From Candidatus Hydrogenedentota bacterium (GTDB taxonomy: Bacteria > UBA8481 > J006), in assembly GCA_003697085.1 (NCBI GenBank), contig RFFU01000084.1:54635-118634 (forward strand): a stretch of 64,000 nt of DNA, written 5' to 3'. Position 1 is the first letter of the stretch. Each line of letters starts with the position of its first letter. The translations under genes and the position numbers were made by a program. Shown piece after piece: positions 1-64,000 of the stretch. Below the pieces are notes generated by a model, which was given only the letters and a program-made list of their open reading frames with translations, did not search any database and was not told where the DNA came from.

Positions 1-1093
1 GATGATCGTCGATGCGGACGAAGAAGGAGCCGTTTTCGACCAGCGCCCGGGCCGCCTCTTCAAGATCGGGAATGGCGTCCATCGGAAAATCCGGAAGATA
101 GACCTCACAATTTCGGTGGCGGGCCAAGTGGAGGAACGACTGATGGTAGTTCACAAAATCGAATTCGAAATCCCGGCCGTAACGGGGAGGAGATCCGTAC
201 TTTGCTTCCCACGCCTGAAGAATCCAGGCTCCGTAGAGGGCGTTGGAGGCGATGGTATCGAGGTCGCCGCCGGCGTCTCCGAGGCGTTGGAGTTCGAGGA
301 GGCATTCGATGAACGCCTCACCATCCTCCGGGGAATGAGAAAAAGCCTTGCGAAGCGCATCCTTATATTCTCGTTCGAGGTACAGACCGCCGTCGGGAGG
401 ACGGAGAGAGTCGCGGAAGCGTTCGAGATGATCGACGAAGGCGGGATAGAGCGTGGCGGAAAAGTTGAGGCGGCGTCCCATTTCCTCGTACACCTGCGCG
501 TAAAGACGATCCACCCAGACCTTCTTCTGCTCCAGAGTTCCCATCGGGGCACCATAGAGTCCCAGCTTGTCGGAAACCTTGAATTCGGAAAGTTTCGTCC
601 AGGATTTGTCGGGAACCCAATCGGGCGGAGGGGGATAGAGCGGGGAGAGAACGAGTTTTCCCGCCAGAATTTTATCGATGAGAGCCAGAAAAGGATTGGA
701 ATGGGCATCGTAGAGAATATAGCGTGTAAACTCGGAATTTTCGGAGTCGACGTAATAGTTCATTTGATAATAGCGGAGTTTACAGCGAAGCAGAGAGGTG
801 AGTTTCCCGAAGGCTTGATGCATTGTATTTCCCCGGCCGTGGATGATGAAGATCTTCTTCTTTTCCGTTATATCGATCTCCGCGCCTGATCCAACAAGCG
901 GAGAAGGAAGACTCGACGTCGCATCGGGTTCCGGCAACAATTCTCCAATGTCGGCGAGAAGGACCCATTCCTCCGTCCCCGCGGGACAGACATAGGTGTT
1001 GGGGTCGAGTTTTCGAGCGCGAACGGCCTCCGCGGGCAAAGGCCCCACAATTTCGTTATTCAAATAAATATAATATTGATGGGGCTCGCTCAT
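1..1093 (-). CDS. GYF_2 (DUF4339-like) domain protein, truncated by the left window edge; remainder of unknown function, possibly DHH-like at the edge
   Basis: Open frame read by hand from ATG at 1093 to the edge: MSEPHQYYIYLNNEIVGPLPAEAVRARKLDPNTYVCPAGTEEWVLLADIGELL..., ending ...ALVENGSFFVRIDDH. The N-terminus fits GYF_2 (xYYIYxNxxxxGPLxxxxV...V.P.G.xEWxLL). Absent from the ORF track because no stop lies in the window. Confidence 0.75.
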   Translation of the reverse strand, partial: MSEPHQYYIYLNNEIVGPLPAEAVRARKLDPNTYVCPAGTEEWVLLADIGELLPEPDATSSLPSPLVGSGAEIDITEKKKIFIIHGRGNTMHQAFGKLTSLLRCKLRYYQMNYYVDSENSEFTRYILYDAHSNPFLALIDKILAGKLVLSPLYPPPPDWVPDKSWTKLSEFKVSDKLGLYGAPMGTLEQKKVWVDRLYAQVYEEMGRRLNFSATLYPAFVDHLERFRDSLRPPDGGLYLEREYKDALRKAFSHSPEDGEAFIECLLELQRLGDAGGDLDTIASNALYGAWILQAWEAKYGSPPRYGRDFEFDFVNYHQSFLHLARHRNCEVYLPDFPMDAIPDLEEAARALVENGSFFVRIDDH

Positions 1094-1144
1094 AGACCAA
1101 CGCGGTTCCGGATCTCCCGCCGGAAAACGCGGTCTTCCCGCCGA

Positions 1145-1390
1145 TTACAGATTGGCGAAGAGATCGTCTTCTTCGAAGTCTTCGTCCTCCTCGAGGAGAT
1201 CGTTTTCGGATTCGTCTTCATAGGAATCAAGGATATCTTCCCCGCCCTCGGCGGATTCGTCCAGTAAATCCGAATCGTCATCCAGGAATTCTTCTTCCTC
1301 GCCGGAAAGAAACCGCTCTTCCTCCTCTTCCTCGCGCTCGTCCTCGGCATCGTAGAGGTCAAAGAAGTAGTTATTCATATCGTCGTCCAT
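1145..1390 (-). CDS. small hyper-acidic protein (~81 aa, Asp/Glu-rich)
   Basis: ORF track 1145..1408; internal ATG at 1390 (MDDDMNNYFFDLYDAEDEREEEEEERFLSGEEEEFLDDDSD...). Same strand as its neighbours. Confidence 0.55.
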   Translation of the reverse strand: MDDDMNNYFFDLYDAEDEREEEEEERFLSGEEEEFLDDDSDLLDESAEGGEDILDSYEDESENDLLEEDEDFEEDDLFANL

Positions 1391-1572
1391 CGTTTGTCTT
1401 CGTCCCACGCGCTCACAGCCTCCGTTGAAAGCGGTTTCGTTCTCTCTCTTTCAGGAACATTATAGGACAAACGTTTCTCATTTCGCAAGATGGAGAGAAA
1501 ATTTAAACCTGAAACGGGTCGGAGCGGGAATTCGGAGACCTACAGACCGAATCGATCGAGAGTCGCGATCGA

Positions 1573-3042
1573 TCAGGGCGCGGGTCGGGATCGTTCGGAA
1601 GACCGGCTCCGGGATGTTCGGTATTCCAGTCGCGTTCCAGGGAAGTAATGTAGCAGAATTTCCTCGGCGTTCCAGCCGGCGCGCGCGCGCCCTATTGCTC
1701 CCATCTGACAGAGACCGACTCCGTGTCCCCAGCCCTTTCCCTCTAATTCCAACCCGCTGGGAGAGTAATGGAATTGGAAGGCGGTGGAGCGGAGCCAACC
1801 GCCGCCGGGGCGCCGGAGAACCTTCCGGATCGTATCACCGATAATGAGACTGTCGGCGTCGGCGAAATGGATCACAAGCGCCTCGATGCGCCCGGCCGTA
1901 TCCCATCCGAAAACCTCGAAACCGCGAGGCAGACGTCCGAGGATTTTCCCGAGATAACTGCGCGGATACCGTTCACGCCAACGAAAATATTTGGAAGCGA
2001 CACAGGCAAAAGTATCTCCCAAAACATCGGAAACCCCCCGGAGATGAACGGGGGTCGTCCCCCCCCAAACGTCCCCCTTGGCCGAAGTCCGTCCCCCGCA
2101 CGTAGAATGGTAATAGATTTCGGCGGGAGCGGAATCGATCACGAGGATCGAATCGGCGGTGAGGACGACGGCGGAGTCGGAGAGAGGATGTTCCGAGCGC
2201 AAGCCGTGGTAAACCTGGTCACGGTGATCGGCGAAGAGGTCGAAACCGAGTGCGGAGTGGCGCCCGAGGTTTCGGATGGCGTAGGTTCGCGCCGCGATCG
2301 CCTGCGCTTCAATCGCCGCGAGGTGCTCGGGCCGAAGAAAACCGATCTCATTGGGAACGACACCCCGCAGATAATCCTCGATCTCGACGATATTGACGAC
2401 GGTCAATCCCGTGTCGGAAGCGGTTTCCGGTTCCGAATCCCTTCCGTCGGGCCGCACGAGCACATTTCCGCGATAGGGAATCCCGTTGACGAGAAGAGGT
2501 TTTTCGTCGAGGGAATGAACCAGCCAAGAGTCTTGAAAGCGTTCTGCTGGAATACGTCGGGGATTCTCGTTGGAAAAGAGCCGGCCGACCCCGACAGCGG
2601 ACTCCTCTTTTCGCTCCGGAGAGAAGAGGATTTCCATTGAAGGAAAGACGAGAATCTCCCGGTCACCTCCGCGAAGGATCATTCCCCCTTCGGAGGAGAG
2701 CGTGACACGATCCTGGGCCCGGAGCAGACCGAGGCGGAGGAAGAGCGGATCGGGGGCGGCGCAGGCCGGGGAGGGAAAAAGAATCGATGAGGGGAATATC
2801 GAAAGGAGAAATAAAAGAGAGGAAAAAGCGCCGTGCCAGGAGCGAATGGAAGGGGTTCCAAGACGGAAGAATCCTTGAAGAAAGCCTTTTCGAAACGCGA
2901 ACAATTTCACTTTACCGAGGTTAATGAAAAGCAATTCCCTTGCCAAACGGATGAGAATCCGAAAAGTAAGAATAACCTTTGGAACGAGCCGGCTGCTGAT
3001 ACGCCGAAAAAGTACCTCCATTACAATCTTTGTACATCGCAA
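1573..3042 (-). CDS. SpoIID/LytB domain protein, probably secreted (true start may be internal)
   Basis: Motifs VEIEDYLRGVVPNEIGF..AIEAQAIAARTYAIRN, STCGGRTSAKGDVWGG, GKGWGHGVGLCQMGAIGRARAG typical of SpoIID/LytB. Confidence 0.9.
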   Translation of the reverse strand: MRCTKIVMEVLFRRISSRLVPKVILTFRILIRLARELLFINLGKVKLFAFRKGFLQGFFRLGTPSIRSWHGAFSSLLFLLSIFPSSILFPSPACAAPDPLFLRLGLLRAQDRVTLSSEGGMILRGGDREILVFPSMEILFSPERKEESAVGVGRLFSNENPRRIPAERFQDSWLVHSLDEKPLLVNGIPYRGNVLVRPDGRDSEPETASDTGLTVVNIVEIEDYLRGVVPNEIGFLRPEHLAAIEAQAIAARTYAIRNLGRHSALGFDLFADHRDQVYHGLRSEHPLSDSAVVLTADSILVIDSAPAEIYYHSTCGGRTSAKGDVWGGTTPVHLRGVSDVLGDTFACVASKYFRWRERYPRSYLGKILGRLPRGFEVFGWDTAGRIEALVIHFADADSLIIGDTIRKVLRRPGGGWLRSTAFQFHYSPSGLELEGKGWGHGVGLCQMGAIGRARAGWNAEEILLHYFPGTRLEYRTSRSRSSERSRPAP

Positions 3043-3051
3043 ACTCGGTGC

Positions 3052-3915
3052 TCATCCGATGCGGTCCTTGAGCACGGAGAAAGAGAGGGGAACGTTGGCG
3101 TTGGAATCGACGGCCCGGGCGAAATCGAGCAGCGGTTCCTTCCACGAGGGATGGAGTTGCGCCAGAACCGGAATCGCGTCTTCAAGGAACTCCTGCAACT
3201 CCGCGCGCTTCCCGCCTCGTTTGGTTCCCCACTTCCAAAATTCCTCCTCAATCTTCTCTCCTGTTCCATATTTCTTAAGAAGGTTCCGGGCACGCGAAAG
3301 CGAACCGTCGGCGGACTTCAGGAGCCGGTATTCCGTGCTGCCTTTCGTCACTTCCAGAATCTCCGCGATCACCTCCGTTGAAAGAGGTGCGAAACGAACG
3401 ACGTGTGATCGGGAGCGAATTGTGGGAAGAAGCGCTTCGGGGGAAGAGGCCAGTAGAATGAAATGAACGCCGGGGGGAGGCTCTTCAACTCGTTTCAGAA
3501 GGGCCGCCTGCATCGAAGGATTCATTCGTTCCGCGCGAGAAAGGATCACGACGAAGTACGGAACCACCCGGCGGCGATCAGCGACGGAAAGCCGTTCCTT
3601 CAGAGCCGCCGTTTTGTTCGAGAGATTCTTTTCCGAAAAGATCTCGTCGATCTCGATCCGAAGCAGCCCTTCACCGAAGCGGTTTGCAAGACACGCTTCG
3701 CACATTCCGCAGGCATTACGGTTTTCGCAGGAAAGAATCCTCGCGAAGATTTCCGCGGTGAATCCCTTTCCGACGCCGTCCGGGCCGGCAAAGATCGTGC
3801 AGGTCGGAACCTGTTGCCTTTCGACCCACTGCGTGAGAATCCGGACCGCGTCATCCTGGCCCTTGATATTTGCGAATCCTGTCGTCACAATTTCCTCCCG
3901 ACGGCATTCTTGCAT
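3052..3915 (-). CDS. holB: DNA polymerase III delta prime subunit-like
   Basis: GQDDAVRILTQWVERQQVPTCTIFAGPDGVGKGFTAEIFARILSCE..CGMCEAC; DnaX/HolB-like P-loop and Cys cluster. Start placed at internal ATG 3915. Confidence 0.8.
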   Translation of the reverse strand: MQECRREEIVTTGFANIKGQDDAVRILTQWVERQQVPTCTIFAGPDGVGKGFTAEIFARILSCENRNACGMCEACLANRFGEGLLRIEIDEIFSEKNLSNKTAALKERLSVADRRRVVPYFVVILSRAERMNPSMQAALLKRVEEPPPGVHFILLASSPEALLPTIRSRSHVVRFAPLSTEVIAEILEVTKGSTEYRLLKSADGSLSRARNLLKKYGTGEKIEEEFWKWGTKRGGKRAELQEFLEDAIPVLAQLHPSWKEPLLDFARAVDSNANVPLSFSVLKDRIG

Positions 3916-4115
3916 CTTCCGTTCTCGCGGGAAAGGAAAAGCAGCCCTTTTTCCTTGCGATTTGTCAGGGTGCGGTTCGTCGCCTTCAAGCGGATACCGA
4001 GAGCGCGGCCGGCACCCGCTTTTCGTCACTCCGCGACTCCCGTTTTCGGCACGTGTTCAAGTATGAAACGAAGGGAAGGAAGAAGTCCTTTCCCGTTCCT
4101 ACCGATATTCTTGGT

Positions 4116-5006
4116 ATGGAAATCCTTTCGATCAAGAATTTGCTTCCCGGTTTTCTTCGTCATCTCGAAGAAGAACGCAGCCTCTCACCTCACACGCTCC
4201 GCTCCTACCGGACGGACCTCACCCGCGCCGGCCGTTACTGGGGCGAGACACGGTCGGTCAAGGAGATTGACCGGTTCGCGATCCGCCGGTATATCGCCAC
4301 CCTGACGGAGGCCGGCCTCCAACCACGCTCCATCCACCGTCATATTGCGGCGATGAGAGCCTTTTTCCGCTACCTTGTCCGGGAAGGGGTTCTTGAAACG
4401 AATCCGGCCCGCGCTCTCGCCCTCCCCCGGCTCGAACGCCGGCTTCCAAGATTCCTCACGGAGAAAGAGACGGAACGATTGTTGGAGAAACCTTTTCCGA
4501 AAACACCAAAGGGAGTCCGAGATCGCGCCATACTGGAACTCTTTTACGCCACGGGCGGCCGGATTTCGGAAATCGCGGGTCTGGACGTCGATTCCTTTCT
4601 CGAAGGCGGCCGTCTCGTTCTTTTCCGCGGGAAGGGAGAGAAGGAGCGAATCGTCCCATTGACGGATATAGCGCGGAATGCTCTGGAAGCGTGGTTGCAA
4701 AAACGCCCGGCCATTGCATCACCGGCCGAACGCGCGCTTTTCGTCAATCTCAGACGCGGAACACGGCTCAGTGTCCGGGGGTTGAGAAAGATTATTTCGA
4801 CCGCCATTCTCCGCAGAACAGGACGGCGCGCCGGCCCGCATTCGTTGAGGCATTCCTACGCGACGCATCTTTTGAACGCCGGAGCGGACTTGCGGGCCGT
4901 CCAGGAACTGCTCGGCCACTCCTCCCTTTCGACGACTCAAACTTATACCCATATCACACTCAAGCGTCTCAAACGCCTCCACGCTCGCGCCCATCCGAGA
5001 GCCTAA
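4116..5006 (+). CDS. xerC: tyrosine recombinase XerC/XerD family
   Basis: LPGFLRHLEEERSLSPHTLRSYRTDL; C-terminal HSLRHSYATHLLNAGADLRAVQELLGHSSLSTTQTYTH carrying the R-H-R-Y catalytic residues. Confidence 0.85.
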   Translation: MEILSIKNLLPGFLRHLEEERSLSPHTLRSYRTDLTRAGRYWGETRSVKEIDRFAIRRYIATLTEAGLQPRSIHRHIAAMRAFFRYLVREGVLETNPARALALPRLERRLPRFLTEKETERLLEKPFPKTPKGVRDRAILELFYATGGRISEIAGLDVDSFLEGGRLVLFRGKGEKERIVPLTDIARNALEAWLQKRPAIASPAERALFVNLRRGTRLSVRGLRKIISTAILRRTGRRAGPHSLRHSYATHLLNAGADLRAVQELLGHSSLSTTQTYTHITLKRLKRLHARAHPRA

Positions 5007-5120
5007 CCTCTTTTCTCCACCCTTCGCCTTCACCCCCACCAGAAAGGACCACCGTTCTGCTCCGCACAGGTTCAAGCGTCTCCGCTTTTTTTCCCCGGCT
5101 CCGGAGGATAAAGTATTCCT

Positions 5121-5969
5121 ATGAAGATTCTGATCATTACGGGGCGAAACCGCTGGTTTTTGCGGGCCGGGGTGGAGGAAATGGAACGTCGGCTCCGTCA
5201 CGCCGGTTGGGACTGCGATCGAAAGTCCCTCGATGAGTTCCTCCGTTCACCTCCTCCTCGCCTTCATTACGACGACGTCGCGGTTGCGGGCGGTGACGGC
5301 ACGATCCACGCCGCCTTGCCACTCCTCTCGCCATGGCCGTTGCTCGTCATTCCCGCCGGAACGGGAAACGATTTCGCCCGCTCCGTCTCGATTCGAACCC
5401 TGGCCGATTGTATCCGGCACCTCACCGCCGGCCGGCGGATCCGGATTGACACCGGCCTAGTCGAACTCGAGGGGCGGTCGGAGCCTTTCCTCAATGGCGC
5501 CGGCATCGGGCTCGACGGACTCGTCGCCCGTGCGCACGAGAGGAAACTTCCGTATGGTCTTGGGGTCGTGGCGGCGCTTTTGAAACGTCCCGTCCACCGC
5601 GCTAGTCTCACCGTGGACGGAAGGGCGCACGAGGAGGAGACCGAGTTTTTCTCACTGATCGTGGCCAACGGCCGAGCGTTCGGCGGCGGATACCGCCTGG
5701 CCCCCAACGCCCTGCTCGACGACGGACTTCTTGACGTCATTGTGATCCGCCCGCTTCCGCGTCTCACTGCTCTCCGGTATCTGGGGAAAGCGCGCGAAGG
5801 CCGACACCTCGACCATCCCGCCGTCGAGTGGTTCCGCTGTCGGGAACTCCTCGTCGCGTCGGCGCAACCTCTTCCGTTTCATTTGGACGGAGAATTTCGG
5901 GAGGGAACGCAACTGCGCTTCCAGTGTCTTCCCTCATCCCAGGTCGTGTACGGCATCCTCCCTGCCTAA
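5121..5969 (+). CDS. diacylglycerol kinase / lipid kinase family (DAGKc domain)
   Basis: VAGGDGTIHAALPLL and PLLVIPAGTGNDFARSV motifs. Confidence 0.88.
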   Translation: MKILIITGRNRWFLRAGVEEMERRLRHAGWDCDRKSLDEFLRSPPPRLHYDDVAVAGGDGTIHAALPLLSPWPLLVIPAGTGNDFARSVSIRTLADCIRHLTAGRRIRIDTGLVELEGRSEPFLNGAGIGLDGLVARAHERKLPYGLGVVAALLKRPVHRASLTVDGRAHEEETEFFSLIVANGRAFGGGYRLAPNALLDDGLLDVIVIRPLPRLTALRYLGKAREGRHLDHPAVEWFRCRELLVASAQPLPFHLDGEFREGTQLRFQCLPSSQVVYGILPA

Positions 5970-5994
5970 CAGATCACTTCCCTTCTCTTCCCTC

Positions 5995-6954
5995 TCATCT
6001 TCCTCCGCCGTCCGGCGCTTTCCGCCGGTGCATGAGCCTTTCGACCGTATCCCAGAAGCGTTCGCTGAGATCAATTCCACTGACGTGTTGATAATGCCAG
6101 AAGCCCGTGGGGCTCGTGACATTCACTTCCGAGAGAAATCCTCCGATGAGGTCGAGACCAGCGAAAAGAATGCCGTCCTGGATGAGTTTTTCGAGAACGG
6201 GTTTCAGACGCCGTTGTTCCGTGCGCGTAAGGCACGAGAGGACCGGTTGGCCGCCGACGTGCATATTCGCCCGAAAATCGTTCTTCACCCCGCACCGAAT
6301 CATCACTCCTTCCACCTTTCCGTCGATCACGAAGACGCGTTTATCGACTCCGGAAACGTATTTCTGAAAGAGCGCGGCCGAATTTCCCTCGGCCGTCATT
6401 AAATCCAGGAGAGCGCGGGCTCCGCGGTCCCTGTAGCGAAGCAAAACGACGCCGATGCCTCCGAAGGAATCGAGCGGTTTGGCAACGAGGCGTTTTTGTT
6501 CCGCGAGGAACGCCAGAGCGCGGTCCCGGTCCGCCGTCACGAGCGTGGGAGGCATCGCTTCCGGAAAATTCAAGGCATAGAGTTTTTCATTGGCTTTGCG
6601 CAGTCCGGCCGGAGAATTGATTACGATCGGCTCCGAGTCCAATTCTACAATACGGGTCGCATGGAGATAGCTCAAATCGAAGGGAGGATCCTTCCGGAAG
6701 AGAACGACGTCGAACTCCGCTAATCTTTTTCGGCGATGCGAGGATGACAGGCGCGGGAAACCGGTTTTCGTCAACCCGAACGCTCGGCAAAGCACTTCGG
6801 GTCTTCCGTTCGCCACCTCGAGATCGCCGTGGTCGGCGTGCCAAAAGCGAATCCGCCGCCGAAGTCCCTCCGCCACGAGGCGGAGTGTTGTGTCCCCAGG
6901 AGGAACGAGTTTCTCCGGAGGATCGGCCAGAATCAGAACTCGTTTAACGGTCAC
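5995..6954 (-). CDS. gshB: glutathione synthetase-like ATP-grasp protein
   Basis: FRKDPPFDLSYLHATRIVEL, VINSPAGLRKANEKLYALNFPEAMPPTLVT, LVAKPLDSFGGIGV: GshB signatures. Confidence 0.8.
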   Translation of the reverse strand: MTVKRVLILADPPEKLVPPGDTTLRLVAEGLRRRIRFWHADHGDLEVANGRPEVLCRAFGLTKTGFPRLSSSHRRKRLAEFDVVLFRKDPPFDLSYLHATRIVELDSEPIVINSPAGLRKANEKLYALNFPEAMPPTLVTADRDRALAFLAEQKRLVAKPLDSFGGIGVVLLRYRDRGARALLDLMTAEGNSAALFQKYVSGVDKRVFVIDGKVEGVMIRCGVKNDFRANMHVGGQPVLSCLTRTEQRRLKPVLEKLIQDGILFAGLDLIGGFLSEVNVTSPTGFWHYQHVSGIDLSERFWDTVERLMHRRKAPDGGGR

Positions 6955-8105
6955 AGATCCACCCGGGAAATCCCTTCCTCCGTGACAAAGTAAAGCCGAT
7001 CTCCCTCCGGTGAAAATCTCCAGGCGTCCAAGGGGAGGCCGGGAAATTCTTGATAGAGTTCCTTTTCGGGAGCCGCGAGGACGGAGCCGGAGGTTCGGCG
7101 GAATCCGATGATGTCACCTCGAGGAGAAACGAGAAACTCGTCGGGATGAATGTCATCCGGCAATGTTATGCTTGCCGTCGGGGTATCGGATGGGACCGAA
7201 TATCGTACAAGACTCCATCGGTCCGTGTACCGTTCCTTCACGGCGACAAAAAGATCTTTCCTCGACCAACGAAACGGGGTGATCGCTTCCTTCCTTCGAA
7301 GAATGTGCGGCTTCCCCTTCGGTCCCGCAACAAAGAGAGCCGTCCCCAAGGCCTTGGGACCGTACCAGGCCACGTAACGCCCGTCCAATCGGACCCTCGG
7401 TTGGTTCGCCCAAGAAGAAATTGTTCCGATCGGTGTGCTGAATTCCGCATTCAAACTTCGGATTCCGCGATCGACAGGCGAGAGGACGAGACCGCTGCCG
7501 TGCCCGAGAGGATAATGATAAGAATGCTCGTCACGAAGCAGTCTTTTTCCCGTTTCGGCATCGACGATCTCGACTCCCGAAGGAGCAACGTCTCTCGTTT
7601 CATACAGCGACCGGAAGGCCGCACAAGTTTCTTCGCCTAGACGCGCCAGATCGGTCCAAAGCCCCACCCGACCGAGCGGAGTGGGGGAACTCGGCGGCGT
7701 CCAGCGATAGAGGCGACGGCGCTGGGGTTCCTCTTCCACGATCAAGAATACCCGGAACGGCTTCTTCAAAACCAACCACTTTCGAACGGGATGGTCGAGG
7801 TAGGCGGATTGAAGAACCCGGCCTTCGTCGTTGTACACCTCGAGGACGTAACGTACGCCGCCCTTCCGAATGACGAAAATTCCCTCCGGAAGCGCCTCCG
7901 CTCCCACAACCTCCAGTCGCTTCTCGACGGCAAAATTCTCCGTCGCGGCGTTCCAACGCGTCATCGCTACCGGTTGGTACCCCGCGTTACACCCTGCTCC
8001 CATCGCGAAGAAGGCCATCGCAGCGGAAAACAAGAGCGGAACGATTCCGTGAAAAAAACACGGCGACGTTCTCCCGGCGTGTGCTCCGTATCGTCCTTCA
8101 GTCAT
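6951..8105 (-). CDS. hypothetical exported protein, likely lipoprotein with propeller-like C-terminal half
   Basis: Hydrophobic N-terminus with lipobox-like AFFAMGAGC; repeated PDG/SPRGD/SPEGDRLYFVTEEG segments typical of beta-propellers; 4-bp overlap with downstream gshB. Confidence 0.6.
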   Translation of the reverse strand: MTEGRYGAHAGRTSPCFFHGIVPLLFSAAMAFFAMGAGCNAGYQPVAMTRWNAATENFAVEKRLEVVGAEALPEGIFVIRKGGVRYVLEVYNDEGRVLQSAYLDHPVRKWLVLKKPFRVFLIVEEEPQRRRLYRWTPPSSPTPLGRVGLWTDLARLGEETCAAFRSLYETRDVAPSGVEIVDAETGKRLLRDEHSYHYPLGHGSGLVLSPVDRGIRSLNAEFSTPIGTISSWANQPRVRLDGRYVAWYGPKALGTALFVAGPKGKPHILRRKEAITPFRWSRKDLFVAVKERYTDRWSLVRYSVPSDTPTASITLPDDIHPDEFLVSPRGDIIGFRRTSGSVLAAPEKELYQEFPGLPLDAWRFSPEGDRLYFVTEEGISRVDL

Positions 8106-9624
8106 TCCCCTCTTCCTCCTCGTCTTTTTCGATCACGCGTAAGCGGAATCGTGTTTTCTCCTTTGCCGTGACCCTCCAGAGGACTCTTCCCGGTCGATCA
8201 ACAACAAGATCGATGGAGTCGTGTCCTTTTCCCAGTATGCGACCGTCCGAAAAGACGAGGGTACAGTCGACGAAAGGAATATGCTTCGGTTCGGACTCCG
8301 ATGCATCCGTTCCCGGCCGTATTTCGAAACGATATTCGCCCGGCCCCGAGGGTGTGAAACGATACCAGCCTGTCTCTCCTGGCTCGACCTCGTCGGTAAG
8401 TTCCTCATCCGATACGATTGAAACAGGGTCCACTCCCGGCACAATCCTGTCAGGGGGAAAGAGGGCCACCGTTTCCGAAAAGAGGACCGGTGCGGGACCG
8501 CCTCCTCCTTCGTAGGCGTAAACCCGCGCTGCGACCTCCAAGCCGGCCGGCACGGCCACAATCACCTCTTCTTTTCCACCTTCGGACTCCGCGCTCTCCA
8601 TAATCCGTTCCCATTCGTCGCGCACTTGAAGATCGATATCGGAGCCATCGGAAGATTCGGCTTTCAAAATCCAAAGAACCGGTCGTTCGAAACGGCGGCG
8701 GTAAATTTTCTCCAGCCCGAGTCCTCCGAAGGCCGGTTCGAGTACGAAGGCTTCACTTGCGGAATCGATCACAATGAATTTCTCAACGCCCGCCAGAGCA
8801 TCTGCCTCTTCGACCGGCATTATTCCCCCTTTCCGCCTGCCCGTGCGGGAAAGAACCGAGTCGGCGGAAATATCGCGAGCGGACAAGTGTCCTTCAGACG
8901 GGGGGGAGGCCGGCGTGGTTGAGGAGGGGACCGGCGAGGCCGGTGCAGAGGCGGGTTCAACTTTTCTCCGAGGCGCGGCGACGGAAGAAGCAACGGGATG
9001 GGAACTCGGAAGAGCAGCGGATTTTTCTTCCGGGAAATACTGTGCATCCTGAGAGAGAGAAGGGTGTTTCGAAAGTATTTCCGCCTGTGGTTTCTTCCCA
9101 ACTGGCGGCGCAAGATTCTCTTCGGTATCGATCTCGCTCTCTGTTCCCTCGCTTTCGCCGGTGGATTTCGACAGGATCTCGAGGAAATCATCAAGGGGAA
9201 TCGGTCCTTCCCAGCGTTTTTGAATTCGACCATCGGGCCCAAACGCGATCCCTTGCGGGATACCGTGGATCGCCCATTCCGAAACAGCGTTGGGATGATC
9301 TTCCACAAAGAGAAGAATCCATCGTTTCGACTCGCAGATGTGTCCGCCGCCGAGAAAACATCCAGGGATTCCGGCTTTTTTTGTCAGATGTTTGACGAAA
9401 CGCCGGGGTTCACGCCGATCAACGTCCTCTCCTGCTCGAATCACCTTGACCGAATGAATGCGCGACGCGAAGAGAAGAACGGTACCCTGATGCTTCCGGG
9501 CATTGCCTGTAATGATCTTTTTTACAAGGGGGATATCCTTTCCGTAGGCAAAGGAAGAGACACCCAACGCGAGACAAAGCGCAAGGAGAATCCGCTTTTC
9601 GTATCCTCGAATGTCTCGAATCAT
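8098..9624 (-). CDS. exported protein with thioredoxin-like N-terminal domain
   Basis: Signal peptide MIRDIRGYEKRILLALCLALGVSSFAYG; HGIPQGIAFGPDGRIQKRWEGPIPLDDFLEIL resembles the cis-Pro region and end of TlpA-like thioredoxins. Start placed at ATG 9624; overlaps the next gene by 8 bp. Confidence 0.55.
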   Translation of the reverse strand: MIRDIRGYEKRILLALCLALGVSSFAYGKDIPLVKKIITGNARKHQGTVLLFASRIHSVKVIRAGEDVDRREPRRFVKHLTKKAGIPGCFLGGGHICESKRWILLFVEDHPNAVSEWAIHGIPQGIAFGPDGRIQKRWEGPIPLDDFLEILSKSTGESEGTESEIDTEENLAPPVGKKPQAEILSKHPSLSQDAQYFPEEKSAALPSSHPVASSVAAPRRKVEPASAPASPVPSSTTPASPPSEGHLSARDISADSVLSRTGRRKGGIMPVEEADALAGVEKFIVIDSASEAFVLEPAFGGLGLEKIYRRRFERPVLWILKAESSDGSDIDLQVRDEWERIMESAESEGGKEEVIVAVPAGLEVAARVYAYEGGGGPAPVLFSETVALFPPDRIVPGVDPVSIVSDEELTDEVEPGETGWYRFTPSGPGEYRFEIRPGTDASESEPKHIPFVDCTLVFSDGRILGKGHDSIDLVVDRPGRVLWRVTAKEKTRFRLRVIEKDEEEEGND

Positions 9625-9831
9625 TTCACACTTCACCTCATCCTCGAAGCAGCCATCTGAAGTTTCTCCTGCAACCGATCTCTTCCAACGGTCCCATCGT
9701 ATCACGTGTGAAAAGAACTTCCACGGTGGAGTGAAGATTTTGCGTCTGTCCGAGCATGCCGATCTGTTGGGCCGGTATACCCGCCGGCAGGCCGGGATGG
9801 AAAGACCTCCCGCCGCGTTCTCGGCGGGTGT

Positions 9832-10020
9832 CTGGCGAAAAATAGACACCTTTTGCCGAATCGTGTTGGTCCCTTACTGGGCGAAACCCCGCAAATGATC
9901 GGGGCGGCCGAAAGGTGGTCCTCTACGAACCCGTTTTTCCAGCCAAGATGCCGGCACTCCCAGGAATGCCTGTTTACCTAAAGTTGATCCTGCCCACAGT
10001 TTGCCATGCACCCGTTCTCG
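9832..10020 (+). repeat. dispersed ~185-bp element, copy A (second copy at 59131-59320)
   Basis: Aligned by eye with copy B: CCGAATCGTGT, GCGAAACCCCGC..GGGGCGGCCGAAAGGTG.TCCTC, AAGATGCC, CTCCCAGGAATGCCT.TTTACCTAAA.TTGA.CCTGCCCACA.TTTGCCATGCAC. Confidence 0.85.
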
Positions 10021-10281
10021 GCATGAAGGGATCTTTGTGTGATACGGAACCGCGTTTTCATTCTTTTCTCGCTTTCGGCCTTGCCCACAGCCTTTTTGAA
10101 CGCCTTCGCGAAGCCCGTTTTTTCGGACGGATCCTTATCGTGTTCCTCGAGAAGTCGTACCTTTCCCAATCTTTCGAGCGAATCAAAAAAACACAGGGTC
10201 GGCAACGATGCAGACGCTGTTCGAGGCGGCGATTATATTGTTTGGAAGGGAAAACTCGGTTCAGCGAAATTTTTGGAAATC

Positions 10282-11445
10282 TCACCGGTCGCACAACAGA
10301 ACGTGTTCCAGGCGCGCCGCGTATCGTTTCTTCGAGAAGTGCTTCGCGGCGTATTCGGCCCGGATGCGGCGTTTTCGAGATTCCGCCGGTTCCTCCAAGA
10401 GCCGTTCAACGAGCGCGAGGAAAGAGCGTTTTCGTTCCGGACGATAGAGTTCCGTTCCTTCGGGAACGATCTCGCGGACGACGGGCAGATCCGGCGCGGC
10501 CACAGGGAGACCGGCCCCGAGGTATTCGAGGATCTTGATCGGTGAACAGCCCTGTTCTTCATTCCGCCGGCCCCGCCGAAGACAAGCCAAACCGATATGG
10601 GATTTCCGAACAAGAGCTGCGGCCTGGTACGGCTCGAGGTTCTTCTCAAAACGGATATGCTCTCTCAGCTTGAGCCTCCGTGCCAATACCTCGTAAGCAC
10701 GAACGAAGCGCTTGTTGCCGGACACGGCGAGAATCAGCTGACAGTCGGAACGGGTCCGCAGAGGATTTCGCAACGATGTCAGCAGAAAATCGACTCCCTG
10801 CCACGGACTCAACGTTCCCGTGTAAATCAGCGTCTTCTTCTCGAATTTCTCCTTTTGATGAAAGAACAACTCCGTGTCGAACCCGTTCGGAACGACAGCG
10901 ATCTCTTTTCGAACTCCCCGGCGGCGCAAGAAGCGCTCCGTTACTGAGGAGACGCAGATGATTCTTTCACTCCGTTCCAGAACCTCCTGTTCTTCCCGCC
11001 GGATTTTCTCGATCAAGCGTTCGTTACGGTTCAGATCGGGAAAATGATAGGGAAGTTCGATAGATGGCAGAGCGTTCACTTCGAAGTACGTTCGTGGAAT
11101 GTGCTCGACGAGCACGGCTCCTTCCCAAGGTGAACGGAAATAGGCCGTCTCGAAAGATTCCTCGGAAAGGAATTGACGAAGCGCGCCGCGAAACGCCAGT
11201 GCTCGTTCGAGGTAATTCGGAACCTGTAGGCCGACGCGGATATGCCGAACCGTTCCTCGATACGTAACCTCGATGCCAGGACGATTCCGAAGAGAAAAGA
11301 GCGTTACATCGAAAAGGCGCTCCAGCACCTCGAGATCGGCGGCAATATGTTGCGAAGCGCCTTTCACCGAAGGAAAGAGGTCGAAGGATGCGAAGAGTAA
11401 TCTCGGTTTGGGATGGCTTTCTTTTTTCCTTGTCATCGCTGCCAC
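10282..11445 (-). CDS. glycosyltransferase family 4 (group 1)
   Basis: C-terminal SPIKILEYLGAGLPVAAPDLPVVREIVPEG donor-binding signature; VVPNGFDTELF and YTGTLSPWQGVDFLL motifs. Confidence 0.88.
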   Translation of the reverse strand: MAAMTRKKESHPKPRLLFASFDLFPSVKGASQHIAADLEVLERLFDVTLFSLRNRPGIEVTYRGTVRHIRVGLQVPNYLERALAFRGALRQFLSEESFETAYFRSPWEGAVLVEHIPRTYFEVNALPSIELPYHFPDLNRNERLIEKIRREEQEVLERSERIICVSSVTERFLRRRGVRKEIAVVPNGFDTELFFHQKEKFEKKTLIYTGTLSPWQGVDFLLTSLRNPLRTRSDCQLILAVSGNKRFVRAYEVLARRLKLREHIRFEKNLEPYQAAALVRKSHIGLACLRRGRRNEEQGCSPIKILEYLGAGLPVAAPDLPVVREIVPEGTELYRPERKRSFLALVERLLEEPAESRKRRIRAEYAAKHFSKKRYAARLEHVLLCDR

Positions 11446-11491
11446 TGAAAGAGAAAATATCCTACATCCTCGGAGGGGAGTAAAGATTCGG

Positions 11492-12730
11492 GTGAATACG
11501 GGGCAAACAGAATTTTATCTTTTTTTCGGTGGCGAGCGCAAGGGGCCCGTTGATTTCGAAACGGTCCGAGAGTGGCTGCAAAATAAAACTCTTTCTCTCG
11601 ACGATCAGATCTACGACGAGGAAAGGAAGGAATGGGTCCCTCTGAGCGCGACTCCTTTCGCCCAAATGGTTTCTTCCCCATCCGAGGTGATCTCGAAGGA
11701 AGCCGTTGAAGCGGAAAGCGCCGGCCTGCCCGCACAGGGCGCCGCTTCGGCCTCTTCCTCGGAAACCGCCGGCGGGGCTGCTGTATCGGGGGGAGAAAAC
11801 CAAACCGGTAGGACCGCAACGCCCGGGAAAAGAAAACGACCTCGGCCGACAGTCAAGGACGTTCTCGGGAAAGAATTTTTACTCGAAGATACACGGAGAA
11901 AGAAACACTTTCTCGAAATGCTCGATGCGATCAGGGAGGGAGACAAGTACGCCGAGGAGAAAGAAAAGAGGTATGGAACGATTACGATAACGGCTTTTGT
12001 GCTGACGTTCCTCAGTGCTTTCGGGATCGGGTTTTTGAGAGGCGGTTCTTATCTTTTCGTTATTCTTCCCGGCGTTGTCTTTGGTCTGGGTGCCCTCACG
12101 GGTATTGTTTCCTCTCTTTTTTGGCTTCATTGGAAGAAACTCAATATCGAAGATCGGCGTTACAACTTCGGGTATCTCGTTCTTCAAGTCCTCGGCGTGG
12201 ACATTCCCGACTCGGAAAAGATTCGGCTTAGGATCGACTTCCGGCCCTCAAGGAAGAAGGTCTTTCTCGCGGAAAAGAAGGTACCGATGCCACCAAATCG
12301 CCGGGGCGCCAAGAGGATGAAGAATGTCTATGTGCAGAAATGGTTTGAATGCGAAGGCCGATTTCGCGATGGAACGCATTTTCTGATCGAGGTCACCGGC
12401 ATTCTCGATCTCATTCGGATCGCGGGGCGGTCTTCGAGAGGGAAGTACAAAGTGAAGTGGAAAGAGAAGAGACACGAGGAGATCACGACGTATCTCTCTT
12501 TGAAGGGCCGTTCCGTCGATCTTTCCGCGGCGCGTTTTCAAGGAACCGGGTGGCAATTCAAAACCGAAGGGCGCGAAGGGGTCTATCTTCATCCCGCTCT
12601 GAGATGTATCGCGAAGGTGCGCGGAGGAAAACTTGCCTTGACGCTCAAGAGCAAGAATGCCCCCGTTGAGGATCAGCGATTTCTGAATTCACTTCTTTCT
12701 GTTTACCGCCTCTTGGAGACCGCGGCATGA
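11492..12730 (+). CDS. GYF_2-like domain protein with two central TM segments
   Basis: In the 11273..12730 frame the coding signal appears to start near GTG 11492: VNTGQTEFYLFFGGERKGPVDFETVREWLQNKTLSLDDQIYDEERKEWVPLSATPFAQ; TM segments ITAFVLTFLSAFGIGFL and YLFVILPGVVFGLGALTGIVSSLFWL. Confidence 0.65.
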   Translation: MNTGQTEFYLFFGGERKGPVDFETVREWLQNKTLSLDDQIYDEERKEWVPLSATPFAQMVSSPSEVISKEAVEAESAGLPAQGAASASSSETAGGAAVSGGENQTGRTATPGKRKRPRPTVKDVLGKEFLLEDTRRKKHFLEMLDAIREGDKYAEEKEKRYGTITITAFVLTFLSAFGIGFLRGGSYLFVILPGVVFGLGALTGIVSSLFWLHWKKLNIEDRRYNFGYLVLQVLGVDIPDSEKIRLRIDFRPSRKKVFLAEKKVPMPPNRRGAKRMKNVYVQKWFECEGRFRDGTHFLIEVTGILDLIRIAGRSSRGKYKVKWKEKRHEEITTYLSLKGRSVDLSAARFQGTGWQFKTEGREGVYLHPALRCIAKVRGGKLALTLKSKNAPVEDQRFLNSLLSVYRLLETAA

Positions 12731-12758
12731 GAGGTGAAAAAAGGAAAGGAAAGATGGG

Positions 12759-13130
12759 ATGAAGTGCGCCGAGGAAGCCGGGTTTCTTATGAAGCGAGCA
12801 TGCGAGAATATTGCAAGCCGAAACTGCGATGTCTGCCGGAAACCGATTTGCACCCAACACACCCGTACCATCGGTGAAAAACGGTATTGCATCGCCTGTT
12901 ACAAAAAGGAAGCCTTGGAAAAGAAATTCCCGCAAAGCCAAGCACGGGTTCGTGATCGTCGGCGCGGCTACAGTTACTACGATCCTTTCCTCTATCATCA
13001 TTACTATTATCACGATTACGATCCCTATTATGATTCCGTCTATGACCGTGGTGATGCCGCTCACTTCGACGAACGGGCCGATGGAATCGATTCCGACGAC
13101 GATTTCGAGAGCGATTACTTCGATTCCTAA
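12759..13130 (+). CDS. small Cys/His (B-box-like) protein with Tyr/His/Asp-rich tail
   Basis: CDVCRKPICTQHTRTIGEKRYCIACY followed by YSYYDPFLYHHYYYHDYDPYYDSVYDRGDAAHFDE; begins 29 bp after the GYF_2 gene. Confidence 0.6.
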   Translation: MKCAEEAGFLMKRACENIASRNCDVCRKPICTQHTRTIGEKRYCIACYKKEALEKKFPQSQARVRDRRRGYSYYDPFLYHHYYYHDYDPYYDSVYDRGDAAHFDERADGIDSDDDFESDYFDS

Positions 13131-14028
13131 CCCGAAGATTGCAACGGTTGGATCCGCCCGCCGAAAGACCTCTCCCCATTTCACACGGGACCGCCGTGTT
13201 CTGATCGTCGCGAACGGTTCGGGGCTGGGGCATATCACGAGAGCGCTTGCCTTGGCGAGAAGATTCCCATCCCCCGTGACGATCATCGCCAACGAGGCTC
13301 CGCCGAAAGTGATCGCCGAGAACACGACCATACTTGCGACAACGAACGAACGCGAAATTCTTCGTACCATTCGTCGCCACGAACCGGGCCCGATCGTTAT
13401 CGATACCTTTCCGCGGGGACTCCGCGGAGAACTGACGCAAATCATGCCGCATTATCCCGGCCCGCGGATTCTCCTCGCCCGTGTTCTCAATCCGCGGTAC
13501 TGGAAACGCTGCAACGTCGCCGATTTTATCGAACGACATTACGACTTCGTTTTCGTCCTCATGGATCCGGCCGGAGGAGTCGGGTTTCCGCCGAACATTT
13601 CGGGGTATCGTGTCAACCCGATTACGATTCTATCGCGTAACGAAGTTCTTTCTCGCCGCAAGGCCCGAGAGGTTCTTGGGATCCGTCGCAACGAATTCGT
13701 CGTTTACAATCCGAACGGTGATCCGATTCCACGCGCGATTCGGTCCCGAATGCGTGCGCCGTTGCGAGACATTCGGGGCGAAGAAGCAAAGGCGCGGTAT
13801 CCTTTTATGCGTTATCTCCGAGCCGTCGATCTGGCGGTTACCGGATGTGGTTACAATACTTTCCACGAACTCGTGTTGTGCCGGATCCCCGCGATCTTTA
13901 TTCCACGAAAACGAAAGTACGATTTACAAGAAGAACGCGCGAAGCGCGTGGACCTCGTAAAGCGTTGGCGCGTCAACGGCGCCGATCAGATTGCCCGAAT
14001 CCTATATCGGGACGGCCCGAGGCTTTAG
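13081..14028 (+). CDS. glycosyltransferase-like protein (GT28/MurG-type fold)
   Basis: VLIVANGSGLGHITRALALARRF N-terminal motif and AVTGCGYNTFHELVLCRIPAIFIPRKRKYDLQEERA acceptor/donor region. Frame 12811..14028; first plausible ATG is 13081, overlapping the upstream ORF by ~50 nt. Confidence 0.75.
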   Translation: MESIPTTISRAITSIPNPKIATVGSARRKTSPHFTRDRRVLIVANGSGLGHITRALALARRFPSPVTIIANEAPPKVIAENTTILATTNEREILRTIRRHEPGPIVIDTFPRGLRGELTQIMPHYPGPRILLARVLNPRYWKRCNVADFIERHYDFVFVLMDPAGGVGFPPNISGYRVNPITILSRNEVLSRRKAREVLGIRRNEFVVYNPNGDPIPRAIRSRMRAPLRDIRGEEAKARYPFMRYLRAVDLAVTGCGYNTFHELVLCRIPAIFIPRKRKYDLQEERAKRVDLVKRWRVNGADQIARILYRDGPRL

Positions 14029-15167
14029 CCTGTCGAAGGCCTATTCCGTCGTTTGCCTTCCTGTCCGCCCGCGGAACGGCTTCCTTCCCGCAACGCCTTT
14101 TCCAGAGCGGCATTACGGACGAGATACTGATCGCAACGGTGACATACACCGAGCCGCTCGTGCAGGAACCGGTCGCGAAGCCGTGTGTAAGTCTCGCCGG
14201 TGAAGATTCGCTTCAGCGGCTCGGCCCGAACGTTTCCCAGCGGCTCGATGTTGTTGTGCGTCATACAACAAAGATAAACGTCCCCGCGCGCTCCGACGAA
14301 AACGTGTATCCAAGGAATAAAGCAGAGATGCTTTTCGTAATAACCTCGGGCGTATTCTCCTGCGGCGGCCCGCGAAGTGTCCGATCCGAAGATATCGTAA
14401 TGCGCCGGCGCGGCCGGGAATCCCAACTGTTCCCGCACCAATCGCACCGCGGGCCGTATCTTTTTGTTGTAATCCGCCAGTTCCCGCTCGTTCAGATGGA
14501 GTCTCGGGCCCTTCTTTCCTCTCGTAACCTTCCCTTTCGGTGTCCCGTTGGAATAGATTCCCTTCTCGTCAACCGGCATCAGAACGACGTCCTCCGCGCC
14601 CACGCGGTGAGCCAGGTGATGAATCGCGACGGCGTCGCGATAATTCGCGGCTTGAACCACCATATTGATCCGCATTTTGATCCGGTGTTTCTTTTTCATG
14701 TTCCGTTTGCGTATCTTCTCCATCAAATCTACGGCTTTTTTGAACGACCCCTTGACGCCGCGGATGCGGTCATGAAGCGCGGATGAGGCGGCATCGAGTG
14801 AAACGGAGAGGGAACGGAACCGAACGCGGTAGAGCGCTTCGAGGTCACCGGAACGAAATCCGGCGCCGTTCGTGGTCATCGCTACGCGCAGGCCCGCTTC
14901 CGCCGCATGGGAAACGATAGCAAGCCAGTCCTTCCGCGCCGTCGGCTCGCCGCCGGAGATGTGGATCTTGCCGCAACCGAGTTCGAGAAGTTCGTCGATG
15001 ACGTTCTTCCATTCCTCGAGGGTCAATTCGTTGCGCGGAGGATTCCTCCAGTAATCACACATCCGGCACCGGAAGGGGCAAGCGTAGGTGATCTTGATCT
15101 TCCCGGACTGAAGGCGTGGGAGAAAGCCGCCGTTTGGAAGCGGTTCTGGTGGAAGTTCATCCGGCAT
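14025..15167 (-). CDS. radical SAM protein with SPASM-like C-terminal Cys cluster
   Basis: ITYACPFRCRMCDYWR (CxxxCxxC), HISGGEPTARKDW; C-terminal CFIPWIHVFVGARGDVYLCCMTHNNIEPLGNV and CHRCDQY. Confidence 0.9.
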   Translation of the reverse strand: MPDELPPEPLPNGGFLPRLQSGKIKITYACPFRCRMCDYWRNPPRNELTLEEWKNVIDELLELGCGKIHISGGEPTARKDWLAIVSHAAEAGLRVAMTTNGAGFRSGDLEALYRVRFRSLSVSLDAASSALHDRIRGVKGSFKKAVDLMEKIRKRNMKKKHRIKMRINMVVQAANYRDAVAIHHLAHRVGAEDVVLMPVDEKGIYSNGTPKGKVTRGKKGPRLHLNERELADYNKKIRPAVRLVREQLGFPAAPAHYDIFGSDTSRAAAGEYARGYYEKHLCFIPWIHVFVGARGDVYLCCMTHNNIEPLGNVRAEPLKRIFTGETYTRLRDRFLHERLGVCHRCDQYLVRNAALEKALREGSRSAGGQEGKRRNRPSTG

Positions 15168-15302
15168 AGGGGAATTCTATTCTTCTTTGCCGCCGAACGA
15201 AAATAGGAACTCTGGAACAGGAGAAGACGCTAACAAAGACAACAATGGTATCTTTGACTCCATTCCCGAAGCCAGTTCTTCGTGTTGGACGGGGGCGAGA
15301 TT

Positions 15303-15329
15303 GCCTGGGCGGTGAACCGCCGCCCAGGC
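15303..15329. other. perfect 10-bp inverted repeat (GCCTGGGCGG-7nt-CCGCCCAGGC)
   Basis: Read directly from sequence, in the intergenic region between divergent genes. Confidence 0.7.
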
Positions 15330-15500
15330 ACTTTTGGTTGGCGAGGGCCACTTTTGGCAGCGCCACTGTTTTTCCGGCGGAAAGAGGAATACCTTTCCGA
15401 GAAGGATTTCCCGACCGAATTTTCTATCAGGTAATAAGTCACGAGGCTCCCCCCGGAATCGCCGATGACGGGGGCGGAGGGGAGATGGTATCATTTTCTC

Positions 15501-16922
15501 ATGGGTGCTCGAGATTCGTCAGAGGAGTGTTGTCTAACCGGGCCCTGTCCGGATGCACGGGACCATCGCATCGCCGGTTTGCTCTTCGCGGCCTTCCTTC
15601 TCTTTGAGATCGCCTTTGCCCCGGGGCATCTCTTCTCCTACGACGAAGTGGTGATACTCGAAACGGCCCAGCAGATCCTCGATTCGGCTCAGGCCGGGCT
15701 TCCGGACACCCGGGAGATCCGGGAATACAGCAAGGTCGGCCGCGACGGAAGGCTCTATTCGAAATTCGGGATGGGAATGACAGGAGCCGTTCTTCCCTTC
15801 GCCGCTGCCGGCCGTCTTCTCGGGTTGCGCCTTTCTCCTCGCCTTCGCCGCGAGTTTTCCGATTTCATCGCCTCTTTCGCCAACGCCTTCTATCTCGCTC
15901 TCCTCGGTTCGTTCCTGTATCTTTTGATGCGGGATTATCGTCTTTCCCGCCGTGCCGGCACGGCGGCCACCGTGACGGCGATATTGGGAACGTCGTTGTG
16001 CGTCTTCGGCCGAGGACTCTTCAACGATCTCGTCACCGGGCTGGGCCTTCTCCTTGCCTTCCGGAGTGCTAGGACCAACCGTCCCTTTCTCGCCGGCAGC
16101 GCGGTCGCCATCAGCATCGCCTCCCGGCTCGAATATGTACTCGTCCTTCCCGCGTTCTTTCTCTTTGCTGGAGTTCGAAGGCGCCCGGCGCGGTTCCTCG
16201 CGCCTTTGGTCTTCACCGGCGGTCTTCTCTTTCTTTACAACGCCGCTCGCTTCGGTGCCTTCTTCGATCAGGGACAGATCAACACCGATCCGTACGACAC
16301 CTTTTCCACTCCTCTTCTCAACGGCCTGACCGGCCTTTTTCTTTCTCCGGGAAAGGGCGTCTTCTGGTACACGCCGCCGCTTCTTCTGGCCATTCTTGCG
16401 GTAGGAGATTTCTCGAGGAGGTATCGAACGGACCTGGCTGTTATTGTCGCTCTCTCGGTACCGCTCGTTATTCTGCATGCCAAATGGCATTCCTGGATGG
16501 GGGGATGGTCCTTCGGGCCGCGGCGCCTGATTGCGCTCCTTCCGCTCTGGCTTCTTCCTTCCGGCCTCGCGGTGGAAAAACTGATGAGGACGCGCCGGGG
16601 AATCGGTATCCTCGGCGGAATTTTCTGTTTCGGGTTGGCCGTTCAGAGCAGTGGTTTGCTGGTGAATTTCATGCGGGCGATTCCGACCGCTCCCGACTTC
16701 TCATCGACCCTCTGGACCTTTCGCTTCTCGGGAGCATTTCATCAGTGGCGGTATCTCTTCCGAACCGGCGACTGGGACAACTGGCTCTATTACCTTACCA
16801 GTTCCGTCCCCGCGGCGCTTGGCGGAGTTTTCGTCTTTCTCCTCGCATCCGTGCTCTCTTTTCGAGCCGCCTTTGCCTCCGCCGCGGCGGAGAACGGATC
16901 TATCGCGTCATCTTCCTCATAA
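15501..16922 (+). CDS. polytopic membrane protein, GT39/PMT-like glycosyltransferase
   Basis: FSYDEVVILETAQQIL...KFGMGMTGAVLPFAAAGRL N-terminal loop followed by many hydrophobic segments. Confidence 0.6.
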   Translation: MGARDSSEECCLTGPCPDARDHRIAGLLFAAFLLFEIAFAPGHLFSYDEVVILETAQQILDSAQAGLPDTREIREYSKVGRDGRLYSKFGMGMTGAVLPFAAAGRLLGLRLSPRLRREFSDFIASFANAFYLALLGSFLYLLMRDYRLSRRAGTAATVTAILGTSLCVFGRGLFNDLVTGLGLLLAFRSARTNRPFLAGSAVAISIASRLEYVLVLPAFFLFAGVRRRPARFLAPLVFTGGLLFLYNAARFGAFFDQGQINTDPYDTFSTPLLNGLTGLFLSPGKGVFWYTPPLLLAILAVGDFSRRYRTDLAVIVALSVPLVILHAKWHSWMGGWSFGPRRLIALLPLWLLPSGLAVEKLMRTRRGIGILGGIFCFGLAVQSSGLLVNFMRAIPTAPDFSSTLWTFRFSGAFHQWRYLFRTGDWDNWLYYLTSSVPAALGGVFVFLLASVLSFRAAFASAAAENGSIASSSS

Positions 16923-17472
16923 TCGCCGCGGCGACGGTCGGGTCCATCTGGGCCATAATGGCTGCGACGTTGCGCTCCGGCATCCTCCGGAAGATCTCGA
17001 TGACGAGGATGTCCTCCTGCTGAGCCAAAATCTTCGCCGCATCCTGAGGCTTCATACTCAAATAGAACTTGACCGCTTGTTCGTATTGCTTCTCTCGTTT
17101 CGTGTACTGTTCTTCCCGTTCCTTCAAAGCCAGTTCGCGGCGTTCCAACTCGGATTCCCACTGGGAAAGTCTTTCGCGGTCATCGTTGAGCCGTTCTTCG
17201 ACACGCCGTAATTCTTCTTCTTTCTTCTTCAAACGCTCGCGTTCCTCCCGGCGGGCTTGCTCTTCTTGCAACCTCTGGAGTTCAAGCAGTTCCTTTTCCG
17301 CGGGCGGTGGTGGATTACCGATGTATTTTCCGACCCAAGGGATTGCATGGCCCAGAGCCGTGAGCGGCCCGGCGACGTCCACGATCTCGTTCTCCTGAAG
17401 AAAATAGAGGGTTCCTCCGACCACCAGAGCGCTGGCGAGGAGAAGGAGTGGAACCAGAACACGGGAGGTCAT
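16900..17472 (-). CDS. motE: MotE-like flagellar protein (MgtE N-like C-terminus)
   Basis: N-terminal TM, long coiled coil, then MKPQDAAKILAQQEDILVIEIFRRMPERNVAAIMAQMDPTVAAAIMRKM. Confidence 0.75.
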   Translation of the reverse strand: MTSRVLVPLLLLASALVVGGTLYFLQENEIVDVAGPLTALGHAIPWVGKYIGNPPPPAEKELLELQRLQEEQARREERERLKKKEEELRRVEERLNDDRERLSQWESELERRELALKEREEQYTKREKQYEQAVKFYLSMKPQDAAKILAQQEDILVIEIFRRMPERNVAAIMAQMDPTVAAAIMRKMTR

Positions 17473-18035
17473 CGTTCTTTCGTCCCGGGACCGCCTTCCA
17501 CGAGCGACTGGTGCATTCGTTTCAAGACATCATCGACGTATTCGCGCGTTTCTCGGTAAGGCGGTACGCCACCGTATTTCTCCACCGCGCCCGGCCCGGC
17601 ATTATAAGCGGCCAGAGCCTTCTTTATGTCCCCACCGTAGCGTTCGAGAAGTGTCTTGAGATACTTCGCGCCGCCTTCCAGCGATTCCCTCGGATCGAAC
17701 GGGTTTTTGACGCCGAGCATCTTGGCCGTTTCCGGCATTAGTTGCATCAGACCTTGGGCCCCTTTCGAGGAAACGGCCGTCGGATCGAAGTTCGATTCCT
17801 TTCCCGCAACGGCGGCCAAAAGCGCCGCGTTCAATTCGTGCTTGTCCGCCACCCCTTTGATCATATCTTCCATCGCCTCCGCCGAACCTTCGGAACGACG
17901 AACGCCTCCTGCGGCACGCTCCAGTTCCGCCGCGAAGGTATCTGGTCGGGGTGTTGCGGCTCTGACGATTGTCTTGATACGAGCGCGGATTTCATCGATC
18001 CGGCGTACGACTCTCGATATACCCGTGGCGCTCAT
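17469..18035 (-). CDS. lytic transglycosylase (SLT domain), flagellar-operon encoded
   Basis: AAVAGKESNFDPTAVSSKGAQGLMQLMPETAKMLGV...LAAYNAGPGAVEKYGGVPPYRETREYVDDVL. Confidence 0.92.
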   Translation of the reverse strand: MSATGISRVVRRIDEIRARIKTIVRAATPRPDTFAAELERAAGGVRRSEGSAEAMEDMIKGVADKHELNAALLAAVAGKESNFDPTAVSSKGAQGLMQLMPETAKMLGVKNPFDPRESLEGGAKYLKTLLERYGGDIKKALAAYNAGPGAVEKYGGVPPYRETREYVDDVLKRMHQSLVEGGPGTKER

Positions 18036-18496
18036 CCGACCAAGGCCTCTTCTTCCCGCAGGCGTCGAAAACCGGCCACTCCCATTTCATCCAGTTCTTC
18101 CTGTTCCCGTCGGATTTCTTCTTCCCTCCACTCCTCGAACCGCCGTTCCCGGAGGCGCTCAAGGAGGCGGCGTTTCTTTCGCGCCTCGATCAAGTAGCGG
18201 CGTGCCTCCTCATAGCGTTCCTGTGCCTCCTCAACGGCTTTTGTCTCGCGTTCTTCTCTTCGCAATAACGCCGCTCGGTATTCATAGTCTCGGACGAGAT
18301 CCTCGATTGTCGGTCGGGCCGCCGCCACGGCCGCCCCCTTCTCGACAGCCCGGCGCAACTCTTCCCGCGTCGCGCGGAGGTTCTTCCGCGCTTCCTCCAG
18401 ATTCCGCACCGCGACGGCGAAACGCAACTTCTCGCGATCTTCTTCATGCCGTCGCACCGACAAGACCCGCTCCAACCGGAAACGAAAACGCGCCAT
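18032..18496 (-). CDS. fliJ: flagellar export protein FliJ
   Basis: Coiled-coil FRFRLERVLSVRRHEEDREKLRFAVAVRNLEEAR; immediately downstream of fliI. Confidence 0.8.
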   Translation of the reverse strand: MARFRFRLERVLSVRRHEEDREKLRFAVAVRNLEEARKNLRATREELRRAVEKGAAVAAARPTIEDLVRDYEYRAALLRREERETKAVEEAQERYEEARRYLIEARKKRRLLERLRERRFEEWREEEIRREQEELDEMGVAGFRRLREEEALVG

Positions 18497-19839
18497 CAGC
18501 CCACGACCTCCTTCAACTTCGCCAGTGTTTGCTCCATCGTCGAGGGCTCTTCGACCCTCTGACGCAAGAAGGATTCGATCATCGGCATACGTTTCTTGGC
18601 TTCATCGATGACCGGATCCGCACCGTCCACATAGGCGCCGATCCGAATCAAATCCTCGGCATCGCGGTACGACGCGATCCATTCCTTGATCTTTCCTGCG
18701 GCTTCGATTTGCTCCGGAGAGACGATGTCGTTCATCAAACGCGAAATCGATTCGAGAACGTCGATCGCCGGGTAGTGATTCCGAGAGGCCAACGCGCGCG
18801 AAAGGACGATATGGCCGTCGAGGATTCCACGAACATTGTCGGCGACCGGTTCGTTCATATCGTCGGCATCGACGAGGACGGTGTAGAGGGCCGTGATCGT
18901 TCCGCGTTCGGAGGTTCCCGTTCGTTCGAGGAGCCGCGGAAGCGTTGAGAAGACGCTGGGGGGGAAACTGCGCAGTCCCGGAGGCTCCCCCGCGGCCAGC
19001 GCGACCTCGCGAAGCGCGCGGCAGTAGCGTGTCACGGAATCCATCAGAAAGAGGACATCCGCGCCCTGATCGCGGAAACTCTCCGCGATAGTCGTGGCGG
19101 TCATCGCGGAACGGATACGCACCAAGGGAGCCTTGTCGCTCGTTGCGACAACGACGACACTTTTCTTCAAACCGGCCTCACCGAGATCGCGTTCGATAAA
19201 ATCACGAACTTCCCGTCCCCGTTCTCCCACTAAGGCCACGACAACGACGTCGGCGGCGGTGTAACGGGCCATCATTCCCAACAACGTCGACTTTCCGACG
19301 CCGGAACCGGAGAAGATGCCGATTCTCTGTCCCTTGCCGACGGTAAGAAGACCGTCGATGGCGCGGACTCCGAGAGAAAGTGGTTTCGTGATTCGGGGAC
19401 GCATAACGGGATCGGGAGGGGAACGGAAGACGGAAGCCGAACGACGACAACGCAACGGACCGGCATTGTCCATCGGGGTTCCGAGGCCGTCGAGAACACG
19501 ACCGAGAAGTTCGGGGCCGACGGGAATCGTCACGGGACGTCCTGTAGCGAGGACGAGATCCCCCGGGCTAACGCCCCCCATCTCGCCCACCGGCATCAAA
19601 AGCGTCTTTCCGTCCCGGAAGCCGATCACCTCCGCGAGGCGGTACACCGCCCGAAAACCCTTTCCTTGACGGGAAAGTCGAACGAGACAGACGTCGCCAA
19701 CGGAAGCGGGGGGACCGGAAGATTCGATGACGAGGCCGGTCACGCGCGTAACCAGGCCACCGGGACGAACGAGGTCGACGCTTTCGAGTGTGTCGCGGAA
19801 TCGGCGGATCACTTTTTCCGCCACGGTGTTCGGATTCAT
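18496..19839 (-). CDS. fliI: flagellum-specific ATPase FliI
   Basis: GQRIGIFSGSGVGKSTLLGMMARYTAADVVVVALVGERGREVRDFIERDLG; start assigned to ATG 19839. Confidence 0.95.
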   Translation of the reverse strand: MNPNTVAEKVIRRFRDTLESVDLVRPGGLVTRVTGLVIESSGPPASVGDVCLVRLSRQGKGFRAVYRLAEVIGFRDGKTLLMPVGEMGGVSPGDLVLATGRPVTIPVGPELLGRVLDGLGTPMDNAGPLRCRRSASVFRSPPDPVMRPRITKPLSLGVRAIDGLLTVGKGQRIGIFSGSGVGKSTLLGMMARYTAADVVVVALVGERGREVRDFIERDLGEAGLKKSVVVVATSDKAPLVRIRSAMTATTIAESFRDQGADVLFLMDSVTRYCRALREVALAAGEPPGLRSFPPSVFSTLPRLLERTGTSERGTITALYTVLVDADDMNEPVADNVRGILDGHIVLSRALASRNHYPAIDVLESISRLMNDIVSPEQIEAAGKIKEWIASYRDAEDLIRIGAYVDGADPVIDEAKKRMPMIESFLRQRVEEPSTMEQTLAKLKEVVG

Positions 19840-20726
19840 TCGGCCCCCAAGACACGCGGGGCGGATTCGGGAGTCATTTCGGAGGCGTTGTTTTCTGCGG
19901 TCGTGTCCGAGAGATCGAACGGCACGGATTCCTCGACGACCGAACGCATCTCGCGGAGGCATTCCTCGATCTGGCTGCTGATTCTGGCATCGATCCGTCC
20001 GAAGTCGGTGTCGATCACAACGCCACCGCGGCTGACTCCCGTATCAGGAGAAATCTCAATCTCACTGACGCCTGTCACGAGGCGCAGGATTTCTTCCCGC
20101 ATTTCACCGGCGACAGCGAGATCGTCCGGATGGACGCGAACGAAGATCTTTTCCGTTCCCGTGATCTTTTCGACGGCGGAAAGCAGGGTTCTTTTGACCG
20201 TTTCCCGATCGATGTTTACCGGACGGCGAAGGATCTTTTCGAGGACGACCTGGATCAAATCGATCATACCCTCGGCGCCGGAAAGAAAGAAGGCACGGCG
20301 CTCCCGCCGTAGCCGTTGCGCGATCTTCTCGAGATGGACCAGAGTTCCTTTGACTTCTTCGAGCGCTTTTTTCCGAGCGGCGGCCTCCGCGGCCGCCTGT
20401 CCCGCCCGCCGGGCTTCTTCCGTAACCGCGGCGGCCTGCTCACGGGCACGCTTCACGATCGCTTCCGCCTCTTCCCGGGCGGCATTCAGGATTCCCCGTG
20501 CCTCCACCTCGGCGTTCTTCAAACGTTCCACGCGGATTCGTTCCGCCTCTTCCGCCCGCTCGGCGGCTCGGCGCGCCAATCGGTTCCGAATTTCCAACCG
20601 GCGGGCGTCCGCTTCCTCACGAAACCGGGGCGTAATCGCCTTGTGGAAGGTCAACTGAATCACTTCTCCGGATTCCGCAACGTTTTCCGCCCGGATGATT
20701 CGCGAAGAAGTCTCCTCGGGCATCAA
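19836..20726 (-). CDS. fliH: flagellar assembly protein FliH
   Basis: Ala/Glu/Arg-rich coiled coil then FVRVHPDDLAVAGEMREEI and GVVIDTDFGRIDARISSQIEECLREM; between fliG and fliI. Confidence 0.85.
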   Translation of the reverse strand: MMPEETSSRIIRAENVAESGEVIQLTFHKAITPRFREEADARRLEIRNRLARRAAERAEEAERIRVERLKNAEVEARGILNAAREEAEAIVKRAREQAAAVTEEARRAGQAAAEAAARKKALEEVKGTLVHLEKIAQRLRRERRAFFLSGAEGMIDLIQVVLEKILRRPVNIDRETVKRTLLSAVEKITGTEKIFVRVHPDDLAVAGEMREEILRLVTGVSEIEISPDTGVSRGGVVIDTDFGRIDARISSQIEECLREMRSVVEESVPFDLSDTTAENNASEMTPESAPRVLGAE

Positions 20727-21739
20727 ACCACCAGTTCTTCCTCGCCACCGCGGGCGATTACGATATCTCCCTGTTCTTCCAACTTCCTGATGATATTGAC
20801 GATTCTCTGTTGGGCATCCTCGACATCACGAAGCCGGACCGGCCCCATGAACTCCATATCCTCCCGCAGCATCGCAGCCGCGCGTTTCGACATATTGTTG
20901 AAGATCTTGTCCTTCACGGCGTCGTCCACCGCCTTCAAGGCCAACGCCAATTCCTTTGTGTCTACCTCCCGCATCACCTGCTGAATGTCACGGTCCGTCA
21001 AGAGCGTGATGTCCTCGAAGACGAACATGCGTTTCTTGATCTCCTCGGCCAGCTCGGGATCCTCCTCCTCCAGCGCCTCGATGATGGATTTCTCGGTCGT
21101 CCGGTCGACGAGGTTCAGCACCTCAACGATCGCATCGATTCCACCCGCGGAGGTGTATTCCTCGTTCACCAACGAACTCAACTTCCGCTCCAATACCCGC
21201 TCGATGTCCCGGATGATGTCCGGAGAAGTCCGATCCATTTCGGCGATCCGTTTCGCAACATTCGCCTGAAGTTCATCGGGGAGATGAACGAGAATCTGAG
21301 AACTCGTCTGCGGATTGAGGTAGGAAAGGATCAGAGCAATCGTCTGCGGATGTTCTCCCTGGATGAAGTTCAACAACTGGCTCGGATCGGCGTTGCGGAT
21401 GAAATCGAACGGCCGGACCTGAAGGCTGGTCGTGAGGCGATTGATGATGTCGATGGCCCGATCGGAACCGAGGGCCTTTTCCAGTATTTCACGAGCGTAC
21501 TCGATTCCGCCTTGGCTGATAAATTCCTGAGCGAGCATCATTTCCTGGAATTCAACCAAAATCGCGTCACGTTCCTGCGGATCAACACGGTCCACGCGAG
21601 CGATCTCGAGCGTCAACTGCTCGATCTCTTCGTCCCGAAGGTGCTTGAATATCTCGGCGGAGATTTCCTGACCCATACTGATGAGAAAGATCGCCGCCTT
21701 TCGTTTGCCGGTCAGCGATTGTGATTTCTGATGAACCAC
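20723..21739 (-). CDS. fliG: flagellar motor switch protein FliG
   Basis: LTGKRKAAIFLISMGQEISAEIFKHLRDEEIEQLTLEIA...EHPQTIALILSYL...FNNMSKRAAAMLREDMEFMGPVRLRDVEDAQQRIVNIIRKLEEQGDI. Confidence 0.97.
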   Translation of the reverse strand: MVHQKSQSLTGKRKAAIFLISMGQEISAEIFKHLRDEEIEQLTLEIARVDRVDPQERDAILVEFQEMMLAQEFISQGGIEYAREILEKALGSDRAIDIINRLTTSLQVRPFDFIRNADPSQLLNFIQGEHPQTIALILSYLNPQTSSQILVHLPDELQANVAKRIAEMDRTSPDIIRDIERVLERKLSSLVNEEYTSAGGIDAIVEVLNLVDRTTEKSIIEALEEEDPELAEEIKKRMFVFEDITLLTDRDIQQVMREVDTKELALALKAVDDAVKDKIFNNMSKRAAAMLREDMEFMGPVRLRDVEDAQQRIVNIIRKLEEQGDIVIARGGEEELVV

Positions 21740-21871
21740 TTGTTCTGGACCACCTCCTGAAACTCTCTTGCCTCTTTCCTTCTTACTTTCATTCTATCAC
21801 ACTCCGCACGTTTTCGCGGGACCCCGATTCGATAAGGTTTCGCTGTTCCGGTAAAGGACGCATTCGTCGTG

Positions 21872-23497
21872 TCACGCAGCCGCCGAGGTATCCTCGGCCA
21901 TCCAGGTCCGCAGGAGATCTGCCACGACTTGCGGCTTGGCGCGGGCCAAAGAAGCCGCGCGGCGCTGAATTTCCTGCCGCTCCTGCTCCTCCAACGAGAT
22001 CTCCGCGCCCAGCCCGGCCTCCGCCGCCGCCAGGGCCTTCTGTCGCTCCAACTCCCGCTGCCTCGCCAACTCCTCCTCCTTCAACCGGACGTGCCTCCTC
22101 CAGGCCAGATACAGCACGATCAAAAGGATCACGAGCGGCGCGGCCAAAAGGGAATAGATCATCATCTTCCGGCGGAAGGCTTCCTTCGCGCGCTTCGCAT
22201 CGAGATACGCGAATTCCTTCGTTCGATCCCACGGAATATTGCGCACTTCAACGAGGTCGTTTCGTTCCGGCGAGTTCCCCAAGGCCGATTTGACCAGAGC
22301 CTTGATGTGTTCCAGTTCCTGCTGCGATCGCGGGATGTATTCCCGTACGATCTTGCCCGAGGTGTCTTCTTTTTCTTTCCAGATTCCGTCCACGGCGACG
22401 GCGGCCGAGATGCGCTTTACATACGGCGACTGTATCCGCTCCGTCGTCGTCTTGTCCGAAAGGTAGTTCACGATCTTTTCGGAACGGGAATAGTCGATCG
22501 GCCCCGTTCTTCCGATCGCGTTGTAAACCGGCGGAGAATTCGACGAGACTCCGGGTTCCCCTCCCGGCCGGACACCCTCGCCCTTCAATTTTTCGTCTTC
22601 CGTCTGCTCCGACAACTTGTACTGTTCGAAACCGGGAACCGCGTACTTTTCCGCTTTTATTTGGACGTTGTCCCAGTCGAAATCGACGTTGACCGCAACC
22701 GTGAACTTGTCGTCTCCAAGGACCGGCCCCAGAACCTTGCGGATGTCCCGCTCCAATTGTCGCTCGGTCTCCAATTCGACGGCCATCTGCCGGGATTTCA
22801 ATTTTCCTTCCCCTTCGTCGTCCGGGATCAACGGCCGCATGAACTGGTCCGTCAGGGTGATGTTCTCTTCCGTAAGTCCCGGGAAGCCTCCGGCAATCAG
22901 GTTCCGGATCGCTCGAATCTGTTCGTTGTCCAACTTCATACCGGGCCGAAGCGTGAGCACAACGGAAGCCGTCTGGGGAATTTCGGTCTCGATGAAGATC
23001 GATTGGTTCTCGATAAACGGTACCGAGATACTGACATCCTCGACTTGCGAATAGGCTCGAATCATCCGTCGCATCTCGGATTTCAACGCCTCGAGCGTTT
23101 TGATCCGCTGTTCGTAGTCGGTCGTCGTGATGTCGAACTTTTCGAAGATGCTGAACCCCTTTTCCGCGTGTCCGAAGAGGCCCTTTTCCGCCAACGCGAG
23201 GTGAATTTCGTTTCGCTTCTTTGCATCCACCTCGATTGTCCGGCCCCCGTTCGATAAGCGGTAATCCTTTCCGGCCGTGTAGCCGCGTTTATCCAGTTCC
23301 GTCTTGATTTGCGCGGCTTCTTGGAGTTCGAAGGTTCCCAGTTCGACCCACACCGTCTTGCTGGCCATCATCAGGATTCCGGCGAAGAGAAGGATGGTGG
23401 CCCCGAGCAACACGCCGGAGGTTATCCGCTGTCCCGGAGTCAAACGCCCCCATAGTTCTCGGAAATAACCGAGTATGCGTTGAAAGAATTCGTTCAC
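21872..23497 (-). CDS. fliF: flagellar MS-ring protein FliF
   Basis: YTAGKDYRLSNGGRTIEVDAKKRNEIHLALAEKGLFG...TDYEQRIKTLEALKSEMRRMIRAYSQVEDVSISV; position upstream of fliG. Confidence 0.95.
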   Translation of the reverse strand: MNEFFQRILGYFRELWGRLTPGQRITSGVLLGATILLFAGILMMASKTVWVELGTFELQEAAQIKTELDKRGYTAGKDYRLSNGGRTIEVDAKKRNEIHLALAEKGLFGHAEKGFSIFEKFDITTTDYEQRIKTLEALKSEMRRMIRAYSQVEDVSISVPFIENQSIFIETEIPQTASVVLTLRPGMKLDNEQIRAIRNLIAGGFPGLTEENITLTDQFMRPLIPDDEGEGKLKSRQMAVELETERQLERDIRKVLGPVLGDDKFTVAVNVDFDWDNVQIKAEKYAVPGFEQYKLSEQTEDEKLKGEGVRPGGEPGVSSNSPPVYNAIGRTGPIDYSRSEKIVNYLSDKTTTERIQSPYVKRISAAVAVDGIWKEKEDTSGKIVREYIPRSQQELEHIKALVKSALGNSPERNDLVEVRNIPWDRTKEFAYLDAKRAKEAFRRKMMIYSLLAAPLVILLIVLYLAWRRHVRLKEEELARQRELERQKALAAAEAGLGAEISLEEQERQEIQRRAASLARAKPQVVADLLRTWMAEDTSAAA

Positions 23498-23745
23498 TAC
23501 CCCTACCGTTCCTTGCTACGTTCCAACCACGTTTCGAACTGCTTGCCCAGGAGATTTGGAATCCATGAATACTCGGATCCCTCTTCTCTTTCAATTCAAT
23601 AAATTTCTATACCTTTCCTTCCCCTTATTCAACCGCGGGAAAAGAGGGAATCCAACCTGTGGATATCCAGTGGATAAAAGGTGTCATTCTTCCATTTTGT
23701 CAATTTCGGCGCAGAAATGCGGAGGTAGTGGTCGGCGATATCGAA

Positions 23746-24936
23746 TCAGTCTTCCGGAGGGGAGCCGGAGGGAGCCATTTTCACGATTCGGGGATGGAAT
23801 ATTCCGCGGATCCTCACGAGATCCTTCTGTTCTTCCATAACGTTTACGATGTTCTTATAAGCCATAGGCACTTCGTCGAGGCCGGCGCTGATCAATTCCA
23901 CTCCTGCATCTTCAAGAATCTTTTTCACTTTGCTCCAGGAGAAATTCTTCTTCGCTTCTTTTCGGCTCAATATTCGGCCGGCGCCATGCGCGGCTGATCG
24001 GAGGGAGCGTGGTTCTCCCATTCCTTCGACAAGAAAAGCGGGAGACGCCATCGTTCCCGGAATGATTCCCAGTTGTCCTTTTCCCGCCGGAGTGGCTCCT
24101 TTCCGGTGGACGATCACATTTCTTCCGTCGTGCCTTTCCTTCCAGGCGAAGTTATGGTGGTTTTCGATTGAAATAAGGATTTCGGCTCCAAGCGCATGCG
24201 CGATGGCGGTATGAATCAGTTCGTGATTCGCGGAGGCGTAACGTCCCATTAATTCCATCGCGATCCAATATTCCTTGCCCTCGGCGGAATCCAGTTCGAG
24301 CCACGCCAAATTTCGCAATTCGGGCGGCAGATCTTTCCGCCGTTCCTTTGCTCGGCGGCTATAGTATTGAGCAACCGCGTGTCCGGGCCCACGACTACCG
24401 CTATGGCTTAGCAAGGCCAGGTACCGTCCTGCCTCCGTGTCGCGCAATTTTTCCTCCAATTCCAGAATTCCGAATTCCACGAAGTGATTTCCGCTCCCAC
24501 TCGTTCCCAGTTGTGCGTAGGCCTTATCCTTGATTTCGCGGGTTATTTTGGAAAAGTTCCAATCCTCATCCATTACCGGATGAGATCGGCGTTTTCGGAA
24601 GGCAGCGCCGATCCCGAAGCGTGTTTCTCTTTGAAGGGCATCCTTGAGGCGATCTGAGTATGTTTCGAAGGAAGAAATGGGGAGATCGAGGAGGCTGAGT
24701 TTCATACGACAAGCGATATCGACGCCGACGGCGTAGGGAATCACGGAGTCGCGTGTGGCCAGGACGCCGCCGATCGGTAACCCGTAACCGACGTGCGCAT
24801 CGGGCATCAAGGCGGCCCGGACGGCGACCGGAAGCCGGCAGGCTTGGTCGATTTGCTTTTGTGCCTCCGGAGGAATCTGTTTTCCCCAGACCGCGCAAGG
24901 CACCGGTGTGTCCCGCAATGATGTTTTTCTTTTCAT
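23746..24936 (-). CDS. rtcB: RtcB family RNA-splicing ligase
   Basis: LMPDAHVGYGLPIGGVLATRDSVIPYAVGVDIACRM; GSGNHFVEFG; SHSGSRGPGHAVAQYY; ENHHNFAWKE. Confidence 0.95.
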   Translation of the reverse strand: MKRKTSLRDTPVPCAVWGKQIPPEAQKQIDQACRLPVAVRAALMPDAHVGYGLPIGGVLATRDSVIPYAVGVDIACRMKLSLLDLPISSFETYSDRLKDALQRETRFGIGAAFRKRRSHPVMDEDWNFSKITREIKDKAYAQLGTSGSGNHFVEFGILELEEKLRDTEAGRYLALLSHSGSRGPGHAVAQYYSRRAKERRKDLPPELRNLAWLELDSAEGKEYWIAMELMGRYASANHELIHTAIAHALGAEILISIENHHNFAWKERHDGRNVIVHRKGATPAGKGQLGIIPGTMASPAFLVEGMGEPRSLRSAAHGAGRILSRKEAKKNFSWSKVKKILEDAGVELISAGLDEVPMAYKNIVNVMEEQKDLVRIRGIFHPRIVKMAPSGSPPED

Positions 24937-25082
24937 AACTCAAGGACTCGATTCTACACGACCGGACGGAAAATGTTACCGTCGAATAGAGAGACACTCG
25001 TTGTCCATCGAAGAACGACGGATATTGTAGCAGTACCGCAATGTTAGCGGGAAGATGGAACGAGCGGTTGAGGATGGAGGTT

Positions 25083-25448
25083 CTATCTCATCGTCGTAAG
25101 GTTTTGATAAGCGCGGACGGCCAGGTTGCGGACTTGAACCGCGGTTTCGATCGCCAGATCAGCCTTGGCTCCCGCGATCATCACCTCATGCAAGTTTTCG
25201 ACCTTTCCCGCAGCGAAGTCTCGAGCCATACGTTCCGAGGTCTGAGTAACATCGATCAAGGATTCCAGTTTTTCACCAAGGATTTTGCCGAATTCCTGGA
25301 CAAGTTCCGCGCCCGGTTTTGGCGGCGCGGACGCAACCGATCGAACCCGCCGGCTCGTTTTCCGAAACGTTTCCGCCTTGGGAACGAGATCAAAGAGGTC
25401 TAATTTCGTTTCAATCATTGTCCACCCAGTCTCAAGGTATCCTGCCAC
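25083..25448 (-). CDS. fliE: flagellar hook-basal body protein FliE
   Basis: FAAGKVENLHEVMIAGAKADLAIETAVQVRNLAVRAYQNLTTMR. Confidence 0.9.
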   Translation of the reverse strand: MAGYLETGWTMIETKLDLFDLVPKAETFRKTSRRVRSVASAPPKPGAELVQEFGKILGEKLESLIDVTQTSERMARDFAAGKVENLHEVMIAGAKADLAIETAVQVRNLAVRAYQNLTTMR

Positions 25449-25885
25449 ATCTGACGGAAATCCCGGATCGTCGTCACGTTCGCCTCGTAGGCCCGTGATG
25501 CATCTATCATATCCACCATTTCAACGACGATGTCAACATCGGGATATTCAACATATCCTTCGGCATTCGCATCCGGGTGGTTCGGTTCATAGCGAAGATA
25601 TTTGTAGGGAACCGGCCCGTCATTCTCAATAATCTTGGTGATTCGCACGCCGGTTCCCGGTTTATCGAAGAGATTACGATCGGACCCCTCGACCAGCGGA
25701 ATCTGAAAACGGATGGGATTTTCCCGCGGCTCGAAGATAACCCGTTGCCGTCGGTAGGGCCCGGGCTTTCCGTCACCTCGTCTCGTCGTGTCCGCATTGG
25801 CGATGTTGTTTGCAATTACATCGAGGCGGGTCCGTTGCGCACTCAAACCCGAAGCCGCTGTGTAAAGCGAAAGGAAGGCGCCCAT
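25415..25885 (-). CDS. flgC: flagellar basal-body rod protein FlgC
   Basis: LYTAASGLSAQRTRLDVIANNIANADTT...YVEYPDVDIVVEMVDMIDASRAYEANVTTI. Confidence 0.95.
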   Translation of the reverse strand: MGAFLSLYTAASGLSAQRTRLDVIANNIANADTTRRGDGKPGPYRRQRVIFEPRENPIRFQIPLVEGSDRNLFDKPGTGVRITKIIENDGPVPYKYLRYEPNHPDANAEGYVEYPDVDIVVEMVDMIDASRAYEANVTTIRDFRQMWQDTLRLGGQ

Positions 25886-25919
25886 CAGTGAATCTTCCTC
25901 CCCTCCTTTACTCTCTTCG

Positions 25920-26342
25920 TCACAACGTCGGCGTCCGCGTGACGATATTGCGCAAATTCCGCATCGTGTCGGACATACGGTTCACCAGCACCTGATAATA
26001 CAGCGTGTTTTCCGCCAGCCGTGACATCTCCACTTCCGGATCGACGTTATTTTTATCATTACGAGACCAGGTATCGAGTTCCGCGAAGACCTTTGGTTTG
26101 ACCCTCAAGGGATCGTGGGGCGGCTGGGTTTCGAAATGCCGGTCCGATGTACGTTGCATCTCGATCCTGGGGGATTCATCGAGGGCCCGTTGGAGTTCGT
26201 ACTGAAAGGATACGTCTGATCGTTTGAAGCCGGGTGTATCGATATTGGCAATGTTATCCGCCAGAACCTCATGCCGCAGCATCGCATATCCCATTGCGTT
26301 GCCCAGAATTCCGATGTTGTCATAGGAACGGACTCGTGCCAT
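25920..26342 (-). CDS. flgB: flagellar basal-body rod protein FlgB
   Basis: MGYAMLRHEVLADNIANIDTPGFKRSDVSF...NNVDPEVEMSRLAENTLYYQVLVNRMS. Confidence 0.95.
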   Translation of the reverse strand: MARVRSYDNIGILGNAMGYAMLRHEVLADNIANIDTPGFKRSDVSFQYELQRALDESPRIEMQRTSDRHFETQPPHDPLRVKPKVFAELDTWSRNDKNNVDPEVEMSRLAENTLYYQVLVNRMSDTMRNLRNIVTRTPTL

Positions 26343-26431
26343 AACATTATCAGAAATCGGCTGGAAGCAGAGGGGGCTTGAGTAGAAAGATCGATATTTT
26401 TCTCGATTTTTCTGGAAGAAAGGAGCCGGGA

Positions 26432-26815
26432 ATGCCCGAGACGGAAATTCGGATCGTGTTGACGACGGTGGGGAGTCCGGAGGAAGCGGCGGTGCTGGCG
26501 CGGAAACTCCGAGGAGAGAATCTTGCGGCGTGCGTCACGATTCTCCCCGGAGCCCGATCATTCTATTTTTGGGATGGCGAGGAATGCGACGATACCGAAA
26601 CGATCTTGCTCATCAAGACCTCGCGTTCGGTTTTATCGAAGCTGATGAAACGGCTTCCCTTGCTTCATCCCTATGACACTCCTGAGGTAATTGTGATAGC
26701 TCCGGAAGCGGTAGGAAAAAGATATTGTCGTTGGATACTCAATACTCTTTCAAGCCGCGAAAAGATAGGGAGCATCTTTTTAAAAGCCGAAGAGAAACAA
26801 AGCAAGAAAACGTGA
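26432..26815 (+). CDS. cutA: CutA1-type divalent ion tolerance protein
   Basis: IRIVLTTVGSPEEAAVLARKLRGENLAACVTILPGARSFYFWDGE...LHPYDTPEVIVI; start at ATG 26432 preceded by AAGGAG. Confidence 0.9.
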   Translation: MPETEIRIVLTTVGSPEEAAVLARKLRGENLAACVTILPGARSFYFWDGEECDDTETILLIKTSRSVLSKLMKRLPLLHPYDTPEVIVIAPEAVGKRYCRWILNTLSSREKIGSIFLKAEEKQSKKT

Positions 26816-26974
26816 TGACGGTTTTGTGTGATACCTTCTTTTGACGTTTTCGTTTCTCGTGTGAGGTTTTCCGTTTAGCGGGCCGTCGGCGAAGGACGGC
26901 AGAAAAAATCTCTTCTATCTTCTTTTTCTTTTGCCTTTCTTGTTCCGCCGTTTTCCTTTACCTTTCCTGCGGTT

Positions 26975-27856
26975 ATGTCTTTTCCGCTTGTCAATGCGCA
27001 TACCCACTCCGAATGGAACGCGTCCAAGAATCTCGGTTACGGTGATGGTATGATTCCGTGGATCCGCCGTGTCCTTTCCTATCAGTCTCGCGATCAAGAG
27101 CCGGCTTCTCCGGAAACGACGATCTCGACGATGGCGAAACAAGGCATCACACACCTCGCCGATCACACGGCGAATTCCCGAAGGCCAATTCCATCATCGA
27201 TCAGAATTCTTCGGTACAGGGAATTTCTTCGCGATCAGCTCCCCGAAGGCTTCTCATCCCTTTCCGGCGACGAGGGGCTTGCTCCTCATTCCCTCCACAC
27301 CGTCTTCCCATCGGTTTGGGAAACACTTTCCGGGCTTCCAGAAGATGTTCCTCTTTCCGTTCATGCCGGGGAATCGAAGGAGGAGAGGGAACTTTTCGAG
27401 ACCGGTTCCGGGCCGCTCGCTGAACTACTGCTCGAGCGAAACTATCCTTCGGACCAGATCACGTTTCTCAAAGGGAGGACGCCTTGTTCGATTCTGAATC
27501 AGTACGGTCTTCTTCGGCCGACCACGCTGATCGTTCACGGAATGCATCTTTTCGAACGAGACTATCATCTGATCGCCGAATCAGGAGCTACGCTCTGCCT
27601 CTGCCCGCTTTCCAACCGCTCGATCGGAACGGCTTTCGGTTCCGGCTCCGCATCAAGACGTCACACAGTGGAACGCCTACGTCTCATCGACCGTCTCGAT
27701 CTCTCTTTGGCTGTCGGAACGGATTCGTTGCTTTCTTCTCCCTCTCTTTCCCTTGCCGCCAACGGGGAGTTACTTTTGGAATTCGGTTTGGATCGTGAAA
27801 AGCTCGAACGGGCCTTCAGAAATGTTTCCTTTTTTCCCTCGGCCGAAATCGAATAG
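26975..27856 (+). CDS. amidohydrolase family protein (cytosine deaminase/aminofutalosine deaminase-like)
   Basis: LVNAHTHSEWNA metal-binding motif; VHAGES; IVHGMHL; LCPLSNRSIG; LAVGTDSLLSSPSLSL. Confidence 0.8.
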   Translation: MSFPLVNAHTHSEWNASKNLGYGDGMIPWIRRVLSYQSRDQEPASPETTISTMAKQGITHLADHTANSRRPIPSSIRILRYREFLRDQLPEGFSSLSGDEGLAPHSLHTVFPSVWETLSGLPEDVPLSVHAGESKEERELFETGSGPLAELLLERNYPSDQITFLKGRTPCSILNQYGLLRPTTLIVHGMHLFERDYHLIAESGATLCLCPLSNRSIGTAFGSGSASRRHTVERLRLIDRLDLSLAVGTDSLLSSPSLSLAANGELLLEFGLDREKLERAFRNVSFFPSAEIE

Positions 27857-29284
27857 TCACCGAGAAAGGATCTTCTCAGCCGCACGGAATCCGCTGTCCG
27901 CCGTCGCCGGAACCGAGGCGCCGGTAAGGTAACTACCCGCCAGCAAGAGGCCGGGGCAACGCGCCTCCAACCTTTCTTGTGCCTTAAGAATTCTTCCGTG
28001 GCCCAGAAGGTATTGGGCGATCGCTTTCGGATACCGAATCCAATGCTCGAAGAGAGGCTCTTCTTCAATTCCAAATATCTCCTGCAGGTCCCGAAGAATG
28101 GCCTCACGCGGGAATTCTTTTTCATCGAGCACCATTTCCGGATTTCGCCGCCCACCGTAGAAGATCGTCAAGAGCCTCATTCCCCTCGGAGCGCGCTCCG
28201 GAAAGAGACTCGAGGAAAAGAGCACTCCAAGAATGGACCGCCGTTCCACGGCGGGGACGAGAACTCCAAAACCTTCGAGTCTCCGCAGCGGCCCCTGATC
28301 CTTGTATCCCAAAGCCGCAATGCCGACCGGGGCGTACGGCGCTCCGGCCAACACCTCACACGCCTTGCGTACCTCGGGAGGCATTTCGATTCCGGAGAGG
28401 GCGTGAGCCGGAACCGCCAGGACGACGTCCGAGCCGAAGACTTGCTCTTTCATCCCATCACCTTTCTCAAGTGTAAGGCGAAATCCGTGATCGATCGGCT
28501 CAATTTTCCGCGCGCGCGTTCCAAGAAGAAGACGGTCTCCGAGAAATTTCTCGACGGCGCGCGGCAGCTCCTCCAGTCCCTCCGGAAATGAGAAGATCAT
28601 CGCTTGGCGCTTTTGCCTCTTTTGGAGCGCCCGGTCCCTCCGTGCTCGTCTCATTCTTTCGACGGCACCACGGATGAGGCTTCCCGAATTTTCCACCAAA
28701 GCGGTCAGTTTTGGAAATGCGTAACGCATCTCCATTTCCCGCGGATCTCCCGCGTAGATTCCCGCAACGACCGGCTCGAAAAGCCGTTCGTAGCCTTCTC
28801 TTCCTATCCGGCGGCGGATGAACTCCTCCGCCGAGACTCCCGCCAAGGGAAAGGGCTTCACCCATGGCTCGACTGCCAGACGAACCTTTCCCCTCAGAGA
28901 AAGCAGCGGAGACGTAACAGAGGAAAGAACGCCGGTAGGGACAGGATGGACGCGCCCAAACCGCACAAGATATTTTTTTTCCGTTCCCGTGGCGAAGAGC
29001 AAACGATCCTCCAGACCCAACGCCCGCCGCATTTCTCCCAATTCATCCGAGTGATTCTGAACCGTATTCGGGCCTTCCTCGATCAGAAAGCCGTCTTTCC
29101 TCAGGGACCGGATCACTCCTCCCAGTCGTCGATCTTTCTCGATCAATCGAATTTTTTTGCCGGCGCGTGCGAGTTTCCAAGCCGCCGCGAGACCAGCGAT
29201 TCCGCCTCCGATCACGATCACGGGCGACTGTTCGGCATTCCCTTGCGCGTCACTCGCCGCCAAAATGCAGCGTTCCCTTCCCAC
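27857..29284 (-). CDS. hemG: protoporphyrinogen oxidase (HemG/HemY, FAD-dependent)
   Basis: VIVIGGGIAGLAAAWKLARAGKKIRLIEKDRRLGGVIRSLRKDGFLIEEGPNTVQ; C-terminal LAGSYLTGASVPATADSGFRAAEKIL. Confidence 0.88.
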   Translation of the reverse strand: MGRERCILAASDAQGNAEQSPVIVIGGGIAGLAAAWKLARAGKKIRLIEKDRRLGGVIRSLRKDGFLIEEGPNTVQNHSDELGEMRRALGLEDRLLFATGTEKKYLVRFGRVHPVPTGVLSSVTSPLLSLRGKVRLAVEPWVKPFPLAGVSAEEFIRRRIGREGYERLFEPVVAGIYAGDPREMEMRYAFPKLTALVENSGSLIRGAVERMRRARRDRALQKRQKRQAMIFSFPEGLEELPRAVEKFLGDRLLLGTRARKIEPIDHGFRLTLEKGDGMKEQVFGSDVVLAVPAHALSGIEMPPEVRKACEVLAGAPYAPVGIAALGYKDQGPLRRLEGFGVLVPAVERRSILGVLFSSSLFPERAPRGMRLLTIFYGGRRNPEMVLDEKEFPREAILRDLQEIFGIEEEPLFEHWIRYPKAIAQYLLGHGRILKAQERLEARCPGLLLAGSYLTGASVPATADSGFRAAEKILSR

Positions 29285-29297
29285 GAATCCGGTGCCG

Positions 29298-30686
29298 TCA
29301 CACGGTTCGCGAATAGCGATCAGCGGCTTGACCGACCGTGGGATCGAACCGCATCGCTATATTGCGGATGAAGAGTCGGCCACGCTCCGTAACCAATATC
29401 CCCTCGTTCCCCCGCTCGATCAACCCGTCCTCCTCCAGATCCCGCAACCCTTCGATTTCGCGTGCAAATTCCTCTCGAATTTCGACTCCGGTTTCCCGCC
29501 GGGCTGCGAGGTAATCGAGCCGGAGGTTGCACATAATGTTCATGATCACGTAACGCCTGACGAGGTCTTTTTTCGAGACGATCAAGCCTCGAGACCACGC
29601 CCTTCCGCCTCCCCTGATCCGCACCTGGTACGTTTCCAGATTCTTTTCGTTTTGAGCGTAACAGCGCCGTGTCTGCGAGATCGCCGACATACCGAAGCCC
29701 GCAATGGGAATCCCGCCGAAAGTACTGTATCCCTGAAAATTCCTTTGGAGCGTTCCCGAACGCTGAGCCTTCACGATCTCATCGTCTTCCCGCGCGAAAT
29801 GATCCATTCCGATGAACACATACCCGTGACTCGTGAGGAATTCGATCGTCTCCTTGAGAATCCGCAGTTTTTCCCGAGGAGGCGGCAGATTTTTCCGCGC
29901 CAATATTTTTTGGTGCGGCTTCGCCCAAGGCACGTGGGCGTAATTGAAGACGGCGAGCCGATCCGGGTCGAGAGCCAGGGTTTTTTCAAGCGTCACACGG
30001 AAACTGTCCGCCGTCTGATGAGGCAAGCCGTAGATAAGATCGAGGTTGACGGAGAGCATTCCTTCCTCCCGCGCCCAATCGACGACGCGGCGCGTCAGTT
30101 CGAACGGTTGAATCCGGTTCACCGCTTCTTGAACCGCCGGATTGTGATCCTGGACTCCCATCGAGACGCGGTTCGCCCCGATCTCCCGCAAGGCCCGAAC
30201 ATGTTCCCGCGTCAATTCCCGCGGGTCGATCTCCACCCCGAATTCCCGTTCGGGGGGAATCTCGAAATGCATCAGGAGAATCTCGCCGAGACGTCGGAGT
30301 TCGTCAGGAGAGAGATATGTCGGAGTCCCGCCGCCGAAATGAATCTGCAGTGCCGTTTTCTTTCCATGCCGTGGGGTCCAATCAGCGAATTCGGACTTGA
30401 GGGCCTCGCAATACGGTCCAACAATTTCGTGTCGTCGGCTGATGATCGTCGTGCATCCGCAGAACCAGCAGAGAGTGTCACAGAAAGGAATATGAATGTA
30501 GAGCGAGACATCCCGTGAATCGGCGAAATCTTCCGCGATCGTCCGCTCCAGAGCCTTCCAATCGACCTTGTCGGAAAAGGCCAGCGCGGTGGGATACGAG
30601 GTGTAACGCGGTCCGGGAACGTCGTATTTCTCGACCAAGGAAAGATCGACCTCGGTGATCTTTCCAGGCGGCGAAACCCTCGTCAT
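29298..30686 (-). CDS. hemN: oxygen-independent coproporphyrinogen III oxidase
   Basis: VPGPRYTSYPTA; LYIHIPFCDTLCWFCGC (CxxxCxxC); HFGGGTPTYLSPDEL; SMGVQDHNPAVQEAVNRIQP. Confidence 0.96.
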   Translation of the reverse strand: MTRVSPPGKITEVDLSLVEKYDVPGPRYTSYPTALAFSDKVDWKALERTIAEDFADSRDVSLYIHIPFCDTLCWFCGCTTIISRRHEIVGPYCEALKSEFADWTPRHGKKTALQIHFGGGTPTYLSPDELRRLGEILLMHFEIPPEREFGVEIDPRELTREHVRALREIGANRVSMGVQDHNPAVQEAVNRIQPFELTRRVVDWAREEGMLSVNLDLIYGLPHQTADSFRVTLEKTLALDPDRLAVFNYAHVPWAKPHQKILARKNLPPPREKLRILKETIEFLTSHGYVFIGMDHFAREDDEIVKAQRSGTLQRNFQGYSTFGGIPIAGFGMSAISQTRRCYAQNEKNLETYQVRIRGGGRAWSRGLIVSKKDLVRRYVIMNIMCNLRLDYLAARRETGVEIREEFAREIEGLRDLEEDGLIERGNEGILVTERGRLFIRNIAMRFDPTVGQAADRYSRTV

Positions 30687-30811
30687 TTCCGCTCCCGCTT
30701 TCGAGTCTCGATTCGTTGATCGAGCAGAATATCGTACACTAAGAGAATTCCATAGATCGCCAAGTAGGCCGCAAAGAGGTAATTTACGTGAAAGGGATTT
30801 TCCATCGTCAT
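30683..30811 (-). CDS. ccmD: CcmD-like small membrane protein
   Basis: MTMENPFHVNYLFAAYLAIYGILLVYDILLDQRIETRKRERK; one TM, overlaps ccmC and hemN by 4 nt each. Confidence 0.75.
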   Translation of the reverse strand: MTMENPFHVNYLFAAYLAIYGILLVYDILLDQRIETRKRERK

Positions 30812-31479
30812 CGGCTCCTTTCGAGTTTCATTCTCTTTCCGACAAGGTACACAGTCGCCGCGAGAAAGGCGAAGGTATTGAAGAAGAGAGTTGCGCGAAT
30901 CCTGGGATCTCCGAAGAAATCCGGTCCTGGTTTCGGATGGTTTTTGGCTCCCCAGAGATGGATGGAGAGGACGACGATGGGAACGGTAGCGAAGGCCAAG
31001 ACCGCGTAGGCGGCGGTAAACCGAGCGCGGGTCTCGCGGTCCTCGATGCTCCCGCGCAGGATCAGACCGGCGAGGTACACGAGCCAAAGAACGAGGAACG
31101 ACGTAAGCCTCGGTTCCCAGGTCCAGTACGCGCCCCAGGCCGCGCGCGCCCAGATCGGACCGGACACGATCACCAGACAAGCCAGAACCCAACCGACCTC
31201 GAGACACGAGGCGACGAAGATATCCCATGACGGTTTTCGATTGATCAGATACCCGATCCCCGCAACGAAAGCGGCAAGAAAGCAGAGGAAGGAATTCCAA
31301 GCCGCCGGAACGTGCATAAAGAAGATACGGAATGCTTCCCCGAGATATTTCCCGTCGGAATCATAAAACGGGGGGGAATATTCGAGAGCGAGAAAGATGC
31401 CCGTTAGCAGCAATACTCCCGCAAAAAACTTCAAAAATCGTTCTACCATGACAACTCCTTTCTTAATCCATTTTTTCAA
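30808..31479 (-). CDS. ccmC: heme exporter subunit CcmC
   Basis: RIFFMHVPAAWNSFL...GPIWARAAWGAYWTWEPRLTSFLVLWLVYLAG (tryptophan-rich WWD-type motif). Confidence 0.93.
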   Translation of the reverse strand: MKKWIKKGVVMVERFLKFFAGVLLLTGIFLALEYSPPFYDSDGKYLGEAFRIFFMHVPAAWNSFLCFLAAFVAGIGYLINRKPSWDIFVASCLEVGWVLACLVIVSGPIWARAAWGAYWTWEPRLTSFLVLWLVYLAGLILRGSIEDRETRARFTAAYAVLAFATVPIVVLSIHLWGAKNHPKPGPDFFGDPRIRATLFFNTFAFLAATVYLVGKRMKLERSR

Positions 31480-32135
31480 TCTTCAAGGACGGCCGGAGCC
31501 AGAAGAAGCGCCGTGCCGCCGACGACGAAATCGAAAGCCGCCAACGTCATCCCCGCAGACGAAAAGCCGTTTCCTTCGAGAATGTCGCGCGAGGCCATCA
31601 CGGCCGTGATCAGAAAGGGTATGAAGATCACGAACGAGAGCATCGGCGTCAAGACCTCGCGAATCTTCGAGGCGGAACCAAGCCAGACCGGAAGCGGTCC
31701 GGCCAACGCCAAACCCACTCCTCCCAGCAACACGACTCCCGCCAATCCCGGAACCTGACCGGCGGGGATCTGAAAAAAGAAGGCGCAGGCGAGAAGCGTC
31801 GGAAGGAGGAGGAGAAGCATCGAGGCGAAGAGCGAACAGGATTTTGCAAGATAAAAGAGACCGGGATCGATTCCCAACGACCGCAAGGTCTCAAGTCGCC
31901 CGTTGGAACGTTCAATTTCCACGCTGCGGGAAAGACTTACCTGCGTTGCGACGAGAATCGCCACCCACAACGCCGCCGCGGCATGTTCGTATCCCACCGC
32001 GCCCGCCGGAAAGGCGAAAGCAAAGATCAGAATCACCGTCAAGGAAAGTCCGACTCCGCCGAGAACGACTTCTCCCGTTCGCGTTTCACGAAGGAGATCT
32101 TTTCCAATCATGGCGCGAACCACCCGAAACGTCAC
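31476..32135 (-). CDS. ccmB: heme exporter subunit CcmB
   Basis: IGKDLLRETRTGEVVLGGVGLSLTVILIFAFAF; six hydrophobic segments; between ccmA and ccmC. Confidence 0.88.
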   Translation of the reverse strand: MTFRVVRAMIGKDLLRETRTGEVVLGGVGLSLTVILIFAFAFPAGAVGYEHAAAALWVAILVATQVSLSRSVEIERSNGRLETLRSLGIDPGLFYLAKSCSLFASMLLLLLPTLLACAFFFQIPAGQVPGLAGVVLLGGVGLALAGPLPVWLGSASKIREVLTPMLSFVIFIPFLITAVMASRDILEGNGFSSAGMTLAAFDFVVGGTALLLAPAVLED

Positions 32136-32770
32136 TCTTCCAACCTCACGACACCGGCCTCGATTGTTTCTTGAAACATTCCGTCGTGTGTCGAGACGAG
32201 CGCGGCGGCCCCCGCCGCGGCTCGTCCCTTCAAGTAGGAAATCAAAATCTCGATTCCGGCCTGATCCAGACCCGTCGTGGGTTCGTCCAGGAGAATGAGG
32301 GAAGAATCGAAGAGCATCACCCGGGCCAACGCCAGCCTCTCCTTCATTCCGCGCGAAAAGGCCTCGACACGAATCCCCGCTGCTTCGCTTAATTCGACGC
32401 GATCCAAGATCCGTTCGATCTTCTCGGGACCCGGCGGTTTTTCTCCTTTTCCTCTCGGTTTCACTCGAGAATAGAACTCCAAGTTCTCTCGAGCGGTGAG
32501 TTCGGAGTAGAGCCCCAGTTCATGACCAAGATAACCGATTTCCCGGCGCACCTCCGGCTCCCTCGCCGGATCTTTTCCCAAGACTCGCACCGTCCCCGCG
32601 GTCGGTCTGAGCAAACCGGCCGCCAACCGCAAAAGAGTCGTTTTTCCGGAGCCGTTCGGACCGCGAAGAAGAACCGTCTCTCCCTCTTCCAGTTCGAGGT
32701 GATCGAGGCGGACACCGGTGCGATCGCCGAAACGGCGTTCGACGTTATCGATTTGAAGGAGCGGAGGCAT
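32132..32770 (-). CDS. ccmA: heme exporter ATPase CcmA
   Basis: LLRGPNGSGKTTLLRLAAGLLRP; FSRGMKERLALARVMLFDSSLILLDEPTTGLD. Confidence 0.92.
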   Translation of the reverse strand: MPPLLQIDNVERRFGDRTGVRLDHLELEEGETVLLRGPNGSGKTTLLRLAAGLLRPTAGTVRVLGKDPAREPEVRREIGYLGHELGLYSELTARENLEFYSRVKPRGKGEKPPGPEKIERILDRVELSEAAGIRVEAFSRGMKERLALARVMLFDSSLILLDEPTTGLDQAGIEILISYLKGRAAAGAAALVSTHDGMFQETIEAGVVRLEE

Positions 32771-33224
32771 TGGATGGAGGCAGTTTCCGCTGGGCGGCGG
32801 TGATGGGATTTGCTTGTCCTTGATACTTGCTCGGACACTTTGTCAGAAGTTCCGTCGCCTCAAGCCGGTCAGCGCTCCGATCGTATTTTCCCGAAACGAC
32901 AACCTCCGCGCCGTCCTTGAAGGTGTCCGGGACAGTTCCCTGATACATCACCGGCATCGTCTCGCCGTCTTCATCCTTTACCGTAAAGACGACCGTTCTT
33001 TTGTCCAAACGGTGTTCGATCGTTCCGGCGAGGACGTTTCCCGTAAGGCGGTAGGAGCGGCCCGCATCGCGCGCGGCGTTTTCGGCTCGAATCTCCCTGA
33101 CCTTCTTGTAAACGATTCCCTCGGCGCGGGAGACGGCAAATACCAGATAAACGACTCCGAACACCAGCAGCGCCACGGCCAAAGTTACACGTGTTTTTTT
33201 CACAAGTCCTCCTTGTTTCCTCAC
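32745..33224 (-). CDS. ccmE: cytochrome c maturation protein CcmE
   Basis: YRLTGNVLAGTIEHRLDKRTVVFTVKDEDGETMPVMYQGTVPDTFKDGAEVVVSGKYD...LLTKCPSKYQ. Confidence 0.9.
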   Translation of the reverse strand: MRKQGGLVKKTRVTLAVALLVFGVVYLVFAVSRAEGIVYKKVREIRAENAARDAGRSYRLTGNVLAGTIEHRLDKRTVVFTVKDEDGETMPVMYQGTVPDTFKDGAEVVVSGKYDRSADRLEATELLTKCPSKYQGQANPITAAQRKLPPSNASAPSNR

Positions 33225-33415
33225 CGTTATTTTCGTTTTTCGACGCGCCGTCGGCTATGACTCTGCTCCAAACCCGGCGGCGGAAAATCTCACCTTGACA
33301 GCCTATGACAATTTCCTTTTCTCGGTTCTCTTCTTCTTAACATCGTAATCTTATCACGCTTTTTTTTGAATTCCCAAAAGTTCAGCAGTTGGAGAAATTC
33401 GGCGACCTCTCCTAT

Positions 33416-33655
33416 TTACTCCCGCCGAATATTCGGAGAATCGGGGGCCGCAACTGTCACAGGACGACTCCGCGGCGGCCGTTCTTCTTCCCGCCCCTGG
33501 CGATATCGAAGCGGATTCGCCATCTCTGCTGCCGGCAGAGGGGGATGCCCGACAGGGAGTCCTCGTCCAGGTTTGTTCAACGCCGAAGTTCCCAGCAACC
33601 AACCGGCCAGAAAGGAGGCAATGGCAACGGCGATAATTCCCCTAATCTTTTTCAT
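33416..33655 (-). CDS. small single-TM hypothetical protein in ccm operon
   Basis: MKKIRGIIAVAIASFLAGWLLGTSALNKPGRGLP...; overlaps the upstream ORF. Confidence 0.5.
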   Translation of the reverse strand: MKKIRGIIAVAIASFLAGWLLGTSALNKPGRGLPVGHPPLPAAEMANPLRYRQGREEERPPRSRPVTVAAPDSPNIRRE

Positions 33656-34010
33656 TGCGTTCTTTTCCTTTCCCCTTCCTCTTCTTTTTCAATTTTTTTC
33701 CTTTCTCCCGCCGTTCTTTTCGCCCTTCTTTTCTTGCTTCATTCCCGTCCGCAAGTTGTTCCAAACGCATCAGGGCCCGCGCCGCACGGCGCTCGACACG
33801 TTCCCTCGCCACGCGATAATCCTCCGGGGAAATCTTTCCCGCGTCCTGGTCGGCGTCGAGGTCGCGGATTTCGTTGACGGCGGCGTCCACAATTGCGTGA
33901 AGGGCTTTCTCCTCCGAGCGGATCGCTTCGGGAGAATCGGACGCAACCGTGAACCCCGTGATCGTCCAGTAAAGGAGCAGGAGCGCGACCACGACGACGA
34001 GCAGGGTCAT
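33642..34010 (-). CDS. CcmI-like N-terminal membrane protein with Lys/Arg-rich tail
   Basis: MTLLVVVVALLLLYWTITGF...EEKALHAIVDAAVNEIRDLDADQDAGKISPEDYRVARERVERRAARAL then KEGRKERREKGKKLKKKRKGKGKE; overlaps ccmH by 4 nt. Confidence 0.65.
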   Translation of the reverse strand: MTLLVVVVALLLLYWTITGFTVASDSPEAIRSEEKALHAIVDAAVNEIRDLDADQDAGKISPEDYRVARERVERRAARALMRLEQLADGNEARKEGRKERREKGKKLKKKRKGKGKERNEKD

Positions 34011-34555
34011 TCCCCTTCCTCCAACCGCTTGCGAAAGGCTTCGAGAGCTTTTGGATCGATGTCCTCGCCGCTGTCCGCGACCTCTTGGGATCGCTCGGCT
34101 GTCTCCACTCGTGGTCCAGTTTCGGCGGTTTCCGACCTTCTCCAACGGGAAAGCAGGGTCCCGCCCGTTCCAACAGCCCCCAAGAGCGCCAACAAGGGCA
34201 AAAACCACGCCGACCAATCCCAACCTCGCATCGGAGGTTCGGCTCGGATTCCCTTGCCGTATTCCTGTTCGAGTAAGGCGAGGATCTCCTCCTCGGTCAT
34301 TCCTGCTTTCAAGTACTCTTTCAATTTCCCTCGCACTTCATCGCGGCCGGAGCAGGTCGTGTGGTTGCAGTTTGCGACAGTGAGGCCGCAGCCACAAGGA
34401 CAGATCACTTCAGCCGAAAGCGAACGCATCGTTGGGGGTTCCTTGGCGGCGGCTTGAAAAGCGAGTGAGGAGAAAAGAAAAAGCAGAACGGCGAACATGA
34501 CGGCATCTTGCCGTGTCCGAAAAAAAGGTCGTTTTCTGATCGGTCTTTCGTTCAC
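34007..34555 (-). CDS. ccmH: CcmH-type cytochrome c maturation protein (CPCGC variant)
   Basis: LSAEVICPCGCGLTVANCNHTTCSGRDEVRGKLKEYLKAGMTEEEILALLEQEYGKGI; GTG start at 34555 overlapping the ccmF stop. Confidence 0.85.
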   Translation of the reverse strand: MNERPIRKRPFFRTRQDAVMFAVLLFLFSSLAFQAAAKEPPTMRSLSAEVICPCGCGLTVANCNHTTCSGRDEVRGKLKEYLKAGMTEEEILALLEQEYGKGIRAEPPMRGWDWSAWFLPLLALLGAVGTGGTLLSRWRRSETAETGPRVETAERSQEVADSGEDIDPKALEAFRKRLEEGE

Positions 34556-36564
34556 GCTGGACTCCTTCGAACACCTTTCCGAGAAGGCGGGGGGGCCAGT
34601 GCAAAGAGAGAACCGAGAAACATCAAACCGCCCCCGACCCACACCCACCCGACAAGAGCATTCCAGCGAAGTTGAAGTCCGGCACGTCCCTGCTCATCCA
34701 CGCCGGCAAGAACAAGGTACAAATCTCCACTGAGACGCGGAAGAATGTCCACTTCGCTCGTGCGCTGCCTCTCGATTCCCGTTCCCCGAAAGAAGGATAT
34801 CTCCGGTGTCGCCGTCTCAACAATTCGACCGTTTTCCGACACCGCCAACACGGCTCGATATCCGCTTCGATTCGCTTCGTTAATCTCTTCCACCCGTTCC
34901 AATTTCACCGAATAGGGTTCCAGAATCGCAGTATCCCCGGGCAGGAGATCGACTTCCCGTTCGCGGTTATAGTAGGCTCCCATCACTCCGCCGATCAGAA
35001 GAGCGATGCCGACGTGAACGAGGTAACCTCCGTAGCGGCGACCGTTTTTTCGGAGAAGATTCCAGGCTGATTTCAAATAATGTTCTCCGCGATTCCGATG
35101 TCGCACGGCGGTGGCGGAGAAGTAGTCATCGAGGTTGGCGAAGAGGACGAAACCGGAGGCGAAAAAGCCCGCAAGGACGGCAATGTTTCGCACGCCGGAG
35201 ACGAGAAGCCCGAGGCAAAAGGCTACGGTCCAGAGAAGAGGGCGCGCCAAATTCCGTTTGAGCGCCTCCGGCTCCGCTCTTCTCCACGCGATGATCGGTC
35301 CGACAGCGGTAAGAAGAAGCAAAAGCATCGCCAGCGGAAAGAGGACCTTGTTGAAATACGGGGGACCGACGGAGGCGCGTTCCCCCGTGAGAAATTCGGA
35401 GATCATCGGATAGATCGTTCCCCAGAGAACGGCAAAGGCCATCGAGAGAATAATGACGTTGTTGAAGAGAAACGCGGCTTCGCGTGAGAGAAACGATTCA
35501 ATGCGATGCACCGAACGCAGGCGGTCACGACACATATATAGCCAGCCAAAGACCAGAAAGCCGCCCACGCCCAAGAAGACGGCGAAATAGGTTCCGATCG
35601 GGCTGTTCGCGAAGGAGTGGACCGAGGAGACCAGACCGCTGCGCGTCAGGAAAGTTCCGAAAAGGCAGAGGATGTAGGTGAAAATGATCAGGAACATATT
35701 CCAGATCCGAAACATGCCGCGCCGTTCCTCGATCATAACCGAATGAATATAGGCGGTGGCGGTAAGCCAAGGGATAAACGACGCGTTCTCGACCGGATCC
35801 CATCCCCAGTAGCCTCCCCAACCGAGTTCGACATAGGCCCAGCGCGCGCCGGCGAGGATCCCCAGGGTCAGAAACAACCACGCCGTCATACTCCAGCGGC
35901 GCGTGGAGCGGAGCCAGAAGGCGTCGGTGCGGCCGGTGCCGAGAACCGCTATCGCGAAGGCGAAGGGAATGACGAAGCCGACGTAACCGAGATAGAGCAG
36001 AGGCGGATGAACGACCATTCCCGGATTTTGCAGAAGAGGGTTGAGGCCCGCGCCTTCCTCCGGAACCATTCCGACCGGAGCCTCAGGAAATTTTTCCCAG
36101 AGCGTCTCGAAGACTGGCGCCGCGTGAAGGGTAAGCCAGAGAAAGAAGAGGGCCGTACTTGCCAAAGCAATAAGAATCCACGGCAACATTCGTGGACTTT
36201 CCCGGTACCGCACCAAAAGCAAAGCCCCGTAGCCCAGAAGAATCCAGACCCAGAGGAGAAGCGAACCTTCCTGTCCCGCCCAGAGAGCGGAGAGGGAATA
36301 GAAAGGAGGAAGCGTGGTGGAAGTATGCGCCCAGACGTAGGCGTTCTGGAAGGAATGAGTGCCGAGAAGTACAAGAAGCGTTCCTGTACTTATCGTCGTT
36401 AGGGTAAACCCGGCAAGAAAGGCACGTCGGGACACGGTCAGCAGGCCCATCGGTGTTTCCCGCCGCCACGCCGCGGCCACCGCCGTCAGAAAGGAAAGAA
36501 GGGTAAAGAGGAAGGCGCACCAGAGAGCCGTTTTCCCCGCGGAATTAATAGATAGAGGGTTCAT
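34552..36564 (-). CDS. ccmF: cytochrome c maturation protein CcmF
   Basis: ALWAGQEGSLLLWVWIL; LGWGGYWGWDPVENASFIPWLTATAYIHSVMIEERRGMFRIWN. Confidence 0.97.
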   Translation of the reverse strand: MNPLSINSAGKTALWCAFLFTLLSFLTAVAAAWRRETPMGLLTVSRRAFLAGFTLTTISTGTLLVLLGTHSFQNAYVWAHTSTTLPPFYSLSALWAGQEGSLLLWVWILLGYGALLLVRYRESPRMLPWILIALASTALFFLWLTLHAAPVFETLWEKFPEAPVGMVPEEGAGLNPLLQNPGMVVHPPLLYLGYVGFVIPFAFAIAVLGTGRTDAFWLRSTRRWSMTAWLFLTLGILAGARWAYVELGWGGYWGWDPVENASFIPWLTATAYIHSVMIEERRGMFRIWNMFLIIFTYILCLFGTFLTRSGLVSSVHSFANSPIGTYFAVFLGVGGFLVFGWLYMCRDRLRSVHRIESFLSREAAFLFNNVIILSMAFAVLWGTIYPMISEFLTGERASVGPPYFNKVLFPLAMLLLLLTAVGPIIAWRRAEPEALKRNLARPLLWTVAFCLGLLVSGVRNIAVLAGFFASGFVLFANLDDYFSATAVRHRNRGEHYLKSAWNLLRKNGRRYGGYLVHVGIALLIGGVMGAYYNREREVDLLPGDTAILEPYSVKLERVEEINEANRSGYRAVLAVSENGRIVETATPEISFFRGTGIERQRTSEVDILPRLSGDLYLVLAGVDEQGRAGLQLRWNALVGWVWVGGGLMFLGSLFALAPPPSRKGVRRSPA

Positions 36565-36767
36565 GATTTAGTCTCTCGACATCGGACGAAGCCGTCGATC
36601 TCCAAAGTGTCCCCCAGAAAAACTCGCTTCTGGAATATTTCCCATTTGAAGAGTGGATGTTAACACGTTTCCGAAAATGTTGCGAATCATTTGTGATATT
36701 GCGGGATCACGTGCTTCGGCGTTATCGTCCTTCTTGGGAAGAAAATATTATTATGGGAGGTATGGAT

Positions 36768-37178
36768 TGGATGCTGACAAAGACTCTTTCCATTTCAACG
36801 AAGGGAAATGCGCAGGTTCTGGATATCACGTCCGAAGTGGAGCGAGTCGTTTCGGAATCGAGACTGGAGGAGGGAACCGTCACCGTCTTCGTCCCCGGTT
36901 CCACGGCGGGCGTCACGACGATCGAATTCGAGCCGGGATGTTGCCGGGATCTGGCGGATCTCTTCGAGCGGATCGCTCCCGAGGATGTGGATTATGAACA
37001 CCACCGACGGTGGGGTGACGGCAACGGTCATTCTCATGTCCGCGCGGCCTTGCTGGGGGCGTCGCTTGCGATTCCCTTCGTAAAACGGAAACTGTGCCTC
37101 GGAACGTGGCAGCAGATCGTGCTCGTCGATTTCGACAACCGCCCGCGGCGGCGATCGGTCGTTATTCAAGCCCGGTGA
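36768..37178 (+). CDS. YjbQ/UPF0047 family protein
   Basis: GTVTVFVPGSTAGVTTIEFEPG...GDGNGHSHVRAALLGASLAIPFVKRKLCLGTWQQIVLVDFDNRPRRRSVVIQ; RBS GGGAGG upstream of ATG 36768. Confidence 0.92.
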   Translation, partial: WMLTKTLSISTKGNAQVLDITSEVERVVSESRLEEGTVTVFVPGSTAGVTTIEFEPGCCRDLADLFERIAPEDVDYEHHRRWGDGNGHSHVRAALLGASLAIPFVKRKLCLGTWQQIVLVDFDNRPRRRSVVIQAR

Positions 37179-37235
37179 CGGTAGCGGCGAAGCCGGGCGA
37201 TCTGTCCCGCGGGTTGGAGAAGCCGTGCTCAAATC

Positions 37236-37350
37236 CTGCAGGCAGGTTGCCTGCACTCCCAGGTTTCGCGGCAGATTGGAGAGTCTACGCTCCATCCGCC
37301 AGCCGCAGATTGGAGAGTCTGCGCTCCACTGCAGGTAGGAAGCCTGCGCA
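37236..37350. repeat. cluster of hairpin repeat units (GCAG..CTGCGCTCC family)
   Basis: GCAGGCAGGTTGCCTGCACTCCCAGG, GCAGATTGGAGAGTCTACGCTCC, GCAGATTGGAGAGTCTGCGCTCC, GCAGGTAGGAAGCCTGCGCACCC in succession. Confidence 0.85.
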
Positions 37351-37427
37351 CCCGGGTGGGAGAACGAGCGCTCCCTTCCTAGCTCAACGTGGAGGCCGGG
37401 ATGGAACGATCCGTCTCTATCGGAGTT

Positions 37428-38177
37428 CTACTTTTTTATCCCGAGCGTCAACAGGACGAACGGACGCATCAGCGACCACCAGTCCTTCCAGATACGGATT
37501 TTCGTGTAGGGCATCTTGTCCGTCGGATAACTCTTCGTCACGGCGACTTCGACGTAACGCCGCCCGGTCTGGAGCGCCTTGTACTGAAGATAATGTTCCA
37601 GTTCGTAACGATCGAGCCAGTCCTGATCGATATCGACATCGGGATGATCGAGCAGCGAGAGGCGGTAAGCGCGAAAACCGCTTGTCACTTCCGTGAACCG
37701 CCGGCGGAACCGGAGCGACCAGAGAAGGGGAACGGCCCGCGTGATCACTCCCCGCAGGAAGGGCATATTTTCGACCTTCGCTCCGGCGGCGTAACGCGAG
37801 GATTGGACATAATCGGCTCCCTCCTCGATCGCTTTCAGCAGGACCGGGATTTCGCCGGGGTCGTCCTTGTTGTTTCCGGCGATGACGACGGCCACGGCGA
37901 TTCCTTTGTTCTTCAAATACTTCAGTCCCGTTCGGATGGCGGCGCCGACGCCACGACGTTGCGGATGGCGTAGAATCACGACCGGGTAATCCCGTGCCAC
38001 GTCGGGCGATCCGTCATCGCTTCCGTCATCAACGACGACCACCAGCGGCGTCGTCTCAAAGTCGAAGCGGCGCAGAAGCAACGCCAAACGCGGCTCGTTG
38101 TAAACGGGGACAATCACACCGAAGGAGAAATCGAATTTCTTTTTGGGCTCGTCACGTTTGGTATCCTGGTTCAGCAT
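37428..38177 (-). CDS. glycosyltransferase family 2
   Basis: FGVIVPVYNEPRLALLLRRF..PLVVVVDDGSDDGSPDVARDYP..HPQRRGVGAAIRTGLKY. Confidence 0.92.
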   Translation of the reverse strand: MLNQDTKRDEPKKKFDFSFGVIVPVYNEPRLALLLRRFDFETTPLVVVVDDGSDDGSPDVARDYPVVILRHPQRRGVGAAIRTGLKYLKNKGIAVAVVIAGNNKDDPGEIPVLLKAIEEGADYVQSSRYAAGAKVENMPFLRGVITRAVPLLWSLRFRRRFTEVTSGFRAYRLSLLDHPDVDIDQDWLDRYELEHYLQYKALQTGRRYVEVAVTKSYPTDKMPYTKIRIWKDWWSLMRPFVLLTLGIKK

Positions 38178-39004
38178 TCTCCTCCCGCGATGCGATGCTT
38201 TTCGTTCCATCGGATCGTCTCCTCCAAGCCTTCTTCCAACGACCATTTCGCCCGGTAACCGATGAGGCGTTGGGCCGGTTCCGGATCGACGACCCGCCGG
38301 ATGACGTTATCGATTTCGCGAGGCGGCATCCGGCGGATCGGCTTCCCCAGTCTCTTGGCGATCCATTCCGCCAAGGAGCCCAAAGAGGTTTCCACACCGG
38401 TTCCAATATTGACGACCTCCTCCGGCCACGCCTCGATCGCCTTCAGGATTCCGTCGAGGGTATCCTCGATGAAGGTGAAATCCCGCGTGGCCGACGGATC
38501 GACGAGCGTGATCTCGTCCTGAACCAGCCACTTTGCGATAACACTCTCGGTATCCCGCGGTCCGAAGACATTCGAAAGGCGGACGACGCAGGTGGGGACC
38601 CAAGCCCGGTACATCAGCGTGTACCGTTCCGCCGCCGATTTGCTTACCGCATAATGGCTGACTTCGTGTGTCACCGAGACGGAAGAGATATAGAAGCACG
38701 GAACTTGAAATTTCCGGCAGGCGATCAGGACATTGAGGGTCCCCAGCACGTTGACATCCGCATCCTCCATCGGCTCCGTCATCGAGTGACGGATATCGCG
38801 ACAGGCGGCGTGAATCACCAAATCCTTTCCCTCGATCAAGGAAGCGATGTCGCCGCGAATGTCACCGACCACCGTTCGTTCAAACCGCGCCTTCGGAAGA
38901 CTTCGGTCGTCGAGCAGCACCGCCTGGGGGAGCCGCTCCGCCAGATGCGAGCCGACAAATCCTTCGGCTCCCAGAATCAATATCTTCCCTTCTCTGGGTT
39001 TCAT
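38171..39004 (-). CDS. NAD-dependent epimerase/dehydratase (extended SDR)
   Basis: ILILGAEGFVGSHLAERLP; VLGTLNVLIACRKFQVPCFYISSVSVTHEVSHYAVSKSAAERY. Confidence 0.9.
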   Translation of the reverse strand: MKPREGKILILGAEGFVGSHLAERLPQAVLLDDRSLPKARFERTVVGDIRGDIASLIEGKDLVIHAACRDIRHSMTEPMEDADVNVLGTLNVLIACRKFQVPCFYISSVSVTHEVSHYAVSKSAAERYTLMYRAWVPTCVVRLSNVFGPRDTESVIAKWLVQDEITLVDPSATRDFTFIEDTLDGILKAIEAWPEEVVNIGTGVETSLGSLAEWIAKRLGKPIRRMPPREIDNVIRRVVDPEPAQRLIGYRAKWSLEEGLEETIRWNEKHRIAGGEC

Positions 39005-39059
39005 TGTGTCTTTCCTTCCATTGTCGAAAATTTCTTCGGGGACCGAACGTGAACGTTTT

Positions 39060-41306
39060 TCATAACACGTCGATTGGGTCGACGTCCGCGATGATGCGAA
39101 GATCGTCTCCGCCTTTCTCTCTTCCCCGGGATGTATTTTTTTCCTCGGGCGAGGCTTTCCTTAACCAGTTCTCGATTTCCTCTTCGTCCAACTCCGGATC
39201 GAAGAGCCAACGCACCTGCCAGCGCCAGCGCTCACGGATTCTTTCGAGCGGAGCCGGAGCGGGGCCGAGCAGTTCTCCCGGAATGCCTTCGAGACGACGG
39301 ACCAACGCAAAGGCCTCCTCGCGCGCCGCTCCCTCCCGCCGAGCGCTTACGGTCCAAAGCAAGAGGCGGCGAAACGGCGGCAGACCCGATGCGGAGCGAA
39401 TCGCGCGTTCTTGTTCGAGGAATTCATCGAGGCGGCCGCGGGCGGCGCAGGAGACGGCGTAGTGTTCCGGTTTATAGGCCTGGATCACGGCCACCCCGCC
39501 GCGTTCGCTCCGGCCTGCCCGGCCGATCACCTGCAGGATTTGCTGGAAGGTTCGTTCCGGCGCCCGGAAATCCGGAAGGTGGAGTGACGATTCCGCAGCC
39601 AGAACCCCCACAAGCGTCACCCGCGGAAAATCGTGCCCCTTCCCGATCATCTGGGTTCCCACCAGGATATCGTATTCGCCCTCGGCAAAGGCCTCCAGAA
39701 TCTTCTGATGCGCTCCTTTCTTCACCGTCGTATCCGCGTCCATCCGCGCGACGCGCGCTCCAGGGAAGCGCCTTTCGACCTCCTTCTGGAGGAACTGCGT
39801 TCCCGCGCCGAAATCTCGGATCTTCCGCGAGGAACAGGCCGGACAAGTCCGCGGCGGATTCCCGCGGTGATTGCAGATATGGCAGACCAGAACTTTCTTT
39901 CCCGGACGCTCGTGCAATGTCAGCGAGACATCACACCGCGGACAACGCACCGTCTCCCCGCAGTTCCGGCAGAGAACGAAGCTCGAATGACCGCGCCTGT
40001 TGAGGAAAAGTATGGCCTGTTCGCGTCTTTCGAGAACCTTGCGGATTTCCGAACGGAGCCGTCGGGAAAATACGCTCCGGTTCCCCTCGATCAACTCACG
40101 CCGCATATCGATCAACGCCACTTCGGGGGGGCTTCCTCTGACGCGACGCGGGAGGTGAATCGTTTCCTTGGTATCGCAAATCATTTCGATTCCGGGCGTG
40201 GCCGTGCCCAGCAATACGACGGCGCCGTGACGTTCGGCCCGGAAGCGGGCGATGTCAAGGGCATTGTATCGCGGAGAATCCGACTGTTTGTACGAGGCTT
40301 CGTGCGCCTCGTCGATCACGATCAGACCGAGGTTTTCCACCGGTGCGAAGACGGCCGAACGAGCGCCGATCACCACCTGCGCCCGCCCCCGCTTTACCCT
40401 CAACCACTCGTCCAACCGTTCCCCCTCGCTCAAAGCCGAATGAAGAACGGCGATGCGGTCTCCGAACCGGCTTCGAAATCGCTCCAACGTCAACGGTGTC
40501 AAAGAGATTTCCGGCACGAGCACGATAGCCGTTTTCCCCTTCTCGAGAAACTCGGCGATACTTTGAAGATACACCTCCGTCTTTCCGCTCCCGGTCACCC
40601 CCCGCAGAAGAAGCGTTCCTCCTCCGGAGCGAGCCAGAGCCCGAATCCGTTCCCGGGCGAAACGCTGTTCCTCCGTCAAAGGCAGGGGTTTTGCGGAAGA
40701 AGTGAATGCTCCCCGAGGGAGTCTCGGGCGCCGATCCACCTCCACCTCACGGGCTCGCAGTATCCCTTTACGGACCAGCGTATCAATACGCGTTCGGCCC
40801 AGTTCGAACTTCCGGGCCAACTCCGCCACAGTTACGGTTCCGGGATATTCTTCGAGGAAGCGGACGGCCGAGAGCATTCGCTCGTCTTTTCGGAGGAGCG
40901 GCTCGATCTTTTCGATGGGAAGCGTCGGTTCGAGGACGCGGCGGCGCTTTCGCCCGATTCCTTTTCGAAACCGCAAACCCGCCGGCAGAACGGTCTCCAC
41001 GCATCGGTACCACGAGACGTGATACCGCCGCGCCATCCAGCGAGTGATCTCGATGAGTTCCCCAGTCAAGGCCGCGAATCCGTCGGCGCGTCCGAGGATC
41101 GGCTTGGCATTTTCCAGCGGTTGGGCTGATCCAAGAACAAAGCCGATGGTATTCCGTCTTCCCAGCGGCACGCGTACCCGCTCCCCTTGGGGAATCTCTT
41201 CCGCTGCTCGATACGTGAACGCTTCCCCCTCGATTCCCGGTATCGGAACGAGCACCGAGAGAAAGTGCGGGAATTCGGCGGAGGGTTCCCGGGGCTCGGT
41301 GCTCAC
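39060..41306 (-). CDS. priA: primosomal protein N' (PriA helicase)
   Basis: LLRGVTGSGKTEVYLQSI; VIGARSAVFAPVENLGLIVIDEAHEASYKQ; Zn cluster CRNCGETVRCPRCDVSLTLH..CHICNHRGNPPRTCPACSS; ILVGTQMIGKGHDFPRVTLVGV. Confidence 0.97.
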   Translation of the reverse strand: MSTEPREPSAEFPHFLSVLVPIPGIEGEAFTYRAAEEIPQGERVRVPLGRRNTIGFVLGSAQPLENAKPILGRADGFAALTGELIEITRWMARRYHVSWYRCVETVLPAGLRFRKGIGRKRRRVLEPTLPIEKIEPLLRKDERMLSAVRFLEEYPGTVTVAELARKFELGRTRIDTLVRKGILRAREVEVDRRPRLPRGAFTSSAKPLPLTEEQRFARERIRALARSGGGTLLLRGVTGSGKTEVYLQSIAEFLEKGKTAIVLVPEISLTPLTLERFRSRFGDRIAVLHSALSEGERLDEWLRVKRGRAQVVIGARSAVFAPVENLGLIVIDEAHEASYKQSDSPRYNALDIARFRAERHGAVVLLGTATPGIEMICDTKETIHLPRRVRGSPPEVALIDMRRELIEGNRSVFSRRLRSEIRKVLERREQAILFLNRRGHSSFVLCRNCGETVRCPRCDVSLTLHERPGKKVLVCHICNHRGNPPRTCPACSSRKIRDFGAGTQFLQKEVERRFPGARVARMDADTTVKKGAHQKILEAFAEGEYDILVGTQMIGKGHDFPRVTLVGVLAAESSLHLPDFRAPERTFQQILQVIGRAGRSERGGVAVIQAYKPEHYAVSCAARGRLDEFLEQERAIRSASGLPPFRRLLLWTVSARREGAAREEAFALVRRLEGIPGELLGPAPAPLERIRERWRWQVRWLFDPELDEEEIENWLRKASPEEKNTSRGREKGGDDLRIIADVDPIDVL

Positions 41307-42115
41307 GCGTTTCCTCCTTGCAAGAGGCGACGGACCAACTTCAGATCTTTCCAGGCCTCTTTCTTCGCGGATGGATTTCGGAGCAGATAGGCGGGATGAA
41401 AAGTCGGAACGACCTTCGTCCCGTTGTAGAGAAGCAGTTGTCCACGGAGCCGGGTGATCCCAGCGGAGAGATTCGGGAGGAGAGCCCGGATGGCGCAGGC
41501 TCCCAGCGTCATGATCACCTTCGGTGAGACGACGTCGATCTGCGCCTCAAGCAGTTCACGACACGCCTCCACCTCGTCCGGCTCCGGATTGCGATTGCCC
41601 GGAGGGCGGCACTTGACGATGTTGGTGATGTACACCGTCTCCCGCTCGATATCGATCGACTCCAACATCCTCGTCAAAAGCATTCCGGATCGCCCCACGA
41701 AGGGCAGCCCCCGAGCGTCTTCCTCGGCTCCCGGGCCCTCCCCGATCAGCATCAGCGGCGCCGGAACCCGACCGGCTCCAAAGACGATTGTCGTGCGCTT
41801 TTCACAAAGAGGACACCGGCGGCAATCCTTCCACGGAGCGATGACCTCATCCATGGGCGACGCCGGCCGCCCGGTGAGAGAACTCTCCGGTCCGCTATCG
41901 GTGCCTTTCCTTCGTTGTACCGCCTCCGAATCGGCGTCTCCCTTGGTGACGGATTTTTCCAGACTTCTCACCGTCCTTTCTCTTTCCGCAAGTCGTTCTT
42001 CCAAGCGAAACGGGGTGTCATCGCGTTCCGACGGAAGCAATCCCAACTCCGCTTCGACTATTCCGCGCAGACGCGTCAGCACGGTGTCAATTGTAGGAGC
42101 CGATCGTGATCTCAT
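41303..42115 (-). CDS. uracil-DNA glycosylase family 4 (Fe-S)
   Basis: CRRCPLCEKRTTIVFGAG; LMLIGEGPGAEEDARGLPFVGRSGMLLTRML; VYITNIVKCRPPGNRNPEPDEVEACRELLEAQI; VPTFHPAYLLRNPSAKKEAWKDLK. Confidence 0.95.
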   Translation of the reverse strand: MRSRSAPTIDTVLTRLRGIVEAELGLLPSERDDTPFRLEERLAERERTVRSLEKSVTKGDADSEAVQRRKGTDSGPESSLTGRPASPMDEVIAPWKDCRRCPLCEKRTTIVFGAGRVPAPLMLIGEGPGAEEDARGLPFVGRSGMLLTRMLESIDIERETVYITNIVKCRPPGNRNPEPDEVEACRELLEAQIDVVSPKVIMTLGACAIRALLPNLSAGITRLRGQLLLYNGTKVVPTFHPAYLLRNPSAKKEAWKDLKLVRRLLQGGNA

Positions 42116-43910
42116 TTCCCACTCTCCGGAACCGAGCATATCTCACGACGGTCTTGAGGACCATCGAAGCGGAGCCGATCTGGATTCGTGTTCCGGGAAC
42201 GGCGATATCGCGAACGCCGATCGTCGTCTTCTCGCCTGTTTGCGCGATCGTGTTCCGCACGATCTTCAGTTCTTCCCGGAGATTGTTGATTTCGGCCTTC
42301 AATTGACCGCTGGCCAGTTCGAGTTTCTTCAAGCGCGGGTCTCCCAGGCCCGCCTCGCGCTGCACGGCCTTTCTTGTCTTGATGAGTCGTTCGCGCTTGT
42401 CGATGAGTTCCTTAAGCCGCGCATCGATCTCCATCTCGCGCCGCACCAGCGCCGGAGGCGCTCCGGCACGGAGGATCGTTCGCGATGTTCCTTCGCCGCC
42501 GACCGTCAGTAAATCCACGTTTCCTCCCACGACCGCTTCTCCGCCGATCAATGCCCCGCGCGCGCCGCCGGCCATCTCGAGCCCGCCGTCCACGAAAATT
42601 GTACTGTGAAGAATCACCTCTCCGACTCGAAGGTCTCCCCCTACCGTCACCCGTGAATTCTCGATGAAGAGCGCCACAAGGTCCCCGCCGACGGTGATCT
42701 CCGCCTCGTACCTTCCGAGAATTCCACCGATCACAACGAGATTTCCACCGACATCGACACGACACTTCCCGATCGATTTCTTTACGAAGAGGCTGCCGCC
42801 GGCGCGCACCGAGAAAGTGTCCTCAATCACCCCCTCCACCGAAACCGTTCCCTCGAAATCTATATTTCCCGTCTCGTAATTCACGTCGCCTTTTATCTGA
42901 ACGATCGGGGAAACGATGACACGGCCGTTCCGTTCGATCACGTGTCCATCGATTCCGGCGCGCAGGACGTCGCCCGCTCGGATGACTTGCTCTCCCGGAG
43001 GCAATTCGGCGGGGGTTCCTCGGGGAGCCGGTACGTCCTCGCCGAAGACATTCTTCCCAGGCGTGCCGTCTTCGGGAGGAATGAGCCGGACGAGTTCCTG
43101 GCCCGCGGTGACGCTTTCGATCAGGTCCAGTTCCCGATAATCGACGCGCCCTTTTTCGTCTTCCTCGAAATCGATTCGATGACGATTCCGCTCGAAAAGA
43201 TACTCGATTTCGCCGTCTCGTCCCGGAACAGGCGGCCGCCCTTCCGCGATGATGAAATTCGTGTTGAAGGCTCGCTCGAAAACCACCTTCTGAATCCTGC
43301 CAAGGTCGATGCCGAAGCGGATGCCTTCCTTCTCGAGGAGACGAAGGACCCCGTCGACGTCGAGATCCTTTCCCCCGCGCTTTGCCGGCAGAAGCACTCC
43401 CTCCGCCCGCATACCATCCTCCGAAACGGAAAGGAGCAGCGAGCCGTCCCGTTCTCCGGCCCGCCTCAGCCGGCCGACAACTACGGGAACCCCCGCCGCC
43501 GTCCCCACGACTTCGCGAATCTTCTCTTCATCGAGTATTTCCGGCTCGAAATCCTTCCCGGCCCCGATGACAACATCGGGATCGGCAGGTTTTCCTTTTC
43601 CCAGCGGGGGGTGAACCTCAAGAAGAAGTTCCCGGCCTTCGATGGTAAAGGTGTACTGGCCGTCGATATCACCGAGGTCCCGGATCAGTCGATCGACCTG
43701 CCGCCCGGCGGAGTCGTGAAACCAAGCGCGGATCAATGCGGGCTGGCGTCCCAAGCCCAGAAGACCCGTGCGCCCTTCGCGCAGGATCTTGTAGCGAACG
43801 TGTCGGCGCGGGCAACCCAGTTTCTCGGCGGCCCGGGCTACGGCCAACTCGACCGTCTGTGCCTCGACCTCGATCTCCTTCTCCCGCCCGCCAGATCTTT
43901 GCTCCTCCAT
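42087..43910 (-). CDS. fapA: FapA (DUF342) protein with Jag_N-like N-terminus
   Basis: VEAQTVELAVARAAEKLGCPRRHVRYKILREGRTGLLGLGRQPALI (Jag_N); DGTPGKNVFGEDVPAPRGTPAELPPGEQV and beta-helix GDVNYETGNIDFEGTVSVEGVIEDTFSVRAGGSLFVKKSIG (FapA). Confidence 0.88.
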   Translation of the reverse strand: MEEQRSGGREKEIEVEAQTVELAVARAAEKLGCPRRHVRYKILREGRTGLLGLGRQPALIRAWFHDSAGRQVDRLIRDLGDIDGQYTFTIEGRELLLEVHPPLGKGKPADPDVVIGAGKDFEPEILDEEKIREVVGTAAGVPVVVGRLRRAGERDGSLLLSVSEDGMRAEGVLLPAKRGGKDLDVDGVLRLLEKEGIRFGIDLGRIQKVVFERAFNTNFIIAEGRPPVPGRDGEIEYLFERNRHRIDFEEDEKGRVDYRELDLIESVTAGQELVRLIPPEDGTPGKNVFGEDVPAPRGTPAELPPGEQVIRAGDVLRAGIDGHVIERNGRVIVSPIVQIKGDVNYETGNIDFEGTVSVEGVIEDTFSVRAGGSLFVKKSIGKCRVDVGGNLVVIGGILGRYEAEITVGGDLVALFIENSRVTVGGDLRVGEVILHSTIFVDGGLEMAGGARGALIGGEAVVGGNVDLLTVGGEGTSRTILRAGAPPALVRREMEIDARLKELIDKRERLIKTRKAVQREAGLGDPRLKKLELASGQLKAEINNLREELKIVRNTIAQTGEKTTIGVRDIAVPGTRIQIGSASMVLKTVVRYARFRRVGNEITIGSYN

Positions 43911-44157
43911 ACCCGCGCCCTCGAAGAATTTTTTCCGCGGCCCCACCGTTTTTTCGAGCCGGTGGACTCGGATGAAGGACCGCCCCGGCACTCCCAACAA
44001 GAAACGGAAAACGGCCGCGTCCCGCCCTTGGTTGTTCCGAGTCGGCGGTCGGCCCCTCGATCCGTATTCTATCCGGAATCGCTTCGATTACCATATCCCC
44101 CGTCATCCCAACCGCTGAAAAAAGGGGCGAGGGGGAAGAAGGCGGTCAACGGCGGTC

Positions 44158-44575
44158 TTGGGGGGATTCCGCGATCTCCTTCCGGGAATTTTCGGAATGG
44201 CAAGAGGGGGTGGGGAATTCCTCGCGGACCTGCCCCGAGCGCCGCCGAGGAATCCCCTTCGCGCGGTATCCCGAGGGAAGGGCAAGGGCAAGGGCAAGAA
44301 AAAGGGAATGGGGAAGGGAAACGAAAAAGGAGACAGGAAGCGCTTCCTGGGAACGCACGCCTGCCCGGAGGAAGTCCCGCAAGGAGCGCCGTTCCTGGGA
44401 GCGCAGGCATCATGCCTGCAAGGATGGGGCGCGGGTTCTCCAACCTGCGGGACGGATCGCCGTCCGCGTTGTCATTCCGAGCGCCAGCGAGGAATCCCCT
44501 TCGCGCGGTATCCCGCCGTGGGCCGTGTGCCAGCAGGATGCTCGCGCTCCTAGGGATTGCCGCAGACAAGAGTGT
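44158..44575. repeat. modular intergenic repeat cluster, including inverted copies of a 'CATTCCGAGCG..GCGAGGAATCCCC' module
   Basis: GGGAGCGCAGGCATCATGCCTGCAAGG; GGCGCGGGTTCTCCAACCTGCGGGACGGATCG; GTTGTCATTCCGAGCGCCAGCGAGGAATCCCCTTCGCGCGGTATCCCGCCGTGG; inverted version at 44158-44200. Confidence 0.85.
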
Positions 44576-44735
44576 CTGCGCTCCACATCTCCTGTATCCT
44601 TTTCCCTTTTCCCTTCGGCCCTTTTTCCTTTTGACTTTTGCCTTTTGATTTCTTCCTTTTGACTTTTGCTTTTCTCATTTTCCGTGTCTTCCGTGGTTCT
44701 CTTCCCTTCCGCGTGCTCCGCGGTCCCTTGTAAGG
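44561..44735. repeat. composite repeat: hairpin + CCTTTTG-type polypyrimidine tract, left copy
   Basis: GCAGACAAGAGTGTCTGCGCTCCACATCTCCTGTATCCTTTTCCCTTTTCCC...CTTTTGACTTTTGCCTTTTGATTT...TTTTCCGTGTCTTCCGTGGTT. Confidence 0.85.
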
Positions 44736-44763
44736 AAGATGACGTTTGTTATACTAAACTTCG

Positions 44764-45189
44764 GTGAATTTCATGGTCCACAAGGAGTTTCTCCGTTCTC
44801 TGACCGCGTTCTTGGTCTTGGCCGTGGCAGCGGGATCAGCGCCAATTCTTGCCGTTTCGGTGCGCGCCACATCGAGGAATACGCTGAAAGGTAGCGGAAT
44901 GTGCCGACTTCATGCGCGGTGTACGATGAATCATGACTGCGGGAAATTAACATGTTGTTGTCGAAAGAACCTCCGGACCCGACCGGGAAATTTTCTGGTA
45001 CTCTCGGCGTGCGGGCCTGACGGAGGCGACGAATTCACATCCCTTTCGTTTTGGCAGCCGATCATCTCTCCTCCCTCCTTTTTTGAGGATCCGAAGCGTT
45101 CGCTTCAACGTCTCTCTCCCTTTCCTCCCGACTCGATCGAGTTCCATCTCGTGAAAGTGATCGATCACCCCCCCGAGTCACTCTCGTAA
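44764..45189 (+). CDS. small exported Cys-rich protein (putative metal-binding)
   Basis: Signal-like VHKEFLRSLTAFLVLAVAAGSAPILA; CRLHARCTMNHDCGKLTCCC cluster; a terminator follows directly. Confidence 0.55.
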   Translation: MNFMVHKEFLRSLTAFLVLAVAAGSAPILAVSVRATSRNTLKGSGMCRLHARCTMNHDCGKLTCCCRKNLRTRPGNFLVLSACGPDGGDEFTSLSFWQPIISPPSFFEDPKRSLQRLSPFPPDSIEFHLVKVIDHPPESLS

Positions 45190-45204
45190 CATCACTTTTC
45201 GCTG

Positions 45205-45228
45205 GCCGACCGCGTCGGCGGTTTTTTT
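45205..45228 (+). terminator. rho-independent terminator
   Basis: GCCGAC-CGC-GTCGGC followed by GG and seven T, 15 nt downstream of the ORF stop. Confidence 0.8.
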
Positions 45229-45386
45229 CCCAAATAAATCTTTCCGGTCAAGGAGAGGTTCAAGAAATCGTTCGCGTTGCGCCCCGTTCCTTGGGAGATG
45301 GGGTGTCGTTTGCCGTCTCTTGCCTCACTCGGCACGAACGATTCAGGCTCTGTACAGCCGGGCTTTGCATGAGAAAGGAGATAGCA

Positions 45387-46400
45387 ATGAAATACGTTCC
45401 TTCTATTTATCGGACCGTCCTTTTGGGGATGGCCTTCGTCGGTGTTGTTGTTCGGATATCCCCTGTTTCCGCTCATGGAGGCGGCGGGGCTCATTCCGGC
45501 TCTGCGATTCCTCTGGAACATGGCCAGACCGATGTGATGTTCAATTACGAATACACCAAATATGAAACTCTTTCCGCCTCCGAGCGGAGTAACCTGGCCG
45601 CTCGGTCCGCCGAGGGGGAGGTAGATTCGCTGAACGAAATGCATCGTTTTACTCTCGACATTTCCCATGGTTTCTCGGACGATCTCACGCTTGGTTTCTC
45701 CGCCTCCTTCCGTGACGTCGGGGGTTGGCTCACGACGGAGGTCGGAGGAGAACATTCGGCGGATCCTTCAGGGATCGAGGACTTTCTCCTACACGGGCGG
45801 TACCGTTTTGCCTTCGAGGGTCGCGGAATCACGTCTCTTTTGACCGGGCTTCGGTTACCGTCGGGCAATACCCGCAACCGCCTTTCCAACGGTGAACTGC
45901 TTACAATCGCTCATCAACCATCCAGCGGTTCTCTCGACGCCATCGTCGGATTGGCCCATCACCGTGATCTCAACGAGCGGGTTCATATTGACGGAGGCCT
46001 TCGTTTTACCGCGCGAGGTCAGGGGCCCCGAAATCAACGTGCGGGAAATGTTGAAGAACTGTGGGCGGACCTTTCCTATCACGTTACACGAAACGAGGCG
46101 GCACCGCTTCACGTCACGGCAACACTGGGATCGTCGCTTGTCCACGAAAGTCCCTCCCGAACGAATGATATTCGCGACATCAACGAAGGCGGGACGCGCG
46201 TTTTCGTCACACCAGGCCTGTCCCTTGCCGGCGAGCGTTGGTCCGCCTCCCTTTCCGCTCCGATTCCCGTTTCCCAACGCCTCTTTGGTGTCCAGCAGGA
46301 TATGAGTTACCGTATTGAAACCGTCTTGACCTATTCGTTCGGCGGTGCCGGCACGTTGGGCGAGCGGGAAATACTGCTTCCGGGAACGGAAGAAGAGTAA
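45387..46400 (+). CDS. outer-membrane beta-barrel, 'transporter' (MetA-pathway of phenol degradation-like) family
   Basis: Signal peptide ending SAHGGGGAHSG; alternating beta-strand pattern; LLHGRYRFAFEGRGITSLLTGLRLPSGNTR; RBS AAGGAGATAGC before ATG 45387. Confidence 0.65.
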   Translation: MKYVPSIYRTVLLGMAFVGVVVRISPVSAHGGGGAHSGSAIPLEHGQTDVMFNYEYTKYETLSASERSNLAARSAEGEVDSLNEMHRFTLDISHGFSDDLTLGFSASFRDVGGWLTTEVGGEHSADPSGIEDFLLHGRYRFAFEGRGITSLLTGLRLPSGNTRNRLSNGELLTIAHQPSSGSLDAIVGLAHHRDLNERVHIDGGLRFTARGQGPRNQRAGNVEELWADLSYHVTRNEAAPLHVTATLGSSLVHESPSRTNDIRDINEGGTRVFVTPGLSLAGERWSASLSAPIPVSQRLFGVQQDMSYRIETVLTYSFGGAGTLGEREILLPGTEEE

Positions 46401-46401
46401 A

Positions 46402-46965
46402 ATGATGGGACGCTTGCCGGAAGGCCCCCTGGAAGTCCGATTGGCGGTCACTCTCTTTTTGCTTCTTATCGGCCTCTCGAACGTCTTCGGTGCCTTACAG
46501 GTCAAAAATTTTGCTTCCTTTCGCCCCCGCGAACTCGCGAAGATTGTCTCTCCGACGTCTTCTTTCGAATCGAATGGGGAAGGGATCTCGGAATCCGAAT
46601 TGCCCGCGGATCTCGAGGCTCTCGATGAGCCGCCACGACATATCGAGCGGGAACTGCTTATCCAGGATAGTCATGTTCATCTTCCGGCCTATGCGCTTAC
46701 TGCCGCCTTGTTATCTCTGATCGTATTCGGACTCCGACTCTCCTCGTCGATCCGTGTTATTCTTGTCTTCTGCGCCTTTGCCGCTCCAATCATCGATTTT
46801 TCAGGAATCTGGGGTGCGCACCTGTTTCCGCGGTTTGGCGTTCTTTTTGCAACGGTGGCCATCGTCGGCGGATTTCTGATGGGGGCAGCCTATACGGTGG
46901 TCCTTATTGTCGCTCTTTGGCAATGTTGGGGAGTGGAAAGAAGAAGAGGAGGAGGTTCGAGGTGA
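46402..46965 (+). CDS. integral membrane protein (~4 TM), unknown function
   Basis: MMGRLPEGPLEVRLAVTLFLLLIGLSNVFGAL...HVHLPAYALTAALLSLIVFGLRL; abuts the OMP gene. Confidence 0.65.
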   Translation: MMGRLPEGPLEVRLAVTLFLLLIGLSNVFGALQVKNFASFRPRELAKIVSPTSSFESNGEGISESELPADLEALDEPPRHIERELLIQDSHVHLPAYALTAALLSLIVFGLRLSSSIRVILVFCAFAAPIIDFSGIWGAHLFPRFGVLFATVAIVGGFLMGAAYTVVLIVALWQCWGVERRRGGGSR

Positions 46966-47558
46966 ACCGATTTTTTGCGAAAAACAAAGGGCTTCTGCTT
47001 GTCTTATTTCTTGGAGTTTCGGCGTACGCTCACGTTACACCTATGGTGGTCGTAACATCCCGAGCGGAATTTATCAGATACTCGTTGCGGCGGGCTACCC
47101 ATTTCTTTATCCGCGAAATCGACTCCCATTCAGAGATTTTTGAGAGCCGACATCTTCATACGTGGCATCCAAGAAAATCAGATATTCACCTCTATGTTGG
47201 TCGAGACACGGGACAACACCTGGTCGGTGCCGTCGTTTTTCTTCGTATTCCTTCGCGCCATGGTCCAGTCGAAATCGGGGTTGCTTACGATACGGAAGGG
47301 ACGATCCTCAATGCGGCCGTTACTCAGGTTGGTAGCGAACCATTAACATTCCTCACCCCAATGCTTTCCCACGGTTTCATCAAGCAATTTGACGGGGACA
47401 CATATGCAGCAAAGTTCTCAACAAGAAAACTTGCGCCCAAAGATAAAACACCTCTTACGCAATATTACGCACGCGTTATCGTGGCTGGAATGAAATGGAC
47501 AGGAAGAATTTTCAGGGCCGAAATTTTGGACCAATCCCGATCAGAAATCCATCCTTGA
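46962..47558 (+). CDS. putative FMN-binding-domain-like periplasmic protein
   Basis: GTG 46962 overlaps the previous stop by 4 nt; VGAVVFLRIPSRHGPVEIGVAYDTEGTILNAAVTQVGSE...FIKQFDG pattern reminiscent of FMN_bind. Confidence 0.5.
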   Translation: MNRFFAKNKGLLLVLFLGVSAYAHVTPMVVVTSRAEFIRYSLRRATHFFIREIDSHSEIFESRHLHTWHPRKSDIHLYVGRDTGQHLVGAVVFLRIPSRHGPVEIGVAYDTEGTILNAAVTQVGSEPLTFLTPMLSHGFIKQFDGDTYAAKFSTRKLAPKDKTPLTQYYARVIVAGMKWTGRIFRAEILDQSRSEIHP

Positions 47559-47655
47559 TCAGAGTCCACGGTATTTATCTCGCAACCTCCCGTTCCTCCG
47601 CCCGTTTTTCGGTATTTCGTGTTTTGCTTCCTCGCGTTCTTCGGCACGATTTTTC

Positions 47656-47790
47656 GCAGACAAGAGTGTCCGCGCCCTACATCTCCCGTATCCTGTTTCC
47701 TTTTCCCTTTTGCCTTTTGCCTTTTGCCTTTTGATTTTTGCTTTTTTCCTTTTGCCTTTCTCTTTTTTCCGTGTGTTCAGTGGATTTTCT
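47656..47790. repeat. composite repeat: hairpin + CCTTTTG-type polypyrimidine tract, right copy
   Basis: CGCAGACAAGAGTGTCCGCGCCCTACATCTCCCGTATCCTGTTTCCTTTTCCCTTTTGCCTTTTGCCTTTTGCCTTTTGATTTTTGC...TTTTCCGTGTGTTCAGTGG. Confidence 0.85.
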
Positions 47791-47798
47791 TCGCGAGG

Positions 47799-48731
47799 TT
47801 AATTCTTGAAGGCCTGCCCGCTTGTTTCTCCTTCGCTTCTAAGCGACGCCAGGATTCGCCGCGTTCTTCTCTCTTGATACGCCCTGAATTCCGCGGTCGG
47901 ATCGACGGGACGCCCGTCGAAGCGAAGCTCGTAATGGAGATGGGTTCCGAAGGCGCGGCCCGAATGGCCCACGCGCGCAATCACCTGACCTTCCTTCACC
48001 CTCTGACCTCGCTTGACGAGAAGGCGGGAATTGTGCGCATAAAGCGTTTGTTTCCCGAAACCGTGATCGATGATCACCGTTCGGCCGTATCCGCCCCGCC
48101 AGCCGGCAAAGGAAACGACGCCGTCCTGCGTCGCCTCGACCGGAGTTCCATACCGAAACGCAATGTCGATGCCGTCGTGATGCCGAAGACGACCGTTCAG
48201 CCGGCGCCAACCGAACGGAGAAGATATTCGCACCGTCTCCCACCGAATCTTCCTTCGTCCGGATCCGCTTCTTCCCGTCCGAATTTCCCTCCTTCTCGAT
48301 TTGGTTCGCGAAGATCCGCGCGAGGAGGATTTTGTTCGTTCCGTGGACCGAATAGCGGATTTTCCGACGAGAGCCGATGGCTGCGCAGCCGAAGGAGCGA
48401 GATCGTCACGCGGCTGGGTTCCCCCCGACTTTCGGGAGGCTCCCCCGGATCGTATTGCCGAGAGATCCACTTCGTCGAGAAGAACGACCCGCCGCCAGGC
48501 TCGATTTTGATCCGCTGAAAGGAGAAACGTCGGTAGGGAGAGGTCCAAGGTAAAGACGGGGGGGCCTCCGGCAGCAAGAACGGGACTCGTAACCTTGATC
48601 GCCGACGCGTCTGGAAGCGTCACGACGAGCGATACGCCCGCTGAAAAGACGAGCGCAATATTGACAGCCCCCCTCCGGAACGCGGAAATTCGGCTCCTCC
48701 GCCCGGAACCGCGTCGTTTACGCCAGGCCAT
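47799..48731 (-). CDS. M23 family metallopeptidase
   Basis: SPFGWRRLNGRLRHHDGIDIAFRYGTPVEATQDGVVSFAGWRGGYGRTVIIDHG..TLYAHNSRLLVKRGQRVKEGQVIARVGHSGRAFGTHLHYELR. Confidence 0.93.
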   Translation of the reverse strand: MAWRKRRGSGRRSRISAFRRGAVNIALVFSAGVSLVVTLPDASAIKVTSPVLAAGGPPVFTLDLSLPTFLLSADQNRAWRRVVLLDEVDLSAIRSGGASRKSGGTQPRDDLAPSAAQPSALVGKSAIRSTERTKSSSRGSSRTKSRRREIRTGRSGSGRRKIRWETVRISSPFGWRRLNGRLRHHDGIDIAFRYGTPVEATQDGVVSFAGWRGGYGRTVIIDHGFGKQTLYAHNSRLLVKRGQRVKEGQVIARVGHSGRAFGTHLHYELRFDGRPVDPTAEFRAYQERRTRRILASLRSEGETSGQAFKN

Positions 48732-48907
48732 CTCCCTCCCCGCCTCGTTTCTTCCTTCCGCAGGATCCGATCCTGACAGGATTCAGTCCCACGGGAACAT
48801 TATTCTCGTCTCCAAGACGCGCGCCTTGTTCGACGCGACAACGTGACAAAGCCTATGCCAGATTCGCCCTCGATGCCATTTCTTTTTCTCGGGTTCGCTC
48901 CGCCGGG

Positions 48908-49165
48908 TTATCCTTCGCCAGCGTTCTCTGTGCTCCCAGCGTCTCCTGCGCTCCCAGCGGGTCCCGCCAGCGTGGGTCCAACCCGGTGAGCCTCCATAAA
49001 GGCATCCAGATCAGCCTTACGATAACGATTGCGGTTATGAATCTTATAAACCGGTATTTGCCCTTCTTTCACAAGCCGCCATAGCGTTACACTGGAAACC
49101 TTGAGGTACTCCTGTGCCTCCTTGCTCGTAAGATACTCATCTCGTTTGGTCTGTTCCGCGTCCAT
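48908..49165 (-). CDS. excisionase/MerR-like helix-turn-helix DNA-binding protein
   Basis: YLTSKEAQEYLKVSSVTLWRLVKEGQIPVYKIHNRNRYRKADLDAFMEAHRVG. Confidence 0.82.
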   Translation of the reverse strand: MDAEQTKRDEYLTSKEAQEYLKVSSVTLWRLVKEGQIPVYKIHNRNRYRKADLDAFMEAHRVGPTLAGPAGSAGDAGSTENAGEG

Positions 49166-49230
49166 TTTTACCTTCGGCTCCTCTTCTCTTCGTTCCCGCC
49201 TCGAAACGACTCTTTCCCGAGGCAAAGGAA

Positions 49231-49260
49231 CGCTAGTATTCGCTAATCCTTATTAAGCGC
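49231..49260. promoter_or_regulatory. candidate operator: ~10-bp direct repeat plus inverted half-site upstream of HTH gene
   Basis: CGCTAGTATT|CGCTAATCCT|TATTAAGCGC (third unit inverted: GCGCTTAATA). Confidence 0.35.
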
Positions 49261-49382
49261 CTAACCCTATTCTCGGCAAAAAAAACTGTCAAATAAAATG
49301 TTCGCGGAAGGTTTTCCACAGGTTTTCCATAGATTGACACGCTGTTCCGCTCCGCCTTCCTTCGAAAAGCAAACCGCCGAGC

Positions 49383-50150
49383 CTACGACGCCGCCTCCTT
49401 CTCAGCGTGCGGGTCTTTCTTCTTCGAATAGAGAAGCAGTCCCACAGCTTCCACCACCCTTTCCCCCGCCGCCTCACTTTTGCCACGAATATCCTCGAGA
49501 AAATGAATCATGGTCTCGCTAAGAGGTTTCTGTTTATTTCGAGTCATTTCCATTACCTCCAATTCCATTCTTCTTTCGCTGGAAGCGGAACCGCTTGGCC
49601 TCCCGTCTTTCGTCCGAGTTTCGGTTCGCGTGACGGCCAGAGACAGCCCGGTTATCCCGGCGGAAAAATCAGCATGAAACTTCCGGATGCCGTCTCGAAC
49701 GGAAGGTCCCGCGGCGGAGGCAATCCCGTTGTGGAGAGACGGAGAGAAAAGCGGTTTCGAAAGGCCGACCGAAAAAATATCCAAGATCGGCGTTTCCGGC
49801 GAAAGGAAGAGTCCCAGAAAAAAACGGCTGTCGCCGCCGGCGTCCGTTCTTCCTCTTTCCGAAGGATCCGTGAAATTCCTGAAGATACATTCGACAACGT
49901 CCTTCTGGAAGAGGCTGGCGGAATTGGACTGAAGCGCAATCGCTCCGAAACGGCCTCGAAAGGCGCCAGTTAGAAGCGTTCCGGCACGGTCGGACGGGCC
50001 GCCGTGAAGAAGAAAAGCGCGGGAAGCGTCGGGAAAGCCGAACGAATCAACGACGATTCCCAGGGGCTTTTCCCAGAGGTGCCCGACAGCGCCGGTCCAT
50101 CCGGAAAGATTGATCAGACTCGTGCTGATTCTCGGAAGAATGTCTTTCAT
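49383..50150 (-). CDS. hypothetical protein (255 aa)
   Basis: Long ORF with coding-like third-position GC; MKDILPRISTSLINLSGWTGAVGHLWEKPLGIVVDSFGFPDASRAFLLHGGPSDR... Confidence 0.5.
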   Translation of the reverse strand: MKDILPRISTSLINLSGWTGAVGHLWEKPLGIVVDSFGFPDASRAFLLHGGPSDRAGTLLTGAFRGRFGAIALQSNSASLFQKDVVECIFRNFTDPSERGRTDAGGDSRFFLGLFLSPETPILDIFSVGLSKPLFSPSLHNGIASAAGPSVRDGIRKFHADFSAGITGLSLAVTRTETRTKDGRPSGSASSERRMELEVMEMTRNKQKPLSETMIHFLEDIRGKSEAAGERVVEAVGLLLYSKKKDPHAEKEAAS

Positions 50151-50284
50151 TCAAGAAACCGTCTAGTTCTTCGAAACTTCGGGACAGAGGAGATTTTCAA
50201 TATCGAACGTCTGAGAGAATCAAAAGGTTCCGCTGTTTTTCGAGAAATCGTTCGAAATCCATTCTCAACGCTCCTGTTTACCGA

Positions 50285-50512
50285 TCATCCCCACGGGGGA
50301 GGTGCAAAAAGAGAGCGCCCTCTTCCTCCACCACGGCCTCGTTTACCGTGACACTCTCCACTCAGGCAGTTGGCGATGTTGCGCGTTCCGGAGGAGAGTT
50401 GATAAAATTCGATTACGTTGGGAGACGGCCGGTATCTCTTCAAGATCGGTTTTCCGTAAGAACCCTTCCCGTTATTTTCCTTTTCTCGACCGACGCCCGC
50501 TTTTTCTTCCAC
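50285..50512 (-). CDS. small hypothetical protein (75 aa)
   Basis: MEEKAGVGREKENNGKGSYGKPILKRYRPSPNVIEFYQLSSGTRNIANCLSGECHGKRGRGG...; same strand and just upstream of 49383..50150. Confidence 0.3.
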   Translation of the reverse strand: MEEKAGVGREKENNGKGSYGKPILKRYRPSPNVIEFYQLSSGTRNIANCLSGECHGKRGRGGGRGRSLFAPPPWG

Positions 50513-50791
50513 CGTTTGAACCTCCTCGTTCTCTCGTGACGAGAAATGATTCTAACCGGAATCAAAAGGAACTTCAATGTCGTTGAGGCTGGGGGGATTC
50601 AAAAAGTAGGTAGTTAACCAATATCGCCTTTCGGTCATTCTCGGCGGCCATCTTGGCCGCCTCCAAGGCATCGGCCTCAATGTCCATCCACGGAGGTTTT
50701 TGACGGCTTCGGAATCCGCTACAAGGCGTCCCGTTCCTACAAAATAAAATAGCCCCCTCCAGGTCTGCATTCTTTGTCCCTTTCTCTCTTC

Positions 50792-50845
50792 CGCAGGTTG
50801 GAGAACCTGCGCTCCACTTTCGGCAGGCAGGCCTGCGTTCCCAGG
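50792..50845. repeat. two adjacent hairpin repeat units (GCAG..CTGCGCTCC family)
   Basis: CGCAGGTTGGAGAACCTGCGCTCC and GCAGGCAGGCCTGCGTTCCCAGG. Confidence 0.85.
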
Positions 50846-50979
50846 ATTGCGCGTCCTTCTCATTTTCCGCGAACGGCCTTTCTCTATCCCGCCCCCATTT
50901 AAGGCTACTAAACCGATTTAGTTGGTTTTTTGCTTGCATTCTGACGGGTTTTCGCATTAGAATCATCGAGAGACCCCTC

Positions 50980-52773
50980 ATGGAAAAGATGCCGGATCAG
51001 CAGGAGGACCTGAGCGGATCGCCGGGCGTGATGCCGGGCGATTACCACTATCGTCTCGGCGATATCCTTATCGCCGCCGGCGTCATCACCGCCGAACAAC
51101 TCAACGAAGCCCTCGCCCTTCAAAAAGAATCCACGATGAAACTGGGGGAACTGCTCATCCATTACGGCTGGATCACCGAGGAAGGGCTCACGCGTGCGCT
51201 GGCCCGCCAGTTCGGCCACCCCTATCTCCCCGGCGTCGATACGACACTCGTCGATCCCGCCTTCCGAAAATTGATTCCCGAGCGGATTGTCAGAGAGAAC
51301 CTGGTCTTTCCGTACGAGCGGGACGGCAACGTGCTTAGGGTCGTCATGGCCGATCCGACGAATCTCTTTCTTCTCGACGATCTCCGCGCGATCACGGGAT
51401 TCAAGAAGATCGAAGTCCTGCTGACGACTCCGACGCAACTGAGGAAGGCGATCGATGAATTCTATGGTTCAACCGAGACGATGTCGGCGTTGCTGGGAGA
51501 GATCGACGAGGACGTGGAGGTGGTCGAGAATCTCGAGGACCAGGTCTCTGCCGCGGAGTTACGGGCGCAGGTCGAGGATACGCCGATCATCCGGATGGTC
51601 AACGTTCTGATCAAGGAGGCGCTTCAGGCGAACGCCACCGACATCCATCTCGAGCCTTACGAACAGACGTTTCGGATTCGGTATCGGATCGACGGGATCC
51701 TTCACGAAGTCCCCTCCCCTCCGAAGAAATACCAGAACGCCATTCTCTCTCGCCTCAAGATCATGGCGGATTTGGACATCGCGGAACGCCGCCTCCCCCA
51801 GGACGGGCGCTTCAAACTCCGGTTAGCGAACCGTGAGGTCGATTTTCGTATATCGACGTTGCCCACGGCCTTCGGTGAGAAGGTCGTTCTGCGGATTCTT
51901 GACAAGACGGAACGGATCGAGGCCAAGACCGGCTCGATCTCGGACCTCGAACAACTGGGCTTGACGCCGCCGCAGGTCGAGACCGTCAAACGCTCGCTCT
52001 TCCGCCCTCACGGCATGATCTTGGTCACGGGCCCGACGGGAAGCGGCAAGACGACGACGCTTTACGCATGCCTCGAGATTCTCAATTCACCCGAAAAGAA
52101 CATCGTCACGGTCGAAGATCCGGTCGAGTACATGATTCCGGGAATCAACCAGGTTCCGGCTCATCCTCAGATCGGGCTGAACTTCGCCAAGGTTCTGCGC
52201 TCGATTCTCCGCCAGGATCCCGACGTCATAATGGTGGGAGAAATCCGGGATCAAGAGACGGCGGAGATCGCGATCAACGCCGCGTTGACCGGTCATCTCG
52301 TCCTCTCCACGCTCCACACGAACGATGCTCCCGGAGCCGTGGTTCGTCTTGAGAATATGGGGATCGAGCCTTTTCTGATCACATCGACCCTCCTGCTGAC
52401 GATCTCCCAACGCCTGATGCGGAAGATCTGCCCGGAGTGCAAGGAACCGTACACCCCGCCCCCGGAGTTGGTCGAATCGATGCGATTGGAAACGCTTCCC
52501 CCCGAAGGCACGTTCTTCCGCGGGCGCGGCTGCGAAGCGTGCAGCAACACGGGTTACCGCGGGCGCGTCGGCGTCTATGAACTGCTTGAGATCACCGAGG
52601 ACGTCAAGGCGATGGTCCTGAAGCGGATGACCTCCTCCGCCATCAAGTCGGCGGCCATCGAGAAAGGATTCCGCACCTTGAGGCAGGCCTCGCTCGATCT
52701 CGTCTTCCGAGGGCTGACCACGCTGGAGGAAGTCTGGCGCGTCTCGACGGAAGACTTCCTGGTTGGAGAGTAA
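50980..52773 (+). CDS. gspE: type II secretion / type IV pilus assembly ATPase (GspE/PilB)
   Basis: ILVTGPTGSGKTTTLYACLEILNSPEKNIVTVEDPVEYMIPGINQVPAHPQIGLNFAKVLRSILRQDPDVIMVGEIRDQETAEIAINAALTGHLVLSTLHTNDA; CPECKEPY..CEACSNTGYRGR. Confidence 0.97.
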   Translation: MEKMPDQQEDLSGSPGVMPGDYHYRLGDILIAAGVITAEQLNEALALQKESTMKLGELLIHYGWITEEGLTRALARQFGHPYLPGVDTTLVDPAFRKLIPERIVRENLVFPYERDGNVLRVVMADPTNLFLLDDLRAITGFKKIEVLLTTPTQLRKAIDEFYGSTETMSALLGEIDEDVEVVENLEDQVSAAELRAQVEDTPIIRMVNVLIKEALQANATDIHLEPYEQTFRIRYRIDGILHEVPSPPKKYQNAILSRLKIMADLDIAERRLPQDGRFKLRLANREVDFRISTLPTAFGEKVVLRILDKTERIEAKTGSISDLEQLGLTPPQVETVKRSLFRPHGMILVTGPTGSGKTTTLYACLEILNSPEKNIVTVEDPVEYMIPGINQVPAHPQIGLNFAKVLRSILRQDPDVIMVGEIRDQETAEIAINAALTGHLVLSTLHTNDAPGAVVRLENMGIEPFLITSTLLLTISQRLMRKICPECKEPYTPPPELVESMRLETLPPEGTFFRGRGCEACSNTGYRGRVGVYELLEITEDVKAMVLKRMTSSAIKSAAIEKGFRTLRQASLDLVFRGLTTLEEVWRVSTEDFLVGE

Positions 52774-53992
52774 GGTCTTGCCGCAGTTTCAGTACCGTGC
52801 CTTTACGCGGACGGGAGGGGTGGTCGAGGGGGTATTGGAGGCGGGGGCGGAACGCGACGTTCTCCTCAATCTCCGCCGCCGTAACCTCAAGGTCCTCCTG
52901 ATCGAAGAGAAGAAAGAGACCTGGTACGATCTGTTAGGGAAATGGATGCACCGCAAGGTGAAATTGCGGGAGATCGTTCGTTTCACGAGTATGTTCTCCA
53001 CGCTCGTCAACGCCGCTGTTCCGATGTCCTCTTGCCTCCGGACCCTTCAAGAACAAACGGACAACATCGCCTTGAAAGAGATTCTCGAGAACGTTCAGCA
53101 GGAGATCGAGGGAGGGATGGACCTTTCGACGGCGCTGGGGATGCATCCCCAAGCCTTCAATCGGATGTACGTCGATTTGGTACGGGCGGGGGAAACGAGC
53201 GGGACGCTGGGCATCATCCTCGAACGGCTGGCCGCTTACACAGAAAAGACGGAGAAGCTGCGCCGAAGGATCAAGAGCGCTTTGACCTATCCCGCGGTTG
53301 TCGTCGCCATTTCTTTTCTGATCGTCTGGGTGATCCTCCAGTTCGTCGTGCCGAAATTCGCCGAGACCTTCGCCCAGTTCGGAAAGGATCTCCCGCTCCC
53401 TACGGTTATCCTTCTCGAGGTCTCAAATGTCGTGCGGAATTTTTACGCGCTCGTCCTTTTGGCGGGAGTCGGGGCGTATTTCGGAATCCGAACTCTTCTC
53501 AAGAACGATTCCTTCCGCAAGACCTGGGACACGATGGTTCTGAAGATTCCGTTCTTCGGGGAATTGATCCTCAAATCCTCCTTGGCCCGTTTCACTCGAA
53601 CGCTTGCGATGCTTCTTGACAGCGGGATTCCGATCATCCAAGCCCTTCAGATCGTTTCGCATGTGGCCGGGAATCGCCTGATCACCGACACGGTCTTCGC
53701 GGCCGCCGATGCGATTACGAGTGGAGAGAGCTTCTCCGACACATTGCGAAAGGGAGAAGTCTTCCCGCCCATCGTCATCCAGATGGTCTCGGTCGGGGAA
53801 GCGACCGGAAACCTTCCCGCGATGCTCAACAAGATCGCTGATTTTTACGAAGACGAGGTGGACATCGTGATCGAATCCCTCTCGTCCCTGATCGAACCGC
53901 TGATGATCGTCTTTCTCGGGGTCGTTCTCGGCTACGTCATCATCGCGCTTTTCCTGCCGATCCTGAGCCTGAGCGAGGCGGTGAAGTTCTGA
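52763..53992 (+). CDS. gspF: type II secretion / pilus inner membrane platform protein (GspF/PilC)
   Basis: FQYRAFTRTGGVVEGVLEAG; FTSMFSTLVNAAVPMSSCLRTLQEQTDN; MVSVGEATGNLPAMLNKIADFYEDEVDIVIESLSSLIEPLMIVFLGVVLGYVI. Confidence 0.96.
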   Translation: MESKVLPQFQYRAFTRTGGVVEGVLEAGAERDVLLNLRRRNLKVLLIEEKKETWYDLLGKWMHRKVKLREIVRFTSMFSTLVNAAVPMSSCLRTLQEQTDNIALKEILENVQQEIEGGMDLSTALGMHPQAFNRMYVDLVRAGETSGTLGIILERLAAYTEKTEKLRRRIKSALTYPAVVVAISFLIVWVILQFVVPKFAETFAQFGKDLPLPTVILLEVSNVVRNFYALVLLAGVGAYFGIRTLLKNDSFRKTWDTMVLKIPFFGELILKSSLARFTRTLAMLLDSGIPIIQALQIVSHVAGNRLITDTVFAAADAITSGESFSDTLRKGEVFPPIVIQMVSVGEATGNLPAMLNKIADFYEDEVDIVIESLSSLIEPLMIVFLGVVLGYVIIALFLPILSLSEAVKF

Positions 53993-54561
53993 TGGCAGGC
54001 CGGGAACGAGCCGTTTTCGGTGCGACTACAGCGACGCGGAAACGACGGTCCGGTCAGAAATCGAGTGACCATGCCCCAAGGGAAGATCACTCGATCTTTT
54101 CGAGACGACCTGTCGGGCGCGGACCCAACGGCGCGACTCTGATCGAGATCCTCGTTGCGGTCATCCTCTTGAGCCTGGGGCTTCTGCCGCTTCTGCTTGC
54201 CCTGAACCGGACTGTGACGAACACCTATTCGCTCGGAACGCGTTCCGAAGCGCTGCTTTTAGCGGCGGAGAAGATCGATGAACTGCGGGCGGAGGGATTC
54301 GGCGAGATCGAGGCGAACATTCTTGCCGGAGCGGACAGCGCCGTCATCAACGAGGGCGCGCTGGAGGAAAAGCCCTTCTTCCGGACCACGGAGATCATTT
54401 ATCAGAAGGATCTCGGCGGAATGAATCTCGTCGACGCCTCGCCGGCCGACGTTCCCACGGATTACATCAAGTTGAAATCCACCGTCCGGTGGCTCGTCGA
54501 GAACCGTCCGCTCGAGCGCAGTGTCACGGCGTTGATGGCGCGGGAGGGAGCCCTTGAATAA
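53992..54561 (+). CDS. GspI/PilV-like prepilin
   Basis: G-ATLIEILVAVILLSLGLLPLLLALNRTV prepilin N-terminus. Confidence 0.8.
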   Translation: MAGRERAVFGATTATRKRRSGQKSSDHAPREDHSIFSRRPVGRGPNGATLIEILVAVILLSLGLLPLLLALNRTVTNTYSLGTRSEALLLAAEKIDELRAEGFGEIEANILAGADSAVINEGALEEKPFFRTTEIIYQKDLGGMNLVDASPADVPTDYIKLKSTVRWLVENRPLERSVTALMAREGALE

Positions 54562-55270
54562 CGTCTTCTCCCTTCCGAACGCGTCGGCCTCCTCAAAACA
54601 TTTCCGCGGTCGGACGCGCGCCGGACGAAAGCGCGCCTTCACTCTCGTGGAACTTCTCGTCGTCGCGCTGATCGTCGGGATCGTCATCATTATCTTGATG
54701 CGTGTTCTTTTGAATTACTTCGCGGCGTACTGGGAGACGCAGACGCGCCTTCGTCTCCAGCGCGATATGCGAACCGCCTCGTACTGGATCCGAACAGACC
54801 TGACGGCGTTGGCTCAGCGGAACGGAAATTTTGATCTTCTTGATCCCGGCAACGATTTCTCCTTCCTCGCCGCCGACGACCCGAAGGATACGCAGGACTG
54901 GGCCGACAACTCGCTCGACAACGGGCTCGACGAATTCACCTATCTCTTCTCCGGTAACAGAATCATCCGGAAATGGGACCCTCGGGGCGGGCTTTCAGGA
55001 ACGACGAAGGAGATCGTGGTCGGAGCGCTCGAACCGCAGTACGGGGATTCGATCGATGTTCGGATCACGCTTACCGATCTCAACGACAGCACGGTCACGC
55101 GTTCGGATTTCAACGGCACATTGGGGGATTACGAATACACGACGCCGATTCGTGCGGTCGAGGTCGAACTGATCTTCAGCAAGAAGCCACGGGGAATCTT
55201 TTCGAAGCGTCCGCCGATCGTCGAACGGGCGCGTCTGCGCAGCGTTGCGCTCTACAGGAGGGTCGGATGA
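54554..55270 (+). CDS. GspJ/PilW-like prepilin
   Basis: RKRAFTLVELLVVALIVGIVIIILMRVLLNYFAAYWE prepilin N-terminus. Confidence 0.8.
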   Translation: MNNVFSLPNASASSKHFRGRTRAGRKRAFTLVELLVVALIVGIVIIILMRVLLNYFAAYWETQTRLRLQRDMRTASYWIRTDLTALAQRNGNFDLLDPGNDFSFLAADDPKDTQDWADNSLDNGLDEFTYLFSGNRIIRKWDPRGGLSGTTKEIVVGALEPQYGDSIDVRITLTDLNDSTVTRSDFNGTLGDYEYTTPIRAVEVELIFSKKPRGIFSKRPPIVERARLRSVALYRRVG

Positions 55271-55686
55271 GACGGGAGTCGGCATCCGCGGATCGAGCGG
55301 CAGGGGGCGTCGTGCCGCGAGAAGCGAGCGCGCCGCGAGGACGAAGGGGAGTGTTTTCTCTTCTTCGCGACAGAGCCCGCGGCCAGGCGCTCATCGTCGC
55401 CTTGATCCTGCTTCTCGTCGCGGCCGTATTGGTTTTGGCCGCCGTCTATTTCTTCCGCGAGAGCGCGCATCAGCAGGTCGCTCACACCCGCATCATTCAG
55501 GAGCGCTATCTTGCCGAGGCCGGCCTTGAACTCACCTTGCATCGCCTCAACACGGATCACGCCTTTTCGCGGGAGATTCAGATTCTGGGCGCAACCCAAA
55601 AGAATCCCTTCGACACGAACGCCGGTCCCGGAACGATAACTTGGGAAGGAGGTACGATTACCGTGGTGATCGAACCCTACGAATGA
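55267..55686 (+). CDS. PilX/GspK-like pseudopilin
   Basis: RARGQALIVALILLLVAAVLVLAAVYFFRESAHQQVAHTRIIQERYLAEAGLELTLHRL; overlaps the previous gene by 4 nt. Confidence 0.7.
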   Translation: MRRESASADRAAGGVVPREASAPRGRRGVFSLLRDRARGQALIVALILLLVAAVLVLAAVYFFRESAHQQVAHTRIIQERYLAEAGLELTLHRLNTDHAFSREIQILGATQKNPFDTNAGPGTITWEGGTITVVIEPYE

Positions 55687-58600
55687 GAGTTCTTCGGTTT
55701 CTCGCGCGACTCCTCGGACTTGCCGCCGTCGCCGTTATCGTGCTTCAAGTATTCTTCGCCTTGAGGAACCCGAGCGCGCGGGCCGGGGTTCCGCGCCGGA
55801 CCATCGACGGCAACAAGGGCGATTGGCTCGCCGGTCTCCCGACCGTCGGGAACACCGCCGTGCTCGTCTCCGACGGAACCGACACCGAATGGGTCTGGCT
55901 CGACAAGGTCGGCGACGCGCGAGCGGATTTCGAGCCGGCGGAAAGCCGTTCGAACTGGGATATCAAGGTGATCCGCGTCATCGCCGACGTCGATTATCTC
56001 TATTACCTCGTCGAGGTGGACCAGTTCACCCCCGGGCTCGGACAATTCGTCTTTCAATTCAACATCGCGATGGACACGGAGATCGCCTTCAATGCTTCGG
56101 GTGGGAACTCGGGGATGAACTGGTTCGGCGACGATTCGATCAGTCCCGGCTCCAGCACGGGCCTCGGGAACCCCGCTCAATATTCGGAACTGAACATCAT
56201 CACGGATCTCGATGGAAATTACATCTACGACTACAATGCGGGGACATGGCGTTTCGCGGCCAATTCCTCCGTCGCGTTCAATGAAGCGCAAAATTTCGTC
56301 GAGGTGGCTTTGAAGTGGTCTGATCTTGGTTTCACTTCCGTGCCACCCCGCATCCGGCTGACGATGGCGACGGCGAAGCGTGCCGGCGGCGATCCGAATG
56401 CGGTGGACAAGACGGTCGATCTGGGGGGGACGGACTTTCTCGACGCCGTCACCTTCGATGCGTACAATCCGACTTCCGCCTGGGACGATGCCCTCTCGAC
56501 GAACACCGTCTCCGACTACCTCGACGTCGCCTTTGACGCGACGGGAAACGTGATCGATCCCAACACTCCGGCGGCGCCCTCCCATCTTCGCGCGGCGGAT
56601 GCCGCCTTTGCCGCGCCGGCGGCGAGCGGAGAAACGACCTTCACGAACAATCCCATCCTCGTTTGGGACCCCGTCGCTCCGGACGGCGACGCCGGGGACA
56701 CGATCGCGGGATATTATGTCCAGATTTGCACTTCACCGGTCGTGGGACCCAACGGGTTTCTGCAAACGGATTACGGCATCGTCGTCCAGCGCAACGATCT
56801 TGGAGCCGGCCCCGCGAATCAGATCGTTTATCACAACCTTCCACCCTCCCAACCGTGGTGGGGCGCGGCGGACAGTTCGACGGGGATTCCGAACTCGGAC
56901 GGAGCAGGGCGGCCGATTCTTCAGCCGGGAACGACCTATTATCTCCGTGTCTGGGCGCGGGACCGCCGCGGGATTCTCGGTGATCCCTCCCCCGTTTACG
57001 TTCTTCCCATCGACTACCCCGCCTGGCATGATCCTTACGTCTTCGGAATCAACGGAAGCACCTTCCGGGCGAACCGGGACCCGGCCGAGGGAGCCTATGT
57101 GAATTTTATGGTGGGGGTCTTCGATCCTCAACCCGACGATCCGATGGACAATTACTACGTCAACCCGGGAACAGGTCAGGTCGCACCGAACGAGATTCTC
57201 AATATCATTCTCCACATCCGCGTGGCCGATCCGACCCATCCGACCTACGATTGGGCGACCGGAGCCGGGCGAGTGATTCTGGGAGATGAATGGAAGGACG
57301 CCAACGGGAACATTGCTTGGTACCTGCCGTCAGTGGTGAATCCGAACCTCGGCGTGAAGGATCCCCCCGATTCCTATTCGGTCTTTCGCACAGGCGGCAG
57401 CATCGATTTTACGAAGACGTGGCTCTACAAATACAACAGCGTCAATCTCGGGAACAACGGGGGCGCGGAGGTCTTCAAACTCAACGCGAAGGCCGGGGAC
57501 ATTGTCGAGTATTTCTTCGAGATCAACAATCCCTTCGAGGCTCCCGGCGGAAACTATCTCTTCTCCCAGCGGGAGCGGCGTTTTCTCTTCGCCTACGACT
57601 CAAGCGGAATCACCGGCTACCGCTGGGGAACCTACGACGAGGCCAAGGCGAATCCGTTCCGCTTCGTCGTGCAGAAACGCGACCTCCCCGCCGTCTGGCA
57701 CAATCCCGTGAGCAAGGAGGTTCCGCTGGGAGCCGGCGGGACGAACCGCACGATGCGCGATCCAACCTGGCCCGATACCTTTCCGCAGAACGTCACGCTC
57801 TACGTCGGAGCCGTCGGCGCGGGAACGCTCGACTGGCGGCTCGTTTGGCGCAACGTGGACGCCGGTGGGTGGAAAGAAGACGTCTTCAACGGTCCCACGG
57901 TGCTCGTGGACACGGCGAATTTCAAGTATTACTACACGCACAACTTCAACTACACGGGAGGAATGATCGAGTATTACTTCAGAACATCGGACAACGCCGT
58001 CTATATCTTCGCCAACGGCATCACGGACAACGCCCAGATCGTTTATGACGATTCGTTGGGAGACACGGGACAGGACACCGTTCCGTTCCGCTTTCCCTTC
58101 ACCCGGCGAGCGAAGGTCACCTCGACCGGTTCGACCGGAAAGGACAGCCATTCGATCGTGGCCGTTTTGGGGCTGCGGGCGCCGCAGTTCGACGCGCTCG
58201 ACGAGAACGCCATCGGCGTCAACAGCCTGCTCGATTTCTCATCCGGAACGGCGACCGTCACCGGCTCCGTCCTCACAAACGTCTTTCCCGGCGTTTATCT
58301 GGGCCGAAACGATACCGGCGGAGCGCCGGAGATGCGCCGGCTCTTCAACCGCTCTTTCCCCGCCGTTATAACCGCTTCCGGGGCCGTGAACGGTCTGCGC
58401 AAGGCCTTCTTCGGCCCGATTTTCCCCTTCGACTACGCCGTCGACGATACCTCCGCGTGGAATACCGGTAGTGATGCTTATGAAAATATTCCCATCCTCT
58501 CCTCCGATGTCTTCACGGACGTTGTGGACCGCGAGGAACCGGCGGGGACCGTTTTTGGAGCCGGAAAACCGATCGATGCGGTCATCTACGTCAACGGCGA

Positions 58601-58979
58601 TGCCAGTATCTCGACCATCAACATCACCCGCGGAGCCTTGATCACGGAAGGAAAGATCACGATTTCCCCCGCTGCGATCGTGACGGCTCAACGCCTCGAT
58701 CTTTACTCCCTCGGAGGTCCCCTTACGGTCTCCGGGTCCCTCTCGATCGAGACGGGAGTTCTCTTCTCCAACGATACGATCGTCGTCGATCCCGGAGCAA
58801 CGCTTTCTCTCTCCAGCCTCGGAAGTCTTGCGGCCCAGGCGTTGACCGTGGGAACCGGCGCCAATCTTCTCGTCAACCATCCGCGGGGCGTCACGTTCAC
58901 GGGGGAGGAGGAATCTGTTTTGTCCGAGGCGACGCGCTGGGTCATTTCAAGCCTGAGAGAAGAAAGGAAGGTTCCGTGA
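55683..58979 (+). CDS. very large exported/surface protein (~1,098 aa) ending the pseudopilin operon
   Basis: ATG 55683 overlaps the previous stop (ATGA). N-terminal hydrophobic segment, TIDGNKGDWLAG..., Fn3-like PSHLRAADAAF..TTYYLRVWARD.., repetitive beta-rich C-terminus ISTINITRGALITEGKITISPAAIVTAQRLDLYSLGGPLTVSGSLSI. Confidence 0.85.
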   Translation: MRVLRFLARLLGLAAVAVIVLQVFFALRNPSARAGVPRRTIDGNKGDWLAGLPTVGNTAVLVSDGTDTEWVWLDKVGDARADFEPAESRSNWDIKVIRVIADVDYLYYLVEVDQFTPGLGQFVFQFNIAMDTEIAFNASGGNSGMNWFGDDSISPGSSTGLGNPAQYSELNIITDLDGNYIYDYNAGTWRFAANSSVAFNEAQNFVEVALKWSDLGFTSVPPRIRLTMATAKRAGGDPNAVDKTVDLGGTDFLDAVTFDAYNPTSAWDDALSTNTVSDYLDVAFDATGNVIDPNTPAAPSHLRAADAAFAAPAASGETTFTNNPILVWDPVAPDGDAGDTIAGYYVQICTSPVVGPNGFLQTDYGIVVQRNDLGAGPANQIVYHNLPPSQPWWGAADSSTGIPNSDGAGRPILQPGTTYYLRVWARDRRGILGDPSPVYVLPIDYPAWHDPYVFGINGSTFRANRDPAEGAYVNFMVGVFDPQPDDPMDNYYVNPGTGQVAPNEILNIILHIRVADPTHPTYDWATGAGRVILGDEWKDANGNIAWYLPSVVNPNLGVKDPPDSYSVFRTGGSIDFTKTWLYKYNSVNLGNNGGAEVFKLNAKAGDIVEYFFEINNPFEAPGGNYLFSQRERRFLFAYDSSGITGYRWGTYDEAKANPFRFVVQKRDLPAVWHNPVSKEVPLGAGGTNRTMRDPTWPDTFPQNVTLYVGAVGAGTLDWRLVWRNVDAGGWKEDVFNGPTVLVDTANFKYYYTHNFNYTGGMIEYYFRTSDNAVYIFANGITDNAQIVYDDSLGDTGQDTVPFRFPFTRRAKVTSTGSTGKDSHSIVAVLGLRAPQFDALDENAIGVNSLLDFSSGTATVTGSVLTNVFPGVYLGRNDTGGAPEMRRLFNRSFPAVITASGAVNGLRKAFFGPIFPFDYAVDDTSAWNTGSDAYENIPILSSDVFTDVVDREEPAGTVFGAGKPIDAVIYVNGDASISTINITRGALITEGKITISPAAIVTAQRLDLYSLGGPLTVSGSLSIETGVLFSNDTIVVDPGATLSLSSLGSLAAQALTVGTGANLLVNHPRGVTFTGEEESVLSEATRWVISSLREERKVP

Positions 58980-59130
58980 GTCGAGGCATTTTCGTCATGG
59001 GAAATCTTTCTCTTCCGAACGCTGCTTCCTCGGTCCGGGGAAAGCGCCGGGTACGGAGAGGAGAGATCGTTCCTCGAATGACGCCGCGGCCGAACGCGCG
59101 GGCCGCGCGAGTCGCGCGCGTCATCGTTCG

Positions 59131-59320
59131 GGTGCGTGGCGACAAATGAGCACTTTTTCCGAATCGTGTCAGGCCACTCTTGAGCGAAACCCCGCGGGGC
59201 GGCCGAAAGGTGATCCTCCGCGAATCCGTTTTTGCAGGCAAGATGCCTATGCTCCCAGGAATGCCTATTTACCTAAATTTGACCCTGCCCACAATTTGCC
59301 ATGCACACTCATCGTCCCGG
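59131..59320 (+). repeat. dispersed ~185-bp element, copy B
   Basis: See copy A (9832-10020); same strand orientation. Confidence 0.85.
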
Positions 59321-59360
59321 TTGGATTTCCCGCTCCGCAGAGGATAGACTGGAGGACACC

Positions 59361-60395
59361 ATGAAAAGTTTGCGACTTCGGATTCTTTTCTCCGTCTGGG
59401 CACTTGTTGTGCTCTCCGCATGCGGCGGAGCGCCGTCCGGAACCTCGAACACCGCGACTCCCGCCGTATCCGTTCCGTCGGCGATCCGCATCGGGTTCAT
59501 TCTCGCCACCGAACAGGAGGAACGGTACCAGCGCGACAAGAAGGCGTTCCAGGAAGCCGCGCGAGCGGAAGGAGCCGAGGTGATTTTCCTTTCGAGCAAC
59601 AACGACGAGGCGACTCAGCGAGCCAACGTCGAGTCGCTGCTCGCGCGGAACGTCTCGGTGCTCGTGGTTCAACCCGTCAACAGTGACAACGCCGGGGTCT
59701 TCGTCGAGAAGGCGCATTCCAAAGGCATTCCGATCGTGGCGTATGACCGTATGATCAATCATCCCAATCTCGATTATTATGCGGGGCAGAATTCGGCGGA
59801 GGTGGGGCGCTTACAGGCTGAGGCCGCGTTGGAGTGGCTTCGGAAGCGAAACGAATCCGGCGTGGCCTTGATCCTTTCGGGCCAACAGGGGCACAGTGTG
59901 GCGGAGGAGATCACGCGGGCCAACATCGCCGTTTTGAAAGCAGCGGGCGTTCCGATCGCGGCTCAGCAGTATCATGACGCGTGGGGCACCGACCAGGCGC
60001 TCGCCACCGCCGAGAATCAACTCGTTCGGAACCCCCGCATCAACGTGATTCTCTGCAACAATTCCGGTCTTGCGCGGGGCGCGGTCCAGGCCGTCGGAAA
60101 GGCGGGCCGAAGTGGCGAGGTCTTCATCGCCGGCGCGGACGCCGACAAGGCCAACATCGAGTATCTCCTCTCGGGGGAACAACAGTTGGAGATTTATAAG
60201 GACGAGATCACATTGGCTCACACCGCCGCGAAACTCGCCGCGGCGTTGGCGCGGGGAACCGTCCCCGAACCGACCTCCTATACGGACTACAAGGACGCCC
60301 GGCACATCAAAACGATCCTGACCCCCGTCAAGCCGGTCACGCGAGAAAACTATCGCGAAATCGTGGTCGAGGCGGGACCGAGGTACGAGTTATGA
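59361..60395 (+). CDS. xylF: sugar ABC transporter substrate-binding lipoprotein (XylF-like)
   Basis: Lipobox VVLSACGG; RIGFILATEQEERYQRDKKAFQEAARAEGAEVIFLSSNNDEATQRANVESLLARNVSVLVVQPVNSDNAGVFVEKAHSKGIPIVAYDRMI. Confidence 0.9.
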   Translation: MKSLRLRILFSVWALVVLSACGGAPSGTSNTATPAVSVPSAIRIGFILATEQEERYQRDKKAFQEAARAEGAEVIFLSSNNDEATQRANVESLLARNVSVLVVQPVNSDNAGVFVEKAHSKGIPIVAYDRMINHPNLDYYAGQNSAEVGRLQAEAALEWLRKRNESGVALILSGQQGHSVAEEITRANIAVLKAAGVPIAAQQYHDAWGTDQALATAENQLVRNPRINVILCNNSGLARGAVQAVGKAGRSGEVFIAGADADKANIEYLLSGEQQLEIYKDEITLAHTAAKLAAALARGTVPEPTSYTDYKDARHIKTILTPVKPVTRENYREIVVEAGPRYEL

Positions 60396-60471
60396 CACTC
60401 TGCTGCCTCCTTTCCTCGCCTCCTCGAGGGAATTCGACGAATGGGCCCAAAGAATTTGGAGGAGACGGGGG

Positions 60472-61989
60472 ATGAGTTACCTCCGTTTTCGTGCGGTCAC
60501 CAAGGACTTCCCAGGCGTCCGTGCTCTCGACGGCGTCTCCTTTGATGTCGAGAAGGGAACGGTTCTGGGGCTCTGCGGTGAAAACGGCGCCGGAAAATCG
60601 ACCTTGATGAATGTGCTTGCGGGGATTCATCCTTACGGCACTTACGAAGGAGCGGTGGAGATTGCGGGAAAGCCGATCCGATTCCGGGATCCCAAGGAAG
60701 CGGAGGAGGCGGGAGTAGCGATCATTCATCAGGAACTGAGCCTCTTTCCGGAGATGACGGTTGCGGAAAACATCCTGATCGGCCGGGAGAATGCTCGCAA
60801 CGGCGTTCTCGATCCCGTAGAGGTTTTCGCGGCGGCGTCAGAACTTCTGGAACGTTACGGGGTCGCGCTCGATCCGGCCGCGCGAGTCGGAGATCTGAAA
60901 CTGGGGGAATGGCAGTTGGTGGAGATCACCCGTGCTCTGGGGCGGAACGCGGACATTCTCGTTCTGGATGAGCCGACCTCGGCGCTCTCCGCCCGCGAAA
61001 CCTCGACCCTCTTCAAAATCATCCGAGGCCTCAAGCAAGCCGGAGTTACGATGGTTTACATTTCTCACAAGATCGACGAACTCTTCGAGATTTGCGACCG
61101 TATCGCCGTGCTCCGGGACGGACGTTGCGTCCAGGAGCCGACACCGTGCGACGCGCTTACCCGAGAAGGACTCCTGCGTTCGATGGTCGGACGCTCGATC
61201 GAACATTTCATTCCTTACACGGAGACGAGCCGCGGCGCGCCGCGACTCGAGGTCCGGGAATGGCAGGTCCGCCGGCCGCTGCTTCCCGGGGAGTTCCTCG
61301 TGGCGGATGTCTCCTTCTCCGTTCATTCCGGAGAGGTGTTCGGAATCTATGGTTTGATGGGAAGCGGACGGACGGAGATCGTAACGAGTCTTTTCGCCGG
61401 GTTTCCGCCGAACACGTGGGACGGATTTCTGCGCGTCAACGGCCGGACGGTGCGTTTTCGCGATACCCGGGATGCGATCGAGGCCGGACTGATGCTTACG
61501 ACGGAGGAACGACGGCGTTTCGGCCTGATCCCAACGCTCGGCGTCGGCGACAACATTACGCTCGCCTCCCTCGATCGCTGTTCCGATTCCGGGGTTCTGG
61601 ACGAAAAGAGGGAATCAGAGATCGAGCAATTTTGGATTCATCGGCTTCGGATAAAGACGCCCGGACCCGAGGAGCCCGTTTTGCACCTTTCGGGAGGAAA
61701 TCAGCAGAAGGTGATCGTGGCGCGGTGTTTGGCGGCCGAGCCGAGGATTCTGCTACTGGATGAGCCGACGCGCGGCGTCGATGTCGGCGCCCGGCAGGAA
61801 ATCTATACGCTGATCAACGAGTTGAAGGAGCGCGGGATGGCGATCCTTCTCGTCACAAGCGACCTTCCCGAATTGCTCGGGCTTTGCGATCGAATGCTGG
61901 TGATGCACGAAGGATGGGCGGTCGGCCTCTTTGAACGGGGAGAAGCGGATGCTGAGACGATCGGCGCGCTGGCGACGGGAAACGTATGA
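60472..61989 (+). CDS. xylG: sugar ABC transporter ATP-binding protein, double ABC (XylG-like)
   Basis: LCGENGAGKSTLMNVLAGIHPYGTYEGAVEIAGKPIRF; second half IYGLMGSGRTEIVTSLF, LHLSGGNQQKVIVARCLAAEPRILLLDEPTRGVDVGARQEIY. Confidence 0.95.
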   Translation: MSYLRFRAVTKDFPGVRALDGVSFDVEKGTVLGLCGENGAGKSTLMNVLAGIHPYGTYEGAVEIAGKPIRFRDPKEAEEAGVAIIHQELSLFPEMTVAENILIGRENARNGVLDPVEVFAAASELLERYGVALDPAARVGDLKLGEWQLVEITRALGRNADILVLDEPTSALSARETSTLFKIIRGLKQAGVTMVYISHKIDELFEICDRIAVLRDGRCVQEPTPCDALTREGLLRSMVGRSIEHFIPYTETSRGAPRLEVREWQVRRPLLPGEFLVADVSFSVHSGEVFGIYGLMGSGRTEIVTSLFAGFPPNTWDGFLRVNGRTVRFRDTRDAIEAGLMLTTEERRRFGLIPTLGVGDNITLASLDRCSDSGVLDEKRESEIEQFWIHRLRIKTPGPEEPVLHLSGGNQQKVIVARCLAAEPRILLLDEPTRGVDVGARQEIYTLINELKERGMAILLVTSDLPELLGLCDRMLVMHEGWAVGLFERGEADAETIGALATGNV

Positions 61990-62140
61990 CCGCGACGGCC
62001 GTGTTAGCGCCGAGCGAGATTTCCGCCCGGGGTTCACGGAAGGGATAAAGAACGATGGCGATGAAGGAAAGAAGAGGCACTGACGCCGGTAAGCGGCAAA
62101 GGACCGGCACGGCCCTGAAAAGAAAGCGAGGTGACGGCTG

Positions 62141-63532
62141 ATGGCATTCGGAGCGTTCGTAAGAAAACACGGAATGTTCTTCTCGATGATTCTCATCTTC
62201 ATCGCAATGGCCTTCCTGACCCATTGGTGGACGGGAACTTGGGCCTTTCTTTCCCCCGAGAATCTTTCCAATCTTTCGGAACAAGTCACCGTCAACGGGA
62301 TCCTCGCTCTCGGAATGACCTTCGTGATCCTGATCGGGGGAATCGATCTCTCGGTCGGCTCGATCCTTGCCGTCTGTGCCGTCGTCCTCGCGCTGCTTTC
62401 CGATCCGACGAACGTAGCCCAGGTCGTCCCCGCCTCGGGGTATCGCTCGCTGCTGCAGTTTTTGGCGCACCCCTTTACAGCCATCCTCTTCGCGCTGGCG
62501 GCGGGAATCCTTTTGGGGGCCTGGAACGGTCTTCTCGTCTCGCGAGGGAAGGTCCTTCCGTTCATCGTCACGCTTGCCACGCTCACGATCGGGCGCGGCC
62601 TGGCCTATCTCGCCTCCGGCTCGCAGTCCTTGCGCGTCAAGGCCTCCATTTTCAAGGTTCTCGGCCTCTACAGCCTCGACCGCCTTTGCTACGAGATTTG
62701 GTACGGCATCGCAGGCTTGCCGCGCGAAGCCGTGGCTGCAATGGCGAAAAAGGGGATCCCGAAGGGAGACCAGGTGCGTGTCTTCGTCGAGAGTCTTTCT
62801 CTTCCCGACAAACTCGCCAGCGGACTCCCCAATCCCGGAAAGATTCTTCCCGGGAGTACCTTCGTTCCCGGCTTCACGGTCGTCTTCCTCCTCGTTGCGT
62901 TTCTGGCATGGGCCGGACTCGTGTTACGCCGGCGGGAGAGGCTCGAGAAAAACGGTGTTCCGGTTCCACCGAAGGAAGAGACGATGACCCAACTGGTCGT
63001 CGGCGCCGTGGTTTTTCTCCTTCTGGGGATCGTCTTCGCCTCGCATCAGGGAATCCCGATCATGGTTCTTCTCTTCGCGGCGTTGGCGCTGGGCGCCTCT
63101 TTCCTCCTGAACCGAACCGTCTTCGGCCGGCACCTCTATGCGATTGGAGGCAATCGCGAGGCGGCGTATCTGGCGGGTGTTCGTGTCGAGAAATGCACGT
63201 TCATCGTCTTCGTTCTGATGGGACTTCTCTGCGCGGTGTCGGGGATCGTGGCGACCTCGCGCGCTCAGGCGGCCACGCCGGCCACGCAAGGGGTTCTGGC
63301 CGAGCTCGAGGCGATCGCCGCGGTCGTCGTCGGAGGAACCTCCTTGATGGGTGGCGTGGGAACGATCGGCGGAACGATCATCGGTGTCTTGATCATCGGA
63401 ATCGTGGTCAACGGTATGATCCTGATGGCGTTGCCGAATCCCGTTCAACTCATCTTCAAGGGGCTCTTGATCGTGGCGGCCGTTCTGATCGATATGCGAA
63501 CGAAGCGCCGGAGCAGCGCCGGAATGATGTAG
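62141..63532 (+). CDS. xylH: sugar ABC transporter permease (XylH-like)
   Basis: VNGILALGMTFVILIGGIDLSVGSILAVCAVVLALL; AIGGNREAAYLAGVRVEKCTFIVFVLMGLLCAVSGIVATSRAQAATP..GVLAELEAIAAVVVGGTSLMGGVGTIGGTIIGVLIIG. Confidence 0.93.
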   Translation: MAFGAFVRKHGMFFSMILIFIAMAFLTHWWTGTWAFLSPENLSNLSEQVTVNGILALGMTFVILIGGIDLSVGSILAVCAVVLALLSDPTNVAQVVPASGYRSLLQFLAHPFTAILFALAAGILLGAWNGLLVSRGKVLPFIVTLATLTIGRGLAYLASGSQSLRVKASIFKVLGLYSLDRLCYEIWYGIAGLPREAVAAMAKKGIPKGDQVRVFVESLSLPDKLASGLPNPGKILPGSTFVPGFTVVFLLVAFLAWAGLVLRRRERLEKNGVPVPPKEETMTQLVVGAVVFLLLGIVFASHQGIPIMVLLFAALALGASFLLNRTVFGRHLYAIGGNREAAYLAGVRVEKCTFIVFVLMGLLCAVSGIVATSRAQAATPATQGVLAELEAIAAVVVGGTSLMGGVGTIGGTIIGVLIIGIVVNGMILMALPNPVQLIFKGLLIVAAVLIDMRTKRRSSAGMM

Positions 63533-63754
63533 GACAAGTGTTATTCCAGCGAGGGCGGAGCGGAGCAACGCCGACGCGGAATTTCCCGAGATCGCCATGA
63601 GTTTCCTTATACTCCCTTTGCCCCGCTGGGGGAGAGGCGGGGGTGAGAGGGAAGCGAAGCTTCTGACCGCGGGACGAGATCGCCCGCGGAGAAGTTTCCT
63701 CAATCGACTTGCGGCGATTCTCGGAACGACGGCGAGCAGGAGCATAAAAACGTA

Positions 63755-64000
63755 CCCTGGGAACGCAGGCATCCTTGCCGGCAGAAACGGAGCGCGGGTT
63801 CTCCAACCTGCGGAGGGCGAATCGTACCTTCGCAGACAAGAGTGTCCGCGTTCCATAATATGCCGAAAGTGGAGCGCGGGTTCTCCAAACTGCGGAGAGC
63901 GGATCGGCGCCCGCGTTGTCATTCCGAGCCCCTCGCATTCGCTCGGGACAGGCTCCGCGAGGAATCCCCGCCGCAGGGTATCCCGCCGTGGTGCCAATAC
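63755..64000. repeat. modular intergenic repeat cluster, same modules as 44.4-44.6 kb; may continue past the right edge
   Basis: CTGGGAACGCAGGCATCCTTGCCGGCAG; GGAGCGCGGGTTCTCCAACCTGCGGA (twice, one variant); CGCAGACAAGAGTGTCCGCGTTCC; CGTTGTCATTCCGAGCCCC..GCGAGGAATCCCCGCCGCAGGGTATCCCGCCGTGG. Confidence 0.85.

Follow-up and report, generated by a model that had tools for sequence, protein, structure and literature searches.

GGAG-tagged, REP/BIME-like hairpins in a Candidatus Hydrogenedentota genome, and a RAYT clade linked to their relatives in other bacteria

The short hairpins dispersed through the genome of this Candidatus Hydrogenedentota bacterium are, at a probability of about 0.8, REP/BIME-like elements that carry a GGAG tag and were spread by a RAYT transposase that is now lost or unassembled. 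Among the functions listed by an earlier note on the window (the whole 64,000-nucleotide stretch of DNA analysed here), the REP/BIME-like option is the best supported, by the tag, the arrays, the intergenic bias and the link to RAYTs. The host genome is a 3.2 Mb draft in 145 contigs (94.6% complete); copy statistics were obtained from genome-wide pattern searches and from 460 kb of long contigs taken as a sample, in which a simple codon score served to call genes, so that individual assignments may be wrong.

Tag, stem, and subfamilies

The flank GCTCC, initially read as a constant 3′ sequence, corresponds on the other strand to a 5′ tag, GGAG, at the foot of the hairpin, an arrangement like that of REP elements. 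The GGAG tag and the outer stem are common to four subfamilies, which differ in their inner stems by compensatory changes; on the opposite strand, family A reads TGGAG-CGCAGGTT-ctcc-AACCTGCG, family B CCTGGGAGC-GCAGGCA-tct-TGCCTGC, family C TGGAG-CGCAGACT-ctcc-AGTCTGCG, and family D TGGAG-CGCAGACA-ctct-TGTCTGCG. The one-sided tag (TGGAG or CCTGGGAG) also appears when copies are gathered by the hairpin alone, with the tag left unused. GGAG is the tag in all four subfamilies, instead of the GTAG tag or its GYRG variants that characterize the GTAG superfamily; its per-position conservation is mostly 75–94%, with minima of 59% in family A and 62% in family B. The flank is not constant: the T of CTCC is replaced by C in about one third of the family A copies. 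The tested units, treated as single-stranded DNA, fold better than nearly all of their shuffled counterparts. Pairing between the family A loop (GGAG) and the flank (CTCC) was considered and rejected as a general feature, since many copies have the tag altered to CCCC with the loop unchanged, and since the family B loop differs.

Six head-to-tail units occupy positions 37208–37375 of the window, with a UPF0047 gene on one side and a glycosyltransferase gene on the other. All are on the plus strand: a degenerate family A hairpin (CGCGGGTTGGAGAAGCCGTGCTCAA; 37208–37232), the family B hairpin TGCAGGCAGGTTGCCTGCACTCCCAGG (37237–37263), a tandem pair of family C hairpins of the GCAGATT variant (37270–37294 and 37304–37328, the latter with a single-stranded DNA fold z of −2.5), a degenerate family B hairpin (37330–37356), and a very degenerate family A-like hairpin with six mismatches (37351–37375) that overlaps the tag of the preceding unit. 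The members of the tandem pair, previously said to differ by one stem base, differ at 2 of 25 positions; a local duplication gains support, as both carry GCAGATT, a rare variant within the GCAGACT subfamily.

Further plus-strand units of family B are found at 9938–9964 and 44528–44554 (both degenerate) and at 59233–59259; those of family D at 44561–44585 (CGCAGACAAGAGTGTCTGCGCTCCA), 47655–47679 (degenerate) and 63831–63855; and an exact family A consensus, with a single-stranded DNA fold z of −3.6, at 50792–50816. On the minus strand, a family B hairpin (44394–44420) pairs with a family A hairpin (44425–44449) at the standard 4-nt spacer, and a degenerate family B hairpin (63756–63782) lies near family A hairpins at 63788–63812 and 63870–63894. 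The hairpins quoted as examples in the earlier note were all recovered at their positions; the one at 44403, to which a 3′ flank had been assigned, is the minus-strand unit at 44394–44420, and its flank is therefore 5′ on the plus strand. The window had no match among the curated RNA families of Rfam, and no plasmid match was found.

Copy number, placement, and arrays

Genome-wide searches that allowed up to three mismatches retrieved 100 copies of the family A pattern GCAGGTTGGAGAACCTGCGCTCC and 116 copies of the family B pattern GCAGGCAAGATGCCTGCGCTCCCAGG; the same patterns read backwards, used as controls, retrieved none, and the hairpins are indeed dispersed. Of the 67 copies in the 460 kb sample, 59 were intergenic, compared to 13% of the bases (p ~5e-43); the remaining 8 of 67 overlap predicted genes, so that the original statement that the units sit in intergenic gaps describes a strong tendency and not a rule. 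All types of gap are occupied, at 1.25 copies per kb between divergent and 1.29 between convergent genes; an excess at transcript 3′ ends was not seen among the gap types of this sample, and a role as transcript 3′ ends, one of the options raised at the outset, is not favoured.

Neighbouring units keep characteristic distances. Family A followed by family B is separated by 4–5 nt in 25 of 32 pairs, and family B followed by family B by about 24 nt; the spacers of inverted pairs are mostly 16–18 nt when the tags point outward and mostly 14 nt when they point inward. These fixed-spacer mosaics of subfamilies have the arrangement that defines BIMEs, and resemble in this respect the BIMEs and REPINs of Escherichia and Pseudomonas; REPINs are inverted pairs, whereas many units here run in the same direction, although inverted pairs occur as well. 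A second dispersed repeat, GAGGAATCCCC ... CTCGGAATGACA (for example at L010 and L053), is present at about 15 copies per 460 kb and frequently adjoins hairpin arrays.

Stem covariation and decay

Between subfamilies A, C and D, inner stem pairs are altered on both sides; pooled, these families contain 133 Watson-Crick double changes compared to 65 in shuffles, which ignore the relatedness among copies. Within subfamilies the signal is modest (21 double changes vs. 7.2, a number reached in 0 of 2000 shuffles of the same kind) and comes mainly from families A and B, and most deviating pair cells (176 of 205) are changed on one side only, many of them with loss of the pair. The one-sided changes represent the decay of individual copies; overall, a few sources whose stems were intact seem to have given rise to many copies now in decay. 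The complementarity of the stems had been taken as a sign of selection on structure; complementary change is genuine between subfamilies and modest within them. Structure is kept in the multiplying copies while most copies decay, a pattern unlike selection on each copy; discrete subfamilies with compensatory stem differences follow from multiplication of a few source sequences.

One-sided transitions in families A, C and D show a bias toward G-T in the tag strand (62 vs. 27, p 0.0003), and those in family B do not (13 vs. 14). As an indicator of which strand is structured, this wobble asymmetry is suggestive at best, being absent in family B and based on counts that are inflated by shared ancestry.

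Related hairpins and a linked RAYT clade in other genomes

The family B 22-mer GCNGGCAAGATGCCNGCGCTCC is present in 5 of 382 other genomes, whose kinship to the window's host is no closer than the same domain; by our estimate, about 0.003 matches would be expected by chance in all searched genomes. The A-type pattern, with 15 fixed bases, is absent from 39 other genomes that include one relative of the same order. One genome (G230) carries 23 copies of the 22-mer on a single contig; among the matches listed, nearly all of its copies have G-C at the place where A-T prevails in the window's genome, and many are arranged as inverted pairs with their tags outward, CCTGGGAGCGCGGGCTTCCAGCCCGC-spacer-GCGGGCAAGATGCCCGCGCTCCCAGG. 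The B-type 22-mer was also noted on four IMG/VR contigs (L136–L139), two of which (L136 and L137) have identical flanks.

The earlier note had suggested a search for a linked RAYT or transposase; such a gene is missing from the window's assembly but accompanies the closest hairpins in other genomes. One RAYT clade occurs in 20 of 383 genomes, and four of the five genomes with the family B 22-mer carry it (Fisher p 2.7e-5). Outward-tagged hairpins, with GGAG or GTAG, lie on both sides of the RAYT at 12 of 26 loci of this clade, compared to 0 of 300 random windows drawn from the window's genome, a control of differing base composition. Relatives of the hairpins flank RAYT genes at L179, L186, L201 and other loci. 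At L186 (genome G179), a free-standing RAYT is enclosed by the upstream hairpin GGGAGC-GCAGGCG-tcc-CGCCTGC and the downstream hairpin GGGAGC-GCAGGCG-tct-CGCCTGC, which have GGGAGCGCAGGC in common with family B; the protein matches the solved Escherichia coli TnpA-REP structure 4er8 (E 1.6e-10). The hairpin at L201, GGAGC-GCAGACA-tcca-TGTCTGC, shares its tag and stem with family D.

No RAYT of this hairpin-linked clade was found in the assembly of the window's genome, which is 94.6% complete. L018, the only Y1 protein in this assembly, shares 25% identity with the clade query; its match to the REP_Tyr_transpos model falls below the cut-off, and its ends are AAGGTGTCATTCTT inverted repeats instead of GGAG hairpins. 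As the only resident Y1 protein is distant and has other ends, the hairpins are orphans in this assembly, without a cognate RAYT; REPs that outlive their RAYT have been described (PMC3686654). The organization of L018 is that of the TIRYTs/TIRtrons (PMC3733652), with ends unrelated to the hairpins. Its terminal repeat, AAAAGGTGTCATTCTTCC, occurs in the window around position 23680 and four more times in the 460 kb sample.

RAYTs inside restriction and anti-phage genes

Several RAYTs of the clade sit in frame within long open frames: in DUF1156/HmaB methylases (L179 and L180, both in G230; L181 in G358; L182 in G047), in the R subunit (HsdR) of a type I restriction system (L225 in G159), in type IIG enzymes at two different sites (L226 in G131; L227 in G053), and, as read by eye, in an SNF2-like helicase (L223 in G017). 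In L180, L181 and L182, the matches to the HmaB profiles pick up again at nearly the same position (454–468). Tagged hairpins lie close to the RAYT segment in the majority of the scanned loci of this kind. At a further locus (L224 in G361), the RAYT segment interrupts a DUF1156-like methylase with a frame shift at the junction. A literature search found no earlier account of RAYTs in frame inside defence genes.

Mode of spread and alternative explanations

In the preferred reading, the repeats are non-autonomous single-stranded DNA hairpins of ~25 nt whose 5′ foot carries GGAG on the complement of the strand first described. A RAYT transposase of the Y1 (HUH) type would bind the hairpin once the tag strand becomes single-stranded, take the tag as a guide, cut nearby, and re-insert the hairpin or an entire array elsewhere; insertions that miss genes would persist, and a few source sequences would multiply before their copies decay. 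In studied systems, RAYTs recognize the tagged strand in single-stranded form and are assisted by the tag in choosing where to cut (PMC8266576); by analogy, the GGAG tag may act likewise in recognition and cut-site guidance.

Maintenance as sites for a chromosome-organizing or supercoiling protein (gyrase, IHF or similar), as reported for enterobacterial REPs (literature summarized in PMC6006769), would fit the arrays and the intergenic position; yet mobility accounts better for the decay of copies and for their presence in distant genomes as well, and such a role is improbable as the primary one, although it could be secondary to mobility. RNA hairpins at transcript ends, as terminators or as mRNA-stabilizing 3′ structures selected copy by copy, would likewise account for intergenic placement, for the stability of the hairpins and for some compensatory change. 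They would not account for the equal density in divergent and convergent gaps, an orientation relative to transcription without significant bias (13 vs. 8), the absence of a T run after the hairpins, or the mostly one-sided and often pair-breaking changes within families, and this role appears a shade less probable still. Least probable is mobilization of the hairpins in trans by the TIR-flanked, RAYT-like L018; it is the sole Y1 transposase found in the assembly, but its own ends are unrelated inverted repeats with their own copies, and it is distant from the hairpin-linked RAYT clade.

Relation to known REP systems and significance

The hairpins share with REPs of the GTAG superfamily, including GTAG-20 of Opitutus terrae (Di Nocera 2013, PMC3733652), a 20–40 bp palindrome with a tag at one end, high copy number, intergenic location, single, dimeric and clustered copies, and several families per genome. 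They are short, imperfect, dispersed, mostly extragenic palindromes with a one-sided 5′ tag and with relatives that flank RAYTs; their tag is GGAG instead of GTAG or GTGG, head-to-tail units of two hairpins with 4–5 nt spacers are frequent, and a cognate, repeat-flanked RAYT is absent from the same assembly. Since the hairpins lack, in this analysis, both the tag and the resident RAYT by which the GTAG superfamily is defined, they are not filed as plain members. Pseudomonas REPs (GTGGGAGC-stem; PMC3686654) read much like family B (CTGGGAGC-stem). The RAYT clade with the nearest hairpins resembles RAYT/TnpA-REP proteins (subclasses 2.x, PMC6006769; E. coli structure 4er8) in its match to 4er8 and in its flanking by outward-tagged hairpins, and departs from them in its GGAG tags and in the members located in frame inside restriction and defence genes.

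The abundance of REPs is usually linked to a cognate RAYT in the same genome and approximately tracks host phylogeny (PMC3686654). A more tentative and rather doubtful extension holds that the GGAG hairpins belong to a REP/RAYT lineage moving between distant bacterial lineages, that its RAYT is carried along in frame within mobile genes for restriction and anti-phage defence (HmaB, HsdR, type IIG), and that the hairpins in the window's genome are what remains of an earlier visit.

This kind of hairpin is already known; what is new is the GGAG tag, the layout, and the sharing between distant genomes. A 22-base core of hairpin plus tag is common to genomes of different families that are related no more closely than by domain, and a cognate RAYT clade can be named from these genomes, with several members in frame inside defence genes; together, these make horizontal REP/RAYT spread directly testable, and they provide a concrete substrate and enzyme for assaying the GGAG guide.
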